From positions 1 to 36,126 of the forward strand of contig JAAZKT010000036.1 of assembly GCA_012799695.1 (NCBI GenBank): a stretch of 36,126 nucleotides of DNA, written 5' to 3'. Position 1 is the stretch's first letter. The number at the start of each line of letters is the position of its first letter. The stretch comes from Clostridiaceae bacterium. Lineage in GTDB: Bacteria; Bacillota; Clostridia; Saccharofermentanales; DTU023. A program made the position numbers and the translations under genes. Positions 1 through 36,126 of the stretch are shown piece after piece. The notes below the pieces were generated by a model. It saw only the letters and a list, made by a program, of their open reading frames with translations, ran no database searches and was not told the origin of the DNA.

Positions 1-1094
1 CCAAGCGTGGTTGCAAGACCTGCAACGGTAGGTGCGTGTCAAGTTCGTGCGCAGTGATCGACGTTGTTCGTGCCGATCGCCGCGCGTATAAATTTCTGGA
101 AAATGTAGTTGTCTTCGTTCGTACATCGAGCCGATGAAAGTCCCGCGAACGCATCCGCGCCGTGCTTCGCCTTGATCTCCCCGAAACGGGTCGCGATCAA
201 GCTGATCGCCTCATTCCACGTCGCGGGGACGAACTTACCGTCTTTTTTGATAAGAGGCGTCGTCAGCCGCTCCTCCGAGCTGATGAAGTCGGTGTGAAAG
301 CGACCCTTCACGCAGAGTTGCGTGCCGTTGATCGGCGCATCCTCACACGGCGTGACCCCGACCACGCGATTATTCTCGACGTCGACATTGAGATCGAACG
401 TGCAACCCGTCCCGCAGAACGGACACGTCGTGCGGACTTTCTTCAACTCCCACGGGCGATACCCGGCAAGCTCTTTGTTGGTAAGCGCGCCTGTCGGGCA
501 AATGGCAATACACTGGCCGCACATACGACAGAAGTCACGCGAAATGGGACGGTCGCCGGCCGTCGTCACCGTCGAGGTGAAACCGCGCCCGACGTGCTCG
601 AACACGTTTGAAACCTGGATTTCGCGGCAAACACGGACGCACTTGCCACACTTGATGCATTTCGATTGATCTCGCACCATGATGGGATTTTGGTCATCAA
701 GCGGCATGTTCGGAGGGTCGTACGGATACGAAGGTGTCGAGACGCCATACTCATAACAGAGTTTCTGCAGATCACATGCCCCGACTTTCTCGCATGTCAG
801 ACAGTCCATCGGATGGTTGCTGATCAGAAGATTCAACAGTTCGCGGCGAATCTCTCGAAGCTGCGGCGTGTTCGTCCGTACGACCATACCGTCTTCCGCC
901 AACCGCGAACATGAGGCGACCGGCGTCCTGCGCCCCTCAATCTCCACAAGGCAGAGACGACACCCGCCATAAGGTGTCAGCTCGGGGCTGTAGCAGAGAT
1001 TTGGAATATTGATGCCGACGAGCTTGGCCGCTTCCAGCAAATTGATCGGCTTCTCAAGTTCGAGATGTTTTCCGTCAATCGTGATGCGAATCAT
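1..1094 (-). CDS. fdhA: Formate dehydrogenase alpha subunit, selenocysteine-containing, partial (runs off the window edge); TGA at 41..39 read as Sec
   Basis: N-terminal 2Fe-2S motif (CYSPELTPYGGCRLCLVE), 4Fe-4S motifs (CIKCGKCVRVC, CRMCGQCIAICP), CPFCGTGC molybdopterin-domain motif. Translation continues in frame through TGA as ..NNVDHCART-U-HAPTVAGLATTLG, matching the VDxCARxU/CHxPxVAGL active site of FdhF-type enzymes. Confidence 0.92.
10..41 (-). promoter_or_regulatory. Bacterial SECIS-like element immediately 3' of the UGA codon
   Basis: Minus strand: TGA-CACGCACCTACC-GTTGCA-GGTCT-TGCAAC. Perfect 6-bp stem (10-15/21-26) with GGTCT apical loop, 12 nt after the UGA; resembles the E. coli fdhF SECIS (UGA..GGUUGCAGGUCUGCACC). 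Confidence 0.85.
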
Positions 1095-1295
1095 GTGACC
1101 TCCTTGCGAACGTTCGCGTTCGCGATTTTTATCTTATCGTACAGCTTCATAAAATGTTACTCTTCAGACGCTATCTTTTATAATACACGACTGCTCGTCA
1201 AACCAGAACAGGTACAAAAATACCCGTACCTTTTCGTCTATATCCTGTCGCGATCGACGAATGCTGAACCGGAACCGCCTTGTCTGGCTTTCTCT

Positions 1296-2690
1296 CTATG
1301 TCATGAGGTTGTATCGCCGTCCGCGAGCGAAACAAATCAAAGTGATGCCCGCCTCGCAAGCCAGTTGAACAGCTGACGCCGTTGTCGCCGAACGCGACAT
1401 AACGATGGGGATGTTGGCACATATGATTTTCCGCATGATCGTCGTCGTCACGCGACAACTCATCGCCAATCCCTCGCGGGACAAGTCACGCCGTTCCAAA
1501 AGTGCTCGACCGATCAGCTTATCGAGACACGCGTGGCGCGACGTGTCCTCGCAGACATCTGTCATCTCACGGCTTTCAAGGTCGAACAGGATCATGCTGT
1601 GCGTCCCGCCCGTCTCGCGAAAGAGCGATGTTTTTTCATCGAGAAGGCTCATGATGTCTCCAACGACGTCAAGAGGGGAGAGCGGCGAATGCCATTCTCT
1701 GTCCAACTTATCCTTTCGGGGTAAAGGAAAGTAGAACGGCTCCTTCTGGACAAGTAAGATCGGTCCGTTGAGCTCAACATGCGCGTCGAATGCATCCGCC
1801 CTGCCCTCGATCAGCTCAACATGAAACGATGACACCTCACTCGCCCCTTCGATCAGCCCCTGTGTATACAGCCAGCCGATCGCGAGATCGTGCCATCGGT
1901 CGGGGAGTGCGTGGAGTTCTGTCATGGGCACCCCGTTGACGATCAGAGAAAGACATCCTTCACGGACAACGTAGTCTTCACCGTTCACTGCACCCGCCGC
2001 CTCGGTGACGCGTGCCATAGAAATGGGTTGTACATACTCCGAGCGAAGAGACTTGGACGGCACAGCACCTCCACGCACATCGATCACGTCTACAAAGTCG
2101 TTTATGTTGTAAAACATGCGTAACTCGGATGATATGGCGCGCGCTTCGTCTTCCTTGACCCAGATAAAAGGTCTGTTCCGACAGAAAGACTGTAGCGATC
2201 GTTCGCCATTTTCAAGAGATCTCGCCATTGCGTCCGTCAACGCGACATTGTAAAGCGCGTTGAGCGGTTCAAGACATCCGGTGTCGCGGCGCATCATGCA
2301 GCCGGCGACTGAGTTGGCAGCGGCGCTCTCGAGTTTGCGTTTCATGAGGTTAATGTAATTAGGCTCAGGGTACGGCATATCACAGCCGATCACGTAGACG
2401 AAAAGGCTTTTCGCCTGAAGCAAACCGGCGTGAATGCCAGCCATGGGACCGCATCCGGGGAACACGTCTGATACAACTCGGACCTTTTTGTCACGATAAA
2501 GCTGCGGTCGGTCGGTGACGATGACAATGTCGTCGAACAGTTCACGGAACAGCTCGACCGTCCGCTCAATTAGCGGACGACCGTCAAACGACAGCGTTTG
2601 CTTGTCGAATCCCATACGACGACTCGCCCCGCCCGCGAGAATCACCGCCGTGGAAAACATGGGCGCTTCATTTATTGTATGACATGGCAT
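1296..2690 (-). CDS. Fusion protein: molybdenum cofactor guanylyltransferase (MobA-like) + FdhD-like sulfurtransferase
   Basis: N-terminal half AVILAGGASRRMGFDKQTL...FPGCGPMAGIHAGLL...VIGCDMPY (MobA); C-terminal half RETGGTHSMILFD..EDTSRHACLDKLIGRALL..IPIVMSRSATTASAVQLACEAGITLICFARGRRYNL (FdhD). Start placed at ATG 2690 (GGAG upstream); the track ORF extends to 2771. Confidence 0.85.
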   Translation of the reverse strand: MPCHTINEAPMFSTAVILAGGASRRMGFDKQTLSFDGRPLIERTVELFRELFDDIVIVTDRPQLYRDKKVRVVSDVFPGCGPMAGIHAGLLQAKSLFVYVIGCDMPYPEPNYINLMKRKLESAAANSVAGCMMRRDTGCLEPLNALYNVALTDAMARSLENGERSLQSFCRNRPFIWVKEDEARAISSELRMFYNINDFVDVIDVRGGAVPSKSLRSEYVQPISMARVTEAAGAVNGEDYVVREGCLSLIVNGVPMTELHALPDRWHDLAIGWLYTQGLIEGASEVSSFHVELIEGRADAFDAHVELNGPILLVQKEPFYFPLPRKDKLDREWHSPLSPLDVVGDIMSLLDEKTSLFRETGGTHSMILFDLESREMTDVCEDTSRHACLDKLIGRALLERRDLSREGLAMSCRVTTTIMRKIICANIPIVMSRSATTASAVQLACEAGITLICFARGRRYNLMT

Positions 2691-2757
2691 GTCGCATACT
2701 CCGTTTTTGTCATTTAAAACGTCAGATTTCTTCAACAAAGATAACTCCAATAAAATG

Positions 2758-4686
2758 CTACTCGAGTTCAAAAGCCCCTATGTGCAGCCGATAGTACTGC
2801 CCGCCCTCTTCAATGAGCTGCTCGTGTGTGCCGCGCTCAATGATGCACCCATCCTCCATGACCATGATGACATCGGCATCCCGAACAGTTGATAAACGGT
2901 GAGCGATGGCGAAGTTCGTCCTCCCGTGCATCAGCGCATCCATCCCTTGTTGAACAATCGATTCCGTCCGCGTGTCGATCGATGATGTCGCTTCATCGAG
3001 AATCATGACGGGCGGGTCGAGCACGGCGGCACGTGCAATCGCGATCAACTGCCTCTGACCTTGTGACAGACCGCTTCCGTCTCCCTCCAGCATCGTGTTG
3101 TAGCCGTGCGGCAGCATACGGATAAATCCGTCGGCATTGACGAGTTTCGCCGCCCTGATACATTCTTCATCCGTCGCATCAAGTTTCCCGTAGCGAATGT
3201 TATCCATGACAGTCCCGGTAAAAAGATGAATCTCCTGTAGAACGACACCGAGAGATTTTCGAAGATCAGCCTTTTTAATCTCTCTGATGTCGATGCCGTC
3301 GTAATGAATGGCCCCCTCGTCAATATCGTAAAAACGATTGAGCAAGTTCGTGATGGTCGTCTTGCCGGCGCCTGTCGCCCCGACAAGTGCCACTTTTTGC
3401 CCGGGTTTCGCATAGAGGTTAATGTCCCGCAGAACCGGTTTCCCCTGAACGTACGAGAAATTCACGTCATAAAAGCGAATGTCACCCTTGAGCTCCGTAT
3501 AAGTAAACGATCCGTCCTCTTGCGGTATTTTCCATGCCCAAACATCGGTACGATCGCAACACTCCGTGAGTTCGCCGTTCTCTTTCGTGGCGTACACGAG
3601 CGTAACGACACCGGTATCGTGCTCGCTCTCCTCACCCATCACTTCGAAAATGCGCGACGCACCTGCAAGCGCTTGGACGACCGTATTGAACTGCATCGAA
3701 ATCTGCCCGATCGGATTGACAAAGCTGCGCGACAGCGTGATGAACGAGATAATCGTACCGACCGTCATCGCCTCAGAACCCGTCAGACGCCAGTTCGGAA
3801 TGCCGAGGATACCGATCGCGCCACCGAGAATACCAATAAGCACATACAGAAGGAAGCCCATGCTGACGACGACCGGCATCGTGATCATCCCGTATTTGAG
3901 CGCTTGACTTGCGTTGTTAAAGAGCTCTTTCGTCCTTTCTCCAAAAGCTTGGATCGCTTTATTCTCGTAATTGAAAACCTTTACGACTTTCTGACCCTCG
4001 ATCATTTCCTCCACGTACGCATTTACATCGCCCATCGCGATTTGCTGACTCATAAAATACTTGGCACTCCGCCGCACAATCGCCTTGACGAGAACAAACA
4101 GCAAAACTGAAAACAACACGACAAACAGGGTCAAGCTGAGACTGAGATACATCATGGCGCCGAATGCCGCTAAGGTCGACAAGAGCGACGAAACCATCGA
4201 GGGGAAACTTTGCGAAATCGCGGCGCGTAACGTGTCGACGTCACTCGTGAAACGGCTCATGATGTCGCCGTGTGCATGTGTATCGAAATAGCGCACCGGC
4301 AACGTCTGAACGTGAGCGAAGAGGTTGTCGCGGATATTTCTCACGGTACTCTGCTCGACGGTCACCATGATGCGGTTATACACCCAAATTGTGAGAATAC
4401 CGATGCCGTATACGATTGACATAGCCACCACGATACGAATAATTCCCGAAAAATCACGACTCCCCTGCGCGATCATGGGCATAATTTCATCGTCAATCAA
4501 GGCACGCAGGAATAGAGACGTCGAGGCACGCGAGAGGGCGCTCAGTAGAATGCACAATAAAACAAGGACGAGTTTAAACCTGTGTGCACCCATTTGAGAC
4601 AGTAGTCGTCCGAACGTCCCGGGATTTATGTTGCGCTTTCCATGACCGCGATGATCTGTACGTTTGTCAGAAGGCTTATGAGGCAT
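2758..4686 (-). CDS. ABC transporter, fused permease/ATPase (multidrug/lipid exporter type)
   Basis: Transmembrane domain followed by Walker A GATGAGKTT, signature LSQGQRQ, Walker B VMILDEATSSID. Start placed at MPHKPSDK (4686), overlapping the stop of the upstream ABC gene. Confidence 0.9.
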   Translation of the reverse strand: MPHKPSDKRTDHRGHGKRNINPGTFGRLLSQMGAHRFKLVLVLLCILLSALSRASTSLFLRALIDDEIMPMIAQGSRDFSGIIRIVVAMSIVYGIGILTIWVYNRIMVTVEQSTVRNIRDNLFAHVQTLPVRYFDTHAHGDIMSRFTSDVDTLRAAISQSFPSMVSSLLSTLAAFGAMMYLSLSLTLFVVLFSVLLFVLVKAIVRRSAKYFMSQQIAMGDVNAYVEEMIEGQKVVKVFNYENKAIQAFGERTKELFNNASQALKYGMITMPVVVSMGFLLYVLIGILGGAIGILGIPNWRLTGSEAMTVGTIISFITLSRSFVNPIGQISMQFNTVVQALAGASRIFEVMGEESEHDTGVVTLVYATKENGELTECCDRTDVWAWKIPQEDGSFTYTELKGDIRFYDVNFSYVQGKPVLRDINLYAKPGQKVALVGATGAGKTTITNLLNRFYDIDEGAIHYDGIDIREIKKADLRKSLGVVLQEIHLFTGTVMDNIRYGKLDATDEECIRAAKLVNADGFIRMLPHGYNTMLEGDGSGLSQGQRQLIAIARAAVLDPPVMILDEATSSIDTRTESIVQQGMDALMHGRTNFAIAHRLSTVRDADVIMVMEDGCIIERGTHEQLIEEGGQYYRLHIGAFELE

Positions 4687-6430
4687 TGAGAACACCTCCC
4701 CTATTCTGAGATTCATAGACTTCGCGGTAAATCTCCGAACGATCAAGTAATTCTTCGTGCTTCCCGCAGTCGTGCACTCTGCCATCGTCCATCACGATAA
4801 TCATGTCGGCATCTCGAACGGAGGCGACACGCTGCGAAATGATCAAAATCGTCGTATTGGGAATACCATCGCGCAACCCTTCGCGAATGAGACGGTCCGT
4901 CTTCGTATCGACGGCACTCGTCGAGTCGTCAAAAATAAGGATTTTCGGGTTCTTTAGAAGAGACCGGGCAATACAGAGTCGTTGTCGCTGACCTCCCGAC
5001 AAGTTTGCGCCCCCACGCTCAACGTGCGAGTCATACCCGTCAGGCATCGCCTGTACAAAATCATCGGCTTGCGCCAATTGACACGCGCGTATCATCTCCT
5101 CATCCGTTGCAGATTCATCGCCCCATCGGAGATTGTCCTTCACCGACCCCGTGAAGAGTTGATTTCTCTGAAGAACAATGGAAACTTGGTCGCGCAGAGA
5201 AGCCAAATCATAGTCACGCACATCAATGCCCCCGACAAGCACGCGACCCTCTACCACATCGTAGAGACGCGGAATGAGCTGTATGAGCGTCGATTTCGAT
5301 GAGCCGGTACCACCAAGAATGCCGACTTTCGCCCCAGATGGTATGGAAAGATTGATATCGCAGAGAACCGGCTTTTCCGCTTCGGCCGAATAAGTAAATT
5401 TGACGTCTTCGAAAATGATCGAGCCGTCAGGCACTTCATACACGGGATCGTGACCATTATGCAAATCGCTCGTTTCATCGAGCACCTCGACAATGCGCTC
5501 GACCGACGCACGAGATACGAGGAAAAAAATGAAAATATTCGACAGCATCATGAGACTCACCAGAATTTGCATCGTGTAGGTAACAAGGCTCGTGAGCTGC
5601 CCCGTTGTCAGACCGAGGGCGGGATTGTTGCCAGAAGCGACGATTTCGTTCGCACCAAACCAAGCGATCAGCGTCGTGCTCAAAAAGACGCAGAAATTCA
5701 TTAGCGGGGAGATGCGCGCGATCCGGATTCCCGCCGTCGTGAAGTCTTCATAAATGAGCTTCGACACCGCCGCGAAGTTACGTTTCTCATGCGATTCGCG
5801 TGTGTAGTTTTTCACCACGCGAATGGCAAATAAATTCTCTTGGACAATTCTGTTCATCTTGTCATAGCGTTTAAAGACACGTACGAAAACAGGATAAACA
5901 TGTCGAATCGATAAGTAGAGACCGAGTCCAAGAATCACCGTGGTGCCAAGAAAGACGAGCGAGAGACGAACGCTCGTTCTGAACGAGAAATAAAGCGCAA
6001 AGACGAGCATCACGGGAGAACGCGCCCCGATCCGTGTAGTCATCTGGAACGCGTGTTGCACATTCGAGACATCCGTAGTCAATCGAGTGATAAGACTCGA
6101 CGTGGAGAATTTGTCTATGTTGCCGAAAGAAAATGTCTGTGTCGTACGAAAAATATCGTTTCGGAGGTTTCTTGCGAAGCCGGCAGATGCAATCGCCGTG
6201 CTTTTTCCTGCCAAGAAACCGAGCGCCATGGACGTAACGGCGCTGAGAACAAGGAGCAGACCGTACTTCAAAACGGCGTTCATGTCCTGTCGACCGATCC
6301 CGTAATCGATCAGGTATGCCATAAATGTCGGCACAATGATGTCAAGTGATGATTCAAGCCCCGAAAGCAATGGCGAGAGAAGGGCGTGCTTTTTATACTC
6401 TCGCAAGCTCCTTAAAAGTCTACGTCTCAT
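4676..6430 (-). CDS. ABC transporter, fused permease/ATPase; likely heterodimer partner of the adjacent gene
   Basis: Walker A GGTGSSKST, signature LSGGQRQRL, Walker B ILIFDDSTSAVD (degenerate DD at the Walker B Glu position, typical of heterodimeric exporters). Confidence 0.9.
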   Translation of the reverse strand: MRRRLLRSLREYKKHALLSPLLSGLESSLDIIVPTFMAYLIDYGIGRQDMNAVLKYGLLLVLSAVTSMALGFLAGKSTAIASAGFARNLRNDIFRTTQTFSFGNIDKFSTSSLITRLTTDVSNVQHAFQMTTRIGARSPVMLVFALYFSFRTSVRLSLVFLGTTVILGLGLYLSIRHVYPVFVRVFKRYDKMNRIVQENLFAIRVVKNYTRESHEKRNFAAVSKLIYEDFTTAGIRIARISPLMNFCVFLSTTLIAWFGANEIVASGNNPALGLTTGQLTSLVTYTMQILVSLMMLSNIFIFFLVSRASVERIVEVLDETSDLHNGHDPVYEVPDGSIIFEDVKFTYSAEAEKPVLCDINLSIPSGAKVGILGGTGSSKSTLIQLIPRLYDVVEGRVLVGGIDVRDYDLASLRDQVSIVLQRNQLFTGSVKDNLRWGDESATDEEMIRACQLAQADDFVQAMPDGYDSHVERGGANLSGGQRQRLCIARSLLKNPKILIFDDSTSAVDTKTDRLIREGLRDGIPNTTILIISQRVASVRDADMIIVMDDGRVHDCGKHEELLDRSEIYREVYESQNRGGVLNAS

Positions 6431-6454
6431 GTGATCAATCCTTACTATCGTATT

Positions 6455-7903
6455 CTACACTTTTCGCCACGTACTCGGTGAGAACAAGACGATCATTGGC
6501 AAGATCTCGAGACGCCCCGTGATCATGCCGAACGAGAGCATAACTTTTGAAAACGGCGAGAAGAAAGAGTAATTGTGCGCGGGACCGACAAGCCCAAGCC
6601 CCGGACCGATGTTGTTAAAAGTCGCCGCGACGGCACTGAACGCCGATTCGAAGTCGTTAAGATCGACGGCTACGACAAGCGTAAGCGCCGTAAAAAGAGA
6701 GGCGTATAGAATCAGATAATTTGAGATTTGTTGGAGTATCGGTTTGGAAAGCTGTTTACCTTCGAAGCGGAGCGGCAATACACGGTTCGGATTGATGCTG
6801 CGGCGAATCTCCCGAATAAACGTTTTGCAGTAAATAGCTACGCGGCTAACTTTGAGACCGCCGGCCGTCGAACCGGCCATACTGCCGACAAACATCAATA
6901 ATAGGAGAATGAGCCGCGAGAAAAGCGGCCAATGCTTAAAGTCGACCGTCGCATAGCCCGTCGTCGTAACAATGGAGGAAACAGTAAAAAAGACGTTGCG
7001 CAACAGCGTCCCGACGCTCTCGTAAACATTCCTGAGATTTATGCTAATTGCCATAATGGCAATGACGACGATGGCAATATACCATCGCAACTCCTCGCTC
7101 TTTGCGGCCTGCTTGGCGCGCTTGCTAAGAATGAGGTAATAAAGCGTAAAGTTCGTTCCGAATACCAGCATGGCAATTCCAAGAACGATTTCAATGTACA
7201 CGCTGTCGTATGCCGCAACGGACAATGCCTTAGAGCTGAACCCTCCCGTTCCGGCAGCGCCGAACGCGTGGATAAAAGAATCGAAGAGGGGCATGCCGCC
7301 TAGCACCAATAGGACGACGAGTACAAGCGTCATCACGATGTAAATCACGTAAAGTATCTGAGCCGTGGTTTGGACTCTGCTGCGCAACTTCCCGAACGTA
7401 GGTCCAGGCATCTCGGCGCGCATCACGAAGACTTCCTTCGATTCCGTGCGCGGCATCACGGCGAGCGCAAATACGAGAATCCCCATGCCGCCGATTACGT
7501 GCGTGAAAGAACGCCAAAACAAAAGTGAATGCGGTAGTGCTTCGACATCCGTCAGAATCGAAGCTCCTGTCGTTGAAAACCCACTCGCTGTCTCAAACAA
7601 AGCATCGTAAAACTTTGGAATCCACCCACTGATGACAAAGGGCATCGCCCCCGACAGCGACAATATAATCCAAGTCAGCGCAACGATGACGAAGCCTTCT
7701 TTCATGTAGTAGGTCATGTCTTCCGGGCGGCGAAACGAAAGTCCCCATCCGACAAACGCTGTTCCCGCCATCGTTGCGAGAAAGGGATAAACCCCCACCC
7801 AACCCTCGCGATAAATCAACGCTACAATCAGTGAAGGAATCATTAAGACGGCAGTCACAACCATAATCCGCCCGACGACGTATAAAATCACTCTTCGGTT
7901 CAT
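6455..7903 (-). CDS. trkH: TrkH/KtrB-family potassium transporter membrane subunit
   Basis: Multiple TM segments, ETASGFSTTGAS, GGMGILVFALAVMP, AAGTGGFSSK, STAGGLKVSR motifs. Confidence 0.9.
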   Translation of the reverse strand: MNRRVILYVVGRIMVVTAVLMIPSLIVALIYREGWVGVYPFLATMAGTAFVGWGLSFRRPEDMTYYMKEGFVIVALTWIILSLSGAMPFVISGWIPKFYDALFETASGFSTTGASILTDVEALPHSLLFWRSFTHVIGGMGILVFALAVMPRTESKEVFVMRAEMPGPTFGKLRSRVQTTAQILYVIYIVMTLVLVVLLVLGGMPLFDSFIHAFGAAGTGGFSSKALSVAAYDSVYIEIVLGIAMLVFGTNFTLYYLILSKRAKQAAKSEELRWYIAIVVIAIMAISINLRNVYESVGTLLRNVFFTVSSIVTTTGYATVDFKHWPLFSRLILLLLMFVGSMAGSTAGGLKVSRVAIYCKTFIREIRRSINPNRVLPLRFEGKQLSKPILQQISNYLILYASLFTALTLVVAVDLNDFESAFSAVAATFNNIGPGLGLVGPAHNYSFFSPFSKVMLSFGMITGRLEILPMIVLFSPSTWRKV

Positions 7904-9270
7904 TTTGCCGCACGCCCGTTTGTCAAAATGTCATTCACATCATCAAAGCGCGGATGTGTCGAGAAAATCACAATCTCATCGCCTAGTTGAATGCATGTGT
8001 CGCCTCGAGGATAAATGATTTCATCGCCACGTGCGATACACGCGATCAGCAATCCAGGTTTGGTATCGAGATCGACGAGTGGAATATCGCTCACTTGGTT
8101 GCCTTCGGCGACACGGAATTGGAGAATCTCAACCCTACCATCGGCTAGACTGTAAAATGCTTCAAGATTCGAGCCTTCGCTGTTCGCCATCGAGCGAACA
8201 AGGCGTACAATTTGGTTCGCAATGATGCGATAAGGTGTCAAGATAGATTTGAGGCCGGTATCCTTCAAAACCGTCAAGAGGTCCGTTCGATTGACTTTCG
8301 TCACCGTCTTTCTCACGCCTATATGTGCCGCGTAAAGATTGATCAGGATGTTCTCTTCATCGACACCGGTCACCGCAATGACGGCATCGTAATTCTCTGC
8401 GTTTTCCTCATGCAAAACGGATTGACTCGTTCCGTCGTTCAAGATAACTTCCACGCGTGGAAAATCGCTCGCAAGCTGCACCGCGATATCCTCATCGACT
8501 TCAATAACCTTGCTACGAATGTGATATTGCTCCAAACGCGGCAAGAGATATCGAGTGATGCGTCCGCCACCGATGATGAGCGCCGATTTAATGCGTCTGT
8601 TTCCCTCGCTCCCTAAAGACATAAAATGGAGAATCTCTGAATCACGCCCCGTCACATACATGCGATCACCGGCTTCCATCGTCGTCGAACCGTGCGGAAT
8701 AATGATCTCCTCATCGCGAATGATCATGCAGATAAGAACATCACCGTGTTTCCTTCCCACTTCACGCAACTGCAGACCTATAAGCTCAGAGTCCTCTGGC
8801 AGGACGTATTCGACAATATTAATGAGCCCATTTGCAAAAGATTCTACGGAAAGTGACTCCGGGAAACGCATGCCACGCATCACTTCCCGTGCCGCCTCCA
8901 GCTCGGGATTGATCATGACAGAGATGCCGAGCGATTCGCGAAGAAAAGCCATCTGCCCGGAGTATTCGGGACTGCGAACGCGGGCGATCACATAGCGTGC
9001 ACCGATGTTTTTTGCCGTGATTGCCGCAATGAGATTTGTTTCATCATCTGGCGTGACAGCGATGAAGATGTCACATCCAGGAACATCCGCTTCGCGCTGT
9101 ACGATTGCCAACGAACCGGAGCCGTGAACGCCCGTAATATCGTACATACCGATCATGTGGTCAAGGCGCTTCTCATTCAATTCAATCAGCGTGATCTCAT
9201 GGTCCTCGAAACAGAGTTCCCGACAGAGAACCTCTCCAACCTTACCTGCGCCTGCGATGACTATTTTCAT
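7900..9270 (-). CDS. trkA: Trk system potassium uptake protein TrkA (two RCK domains)
   Basis: MKIVIAGAGKVGEVLCREL NAD-binding motif, a second RCK domain (ALIIGGGRITRYLLPRLE), ATGA overlap with trkH. Confidence 0.92.
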   Translation of the reverse strand: MKIVIAGAGKVGEVLCRELCFEDHEITLIELNEKRLDHMIGMYDITGVHGSGSLAIVQREADVPGCDIFIAVTPDDETNLIAAITAKNIGARYVIARVRSPEYSGQMAFLRESLGISVMINPELEAAREVMRGMRFPESLSVESFANGLINIVEYVLPEDSELIGLQLREVGRKHGDVLICMIIRDEEIIIPHGSTTMEAGDRMYVTGRDSEILHFMSLGSEGNRRIKSALIIGGGRITRYLLPRLEQYHIRSKVIEVDEDIAVQLASDFPRVEVILNDGTSQSVLHEENAENYDAVIAVTGVDEENILINLYAAHIGVRKTVTKVNRTDLLTVLKDTGLKSILTPYRIIANQIVRLVRSMANSEGSNLEAFYSLADGRVEILQFRVAEGNQVSDIPLVDLDTKPGLLIACIARGDEIIYPRGDTCIQLGDEIVIFSTHPRFDDVNDILTNGRAAK

Positions 9271-9478
9271 AATGCTGCTACTCCGTGTACTGCGTACAAT
9301 CTCTTGCTTACGCTCAATAATACAAAAAGTCTAGCCGTTCGCTAAAATGATTGCAAGAAAATCAACGTAAGTACGGCTGGTCCCTGTGATAAACTTCGTG
9401 ATTCGGAACATAAACACGGGTCAACAGAAAAACCTCCCGCCGACCCGTGCGTATCGTTTAAAGACGAGCGATGGAACG

Positions 9479-10507
9479 TCATCGCATCACACGTCCGGAC
9501 CCGTCGCCACCCATCAGTTTTTCGACATCGTCGACGCTAACCCTGTTAAAGTCGCCTCCGATCGAATGTTTCAGGCAGCTAGCCGCAACGGCGAACTCCA
9601 GCGCCTCTTCATGCGTCTCATAATGATTTAATCCGAAGATCAGCCCGCCGGAGAATGAATCGCCACCGCCAACGCGATCGACGATGTCCGTTATTTCGTA
9701 ACGCGTGCTTTCGATGAAGTGCGCTCTGTCGTTGAGGCAGGCCGCCCATCCGTTCTTATCGGCATTGATGCTTTCACGTAACGTGATGCCGATGATTTTC
9801 ATATCAGGGTACGCATCAAGCACCTTATCGGATAGTATTCTGTACTTCTCGCGGTCGAGCGATCCGCTTTCAACTTCCACGCCTTCCACATGAATGCCGA
9901 GCGACTTCTGGACGTCCTCTTCGTTGGCAATGGCGACATCAACATAGCGTGCCAGTTCACGCATGACCTCGTGCGCCTTTTTACCGTACTTCCACAAGTT
10001 CTTTCTGTAATTCAAGTCACACGAGACAGTGATGTTCTTTGCCTTCGCCTTCTCAACGCTTTCAAGGGAGAGCTGCATCGCGCTTTCCGAAATGGCGGGT
10101 GTAATGCCTGTTATATGAAACCAGTCGACATCATGAAAGACGTGATCCCAGTCGATATCGCCCGGTTTTGCAAGTGCGATCGCCGAATCGGCTCTGTCGT
10201 AAACAACCTTGCTTGGTAGCTGATTTGCGCCTGCCTCTAGGAAGTACAGACCCATGCGCCCATCTCCGCGCACAATTTTCGATGTATTCACGCCGTAACG
10301 GCGCAATTCCTTGACACACTCATCGCCTAGGACATTTCGGGGGAGAACGGTCACATAGTCTACATCAATTCCATAATTGGCAAGCGAAACGGCAACATTC
10401 GCCTCTCCGCCGCCGTACGTCGCCTCAAGAAGCGGCGTTTGGAAAAAACGCTCTACACCGGGCGGCTTGAGCCTGATCATTATTTCTCCAAAAGTAACGA
10501 CACGCAT
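9479..10507 (-). CDS. kdgK: PfkB-family sugar kinase, probable 2-keto-3-deoxygluconate kinase
   Basis: [23 protein letters not shown]...[12 protein letters not shown]...[17 protein letters not shown]; start re-set to ATG 10507 with a GGAGG RBS. Confidence 0.87.
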
Positions 10508-10523
10508 TGATAATGACCTCCAA

Positions 10524-11168
10524 TTACGAATGTTCACAAGGCACTTTGTTTCTTGCCTCTTTGCAAAGAGCCGAAATCTCATCGAAACGACCCTCGCGAA
10601 TTACCTTTACCGGGCAAACCCAGCTCCCGCCGACGGCGAACACAAAGGGCTCGCGCAGGAACTCATCCATATTATCGGCACTCACTCCGCCCGTCGGAAT
10701 AAACTTGACACCCACAAACGGATCCGATAATGCTTTCATCGCCTTGAGGCCGCCATAAACTCCGGCGGGGAAAAACTTTAGAACTGATACGCCGCAATCG
10801 ACGGCAGCCATAATCTCCGTCGGGGTCACGCATCCCGGTGTCACCGCGATATCATGTGCGACACACCACTCGACAATATCGCGCCGAAAACCCGGCATGA
10901 CGATGAATTTCGCGCCGGCTTCGATGGCTTTTTTGCATTGTTCAAGCGTCGTCACGGTTCCGGCACCAACAAGCATTTCATGACAACGCTCCGACACCGT
11001 GCGAATCGAGTCCAGTGCGGCGTCCGTGCGAAACGTAATCTCCATCACATCGATTCCGCCGCTCAAAAGCGCCTCTGCCGTCGGAACGGCGTTCGCGACG
11101 TCCTCCATGACGACAACAGGAACGATGGCACATTTTCTTATTCTATTTAATGCATTGGTCACACTCAC
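10524..11168 (-). CDS. eda: 2-keto-3-deoxy-6-phosphogluconate (KDPG/KHG) aldolase
   Basis: [76 protein letters not shown]. Confidence 0.92.
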
Positions 11169-11180
11169 GTGAACCTCCTT

Positions 11181-12233
11181 CTAGTAGACCGGTAAGGTGA
11201 TGTTGAGCTCGGTTGCGAGAGCCTGCAACGAAGCCTCCACATCATCGGGGAGGGCGATGCCGTCTTTTTCTGCTTTCGCATGCTTTTCCCACTCAATTTC
11301 GCCCGGAGTATAAATGCGATTCGAGCCCTTTGCCTTCGGAGCTCGACGGAGATGTTCCGAAATGGTCTCCGTGCGATCAGCGACATTCTCAATGCCGAAC
11401 AACTCGGGGTTGATCGCGATAAACGTGTGGGAGACGTTATTTGGCTTGTCAAGTTCAAAGACCCAAGAAACGATGCCCCCATCCATGCTCGTCGCACCAC
11501 CCGACAGAAGGCCTGTGATGAGATCGACGAACACCGCTAAGCCGTAGCCTTTATGCGCGGCCATCGGCTGCATGGCGCCTTCGTCCGGATAATTGGAGGG
11601 ATCAGTTGTCGGCAAGCCATCTTTGTCAACAATCCATGTGTCGGGAATCTGCTGACCGTCTTTTCGCGCCTGTACAACCTTAAGTGAAGCGACGTTGCTC
11701 ATCGCGATGTCGAGAAAGACGCTTGGCACGCTCTTCGCAGGAGCAGCGTAGGCGAGGGGGTTGTTCCCGATAATCATGCCTTTGGCACCCGGCGCAGTCA
11801 TGTTAGGGTCGACATTGCTGACAGCTAATCCGATCATACCGCGTTCAGCCGCCATGTTGGCGTAGTAACCTGCGGCGCCGAAATGATTGCTGTGCTTGAC
11901 GGTCGCGAGTGCAATGCCGGCCGTCTCCGCTTTATCGCATGCGAGAGCCATCGCTTTGACAGACGGGATCATCCCCAATGTATTCTTCGCGTCAACAACT
12001 GCATAGGATGGGCCTTCCGTCAGGACCTGAGGTTCGCCGAGAATATCCATGCCGCCGACTCGATATTTACGGATGTAATTGTGGAGATTCTTCGTGCCGT
12101 GCGAATGAGTTCCGTAGGCATCCGTCTCAACCAATACGTCTGCCACAACGCGGGCGTCATTCGCGCGCATACCTTCCAGCTCGAGCGCTTTCGCGCAGAA
12201 TTCCTTCAGATCTTCAATTTTTATGTAAGCCAT
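11181..12233 (-). CDS. Ldh2/malate-lactate-type NAD(P)-dependent dehydrogenase
   Basis: THSHGTKNLHNYI, VKHSNHFGAAGYYANMA, PGAKGMIIGNNPLAYAAP, HKGYGLAVFVDLITGLLSGG. Start at ATG 12233. Confidence 0.87.
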   Translation of the reverse strand: MAYIKIEDLKEFCAKALELEGMRANDARVVADVLVETDAYGTHSHGTKNLHNYIRKYRVGGMDILGEPQVLTEGPSYAVVDAKNTLGMIPSVKAMALACDKAETAGIALATVKHSNHFGAAGYYANMAAERGMIGLAVSNVDPNMTAPGAKGMIIGNNPLAYAAPAKSVPSVFLDIAMSNVASLKVVQARKDGQQIPDTWIVDKDGLPTTDPSNYPDEGAMQPMAAHKGYGLAVFVDLITGLLSGGATSMDGGIVSWVFELDKPNNVSHTFIAINPELFGIENVADRTETISEHLRRAPKAKGSNRIYTPGEIEWEKHAKAEKDGIALPDDVEASLQALATELNITLPVY

Positions 12234-12277
12234 ACGATTCCTTTCTCTAAATCCTTTTATCGTTGTTGTTTCGATAC

Positions 12278-13093
12278 TTAGACACCCCAGTAGGCGGAAA
12301 AACCTCCGTCGATCGGGATGACGGCTCCGTTGACAAAAGAGGCAGCATCCGAACATAGCCAAATGACTGCTCCCGCCATTTCCTCCGGCTCGCCGTAGCG
12401 CCCCATCGGTGTTTTGGCAAGCACCTTTTCGCCGCGCAATGTCGGCGACCCGTCTTCCTGCTGCAGGAGATAGCGGTTCTGTTCCGTCAGAAGGAAACCC
12501 GGTGCAATCGCATTGACGCGAATGTCGCGACTATAGTTTTGATTAAAATGCGTCGCCATCCACTGCGTAAAATTGGCGACCGCGCTTTTGGCTCCCGAAT
12601 ACGCCAGCGTATTCGTCAACGGCAGATAAGACGCCATCGATGCGATGTTGATCACATTGCCGTGACCCTGTTCAGCCATCAGCTCACCGAACACTTGCGT
12701 CGTCAGCACGGCTCCCGTGACATTCAAGTCGAATACCCACTTGAAGGCCTCCTGATCGAGTGTAAAGAATGAATTACTAGGTCCCGTCGTCGCCTCTTTT
12801 TTGTTGCCACCGGCTCCGTTTACGAGAATGTCAACTCGTCCATAGCGCTTGATCACGACCTCACGCGCCGTCTCAAGACTCTCCCTATTCAACACATCGG
12901 CTTCGATAGCGATTGCATCGCCACCTTGGCGGACGATCTCATCGGCGATCGCCTGTGCTTTTTCAGGGAACAGATCAAGGAGGGCGACTTTTGCACCCTT
13001 TTTTGCGAACTCGCGCGACATGGCGCCGCAGATAATGCCGCCGGCTCCAGTCAGCACGGCAATTTTGCCGGATATATCAAAATTGACAGCCAT
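12278..13093 (-). CDS. Short-chain dehydrogenase/reductase, resembling SDR-type D-mannonate oxidoreductase (fructuronate reductase)
   Basis: TGAGGIICGAMSREFAKKGA cofactor motif, NGAGG, YSGAKSAVANFTQWMA catalytic YxxxK, INVNAIAPGF-like RVNAIAPGF. Confidence 0.8.
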   Translation of the reverse strand: MAVNFDISGKIAVLTGAGGIICGAMSREFAKKGAKVALLDLFPEKAQAIADEIVRQGGDAIAIEADVLNRESLETAREVVIKRYGRVDILVNGAGGNKKEATTGPSNSFFTLDQEAFKWVFDLNVTGAVLTTQVFGELMAEQGHGNVINIASMASYLPLTNTLAYSGAKSAVANFTQWMATHFNQNYSRDIRVNAIAPGFLLTEQNRYLLQQEDGSPTLRGEKVLAKTPMGRYGEPEEMAGAVIWLCSDAASFVNGAVIPIDGGFSAYWGV

Positions 13094-15692
13094 TCTCTTC
13101 CTTCTCCTTTATTTTCAAACTACAGGGCGATATGCCCGTGTTGATCATTTCAATGTTGTTGTTGGGACAGCGCAGTGCACACATCCCACATGCCACACAC
13201 GCATCGCGTTCAATTTCCATCGTATCGGGCGCGCTCACATACGGCGCAAAAGCGGAGCAGATCGTCTCACAGAGACGACATCCTTCACCACATCCGCAGT
13301 TAAGACAGCGTTCCGCCTCCCGGACGGCTTCTTCCTCAGTCATCACGCGCGTCGAAAACTCAAAAGATTGCGCGCGCTCGGCGGGGCTTTTAGTCTCGAG
13401 TCGAATGTGGTTGTGATTTTTTTTGATGTACCCGTGTCGTTCCAAAACCTTTTCACGATTAACGACTTCCAGTCGACCGATACCTTCTGCCTCCGACTTC
13501 TCTCGACGGATATGACGATCAGCGGAAGCTGCCGCGACTTTCGCAGATGCGATGGACGAGATCATAGTGCGCGCTCCGATCGCTTCACCGCCGGCGAATA
13601 CCCCCGGCACCGCCGTCTCGCCTGTTTCGACATTGACTTTAATGCGACCTCCGTCATCTCCACCGAAATATTGCAGAATCGATTCAGGTAGTCGGGTAGC
13701 TGTCGCCGTCACCACGAGATCCGCCTCAATCCGTGTCTCGATGCCGCTCAGCGTCACAGCGGCCGTTTGTCCGTCGAAACCCAGTAAGGTCGCTTGTTCA
13801 ATTACTTTGACGCCTTCTTCTACGGATGATGCCAACTGTTCGCCAAGATACGATTTAGCTGCCGCCTTCCCAGGTGTTAGGAGACACACATGTTCCGCAC
13901 CGTTTCGGATGGCTGTACGCGCCACGTCCACCGCATTGATGTTGTCCCCGAACACAAGAACGTTCGACGCGTTAACGTAATCGCCCGAATGCACAGCACG
14001 CAAGTAGTCGAGCGCGTCCGTGACTCCCTTCTCCGCCACGCCTGACCCTGCTCCGACGGCGAGGAACACGGCGCCAAACCCTTGTTCTTTTAAGGAATTC
14101 AAGGTGAAGTCGACGCCGTACTCTTTGTCAAATTCGAATTGCACGCCACCGTCGCATAGGTGCTCAACTTGCTTGTCGAGAACGGCATGATCAAGGCGGA
14201 ATCTCGGAGTCACATAGCGCAGCGAACCGCCCGCCTCGTGATCTTTCTCGAACACTGTCACTTCATACCCGTGACGTTTCATCTCCGAAGCGAACGTCAG
14301 TCCGGCGATGCCCGATCCGATGACAGCCACTTTATGATGATTGGGTGTTTCGTTACTCCAAGTGGGTCTCCAGCCCATTCGTTCACCGTATTCGAGGACA
14401 AAACGCTTGATGTCGCGAATGCGAACGGGAACATCGACGGCACTGCGGATGCACGCGTCCTCACAGGGACGCTCACAGGCGAGCGCGCAAAGTTCCTGCA
14501 TCGCGTTCGTTCCCGTAATGAGATCATAGGCTTCGCTAAATTCGCGCTTGGCAACCTTCTGCACATAGGCTTGGACGGGAACATGGTGCGGACAGGCGGA
14601 TTTACAAGGGGCGCTGAGTTGAGGCTTGCTGATTGAGGCATAACCATCGTAAAGCGTCAGGTCCATCGCCGTACGGACCTGCGGGACGATAAGCCCGCGC
14701 ATCGCATCAAGCGAAGCGTAGTCATGCGATACCATATACTCCATGAGACCCTTGATCATCGGACGTGCGATATCGTAACCGCTAATCAACGTTTCCGCAC
14801 ACACGCCGAGAAGGTTGCCGCCGCACAGTACCATTTCAACAGCGCTTTGCCAGTCGTTGATGCCGCCTGTCGCCGTGATGATCTTGTCATCACCGCATAC
14901 TTTCCTTATTTCATATGTGTCGCGCTGAGCAAGAGGTTTCAACCAGGCACCCGAATGACACCCCATGCTGATCTCTTTCTGTAGATCATGAAAGGCGTTT
15001 GCGGGGTGATCGAGATCGATGACGGGAATGCCGAGACGGTTCCCCGTTCCGCCGACTGCATCGGCTCCTGCATCGTATAGCGCCTTGGCGACCTTTGCGA
15101 TGTTTCCGCCCTCAGGTGTCAGCTTGACAAACAGCGGTATAGAGATAGACGACTTAATTGCCGCCACAATGCCGGAAGCGATATCGCCGTGCTGCCCCAT
15201 ACTTGCACCCGTCTGTTTGGTAGCCGTCTGAGAACCGCCGCTCGTCGTCTCGAGGTTGTAGCTCATGTTAGGGCAACACATGTTGAGTTCGATGATGTCG
15301 GCTCCAACGTCTTCGAAACGCTTCGCCATATTGACCCAGCCGTCGATCCCATCGTCTCCGGCATACGTGATGTTTGCCATGAGAATCAGATTGTGAAGTT
15401 GCTTTTTCGCTTCGCGGACAAGCTCCAATCCCTCTTCAAAGGTCAATCGTTTCTCCGCGGTAAAGACTAGCGCATTGCGGTCACCGAACAAACCATAGCG
15501 CGGAAGACGATTGATGTAGGGCGCGGGATCGATCGTCAGCTTAATGCTGGCAGCTGCCCAACCTGTCTCTTCAATTCTCACAAGCTGTCTGACCGACTTC
15601 GTCGTCGGCCCCGATGCCACATAGAACGGATTTTTAAAAGTCACGCCGCCGATAGTCACATCGATACGGGGTGTCGATATCTTGTCTCGCAT
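13077..15692 (-). CDS. Fusion flavoprotein: DHOD/PreA-like TIM barrel + PreT/GltD-like Fe-S/FAD/NAD(P) domain + C-terminal 4Fe-4S ferredoxin
   Basis: N-terminal IGGVTFKNPFYVASGP..LMANITY..IIELNMCCPN..VKLTPEGGN..ITATGGI; middle CKSACPHHVPVQAYV..CALACERPCEDACIR, KVAVIGSGIAGLTFASEMKRHGYEVTVFEK; C-terminal CLNCGCGEGCRLCETIC and CVACGMCALRCP. Start at ATG 15692. Confidence 0.87.
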   Translation of the reverse strand: MRDKISTPRIDVTIGGVTFKNPFYVASGPTTKSVRQLVRIEETGWAAASIKLTIDPAPYINRLPRYGLFGDRNALVFTAEKRLTFEEGLELVREAKKQLHNLILMANITYAGDDGIDGWVNMAKRFEDVGADIIELNMCCPNMSYNLETTSGGSQTATKQTGASMGQHGDIASGIVAAIKSSISIPLFVKLTPEGGNIAKVAKALYDAGADAVGGTGNRLGIPVIDLDHPANAFHDLQKEISMGCHSGAWLKPLAQRDTYEIRKVCGDDKIITATGGINDWQSAVEMVLCGGNLLGVCAETLISGYDIARPMIKGLMEYMVSHDYASLDAMRGLIVPQVRTAMDLTLYDGYASISKPQLSAPCKSACPHHVPVQAYVQKVAKREFSEAYDLITGTNAMQELCALACERPCEDACIRSAVDVPVRIRDIKRFVLEYGERMGWRPTWSNETPNHHKVAVIGSGIAGLTFASEMKRHGYEVTVFEKDHEAGGSLRYVTPRFRLDHAVLDKQVEHLCDGGVQFEFDKEYGVDFTLNSLKEQGFGAVFLAVGAGSGVAEKGVTDALDYLRAVHSGDYVNASNVLVFGDNINAVDVARTAIRNGAEHVCLLTPGKAAAKSYLGEQLASSVEEGVKVIEQATLLGFDGQTAAVTLSGIETRIEADLVVTATATRLPESILQYFGGDDGGRIKVNVETGETAVPGVFAGGEAIGARTMISSIASAKVAAASADRHIRREKSEAEGIGRLEVVNREKVLERHGYIKKNHNHIRLETKSPAERAQSFEFSTRVMTEEEAVREAERCLNCGCGEGCRLCETICSAFAPYVSAPDTMEIERDACVACGMCALRCPNNNIEMINTGISPCSLKIKEKEENGCQF

Positions 15693-15714
15693 AACCCCTA
15701 CAACCTCCACTTCC

Positions 15715-16773
15715 CTACGATTCGTTCTTGATTGCGACGCCATCGCGAGCCGACTGATAGACTAGGTTGATGACCTTGAGCGTTTCAAGGCCGTCAATCC
15801 CACGAAGGCCCACCTCCGCATCAATGCCTTTCAGCGCGCAATCGACGAAATGTTCGATTTCACCGCAGTATCCGAGTGCATGTTTTTCATCTACGGCAGG
15901 CGTCGACCAACCGGTCGTAATTTCCGCCTTTTCAATCGTATAATCGAGTCCGGGAATACTGAAAGCCTGAATTGGACCTGCCGATAAGTCGATATGGACG
16001 CAACCTGATTCACAGTAAATATTCATGACATCTTCCATGCCGCCCATCGTGACATAATTCGCCTCGATCGTCGCGAACGTACCGTCCTTGAAACGGATAA
16101 ACACACCAGCCCAGTCCTCACCTTCCATACCTTTATGGACGAGGTTATCCTCGCATCCGCCGGAGGTCATGGCGACGAGCTCTTCCCACTCATTGTTCTT
16201 CATCGCCAACAAGAAACAGACGGGATGTACGCCGAGATGTACCATAGCTCCACCGCCGCAGTACTCGATTCGCTGGGCAAAGGGGCTGTGCGAGCCGCTG
16301 TGGCACTCGCGTGCGCGGACATAGAGAGGCTTTCCGACTTTTCCGCTTTTCAGAATATCCATCGCCTTGCGGAAAGCAGGGGCGAAGAGCCAATCCTCCG
16401 CGTAGTAAATGTGTTTATTCATCTTCTCTGCTGTGTCGACCATGTCCTGGGCATCCTCAACCGTCGTGGCGAGCGGTTTCTCGCAGATAACATTGCGTCC
16501 GCGTTTCAGTGCCTTAATCGTCACGTCATGGTGGAGAAAATTCGGAAGACAGACATCGACCAGATCACAGTCACATTCAGCAATCGCCTTGTCGCAATCA
16601 TCGTACGCTGTGCAGTTTGACAGCCCATATTTCTCGATCAGAGCATGAACTAAATCAAGCTTGCGATCACACACACCGACGATATCAACCTTTTCACGGA
16701 TACGGCTGTAGGCATCCAAGTGAAGATCAGCAGCGAATGCCGCGCCCAAGATAAGTACTCTCAATTTTCTCAT
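15715..16773 (-). CDS. Gfo/Idh/MocA-family oxidoreductase
   Basis: LRVLILGAAFAADLHLDAY Rossmann motif, CEKPLATTVEDAQDMVDTAEK (EKP motif). Confidence 0.9.
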   Translation of the reverse strand: MRKLRVLILGAAFAADLHLDAYSRIREKVDIVGVCDRKLDLVHALIEKYGLSNCTAYDDCDKAIAECDCDLVDVCLPNFLHHDVTIKALKRGRNVICEKPLATTVEDAQDMVDTAEKMNKHIYYAEDWLFAPAFRKAMDILKSGKVGKPLYVRARECHSGSHSPFAQRIEYCGGGAMVHLGVHPVCFLLAMKNNEWEELVAMTSGGCEDNLVHKGMEGEDWAGVFIRFKDGTFATIEANYVTMGGMEDVMNIYCESGCVHIDLSAGPIQAFSIPGLDYTIEKAEITTGWSTPAVDEKHALGYCGEIEHFVDCALKGIDAEVGLRGIDGLETLKVINLVYQSARDGVAIKNES

Positions 16774-16782
16774 TTGTCACCT

Positions 16783-17532
16783 CTAGAAATAGCTGTAATT
16801 AAGTTTTTCCTTACTTTCCATGAAGGCAAACGCCTTCTTCATTTCCTCTACTGCCATCTCGGCCGCTCGCTTCAGGACTTGCTCGCCCTTCTCCGCCGTG
16901 GCGAGAGTCGGTGTTCCCCAAACGCCCTCCGGACAGAAGCGCAAAACGGCTCCGTAACTCAAATAGCTACGCGGGGTGTCGGGTATATAGTCACACGCGA
17001 GTTCCATGTGAACGGTTTCGGGAGCAATGACGAGCATCTGCGACGTTTCACCCTCTCCAGCGTGTATTTCGCCAGAACACTCAAGAATTCCCTCTTCTCT
17101 ACAGGTTGAAGAGACCATCATCAGGTCAAAGTTAAACACCATGAAATCGGGGTTGTATTTCGCATTTGCATCACGCACCACAGGGATCATGGTAAAGATG
17201 CCTCCGTGTGCCTGGATAATAAGAACCTTACGAAAACCCTGCGTTTTGAGCGATAACAGGATGTCCGTCATCATGTGGTAAAACGTCGGCGGCTCCATCC
17301 AGACGCTCCCCTTCTTCCCCATTTGTTCGCGACACGTGCTGATTGGCAACGCCGGAAGTAAAAAACCTTTCGTGAGCGCTTGTACGCGCCGCCCCACTTC
17401 GGCACCGATCGCCCAGTCCGTCATGACTGGGAGATGAGGGCCATGCTGTTCAATCGATCCGACAGGCAAAATCGCCAGCTCGGGGTCTGAAATCATAATC
17501 TCATCAGCAGTATTCCAATACATATCTTTCAC
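16783..17532 (-). CDS. Creatininase-superfamily amidohydrolase/hydrolase
   Basis: LPVGSIEQHGPHLPVMTD, VLIIQAHGG, GEIHAGEGETSQML metal-ligand motifs. Confidence 0.88.
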   Translation of the reverse strand: MKDMYWNTADEIMISDPELAILPVGSIEQHGPHLPVMTDWAIGAEVGRRVQALTKGFLLPALPISTCREQMGKKGSVWMEPPTFYHMMTDILLSLKTQGFRKVLIIQAHGGIFTMIPVVRDANAKYNPDFMVFNFDLMMVSSTCREEGILECSGEIHAGEGETSQMLVIAPETVHMELACDYIPDTPRSYLSYGAVLRFCPEGVWGTPTLATAEKGEQVLKRAAEMAVEEMKKAFAFMESKEKLNYSYF

Positions 17533-17555
17533 TCCTTTTCATATTATCTTGTCGG

Positions 17556-18338
17556 TCACTCGTTTGTACTCTCGGGAAATGCCAATGTGGCGCTGTCACG
17601 ATCGAGATAGAGTGCCGCTCCGGGCAGTTTACGCAGCATACTGGCTGGGCAATCCGTCGTGATAGGACCACGTAGAGCGTCAGCGATCGCTTTCGCCTTT
17701 CGATCAGTAGGCACAACACAAATGGCTTCCGGAACCGATCGGATGAAGGACAACGTCAATGTTAACGCGTGCGTCGGCACACTTTCCAATGACGAAAAAC
17801 ACCCGTCGTTTACTTGTTGCTGTCGACAAACTTGATCGAGTTCCACAATTTTGAGCATCTTCGGATCATCAAAATCAGCGACGGGCGGATCGTTGAATGC
17901 CAGATGGCCGTTTTCTCCAACACCGAGGAAAATCAGGTCGATCGGATACCGCTTCAAAAGCCCTGTATACTCCTCGATTTTCTCCTCAACCTTGGAAGTC
18001 TCTGTGTAGAGATAGTAAATGTCCTTCATAGTGACCTTGTCGTATAGCGCGTCTTTCAGAAAATTACCGAACCCCGCCGGCTCCTCGGCGCTGATACCGA
18101 TGTATTCATCCTGTTGAAAGGCCCGTACCTTCGTCCAATCTATATCGTGTGTCAATAACGCCCAAAAAAGATCATTCTGAGAAGGCGCCGCGGCAAAGAC
18201 GATGTTTGCAGCACCGTTTATCTCAATGATGCGGCTGATTCGTCGAGCCGCGTCTTCAGCAGCGGCGGCACCCATTGCCTCACGAGTCCCGTATGTATAA
18301 ACGTTCAGTTGTTCAACAATTGAGTGATTTACCAACAT
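17556..18338 (-). CDS. Glucosamine-6-phosphate deaminase/6-phosphogluconolactonase (NagB) family protein
   Basis: AFQQDEYIGISAEEPAGFGNFL, LIFLGVGENGHLAFNDPP, GPITTDCPASMLRKLPGAALYLDRDSA. Confidence 0.85.
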   Translation of the reverse strand: MLVNHSIVEQLNVYTYGTREAMGAAAAEDAARRISRIIEINGAANIVFAAAPSQNDLFWALLTHDIDWTKVRAFQQDEYIGISAEEPAGFGNFLKDALYDKVTMKDIYYLYTETSKVEEKIEEYTGLLKRYPIDLIFLGVGENGHLAFNDPPVADFDDPKMLKIVELDQVCRQQQVNDGCFSSLESVPTHALTLTLSFIRSVPEAICVVPTDRKAKAIADALRGPITTDCPASMLRKLPGAALYLDRDSATLAFPESTNE

Positions 18339-18352
18339 AGATTCCTCCTTTT

Positions 18353-19087
18353 TTATGGATCTTGCGGATCTTCTTGGCGGTCTACACCGAGATAGGCATA
18401 CTGCACTTCCTCATTCTCGAGCAAGTCGCTACCGTTGCCTTCCATGACTTTTCTGCCGTTTTCAATGACGTATCCGTAATCACATATACTCAATGTTTTC
18501 TTTGCATTCTGTTCAACAAGGATGATGGTGACTCCATCCTCGCAGATGCGCTTGATATGATTGAACACGTCCTCCACGATGACGGGCGCCAACCCGAGCG
18601 ACGGCTCATCGAGCATGAGGACACGTGGATGACTCATCAAACCGCGACTGATCGCCAGCATTTGCTGTTCACCGCCGGACAATGTCCCTGCATCTTGTCT
18701 TTTCCGCTCTTCAAGTCGTGGAAATAGCTCGTACTGCTGCTCCAGAAGTTTCTGGATCTGTTTTTTATCGCGAACCGTGTACGCGCCGAGTCGCAAGTTC
18801 TCTTCGACCGAAAGACCGGCAAAGACCCGTCGCCCCTCTGGCACTTGTACAACCCCCTCACGTACGACACGGTGGGCCTTCTGCGTGAGCGGTCGCCCCC
18901 TGTAGATGACGGTTCCTTCTCGTTTTACAATGCCTGAAATTGCATTGATGATCGTTGTCTTGCCCGCACCGTTCGAGCCGATAATCGCCGTAATCTTTCC
19001 CTCGGCGATGTCCATGTCCAATCCGTGGACGGCTTCATGTACGCCGTAATTAATTTTGAGATTGCGAATCTCCAAGATATGGCTCAC
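18353..19087 (-). CDS. livF: Branched-chain amino acid-type ABC transporter ATP-binding protein LivF
   Basis: GTG start at 19087 overlapping the livG stop; IIGSNGAGKTT, LSGGEQQMLAISRGLMS, LMLDEPSLGLAP. Confidence 0.88.
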   Translation of the reverse strand: MSHILEIRNLKINYGVHEAVHGLDMDIAEGKITAIIGSNGAGKTTIINAISGIVKREGTVIYRGRPLTQKAHRVVREGVVQVPEGRRVFAGLSVEENLRLGAYTVRDKKQIQKLLEQQYELFPRLEERKRQDAGTLSGGEQQMLAISRGLMSHPRVLMLDEPSLGLAPVIVEDVFNHIKRICEDGVTIILVEQNAKKTLSICDYGYVIENGRKVMEGNGSDLLENEEVQYAYLGVDRQEDPQDP

Positions 19088-19088
19088 A

Positions 19089-19862
19089 TTACGCCTCCTC
19101 CCCGAGATATGCCTTGATGACCGCAGGATTATTCTGAATCTCCGTCGGGTCACCCTTAGCAATCGTCTTACCGAAGTCTTGTACGTAGATATATTCACAG
19201 ATATTCATCACGAGTTCCATCCTGTGCTCAATGATTAAAATTGCAGTCTGTGGGTACTTTTCTCGCATCTCATGTAGAAAATCGATAAGCTGGAACACTT
19301 CTTCGGGATTTAATCCAGCGGCGGGCTCATCAAGCATAAGCAACTTGGGGTTCGAGACGAGCGCACGCGCAATTTCAACGCGCCTTTGAAGTCCATAGGG
19401 AAGATTGCCGGGCTGTCTATCGGCGAACTCATCAAGATTCAAAAGCGTGAGACATTCCATGGCGGCGCGTGTCGTTTCCTTCTCGCGCTTCCAGCGCCTC
19501 GGCAAGAGAAACATCGCTTCAAGAAGACTGTAATTCGCTTTGGCATCGAGCGCGACTTTGACATTATCTAAGACGCTCAGTCCCGAAAACAGGCGGACAT
19601 TTTGGAAAGTCCGCGACAGCCCCATCCGAGCTACCTGTATCTGTGATTTATGAGTAATATTTTGTCCGTCAAATTCGATTGTCCCTTCATCAGGCTCATA
19701 GATTTTTGAGATCAAATTAAAAATCGTCGTTTTCCCAGCGCCATTCGGTCCAATGATACCCATCAATTCGCCGATACGGACCTCAAGGTTGAACGCGTCA
19801 ACGGCAACAACACCGCCGAAATTCTTGTGGAGGTTGTCAATTCTCAGAATACATTCCTTCAT
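19089..19862 (-). CDS. livG: Branched-chain amino acid-type ABC transporter ATP-binding protein LivG
   Basis: IIGPNGAGKTT, NLPYGLQRRVEIARAL, LLMLDEPAAGLNP, C-terminal AYLGEEA. Confidence 0.9.
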   Translation of the reverse strand: MKECILRIDNLHKNFGGVVAVDAFNLEVRIGELMGIIGPNGAGKTTIFNLISKIYEPDEGTIEFDGQNITHKSQIQVARMGLSRTFQNVRLFSGLSVLDNVKVALDAKANYSLLEAMFLLPRRWKREKETTRAAMECLTLLNLDEFADRQPGNLPYGLQRRVEIARALVSNPKLLMLDEPAAGLNPEEVFQLIDFLHEMREKYPQTAILIIEHRMELVMNICEYIYVQDFGKTIAKGDPTEIQNNPAVIKAYLGEEA

Positions 19863-20764
19863 TTAGAACCTCCTTTTTTTACGGTTCTATTTATCTTCTT
19901 TGCCAGTTTTTGAATGAGCTTGAAGGACAATTCCTTTTCGCCCATGAGACCTTTCGTGCGGAAATTGATGATCAGGATAATCAAAATGCAATAGATAGTC
20001 GTCCTAAAATCGTGAAGATTCATCCCGAAAATCGAGACGCCCTTCAGGAATTCCGGGAGGAGTTTCAAGGACGCAGCAGACAGAACGGAGCCGGTCAACG
20101 AGTTCGTTCCGCCGAAAAAGAGTAGAATCTGCATCTCCGCAGATGCGGACCAATCGAACGAATCGGGTGCGATAACGCGATTGCGCAGACCGAAACAGAT
20201 ACCGCCGACGGCCGCGATCACTGAAGCAACAACGTATATCTTGACTTTCAAACCGTACACGTTGATTCCGAAACTCCGCGCCGCGATCTCGTCTGTTTTA
20301 AGTGCGATACACATACGCCCAAATCGCGAATACTTTATATTGCGCACCACGAAGACGATCAGCACCGTGATCCCGAGAATAATCCATACGAGATGATTGA
20401 CCTTCGGAATTTTCGAGAAACCGACTGCCGCGTTTGTCCACTTTCCTAGTAAGATGACGATCGCGAGAACCATCCCTCCGAAACCTACAGAAAGAAGCGC
20501 AAAGTAGTCTCTCCGCAATCTAAGCGAGGGCAGGCTGATAATGAACGCGACAATCCCGCTCATGACGATGCCGACTATGGCCGTCAGCCAGATGGGGAGA
20601 TTTAAGTATCGCGCCAGACAGAACGTCAGGTAGGCGCTGATTGACATGTACGCAGCCTGCCCGAGTGAGAACATGCCTGCCAAACTCGTCATCGTAAAGA
20701 CACCGCTGACCGTTATTACCGAGATACAAGTGAGTGTGATAAGAGAAATTTGATATGCACTCAT
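19859..20764 (-). CDS. livM: Branched-chain amino acid-type ABC transporter permease LivM
   Basis: Hydrophobic; SLGQAAYMSISAYLTFCLARYLNLPIWLTAI, SLRLRRDYFALLSVGFGGM, FFGGTNSLTGSVLSAA. Start at ATG 20764. Confidence 0.88.
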   Translation of the reverse strand: MSAYQISLITLTCISVITVSGVFTMTSLAGMFSLGQAAYMSISAYLTFCLARYLNLPIWLTAIVGIVMSGIVAFIISLPSLRLRRDYFALLSVGFGGMVLAIVILLGKWTNAAVGFSKIPKVNHLVWIILGITVLIVFVVRNIKYSRFGRMCIALKTDEIAARSFGINVYGLKVKIYVVASVIAAVGGICFGLRNRVIAPDSFDWSASAEMQILLFFGGTNSLTGSVLSAASLKLLPEFLKGVSIFGMNLHDFRTTIYCILIILIINFRTKGLMGEKELSFKLIQKLAKKINRTVKKGGSK

Positions 20765-20774
20765 ACCGACCTCC

Positions 20775-21656
20775 TCACACTTTTTCCTGCGCAAATTTCC
20801 CTGCAACGCCTACAGGTCGAACAGCGAGAAAAATGAGCATCAAGCCAAAAGTCACAATAGGCGTCGAAAGGGAGCCGAGATAGTAAGTAATATAAATCTC
20901 AATCACGCCCAGAAAGATCGCCGCGATGATCGCGCCGCCGAGAGAGCCTAATCCTCCGACAACGGAAGCGACAAATCCTTTCAACATCATCTGTGAGCCG
21001 AGCGTTGGGTAGACAGAGAGCTTCATCGCGAGAAGCACGCCTGAAATACCGGCAAGAGCGCCAGCGATGGCAAATACCGTCATGATCGTGACGTCGGGGT
21101 TTACACCCATCAGTCGGCTCGTTTGCGAATTGATCGCCACGGAACGAATCGCCAGACCGATCCGCGTGCGGTTGATAAGAAGAATAAGAAACGTCAGGAT
21201 TGCCAACGACACGAACAAGATGAGCGTATCGATCGAAGAGAATCGAATTGATCCAATATAAAACGTCGTACTTGTGAAAATGGGAGGGAAGGCATAAAGA
21301 TTCTTCCCGAAGAAAATGGACAGCAGGTTAACGATCAATATAGAAATCGCAATCGATGCCAAAAAATAGTAAATAGCGGGTGACTGCTGCTTCCGTAGAC
21401 GGCGATAGGCGATCGTGTCAATAAGAAAAGATAAGGCCACTCCTGCAAATGCAGAAAACAGGAGGGTAACATAAAACGGAGGCGGAGCTGGGAAAGCGCG
21501 CTGAAAATAGTAGCCCATGTAGGCACAAGCACTGATCATACCGCCGTGCGCGAAATTACTAAACTTCAACACGCTGAATACAACAGCATAACCGACGGCA
21601 ACGAGAGCGTAGACTGCTCCCAGCGAAATTCCGCTGATGAGTAATTGTAAGTCCAT
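20775..21656 (-). CDS. livH: Branched-chain amino acid-type ABC transporter permease LivH
   Basis: LQLLISGISLGAVYALVAVGYAVVFSVLKFSNFAHGG, GLAIRSVAINSQTSRLMGVN, GLGSLGGAIIAAIFLGVIE. Confidence 0.9.
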   Translation of the reverse strand: MDLQLLISGISLGAVYALVAVGYAVVFSVLKFSNFAHGGMISACAYMGYYFQRAFPAPPPFYVTLLFSAFAGVALSFLIDTIAYRRLRKQQSPAIYYFLASIAISILIVNLLSIFFGKNLYAFPPIFTSTTFYIGSIRFSSIDTLILFVSLAILTFLILLINRTRIGLAIRSVAINSQTSRLMGVNPDVTIMTVFAIAGALAGISGVLLAMKLSVYPTLGSQMMLKGFVASVVGGLGSLGGAIIAAIFLGVIEIYITYYLGSLSTPIVTFGLMLIFLAVRPVGVAGKFAQEKV

Positions 21657-21676
21657 GCGGATCACTCCTATCAGTT

Positions 21677-21707
21677 AAAAGGGCGAGCGTTAAGCGCTCG
21701 CCCTTTT
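21677..21707 (-). terminator. Intrinsic terminator/attenuator-like hairpin between the substrate-binding protein gene and livH
   Basis: Perfect 13-bp inverted repeat AAAAGGGCGAGCG-ttaag-CGCTCGCCCTTTT with a T-tract on the minus strand. Confidence 0.8.
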
Positions 21708-21751
21708 AAATCGTTCAGCACATTAGGCTTGTAAGCTTGCGAACGGGTTTC

Positions 21752-23011
21752 TTATTTACCCGTGTAGTCTGTCGTCTTGTAGACAAGATATTCGACTTCA
21801 TTCTCAGCCGAATACGTCGCAATGTACATGCCGAGAGCGTTTGTCGGACGATGCGTCGCCGGGTCGATGGTGATGGTTTTGCCGCCGGATAACAATACGT
21901 CTTTCGTATCATTCTCGAGCAAATCTCTCACTTCCTCACCGTTCGTCGGATCCTTCGCCTTCTTCATGGCTTCATAAAGAACCATCGTCGCATCCCAGCC
22001 GAATCCGACGTTCGCAGACTGGTATTCTGTTCCTGTTTCCGCCATCTGTTTCGCAACCAGCTCCCCAATAATGCCTGTTTCCTTATCATTCATGTTGTAA
22101 TTCTGTAAGAAATAGCAACCATAGGGCGGACTGTTCTTGATGACAGTATTGAAAGGAGTATACAAGGTGTTGGCGCCGAGAATAAGTCCCGTGTATCCCG
22201 CATCGCGGAGATTGTCATACGCCGTAACCACTTGATTTCTATAGTCACAGAGAAAAACAGCGTCGGGATTGAGCGCGGCAATCTTTTGCGCCTGCGCTGA
22301 ATAATCGGTGTCAGTCCATGTGAAGTTCTCCTGCGCGAGCACTTCGCCGCCGTGGGCTTTCACGAATTCCATAAAGGGTTTCTCGTGCGCGACAGCAAAA
22401 GCGTTCGAGATGTTGAACAGAGACGCCACCTTCTTGACGTTCAATTCCGACATCGCGTAATCTGCAAGAATATAGCTCTGTGCGGCGCATGACGGTTCGG
22501 CTAGGAACATGTAGGGATACACTTCTCCCGTGTCGGGATCCGTCGTGCACAGCTCATCCATGAAATGCCCGACGATCGGTATTTTGTCCTCTGTGGCGAG
22601 GTCAACCCATGCCGATGCAGGGTTGGAAAGCGGAGGACCGATAATCGCACAGACCCCAACTTCGTCTACAAGCTCGCGATAGTTGGTCACGGCGATCTCC
22701 GTGTCGTTCTGGCAGTCGCGCGTATGCAGCACGATCGGACGACCATTCACGCCGCCGTTATCGTTGATCCACTGGACAGCGTATTTAACGCCCCACTCAT
22801 TCGGCTGTCCAGCACTGGAGGCCCCACCGCTCGTGTCCTGAATACACCCGATGATAATTGGATCCTTGTTGACAGGTTCGTCCGGCACGCTATCTGACGT
22901 ATCCGGTGCCTCTGTTTTTGATCCATCCGGAGTCTCGGGAGTCGATGGACCACATGCGACGATACCCAACAGGACGATCAGAGAGAGCAAAATTGCTAAG
23001 TACTTTTTCAT
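21752..23011 (-). CDS. Periplasmic/lipoprotein substrate-binding protein of a Liv-type ABC transporter
   Basis: Lipoprotein signal MKKYLAILLSLIVLLGIVACGPS; DPIIIGCIQDTSGGASSAGQPNEWGVKYAVQWINDNGGVNGRPI type-I periplasmic binding fold. Confidence 0.9.
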   Translation of the reverse strand: MKKYLAILLSLIVLLGIVACGPSTPETPDGSKTEAPDTSDSVPDEPVNKDPIIIGCIQDTSGGASSAGQPNEWGVKYAVQWINDNGGVNGRPIVLHTRDCQNDTEIAVTNYRELVDEVGVCAIIGPPLSNPASAWVDLATEDKIPIVGHFMDELCTTDPDTGEVYPYMFLAEPSCAAQSYILADYAMSELNVKKVASLFNISNAFAVAHEKPFMEFVKAHGGEVLAQENFTWTDTDYSAQAQKIAALNPDAVFLCDYRNQVVTAYDNLRDAGYTGLILGANTLYTPFNTVIKNSPPYGCYFLQNYNMNDKETGIIGELVAKQMAETGTEYQSANVGFGWDATMVLYEAMKKAKDPTNGEEVRDLLENDTKDVLLSGGKTITIDPATHRPTNALGMYIATYSAENEVEYLVYKTTDYTGK

Positions 23012-23091
23012 TTTTTCCTCCTAAACACATGCTTTTTTCGAGCTGAGGTCTGCTGTGAAATTGCACAATGCATGCAAAAACGCATTCTCTC

Positions 23092-23110
23092 ACCGTTTAT
23101 AGTAAACGGT
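23092..23110. promoter_or_regulatory. Candidate operator for the LacI-family regulator (perfect inverted repeat)
   Basis: ACCGTTTA-TAG-TAAACGGT, about 80 nt upstream of the substrate-binding protein start in the divergent intergenic region. Confidence 0.45.
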
Positions 23111-23228
23111 TGCTTAAACCTTTTTGTTTTCCGACTATAATTCGTGTTTTTATCGGAAAACCATCCTAATTAATGATATATTATCAATTTATTAATGTAT
23201 TTACAACAGAATCTCCGGCAAAATGCTG

Positions 23229-23242
23229 GTAAACGTTTTCTG
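23229..23242. promoter_or_regulatory. Second candidate LacI-family operator half, weaker
   Basis: GTAAACGTTTTCTG with palindromic AAACGTTT core, upstream of the AEC transporter gene. Confidence 0.3.
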
Positions 23243-23371
23243 TTTATTGCACATTTTTACAGCATGTTGTGCTATGATGGTCGGGACGGTCGTTTGTGCG
23301 AAACAGCATTTTCCACAAAAATGGGTGTAAAGGCAAACTCGTCAATAAAAAAGTAAAAAGCGGCCTGTTCA

Positions 23372-24292
23372 ATGCAACTGTCAGAATTCATCTTCTTCAT
23401 CGCTGTCATCGCGCTCGGATACGCAAGCGCTGTGTTTCGTTTGCTGGCGAAGGGAACGGAAGATGCGCTACCCAAATTGTTAATGAACATCAGCTACCCG
23501 GCGATGATTCTCGCCACTTTCACCGGCATGGATTTGGAGAAGATCGCGGGCACCGGGTTGTTTTCGGCGGTTGCGACCGCCGTGATCACCTTCGCTCTCT
23601 TTGTCACGAGCAAGTTTTTCACGGCGAAGATGGCAGAAAGCAGTCGGGCGCTGTTGAGATTCCAAAGCGGCATCGGGAATGTCGTCTATGTGGCAATCCC
23701 GTTGCTCAACGCACTGTTCGGCTCTGAATATCTCTATATCATTATGATTCATTCGGTTGTTCAAGATGTTTTCATCTGGCTTCTCTATTTCCCCATGATG
23801 GCTGGGCAAAACGCCGTTTCACTCAAAAAAAGGATTAGAGAAATTGTCGGAAACCCCTGCATGGTCGCTCTCGCGCTCGCCCTCATCTTTCAGTTGGGCG
23901 CGTTGCCGCTTCCTTCCGTCATTGTGCCGACCATTGAACGATTGGGCGGTACTGCCGCACCTCTCGCTCTTCTGTATCTCGGTTTTCTCATTCGAAAGCA
24001 CGGCATGTGGCGCTGGGTGCGCGATCGCTTTGCCATCATATACGCTACACTTAAAACAATCGCGCTACCTTTGGTTACCGTCGCGGTTCTCCTGCCCTTT
24101 ACCGATTTGAAAACTGCCATTATTCTGGGTATGCTATTCGGTGCTCCAGCCCCGATCATGTCGATCGTCTGGGCAAGTTATTACGATGGCGACGTGCCGC
24201 GCGCGATCAACAACTGCATCAGCTCAACCGTCATCTATATCGCCACAACAAGCTTTGCCGGATTTATATTGCTTCATTTCGGTATCATCTAA
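23372..24292 (+). CDS. AEC (auxin efflux carrier) family transporter
   Basis: About 10 TM segments; SYPAMILATFTGMD, FQSGIGNVVYVAIPLLNALFG, GMLFGAPAPIMSIVWASYYDGD. Confidence 0.85.
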   Translation: MQLSEFIFFIAVIALGYASAVFRLLAKGTEDALPKLLMNISYPAMILATFTGMDLEKIAGTGLFSAVATAVITFALFVTSKFFTAKMAESSRALLRFQSGIGNVVYVAIPLLNALFGSEYLYIIMIHSVVQDVFIWLLYFPMMAGQNAVSLKKRIREIVGNPCMVALALALIFQLGALPLPSVIVPTIERLGGTAAPLALLYLGFLIRKHGMWRWVRDRFAIIYATLKTIALPLVTVAVLLPFTDLKTAIILGMLFGAPAPIMSIVWASYYDGDVPRAINNCISSTVIYIATTSFAGFILLHFGII

Positions 24293-24319
24293 ATATTACT
24301 CAAAGGAATCAATCGTGCC

Positions 24320-25375
24320 ATGGAAAAGAAAAAGAAAATAAAGAGACCGACAATTCGCGACGTAGCGCTACATGCAAACGTGTCGACTGCGACTGTTTCG
24401 CGTGCGTTGAGCCAGTCATCCTATCCTATCAGCGATGAATTGCGTGAACGCGTCCTGCTTTCGGCCAAAACGCTCGGATATGCTCCCAATGCGGCAGCCC
24501 AGATGCTCCGAAAACAGACAAGCCAAGAGATAGGGCTCATCATACCGAGCATTTCCAACCCATTTTATCTACAGGCTATCAACGGTATCGATTCCGTCAT
24601 CTCTTCCTCGGGACAAATACTTGTCTTGTTAAACACACAGCATGACGTCCAGCGGGAGCGAGAATTTCTCGCGATACTCCAAAGCCGAAATGCGCTCGGC
24701 GCCATTGTCTCATCTGTCGATACCTCTCCTCGCACAATTAATCAATATGTCAGGCGAGGACTCAAAACGGTGCTGTTGGACCAACACCTGAACGGTGCCA
24801 ACTGCACAATGATCAGCACCGATATGCGTAGCAACGGAAGGTTGGCTGTCAGGCATCTGCTCGAACTTGGCCATCGGAACATCGCTTTCGCCACGACGCC
24901 TTTGAGCCGCTGGACTCGACAGGAGATATATTCCGGTTACTGTGAGACTCTTGAGGACGAAGGAATAGCGCCCAATCAAGATCTTCTTTTCATCGGCGAA
25001 GCGAATACTCAATACTATCCCAATGATGTAGAGCTGAGCGCTGGCGCCATGGCCGCGGAGCATTTCATTGAAAGACGGTGCGAGGCGACTGCCATCGTCT
25101 GCATCAACGATATGGTTGCATTTGGAGTCATCAGCACCTTGAAGAGGCACGGAATTCGCGTTCCGGAAGACATCTCCATCATTGCCTTTGACGACATCCC
25201 GCTCGCAGGCGCTTATTGCCCGCCACTCACAACTATCCGCTATCCGGCTGAGCAGATGGGTCGATTGGCAGCCATGATGCTCACGGACAGCATCTCAAAC
25301 AATACAGGGTTCGATGCGCTCGGCATTCAGCTTCTCCCTGAATTAATGATCAGACAATCGACAGCTCCCGTATAA
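24320..25375 (+). CDS. LacI-family transcriptional regulator
   Basis: HTH PTIRDVALHANVSTATVSRALSQ..LRERVLLSAKTLGYAPNAAAQMLRKQ; sugar-binding core IGLIIPSISNPFY, ISIIAFDDIPLAGAYCPPLTTI. Confidence 0.93.
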   Translation: MEKKKKIKRPTIRDVALHANVSTATVSRALSQSSYPISDELRERVLLSAKTLGYAPNAAAQMLRKQTSQEIGLIIPSISNPFYLQAINGIDSVISSSGQILVLLNTQHDVQREREFLAILQSRNALGAIVSSVDTSPRTINQYVRRGLKTVLLDQHLNGANCTMISTDMRSNGRLAVRHLLELGHRNIAFATTPLSRWTRQEIYSGYCETLEDEGIAPNQDLLFIGEANTQYYPNDVELSAGAMAAEHFIERRCEATAIVCINDMVAFGVISTLKRHGIRVPEDISIIAFDDIPLAGAYCPPLTTIRYPAEQMGRLAAMMLTDSISNNTGFDALGIQLLPELMIRQSTAPV

Positions 25376-25423
25376 GAATCACCGCGCAGCCATCTTTAAC
25401 ACCTCGCTGAGGATTCAAAGAAC

Positions 25424-25455
25424 TTCTCCTCTCTCCATGACCGGAGAGAGGAGAA
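25424..25455. terminator. Bidirectional hairpin terminator between convergent lacI-type and nrdJ genes
   Basis: 13-bp stem TTCTCCTCTCTCC-atgacc-GGAGAGAGGAGAA between two convergent genes. Confidence 0.65.
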
Positions 25456-25516
25456 AGCTTTTGTCGATATATGTTTGTTCGCTTCAGGACATCGTTATAT
25501 GCTAAATCCCCCGAAA

Positions 25517-28500
25517 TTACGAGCAGCCGGTCGTCTCACCGCAGTCGAGGCACACTTTGCAGGTGCCATTGCGGACGAGCCTTGTGCCGGAGCAATTCGC
25601 GCAGACAGAGCCGTCGTAAAGTCGTTCGCCGTTTTTGCTCGCATCGAGCGCATTCTCGTGGATAAACTCGTCCATGCTGATTTGCGTCGGCTCCACATGT
25701 TCTTCGCCGGAAAGGAGTTCGTCGCCTTCAGGTTTTACTTGGACGCGCGTATAATCTCCACCCTCAATGTCGAGCACTTTGCTGATCAGATCTGACACGG
25801 AGGTGCAGTACTTGATATACGGGTGCCGCTGTACGAAGCCGTATGGTTCGAACTTCTGGCCCCGAAGCATTTTTGCGATGGCGTCCGTCTTGATGCCGTA
25901 CTGGAGCATGACGGAAATCGTCTTGGACAAGGAGTTCAGCAAGCCCGTGATCAGTGTCCCTTCTCGATCGGTCGTCATGAAAATTTCCATGACTTTACCG
26001 TCCTCGTCTCTGTTGACAGTGATGTAGACTTTAACGTCCTCGATTTGCGCTGGGTGCGTGACGCCGCTGCGAATACCGAAAGGCTTGACACGTGCACGGA
26101 TGAGTTCGCCGCTCTCCAGTTGCTTATTGCATTGATCGAGGTCGGCTTTTACCTTCTTTGCATAAGAAAGCAAGTTGTTGTAATTCAGTTGGTCAAGCGG
26201 AACGTCCCTGCTCTCCTTGTCGGTCAGACGCAGATTCAGAGGCTGTGCGTATTTTGACCCGTCGCGATAAAGCGTAATGCCCTTGACGCCCATCATCCAA
26301 GAAGCTAGAACGACATCGGCGAAATCATCCACCGTCGCTTCATTTGGGAGATTGACAGTCTTCGAAATAGCGCCGGAAATCAGCGGGGTAATCGCCGCGA
26401 CCATGCGGACGTGTCCGAGGTAATGGATGTAACGGTCGCCCGAGCCGCACTGATTGGCCGTATCGAACACGGCGAGATGTTCGTCGCGCAGATGCGGCGC
26501 TCCCTCAATCTTGCCGTCGGCAATCATGCCGTTTCCGTCGAGTCGCATGATGTAGTCGAGGATGTCTTGGATCTCTTCATCCGAGTACCCGAGCTTTTTC
26601 AAGCCTTGTCCGATGACGGGATTGGCAAGCGTCATGTAACCGCCACCTGAGAGTTTTTTGTAGACGACGTGCGAGAAGAAAGGCTCAATGCTTGTTGCCG
26701 CGCAGTCCATCGCGAAAGAGATCGTCCCAGTAGGCGCCATGACGGAAACCTGCGCATTGCGGTAACCGTACAATTCTCCCCATGTTTCGGCGTTTTCCCA
26801 ACTTTCATTCAGCGCATCGGCAAGATTTCCGAACCCCGACGAGCGCAATAGTGCGTGATCGACGACAGGAAGTGTGTAGTAGATCTCCTCCGGCTCGTCT
26901 TTTCTGACACCCGCCGCGCGGCTGTGGTTGCGAATGACGCGGAGCATGTAAGGCTTGTTTTTCTCGTAGTGCTCGAAAGGAGCCACCTTCTGCGCCATTA
27001 AGGCGGAGACAGCATAACTTTGCCCCGTCAAAACACCGGACAGCGCGCCACCGAGCGCGCGCGCTTCATCAGAATCGTAGGGGATGCCGGCGCTCATGAA
27101 AACGGACGCTAGGTTCGCAAGCCCCAATCCCGTCGCGCGGAATCCCCAAGTTTTGCGGGCGATTGCCTCCGTCGGGAATTGACCGCCAAAGATCGACGCC
27201 TCCAACATGATCTGCGCGATCGAGATAAGATGCCTGTAACCGGCAATATCAAAGGAACCCGATTCGCTATCGTAGAAACGCAACACGTTGATCGAAGCCA
27301 AGTTGCAGCTCGTGTCATCAAGGAACGCGTATTCGCCGCATGGGTTAGTCGAATTGATTCGGTTGTGTTTCGCTCCGACTTCGCCGTCTTCACCCGCCGG
27401 GCACGTATGCCAAGCGTTAAAAGTATCGTCGAATTGCGGCGCGGGGTCGGCACACCGCCACGCGGATTGATTGAAAATCTCCCACAAATGACCGACATCC
27501 ACGTCACGGTCGACGCTCGAATCACGGCGTCCCTTAAGGCGGATTTTTGCGTTCGGGTTACGATCGAGGTCAGCCACCTTGCGCATGAATTCATCGTTGA
27601 ACCGGACCGAGTTGTTCGAGTTTTGCCCCGAGACGGTTTGGTAGGCTTCCCCGTCGATGTCCGCATCGTAACCCATCTTCGCGAGAGCGATGACCTTGTC
27701 TTCCTCGCGCGCTTTCCACGTAATAAAGCGCTCGATCTCCGGGTGATCAATGTCGAGACAAACCATCTTCGCAGCGCGACGCGTCGTACCGCCAGACTTG
27801 ATGGCACCGGCATTTCGGTCGAGACCCTTCAGGAAACTCATGAGACCCGACGAGTGACCGCCACCGGAGAGCGCTTCACCTTCAGCGCGAATCGGGGAGA
27901 AGTTCGTCCCTGTTCCGGAGCCGCCCTTGAACAATTTTGTCTCGGATACGTAAGCTTCCGAAATGGAGTGAGGCCCAAGGAGCTGATCGCAGATGGAGAG
28001 AATAAAGCAAGCGGACGCCTGTGTGCGCGTATAGTCGTCCTTAGACATGACAACCTCGCCCTTCTCCTCATCGTAGTAATAGAGCTCATTCATCCCTCCG
28101 GCAATGTCGTATTTGAGCTTGAGTCCCGTATTGAACCACTGCGGCGAGTTCGGCGCAAACATCTGCGCCAATATGGCATAAACAAGTTCATCGTAAAGGA
28201 TGACGGACTCTTCTTCATCGATCATTCCTTCGTCGACAAGCGCTTTAACCCAGAAAGAAACCATGCGATCCGCAACTTGACGCATGGACGTCTCGTATCC
28301 CGTCTCTTCCGGCACGCCGGCTTTTCTAAAATACCTCGATGCGATGATGTCGCAGGCAGTCTGCGAGTAATGGGAAGGGAATTCCAGATCCTTCATATCG
28401 GTGAGCACTCGCCCCGACTTATGATCCATCAGGTATACATCACATTTTTTCCACTCAAAGAGATCGAAGACGGAACATTTTTTGTTCTCAATGTCTTTCG

Positions 28501-28537
28501 TAAAATGACGTTTAATAACGGACGATAACACGCTCAT
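25517..28537 (-). CDS. nrdJ: Adenosylcobalamin-dependent (class II) ribonucleoside-diphosphate reductase
   Basis: FAPNSPQWFNTGL, GGSGTGTNFSPIRAEGE, NSTNPCGEYAFLDDTSCNLASINV, MAPTGTISFAMDCAATSIEP; C-terminal Zn-ribbon VCANCSGTRLVRNGTCKVCLDCGETTGCS. Confidence 0.95.
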   Translation of the reverse strand: MSVLSSVIKRHFTKDIENKKCSVFDLFEWKKCDVYLMDHKSGRVLTDMKDLEFPSHYSQTACDIIASRYFRKAGVPEETGYETSMRQVADRMVSFWVKALVDEGMIDEEESVILYDELVYAILAQMFAPNSPQWFNTGLKLKYDIAGGMNELYYYDEEKGEVVMSKDDYTRTQASACFILSICDQLLGPHSISEAYVSETKLFKGGSGTGTNFSPIRAEGEALSGGGHSSGLMSFLKGLDRNAGAIKSGGTTRRAAKMVCLDIDHPEIERFITWKAREEDKVIALAKMGYDADIDGEAYQTVSGQNSNNSVRFNDEFMRKVADLDRNPNAKIRLKGRRDSSVDRDVDVGHLWEIFNQSAWRCADPAPQFDDTFNAWHTCPAGEDGEVGAKHNRINSTNPCGEYAFLDDTSCNLASINVLRFYDSESGSFDIAGYRHLISIAQIMLEASIFGGQFPTEAIARKTWGFRATGLGLANLASVFMSAGIPYDSDEARALGGALSGVLTGQSYAVSALMAQKVAPFEHYEKNKPYMLRVIRNHSRAAGVRKDEPEEIYYTLPVVDHALLRSSGFGNLADALNESWENAETWGELYGYRNAQVSVMAPTGTISFAMDCAATSIEPFFSHVVYKKLSGGGYMTLANPVIGQGLKKLGYSDEEIQDILDYIMRLDGNGMIADGKIEGAPHLRDEHLAVFDTANQCGSGDRYIHYLGHVRMVAAITPLISGAISKTVNLPNEATVDDFADVVLASWMMGVKGITLYRDGSKYAQPLNLRLTDKESRDVPLDQLNYNNLLSYAKKVKADLDQCNKQLESGELIRARVKPFGIRSGVTHPAQIEDVKVYITVNRDEDGKVMEIFMTTDREGTLITGLLNSLSKTISVMLQYGIKTDAIAKMLRGQKFEPYGFVQRHPYIKYCTSVSDLISKVLDIEGGDYTRVQVKPEGDELLSGEEHVEPTQISMDEFIHENALDASKNGERLYDGSVCANCSGTRLVRNGTCKVCLDCGETTGCS

Positions 28538-28604
28538 CCCAACACCTTCCCTCTCTCATCCATGTAAAATGCGATCTTCTGAACGCACCGAACGATTTTG
28601 ATAT

Positions 28605-28654
28605 ACACTTCATGTAGTGTTCTGAGAACCATAATACTACCACATGTTGTGGTT
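28605..28654 (-). promoter_or_regulatory. Probable pair of NrdR boxes upstream of nrdJ
   Basis: Box 1 ACACTTCATGTAGTGT (28605-28620) and box 2 ACCACATGTTGTGGT (28639-28653), both palindromic, centres about 33-34 bp apart (three helical turns), 68-116 nt upstream of the nrdJ start. Confidence 0.65.
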
Positions 28655-28796
28655 CAATATTACAAAACGGTGACAAAGTCATTTTCTTTTCAACTCGAAA
28701 AAATCCGTCTGCTTTGCATTGGAATGAATTGTACCTAGGGAAAAGGCAACCGATAGCTCCACAAGCAACTCACAAGCCGACATCACAGCGCGCGAA

Positions 28797-28975
28797 CAGC
28801 AAAGCATCTCATTAGATACAACACGATGCCGCGCTCGATCGGCAAAGCATTTCGCTAAACGCAAAAAACGCCGCGCGACCCACACGGTTTTTCGTTAGCC
28901 GCAACAAATCACCGCCTGCCACGCAAAGTATTTCATTAGCGGCAACAAATCACCTTGCGACCCACACATACATTG
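28797..28975. repeat. Degenerate tandem repeat, period about 41 bp, about 4 copies
   Basis: Recurring TCTCATTAGATACAACACGATGCC / TTTCGCTAAACGCAAAAAACGCC / TTTCGTTAGCCGCAACAAATCACC / TTTCATTAGCGGCAACAAATCACC, plus GCGACCCACAC twice. Confidence 0.7.
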
Positions 28976-28982
28976 CATTGTG

Positions 28983-29178
28983 GAGCGCACGTTGTATTGC
29001 TTGAATCTAGTTGTATCTGCAAATTACTCGTCGTACGTTCCGTACTCCGTGCGAACCTGAGCGCACGTTGCATAGCTCGAATCAAATTTACTCGCCATGC
29101 GATCGACACTCAAGGCAATCCTGAAGCGCCACGCAAGACTTGAAGCAATCTGCATCTGCGAATTACTCGCCATGCGCC
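28983..29178. repeat. Three degenerate repeats (62-77 bp spacing); the third overlaps the 3' end and stop codon of the NifX-like gene
   Basis: GAGCGCACGTTGTATTGCTTGAATC..GCAAATTACTCGTCGTACG / GAGCGCACGTTGCATAGCTCGAATC..ATTTACTCGCCATGCG / GAAGCGCCACGCAAGACTTGAAGCAATC..GCGAATTACTCGCCATGCG. Confidence 0.75.
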
Positions 29179-29531
29179 CCACAGTCGTCGTGATGTTGAT
29201 GTTCGCTGCAAATGGAGCCCGTGGACAGAAGCGAGCCGTTCAAGTAGCCCTCAGCAGCTTCTTGAGCCGTGCCTTGGGCGCCGATGACTACTTCTATGTT
29301 TTTCTCGTTGAAAAGGTCGACAGCGCCACCACCCATGCCGCCGCTGATGATCACATCGATGCCTCGCTCCGCAAGAAAAAGCGGCAAGAAGCCGGGGCGG
29401 TGGCCCGGACTTGCGATCGTCTCGACTTTGACGATTTCCTTGTCCCTCGCATGGAAGACGATAAATGCCTCACAATGACCGAAGTGCTCGGTCACATTTC
29501 CATTATCACTTGCTACGGCGATTTTTATCAT
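29163..29531 (-). CDS. Dinitrogenase iron-molybdenum cofactor (NifX/NifB-like) domain protein
   Basis: MIKIAVASDNGNVTEHFGHCEAFIVF..VDVIISGGMGGGAVDLFNEKNIEVVIGAQG with a Cys/His-rich tail CSEHQHHDDCGAHGE. Confidence 0.88.
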   Translation of the reverse strand: MIKIAVASDNGNVTEHFGHCEAFIVFHARDKEIVKVETIASPGHRPGFLPLFLAERGIDVIISGGMGGGAVDLFNEKNIEVVIGAQGTAQEAAEGYLNGSLLSTGSICSEHQHHDDCGAHGE

Positions 29532-29625
29532 GTTGTTACCTCTCTATCAATGGTTTGCCCGTCGCTTCGTACGAATCGAGCTTTTTTCTATTACGACTGT
29601 CGTACTGTCGGTCGATCTGTCAGAT

Positions 29626-30549
29626 TCAATCGAACAAGAGCGCCATCGTCTTCTTGAAGATATCCTTCACGGCAGTTCCCGAAGGGCACTCGACGTCAAC
29701 AATTGTTTTTGCGTTATTGACCGCTCTTACAGCAGCGGGATCGAACGGTATCCTGCCCACGAAGGGCAACCCCCGCTCCTTGCAAAACTGCTCGATTTTC
29801 TCTGAAATTCCCGAGTTCATGTCGTGCTTATTCGTACACACGGCAATCTTCGTGTCGAAACCCTCCGCAGTCCGAATAATGCGCTCCATGTCGCTAAGAC
29901 CTGAAATGGATGGTTCGGCGACGATGAGAACCATGTCGACACCGCTAAGCGAGGCGATCACCGGACACCCGATCCCCGGAGAGCCGTCGATAATGGCCAA
30001 CTTGCTGTCGCAATCAGTTTCGATGGCATCTTTGCAATAGGGGATAGACTTGAATGCAAATCTACTCCCGTGAGCAGCCTCTTTCATCTCTTTTTTTACT
30101 TCTGTGACGAGCAGACCTGAGGTACCACTCCCCATTCTGAGTTGTGCCGTGGAGAACACGTTCTCCTCATCTACATAGAGCATCAGCTCCCCGGCAACAG
30201 CAGGTACCATCTCGATCGCTTGAGTAGGACAAACGTATGCACAGACTCCACAACCCTCACAACCGTAAGGATCGACCGAGTACTGATCGCCAGCCGAAAT
30301 GGCACCAAAACGGCAGTGCTGCCGGCAGAGGTCACAGTGCGTGCAGAGCTCCTGCGTGAGCTTAGCGACAGGCAAACCGTAATAGTCTCGCCTGATCGGT
30401 TCTTCTTCCCATTCCGTGACGAGATGCAAGTTCGGAGCATCCACGTCACAGTCGGCATACGCTCTCGCATCAGCGAGCTTGATGAAGGCGCTAGCGACAG
30501 TTGTCTTGCCAGTTCCGCCTTTCCCGCTAAGGATTAACAGCTGTTTCAC
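29626..30549 (-). CDS. MinD/Mrp-type P-loop ATPase with inserted 4Fe-4S ferredoxin domain
   Basis: MKQLLILSGKGGTGKTTVASAF; CTHCDLCRQHCRFGAI and CEGCGVCAYVCPTQAI. Confidence 0.9.
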   Translation of the reverse strand: MKQLLILSGKGGTGKTTVASAFIKLADARAYADCDVDAPNLHLVTEWEEEPIRRDYYGLPVAKLTQELCTHCDLCRQHCRFGAISAGDQYSVDPYGCEGCGVCAYVCPTQAIEMVPAVAGELMLYVDEENVFSTAQLRMGSGTSGLLVTEVKKEMKEAAHGSRFAFKSIPYCKDAIETDCDSKLAIIDGSPGIGCPVIASLSGVDMVLIVAEPSISGLSDMERIIRTAEGFDTKIAVCTNKHDMNSGISEKIEQFCKERGLPFVGRIPFDPAAVRAVNNAKTIVDVECPSGTAVKDIFKKTMALLFD

Positions 30550-31655
30550 TTCGCGCTTCCTTCCCTTTCACTCGATGTATGGTCTCGCTCGGAACAGGCA
30601 CCTTCCAGCTCTCTGTGAAACTCACCCGGCTCGACAAAAACATTTTCTCCGCATGTTTTCTTCTCCTGCTCCGCGTTGTGTCCTTTTTGATCATCCGCAG
30701 CGACTTTGCCATACACCTTTTCGTCACATACCTGCTCTAGCTCCATGCGATGTCCTTCTTGATCATCCGCAGCTACTTTGCCGTGCACCATGTTCGGTTT
30801 ATGTGACGCGGCGCCGTTCTCCACCCTGCCTACGATGGTTTCAAGAAGGCCAATGAACAGCTCACGGTATTTTTCTTTCTTGTTGACGACGATTTCAGCA
30901 TTTGAATTCAGCGATGCCAATTCATGATCGAAAGGAATTCTCCCCAAGATTTCTAAACTCTTGTCAAGGCAAAATTGTTCCACCGGATTATCTTCATTCA
31001 GGCATTTGTTGAGCACGACGCCGGTCGGTTTATCAAAAAGCTTGACCAGTTCATACACCATATTTAGATTGTGCGCACCGAATAGCGTCGGTTCAGCCAC
31101 CAGAACACAATAATCGGCGTCCTTGATGCTCTCCATCACAATACAGGCGCTGCCGGGCGGGCAATCGATGAATGTCAGCCTATGTTCTTCGGCGCTCCCT
31201 TCTTCCAGCAACCTGTTGATAATCGGGATGCCGGTCGCCTCACCTGTATTCATAACTCCCGTATACACGTTGACATCACCCGAGACGCCGATTTTGATTT
31301 TACCGATAGGCTTATCTCTTTCCGAGAGTGCCGATTTGGGGCAGACGAGCACACAGCCGCCGCATGAATGGCAAACGTCATCGAAAATAATCAGTTTTTT
31401 GTTCACGTAGGCAAGGGCATTGTAGTTGCAGAAACGAACACATGACCGGCAGCCGACGCATTGTTTCTCATCGACCTGAGGGATCTTGACCGTAATTAGC
31501 TCCTCGCGAGCAATGTCAGGTTTAAAGAAAAGATGACCGTTCGGCTCTTCAACGTCACAGTCGATGTAAGTCGAATGCCCTGCGACAGCCGCCAAATTGA
31601 CCGAAACGAGCGTCTTTCCCGTACCGCCCTTGCCGCTCAGTACCGCAATTTTCAT
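30546..31655 (-). CDS. MinD/Mrp-type P-loop ATPase with inserted 4Fe-4S ferredoxin domain and repeat-containing C-terminal tail
   Basis: MKIAVLSGKGGTGKTLVSVNLA; CVGCRSCVRFCNYNAL and CHSCGGCVLVCPKSAL. Start at ATG 31655. Confidence 0.9.
   Translation of the reverse strand: MKIAVLSGKGGTGKTLVSVNLAAVAGHSTYIDCDVEEPNGHLFFKPDIAREELITVKIPQVDEKQCVGCRSCVRFCNYNALAYVNKKLIIFDDVCHSCGGCVLVCPKSALSERDKPIGKIKIGVSGDVNVYTGVMNTGEATGIPIINRLLEEGSAEEHRLTFIDCPPGSACIVMESIKDADYCVLVAEPTLFGAHNLNMVYELVKLFDKPTGVVLNKCLNEDNPVEQFCLDKSLEILGRIPFDHELASLNSNAEIVVNKKEKYRELFIGLLETIVGRVENGAASHKPNMVHGKVAADDQEGHRMELEQVCDEKVYGKVAADDQKGHNAEQEKKTCGENVFVEPGEFHRELEGACSERDHTSSEREGSAK
30681..30790. repeat. 72-bp in-frame tandem repeat within the 3' end of the MinD-like gene
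   Basis: TCCTTTTTGATCATCCGCAGCGACTTTGCCATACACC (30681) and TCCTTCTTGATCATCCGCAGCTACTTTGCCGTGCACC (30753); protein GKVAADDQ(E/K)GH.. repeated with 24-aa spacing. Confidence 0.85.
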
Positions 31656-31656
31656 C

Positions 31657-32028
31657 TTACTGACCGCGGTTTCTGCCGTGAAATCCGGCATGAAAATCTT
31701 CCAATAAAGGCAGTTCGCCTTTGACAAACGCTTCGATGTTGTCTTTTAAGGAATCGGTGTTCGTTCTATACAGTTTAATGTCGGCAGAACGGAATACATC
31801 CGCCGCATTCTGCCCACATCTTGGCGTCAGCAGTGCGCCCACTCCCTGATCCGCAACGATCTGTGCAGCTCTGATTCCTGCGCCACCCGTACCGGACGCC
31901 GCAGTGTTTTCAACAAAAGCGGCTTCTTTTGTCTCCGTATCGTATACAAGAAAAAACGGCGCACGCCCAAACGAGGTGCATACGTTTGATTCCATTAAAT
32001 TGTTGTCTACCGGTATTGCTATTTTCAT
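31657..32028 (-). CDS. Dinitrogenase iron-molybdenum cofactor (NifX-like) domain protein
   Basis: MKIAIPVDNNLMESNVCTSFGRAPFFLVYDTET..GGAGIRAAQIVADQGVGALLTPRCGQNAADVF. Confidence 0.88.
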   Translation of the reverse strand: MKIAIPVDNNLMESNVCTSFGRAPFFLVYDTETKEAAFVENTAASGTGGAGIRAAQIVADQGVGALLTPRCGQNAADVFRSADIKLYRTNTDSLKDNIEAFVKGELPLLEDFHAGFHGRNRGQ

Positions 32029-32070
32029 CTCATTTTCTCCTTTAATCTCTCGTTTTATTCTGCTTTTAGG

Positions 32071-32160
32071 TTCCTGCGACGACGCCTGTCGCGCACCTCA
32101 GCGAACCATCATCTCGTTCGGACTCAAAAAAGTCTGCGATGACACCTACTGTACACCTCG
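32071..32160. repeat. 60-bp tandem duplication including the stop region of the DUF134 gene
   Basis: TTCCTGCGACGACGCCTGTCGCGCACCTCA (32071) and AGTCTGCGATGACACCTACTGTACACCTCG (32131), offset exactly 60. Confidence 0.6.
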
Positions 32161-32523
32161 ACCTCTGCCTCGTCCTTGCCCGCGACCATGTCGATAACGG
32201 CAACCGCTGCCACAGCCAATTCCCGAACCATCACAGAGGAGGAATGTTCCCCCCTCGATCGACAACACTTTCCCGTTCACCAAAGCCTCCGCCAACTTCC
32301 GCCTAGCATCTACATAAATGCCCTGAACAGTGCTACGGGCAATATTCATCTGCTCGGCACATTCTTCTTGTGTGAGACTCTCAAGATCGATCAATCGAAT
32401 CGTTTCGAACTCATCGACCGTCATAATGACGTTATCCGAAACGCCCAACGGTGCGTCAAGGGGTCCGAATCTACTGACCTCGGGCAAACCACAAACTCTT
32501 CTTCTCTTCCTAGGTCTTGCCAT
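32146..32523 (-). CDS. DUF134-family DNA-binding protein (HTH, sigma-70 region 4-like)
   Basis: MARPRKRRRVCGLPEVSRFGPL..MTVDEFETIRLIDLESLTQEECAEQMNIARSTVQGIYVDARRKLAEALVNGK; Gly/Arg/Cys-rich C-terminus. Confidence 0.88.
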   Translation of the reverse strand: MARPRKRRRVCGLPEVSRFGPLDAPLGVSDNVIMTVDEFETIRLIDLESLTQEECAEQMNIARSTVQGIYVDARRKLAEALVNGKVLSIEGGTFLLCDGSGIGCGSGCRYRHGRGQGRGRGRGVQ

Positions 32524-32785
32524 TAATCATGAACTCCAATCTAGGCACACAAGCCAATCCATCTTTCCGTTTAGCCTATCGTACCGTCTATTTATATGCT
32601 ACGACTGTTTCTGGCATATGTCAATAACATGGTCGCTTATCCTTTTGAATAATCCAAGCTATGTACAGAGCTTTTAAAAGCGAAACATGTTCAGAGCTTT
32701 CGAATATCCGATAACATTTTCCAAACGCGCAGAAATGGTTCATAATGTTTGCACGCACCATGCCGCAACGCAAAGGATCAACTCA

Positions 32786-33199
32786 ATGAAGAATAGAACC
32801 CGCATCACCACCCTATTTGCCGTCATGCTGATTTTTTTAGGTATCGCTTGTTTGTTATCAGCTTGTGCCACTAAAAGCGACATCGTCGGGGCTTGGAGAT
32901 TGATTGAGACGGAAGATCCTACCTATGCACTTGGCATAATTTTCGAGTTTGAAGATAACGGCACCCTCAACCTGCTCCCCGGTGTCGCGCTGCTGACTGA
33001 AGAGGAAATAGGAATGTTTGTTGACCTCAAGGAACGCTTGGCACTGAGCTACCAAGCAAGCCGGAACGGCGACTTGCGTATCACTCTTGTTAAAACCGAG
33101 GGGGGATCGGCTGTTCTCCGCATGACGTATACGGTTGAGGGAGATGTGATGACAATTACGGACGAAAACAATGTTACGCTGACTTTCCGCCGACAGTAA
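32786..33199 (+). CDS. Small putative lipoprotein of unknown function (lipocalin-like/DUF-type domain)
   Basis: MKNRTRITTLFAVMLIFLGIACLLSACATKSDIVGAWRL: signal peptide and lipobox LLSAC; start placed at ATG 32786. Confidence 0.65.
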   Translation: MKNRTRITTLFAVMLIFLGIACLLSACATKSDIVGAWRLIETEDPTYALGIIFEFEDNGTLNLLPGVALLTEEEIGMFVDLKERLALSYQASRNGDLRITLVKTEGGSAVLRMTYTVEGDVMTITDENNVTLTFRRQ

Positions 33200-33203
33200 A
33201 CCT

Positions 33204-33360
33204 GCAGTCATTTATCGCTTATCGTCGCTTCACTCCCTCCACGATATTTTCCCATGTCTGCAAATCAATTAATTGTTGCGCTTATCGTCGATATAACCTA
33301 TGACCATCAGTCAAGAATCCGTAGTCATTTATATGTCTCGTTTATCGTCGATACAACCCA
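33204..33360. repeat. Three degenerate 60-63 bp repeats; the third includes the stop codon of the nucleotidyltransferase gene
   Basis: GCAGTCATTTATCGCTTATCGTCGCTTC / AATCAATTAATTGTTGCGCTTATCGTCGATATAACCTA / AGTCATTTATATGTCTCGTTTATCGTCGATACAACCCA. Confidence 0.75.
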
Positions 33361-35011
33361 GTAAGCTCTCGCGCGTATTAGGCATACCATCGACACACAC
33401 TTTCTCCAACAGAAACTCCAACATCTGGCCGATTTCTTTGCCCTCATAGCCGAGCTCCAGAAGATCATGGCCATCAATTGCCAAATCCTTCAGCTCCAAT
33501 ATTTGTCCGCTTCGAATCAATTCGTTTGCTATCCGAGCAATCGCAACTGTTGCAGGCTTTGACCCCTCGATAGGAGTGGCGTCGGGCATACTCTCCTCGC
33601 ACGCACTTGCTGCCTGATTACCCTCCGCGAATGTTAGCGGGATTCTCGAAAACTCCTCACACTCCTCGAACGCGCTTACTACCTGTTTGTGCCATACGAA
33701 CGTTGGTGGGCTTTTCGAACTCTCCTCGCTTGCTGTTGACAAATGCTCAGCCTCACGGCCCGAAACGAACTCGGGGGTGATCTCTCCGTATCTTGCAATC
33801 GCTCGCTCGCCTGCAATTCGAAGTCTCATGCCATCGAGGAAAATCTCCAGTCCGTATGCGCGAATCGCACGCCAAACCGATCGTTTCTCGGGACACAAAT
33901 CCTCGTCTTGAAACTTAATGAGCTTTTCAACACGATCGATTGTTGCACTGTCGTAGCGAAGTCTTCTCAAAACATCCGCCACATGATCAAGATCACAGAG
34001 AAGTGCAGCAAGTCGCAACGCGACTTCTTCTTTCGTGCTGGATGCCACATGGCAGTGGCCAGTGCAATCAAAAAGCAAGGCGATATCTTTATTCGGGCTA
34101 GGCGCCAAATGGTAGGGGCCAGTGCAATCAAAAAGCAAAGCGATATCTTCATTAGCATATGACATCCGCAAAAGCACAATATCAAGCAATGATGACGTTG
34201 ACATGCACTCCCGATTGTTCAGACTCGTAATGCGCTTCATTGTCGAATCACGGAACACAGGTGCGGGAATGCGCTCCGCTACCGGCATGTGTCGAAGTTT
34301 ATCAACGCAGGCGAGCTCCGGGATCACGACAAGCAAAACATCAATATGTTTCTGCAAAACAGGTACCGCATTTTCCCCAACGAGCAACCGATTTAGCTCA
34401 ACTTGTAGTCGTTCAGAGGCGACAAACTGCAACAAATGCATGCAATTACACATTGCCTCACTCGTCTCGGCCTCAATATGGAAAGCAAGCTCCGCGCTCA
34501 GCCTCAGCCCTCTAAAAATACGGAGAGCGTCTTCGCGAAAACGCTGATTCGCGTCGCCGACTGTCCGTATCACTCTTTTTCGCAAATCAGACTTCCCGCC
34601 CCAAGGATCGATCAATCCGCGTTTTTCATTCCACGCAAGCGCATTGATAGTAAAATCGCGGCGGGAGAGGTCTTCTTCAATTGTTTTTGCAAACTGAACC
34701 TCGTCGGGATGTCGATAATCCGAATACGAACCGTCTTCACGAAAAGTCGTAATCTCAACAGGGCCATCATCAGTCAGCACCGTAACCGTTCCGTGCTGTA
34801 TACCTGTCGGAATCACCGAGTAATGCGAAAGACGGCGCATCACATCCTCCGGAGTTGCCGAGGTCGCAAGATCGACATCGAATGTTGGGCGCCCGAGGAG
34901 CGAATCGCGCAGATAACCGCCAACAACAAAACACTCAAAACCCGCGTCTTCCAAAAGACGCATCACGGCACTCACCGCTTCCGGTATTTTTATGCTTTCA
35001 TTCGCCCTCAT
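33329..35011 (-). CDS. cca: CCA-adding enzyme / poly(A) polymerase-family tRNA nucleotidyltransferase with repeat insertions
   Basis: FVVGGYLRDSLLGRPTFDVDLATSATPEDV, GTVTVLTDDGPVEITTFR, EDLSRRDFTINALAWN, IDPWGGKSDLRKRVIRTVGDANQRFREDALRIFRGLRLSAEL. Confidence 0.9.
   Translation of the reverse strand: MRANESIKIPEAVSAVMRLLEDAGFECFVVGGYLRDSLLGRPTFDVDLATSATPEDVMRRLSHYSVIPTGIQHGTVTVLTDDGPVEITTFREDGSYSDYRHPDEVQFAKTIEEDLSRRDFTINALAWNEKRGLIDPWGGKSDLRKRVIRTVGDANQRFREDALRIFRGLRLSAELAFHIEAETSEAMCNCMHLLQFVASERLQVELNRLLVGENAVPVLQKHIDVLLVVIPELACVDKLRHMPVAERIPAPVFRDSTMKRITSLNNRECMSTSSLLDIVLLRMSYANEDIALLFDCTGPYHLAPSPNKDIALLFDCTGHCHVASSTKEEVALRLAALLCDLDHVADVLRRLRYDSATIDRVEKLIKFQDEDLCPEKRSVWRAIRAYGLEIFLDGMRLRIAGERAIARYGEITPEFVSGREAEHLSTASEESSKSPPTFVWHKQVVSAFEECEEFSRIPLTFAEGNQAASACEESMPDATPIEGSKPATVAIARIANELIRSGQILELKDLAIDGHDLLELGYEGKEIGQMLEFLLEKVCVDGMPNTRESLLGCIDDKRDI
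33590..33740. repeat. About 60-69 bp degenerate tandem repeat inside the nucleotidyltransferase gene
   Basis: ACTCTCCTCGCACGCACTTGCTGCCTG (33590), ACACTCCTCGAACGCGCTTACTACCTG (33659), ACTCTCCTCGCTTGCTG (33719). Confidence 0.7.
34031..34150. repeat. 60-bp (20-codon) in-frame tandem duplication inside the nucleotidyltransferase gene
   Basis: GCCAGTGCAATCAAAAAGCAAGGCGATATCTTTATT at 34058 and GCCAGTGCAATCAAAAAGCAAAGCGATATCTTCATT at 34118; protein (N/K)(E/K)DIALLFDCTGxxHxAxS twice. Confidence 0.92.
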
Positions 35012-35344
35012 GAATCATTCGCACCCCATTCGCCAACATCCTCACAGTCAACATAAAATGAGCTGTGCAAAAATTCAACTAATATTGAGAATTTCTCCAC
35101 ACATGTTTGCGTTTTGATCAGTTTCAAGCAATCCCGCACTGAATCAGACCGGCGTGTGCAATTTTGCAGTTATATGTGTAAAAGTGATCGGGTGCTTTCA
35201 GTTTTTAAACAGTACCGAGCGTGGCTCTACTGATTCAACCGAATTTCAACAGAACTGAGTGCAGTTTTTCAGTTTTATATGATTTTTTGTTCACGCATGT
35301 TGGAAGGCAACCGATTCCGGGCTATTTGCGAGGATGCTTTCGAA

Positions 35345-35373
35345 CTGCCAGATCGCGATTCAACCGCTATAAT
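35345..35373 (+). promoter_or_regulatory. Candidate sigma-A-type promoter
   Basis: CTGCCA - 17 nt - TATAAT, followed about 20 nt downstream by AAGGAG and ATG. Confidence 0.45.
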
Positions 35374-35463
35374 GACCTTGTCTTTTTTTTACAAGGAGTA
35401 GGCAATGAAATTAAACAATTAGTTGGGAGCACACTCTAGACTTTTGAGCAGAAGCAAACGACT

Positions 35464-35625
35464 GCATCACATGTACTGCGCATGGATCGCTATGAGTCGT
35501 TGCTCAAAGTAACAAAGGGGCTGCAATGGCAGGTGAGACGCGCTTGAGTCACAATGTGCCACTACTTCATGAAACAGGGGGGATGACAATGGCAAATGTA
35601 CCGCGCATGGATCGCTGTGAGTCGC
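35464..35625. repeat. Three degenerate 62-63 bp tandem repeats spanning the start region of the M20 peptidase gene
   Basis: CATGTACTGCGCATGGATCGCTATGAGTCGTTGCTC (35470) / ATGGCAGGTGAGACGCGCTTGAGTCAC (35526) / ATGGCAAATGTACCGCGCATGGATCGCTGTGAGTCGCTGCTA (35589). Confidence 0.8.
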
Positions 35626-36126
35626 TGCTACGCGACATGGTCATGGTTGATACTAGGCAGCCGGAGGGGCGTGAAGCGACCCTCGTCAATTATATCGAAG
35701 AAATCTTTTCGCCATTCGATGTGAAAACAGAGCGAATCGACCACGGTTCGGGCAGAAGTTCGCTGATAATCCGCATCCCGGGCGTTACTAATTCTGGCGG
35801 CGTCGGATTCTTTGGGCATCTCGACACAGTTGCATTCGGCGACGAAACAGCATGGACGTATTCTCCACTCAGCGCAACGGTAGTCGATGGGGTCATGTAT
35901 GGAAGAGGAACAGCAGACATGAAGGGCGGCAATGTAGCGATGATTGAGGCGGCACTCTGCATGCTTGAATCGGGAACAATTCCCCCAAAGCCCGTATTGC
36001 TAGGTTTCACGGCTGACGAAGAACATGGTGGCATGGGAATAAGGAGCTTGCTGGAGTCCGAATGGGTTCGTGCGATAGAGGCAGGTGTTTTTTGTGAACC
36101 GACGAATGAACGAATCGGTATAGCCG
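35589..36126 (+). CDS. M20-family (ArgE/DapE/YgeY-type) metallopeptidase, partial, runs off the window edge (not in the ORF track)
   Basis: My translation: MANVPRMDRCESLLRDMVMVDTRQPEGREATLVNYIEEIF..GFFGHLDTVAFGD..MYGRGTADMKGGNVAMIEAAL..LLGFTADEEHGGMGIRSLL: HxD and RGxxDMKGG plus DEE motifs. Confidence 0.88.
   Translation, partial: MANVPRMDRCESLLRDMVMVDTRQPEGREATLVNYIEEIFSPFDVKTERIDHGSGRSSLIIRIPGVTNSGGVGFFGHLDTVAFGDETAWTYSPLSATVVDGVMYGRGTADMKGGNVAMIEAALCMLESGTIPPKPVLLGFTADEEHGGMGIRSLLESEWVRAIEAGVFCEPTNERIGIA

Follow-up and report, generated by a model that had tools for sequence, protein, structure and literature searches.

The first 1094 nt of the window almost certainly represent the 5′ part of an fdhA gene that is cut by the contig end and encodes the alpha subunit of a formate dehydrogenase that is NAD-linked and contains molybdenum or tungsten, with selenocysteine (Sec) at residue 352. 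The window, a stretch of 36,126 nt, is the entire contig C78 of a draft genome (G000), which has 133 contigs totalling 1.71 Mb and is 92.7% complete. A minus-strand ORF of 351 aa occupies positions 1094 to 39, with an ATG start and a TGA stop at 41–39. The original prediction, made from the sequence of the window, interpreted this stop as the Sec codon of a formate dehydrogenase (FDH); its coordinates, 1–60, cover the TGA site, and the gene fragment itself extends over 1–1094. The features are as follows.

1–1094, minus strand: 5′ part of fdhA, codons 1–364 of about 915 (TIGR01973, TIGR01591 and Pfam domains; 915-aa orthologues)
39–41, minus strand: in-frame TGA, codon 352, at the active-site Sec/Cys position (57 TGA, 34 Cys and 5 Gly in the alignment; equivalent context to the TGA at codon 140 of Escherichia coli fdhF)
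10–26, minus strand: predicted bacterial SECIS hairpin, stem GUUGCA/UGCAAC, loop GGUCU at 16–20 (fold, covariation, covariance model, sub-threshold Rfam match)
1296–2771, minus strand: fused MobA-FdhD gene, directly upstream of fdhA (Pfam and NCBIfam matches)

Reading through the TGA gives ...NNVDHCART-U-HAPTVAGLATTL, the last part comprising 12 codons, after which the contig edge is reached. Because the final two bases of the contig are GG, residue 13 after the TGA is Gly whatever the next base, and the read-through sequence is the one originally proposed. The post-TGA sequence in the genome itself amounts to 38 nt, and we infer the rest from orthologues. The contig cannot be extended leftwards, as had been suggested, because the window is the whole contig; the missing C-terminal part of approximately 563 codons was absent from all other contigs of the assembly, and a plasmid search by protein yielded only distant FDHs with <60% identity.

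Conservation of the TGA codon and selection on the frame

To place the codon in context, we refer to an alignment of 96 rows from many phyla, which includes the window itself and some genomes more than once. The aligned codon is TGA in 57 rows, Cys in 34 and Gly in 5, so that TGA or Cys occupies the position in 91 of the 96. This Sec/Cys exchange confirmed that the 351-aa ORF ends exactly at the Sec/Cys site.

Three orthologues from the same genus, each 915 aa long and 93–96% identical to the fragment over the shared 364 aa, contain a single internal TGA at codon 352. Their next stop is at codon 916, leaving 563 more codons open; the expectation of roughly 500 or more further residues was therefore borne out in relatives, where the frame does not close quickly. 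The warning that automatic calling would split the gene also proved correct, as the orthologues come out as two ORFs of 351 and 547 aa. The dN and dS values were 0.024 and 0.695 before the TGA and 0.022 and 0.734 after it for G009–G001, 0.031 and 0.989 before and 0.035 and 0.879 after for G009–G004, and 0.015 and 0.952 before and 0.021 and 0.737 after for G001–G004. The resulting dN/dS ratio after the TGA, about 0.03–0.04, indicates strong purifying selection, which acts on both sides of the codon. Since dN and dS are equal on either side, the post-TGA part is translated and selected as protein in these orthologues.

These data bear directly on the possibility of a pseudogene, in which a nonsense mutation or a sequencing error would have produced the TGA. 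The contig stops just past the TGA and the frame cannot be traced further in its own genome, as such a reading would allow. However, 57 aligned rows, drawn from many phyla, share the TGA at this codon and most of the others have Cys, and purifying selection is equally strong after it in the three orthologues; we consider a pseudogene highly improbable.

A Sec-FDH 67% identical to the fragment, and nearer to it than most of those from Clostridia, was observed at locus L024, in a record titled Fretibacterium sp. (JAAYOR010000072.1), a Synergistota genus. This occurrence may reflect either horizontal transfer or a mis-binned contig.

A covarying hairpin downstream of the TGA

The perfect 6-bp stem with a GGTCT loop that had been noticed 12 nt after the TGA was confirmed. 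The hairpin GUUGCA-GGUCU-UGCAAC (26–10) begins 12 nt past the UGA and forms six Watson–Crick pairs, with its loop 18 nt from the UGA. A published model of bacterial SECIS elements (bSECIS) places the apical loop 16–37 nt from the UGA and requires a minimum free energy (MFE) of at most −7.5 kcal/mol (PMC13188914). The loop size, loop G, stem length (6 bp) and spacing (18 nt) of the hairpin all lie within the constraints of that model (PMC13188914), and its MFE was −6.6 kcal/mol against the limit of −7.5 (PMC13188914), calculated on the 41 nt that remain before the contig edge truncates the sequence. At the same length, the orthologous sequence of L022 gave an MFE of −10.3. In G009, whose hairpin is identical, windows of 50–60 nt fold into an alternative structure (MFE −12.7) and a window of 70 nt restores the hairpin. 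The peptide VAGLAT can be encoded by 6144 synonymous codings, 864 of which give six standard pairs (144 of these with the loop GGTCT); six Watson–Crick pairs arise in 384 of the 6144, including 64 with GGTCT. Taken by itself, the hairpin in this one sequence carries little weight, and it is the comparative evidence that makes it decisive.

For the RNA tests, identical hairpin sequences were collapsed, giving 48 distinct Sec-type sequences. Among these, pairing is present in 278 of 288 cells, compared with 230 ± 4.5 in shuffles that exchange codons for the same amino acid inside a column and leave the relatedness between sequences in place; none of 2000 shuffles reached 278. The hairpin as a mere by-product of conserved VAGL codons was ruled out for the Sec set by this amino-acid-preserving shuffle. 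The Cys-type control of 31 sequences showed no excess, 210 of 2000 shuffles reaching the observed pairing. In two pairs, both partners are synonymous wobble positions and both vary (32 sequences): one is U-A in 13, G-C in 11 and C-G in 8, and the other is C-G in 18, A-U in 12 and U-A in 1. A slid-partner control was also run for this wobble covariation. With the Cys and slid-partner controls and the compensatory wobble-site changes taken together, it appears very unlikely that the covariation arose by chance.

When a covariance model was trained on 22 sequences from other lineages, without this genus, its single hit in the 36-kb window was this hairpin (50.8 bits, E=8.5e-10). The Rfam family SECIS_3 (RF01989) gave a truncated match on the hairpin of 24.6 bits (E=0.0084), where the gathering score is 63.

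SECIS-like hairpins were also observed at four Cys-type FDH loci (L047, L038, L100 and L073), which scored 44–52 bits against the Sec-type model; that of L047 has all six pairs. The hairpins in some Cys FDH genes are possibly relics of a recent change from Sec to Cys.

The hairpin also informs the alternative that the TGA is a genuine stop, which separates a 351-aa protein from a downstream catalytic protein. Mechanical ORF calling does cut the orthologues into 351 and 547 aa, and short NuoG-like proteins of 314–319 aa occur in the genus and family. Yet the split would cut the molybdopterin domain at the Sec/Cys residue of its active site and would leave the conserved codons right after the TGA outside both ORFs. 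Selection at the RNA level on the hairpin likewise argues against termination, and the short subunits that stand alone come from another gene, similar only up to about residue 299. We therefore attach very little probability to two separate proteins and favour a single selenoprotein read through the TGA.

Selenocysteine machinery and genetic code

The search of the genome for sel genes, proposed as a check in the original prediction, recovered selA, selB and tRNA-Sec; the fourth gene sought, selD, was not found in the 92.7%-complete draft. The selA (540 bits, cut-off 267.9) and selB (375 bits, cut-off 242.25) genes are adjacent on contig C1. The tRNA-Sec gene lies on contig C40, with an Rfam score of 68.7 bits (gathering score 47), and was reported by ARAGORN as tRNA-SeC with anticodon TCA.

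In relatives the gene order is selD, yedE, a short ORF, selA, selB and an addB-like gene; G009 and G001 share this order, with selD just upstream of yedE. Base 1 of C1 corresponds to position 107 of TIGR04112, so the contig starts inside yedE, and C1 is collinear with G009 over 7.3 kb at 89% identity. The gene selD is therefore expected just past the contig edge. The failure to find selD could nevertheless be taken to mean that the gene is a relic of a Sec-FDH in a genome with incomplete Sec machinery, where UGA now terminates. Against this, the assembly is 92.7% complete and the selA–selB contig begins inside yedE, the gene that adjoins selD in G009 and G001, and we regard a relic as most improbable.

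The selD genes of genus and family relatives (L131–L150) have one in-frame TGA themselves, in the context AGG-U-G(A/S)KxGP, usually with a predicted hairpin after it. These TGA-bearing selD genes are a separate indication that the family uses Sec.

Reassignment of TGA to an ordinary amino acid has a negligible probability, because release factor RF2 (prfB) is present (509.7 bits, cut-off 370) and TGA ends selB and 5 of the 19 Pfam-supported ORFs of the window; no observation in favour of reassignment was found.

Enzyme type and neighbouring genes

The fragment matches the NuoG profile TIGR01973 in its N-terminal region (residues 4–351) and the Fdh-alpha profile TIGR01591 (222–363), and the TIGR01591 alignment continues across the TGA without interruption. 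Its Pfam domains are Fer2_4, NADH-G_4Fe-4S_3, Molybdop_Fe4S4 and Molybdopterin. The order within the protein is a NuoG-like start, comprising a [2Fe-2S] domain, an NADH-G region and [4Fe-4S] domains, followed by the Fdh-alpha molybdopterin domain. Against TIGR01591 the window fragment scored 185.7 bits, covering profile positions 1–140 only; the G009 orthologue (L021), the only orthologue scanned, scored 863.5 bits when read through, against a cut-off of 666.25. The match to TIGR01591 together with the NuoG-like N-terminus (Fer2_4, NADH-G_4Fe-4S_3) assigns the enzyme, by its domain content, to the NuoG-like, NAD-linked FdhA type and not to the stand-alone FdhF. The earlier description as an FdhF-type enzyme holds for the catalytic domain, which is FdhF-like, and not for the whole protein.

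The gene directly upstream encodes a fusion of 491 aa, with Pfam NTP_transf_3 at 42–193, FdhD-NarQ up to residue 489 and NCBIfam matches to MobA and FdhD. In L022 and L023, fdhA is immediately preceded by ORFs of similar length that have a MobA-like N-terminus, and one of similar size lies near fdhA in L173, with a ferritin-like gene in between. The MobA-FdhD fusion, which combines a molybdenum cofactor guanylyltransferase with an FDH sulfurtransferase, is likely to be the cofactor maturation partner of the enzyme.

Contig C3 of G000 (L171, 3561–6911) encodes a NuoE-like protein, a NuoF-like protein and a NuoG-like protein of 319 aa. The last of these resembles FDH residues 1–299 and ends before the catalytic domain. 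In the relative G017, NuoF-like and short NuoG-like genes are located immediately upstream of the Sec-fdhA. We speculate, with considerable doubt, that the selenoenzyme pairs with a separate electron module in the genus, made up of the NuoE–NuoF-like pair and the 319-aa NuoG-like protein, with two NuoG-like units in series and perhaps electron-bifurcating. The NuoE–NuoF and short NuoG-like proteins may join FdhA in one complex in this organism.

We also observed short dispersed repeat arrays, some of which lie beside fdhA in relatives (L021, 3280–3470; L023, 8950–9210). Their core is about AAGTCCAGAAATTCGATATTAACTGAAAAACTGCACAC, present in 2–5 copies with a period of about 49–73 bp and varying filler. 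In G000 the arrays are found on contigs C11, C20, C21, C39, C42, C64, C79, C83, C102, C114 and C127 (loci L180–L189). The 21-bp core has 38 matches in G000, 35–39 in the three closest relatives and 0–6 in other same-genus genomes; none was found in other genera or in the window, and a reversed-pattern control gave 0. Four array loci had no match in Rfam.

Proposed mechanism and significance

We propose that SelA would make the selenocysteyl-tRNA-Sec and that SelB would carry it while binding the hairpin, whose GGUCU loop lies 18 nt beyond the UGA. With SelB bound at the hairpin, the ribosome would insert Sec and would not terminate. Synthesis and sulfuration of the bis-MGD cofactor would fall to the MobA-FdhD fusion protein. 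In the FDH family, Sec ligates the Mo or W and a NuoG-like part transfers electrons to an NAD(H) module. In line with that family pattern, Sec at residue 352 would ligate the Mo or W of bis-MGD, and the NuoG-like N-terminus would hand electrons on to a module linked to NAD(H). From sequence, we infer the insertion of Sec, the metal, the electron acceptor and the direction of catalysis, whether formate oxidation or CO2 reduction.

The original prediction is supported in every essential point, with three corrections: the enzyme subtype, the fully paired stem and the fact that the missing part is unrecoverable from the assembly. Among bacterial selenoprotein families, FdhA has been described as the one with the widest distribution (PMC13188914), and the fdhA reported here is an ordinary Sec formate dehydrogenase, an unsurprising further instance of a well-known kind. 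The finding puts right the annotation of one gene, which mechanical calling divides into two ORFs, and it indicates that a draft genome from a poorly characterized group, whose closest named relatives are Clostridiaceae-labelled MAGs, uses selenocysteine. It adds an instance and not a principle.

Comparison with known systems

The closest counterparts in full-length extent are the NAD-linked FdhA proteins of PDB 6tg9 (chain A) and 9wxb (chain B), to which the G009 orthologue aligned over 2–892 and 2–902, respectively. The gene described here differs from these in having a Sec codon at the active site and a MobA-FdhD fusion gene upstream, and in being truncated by the contig end. E. coli FdhF (formate dehydrogenase H, PDB 1aa6) has a homologous catalytic domain and an equivalent UGA codon, but is without the NuoG-like N-terminal part.

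The hairpin had been described as close to the E. coli fdhF SECIS. The E. coli K-12 element shares the GGUCU loop and the distance of 18 nt from the UGA, and UUGCAGGUCU is common to both. The two are not identical, however: the E. coli element folds with a bulged U and with a lower stem that extends towards the UGA, whereas here the corresponding U is paired and a shorter stem of 6 bp is predicted. The SelB of E. coli may fail to recognize a hairpin that lacks the bulged U. A search for published work on Moorella-type FDH that contrasts SECIS stems carrying a bulged U with fully paired ones gave no usable result. Rfam SECIS_3 (RF01989) matches at the correct place and on the correct strand, although the match is truncated and below the gathering score.

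The FdhF of HDCR works in complex with a hydrogenase. It is the best PDB match (7qv7, chain S) to the catalytic part of the orthologue (residues 217–780), the match starting from residue 6 of its 743-residue chain; like E. coli FdhF, it is without the NuoG-like N-terminus that marks the enzyme described here.
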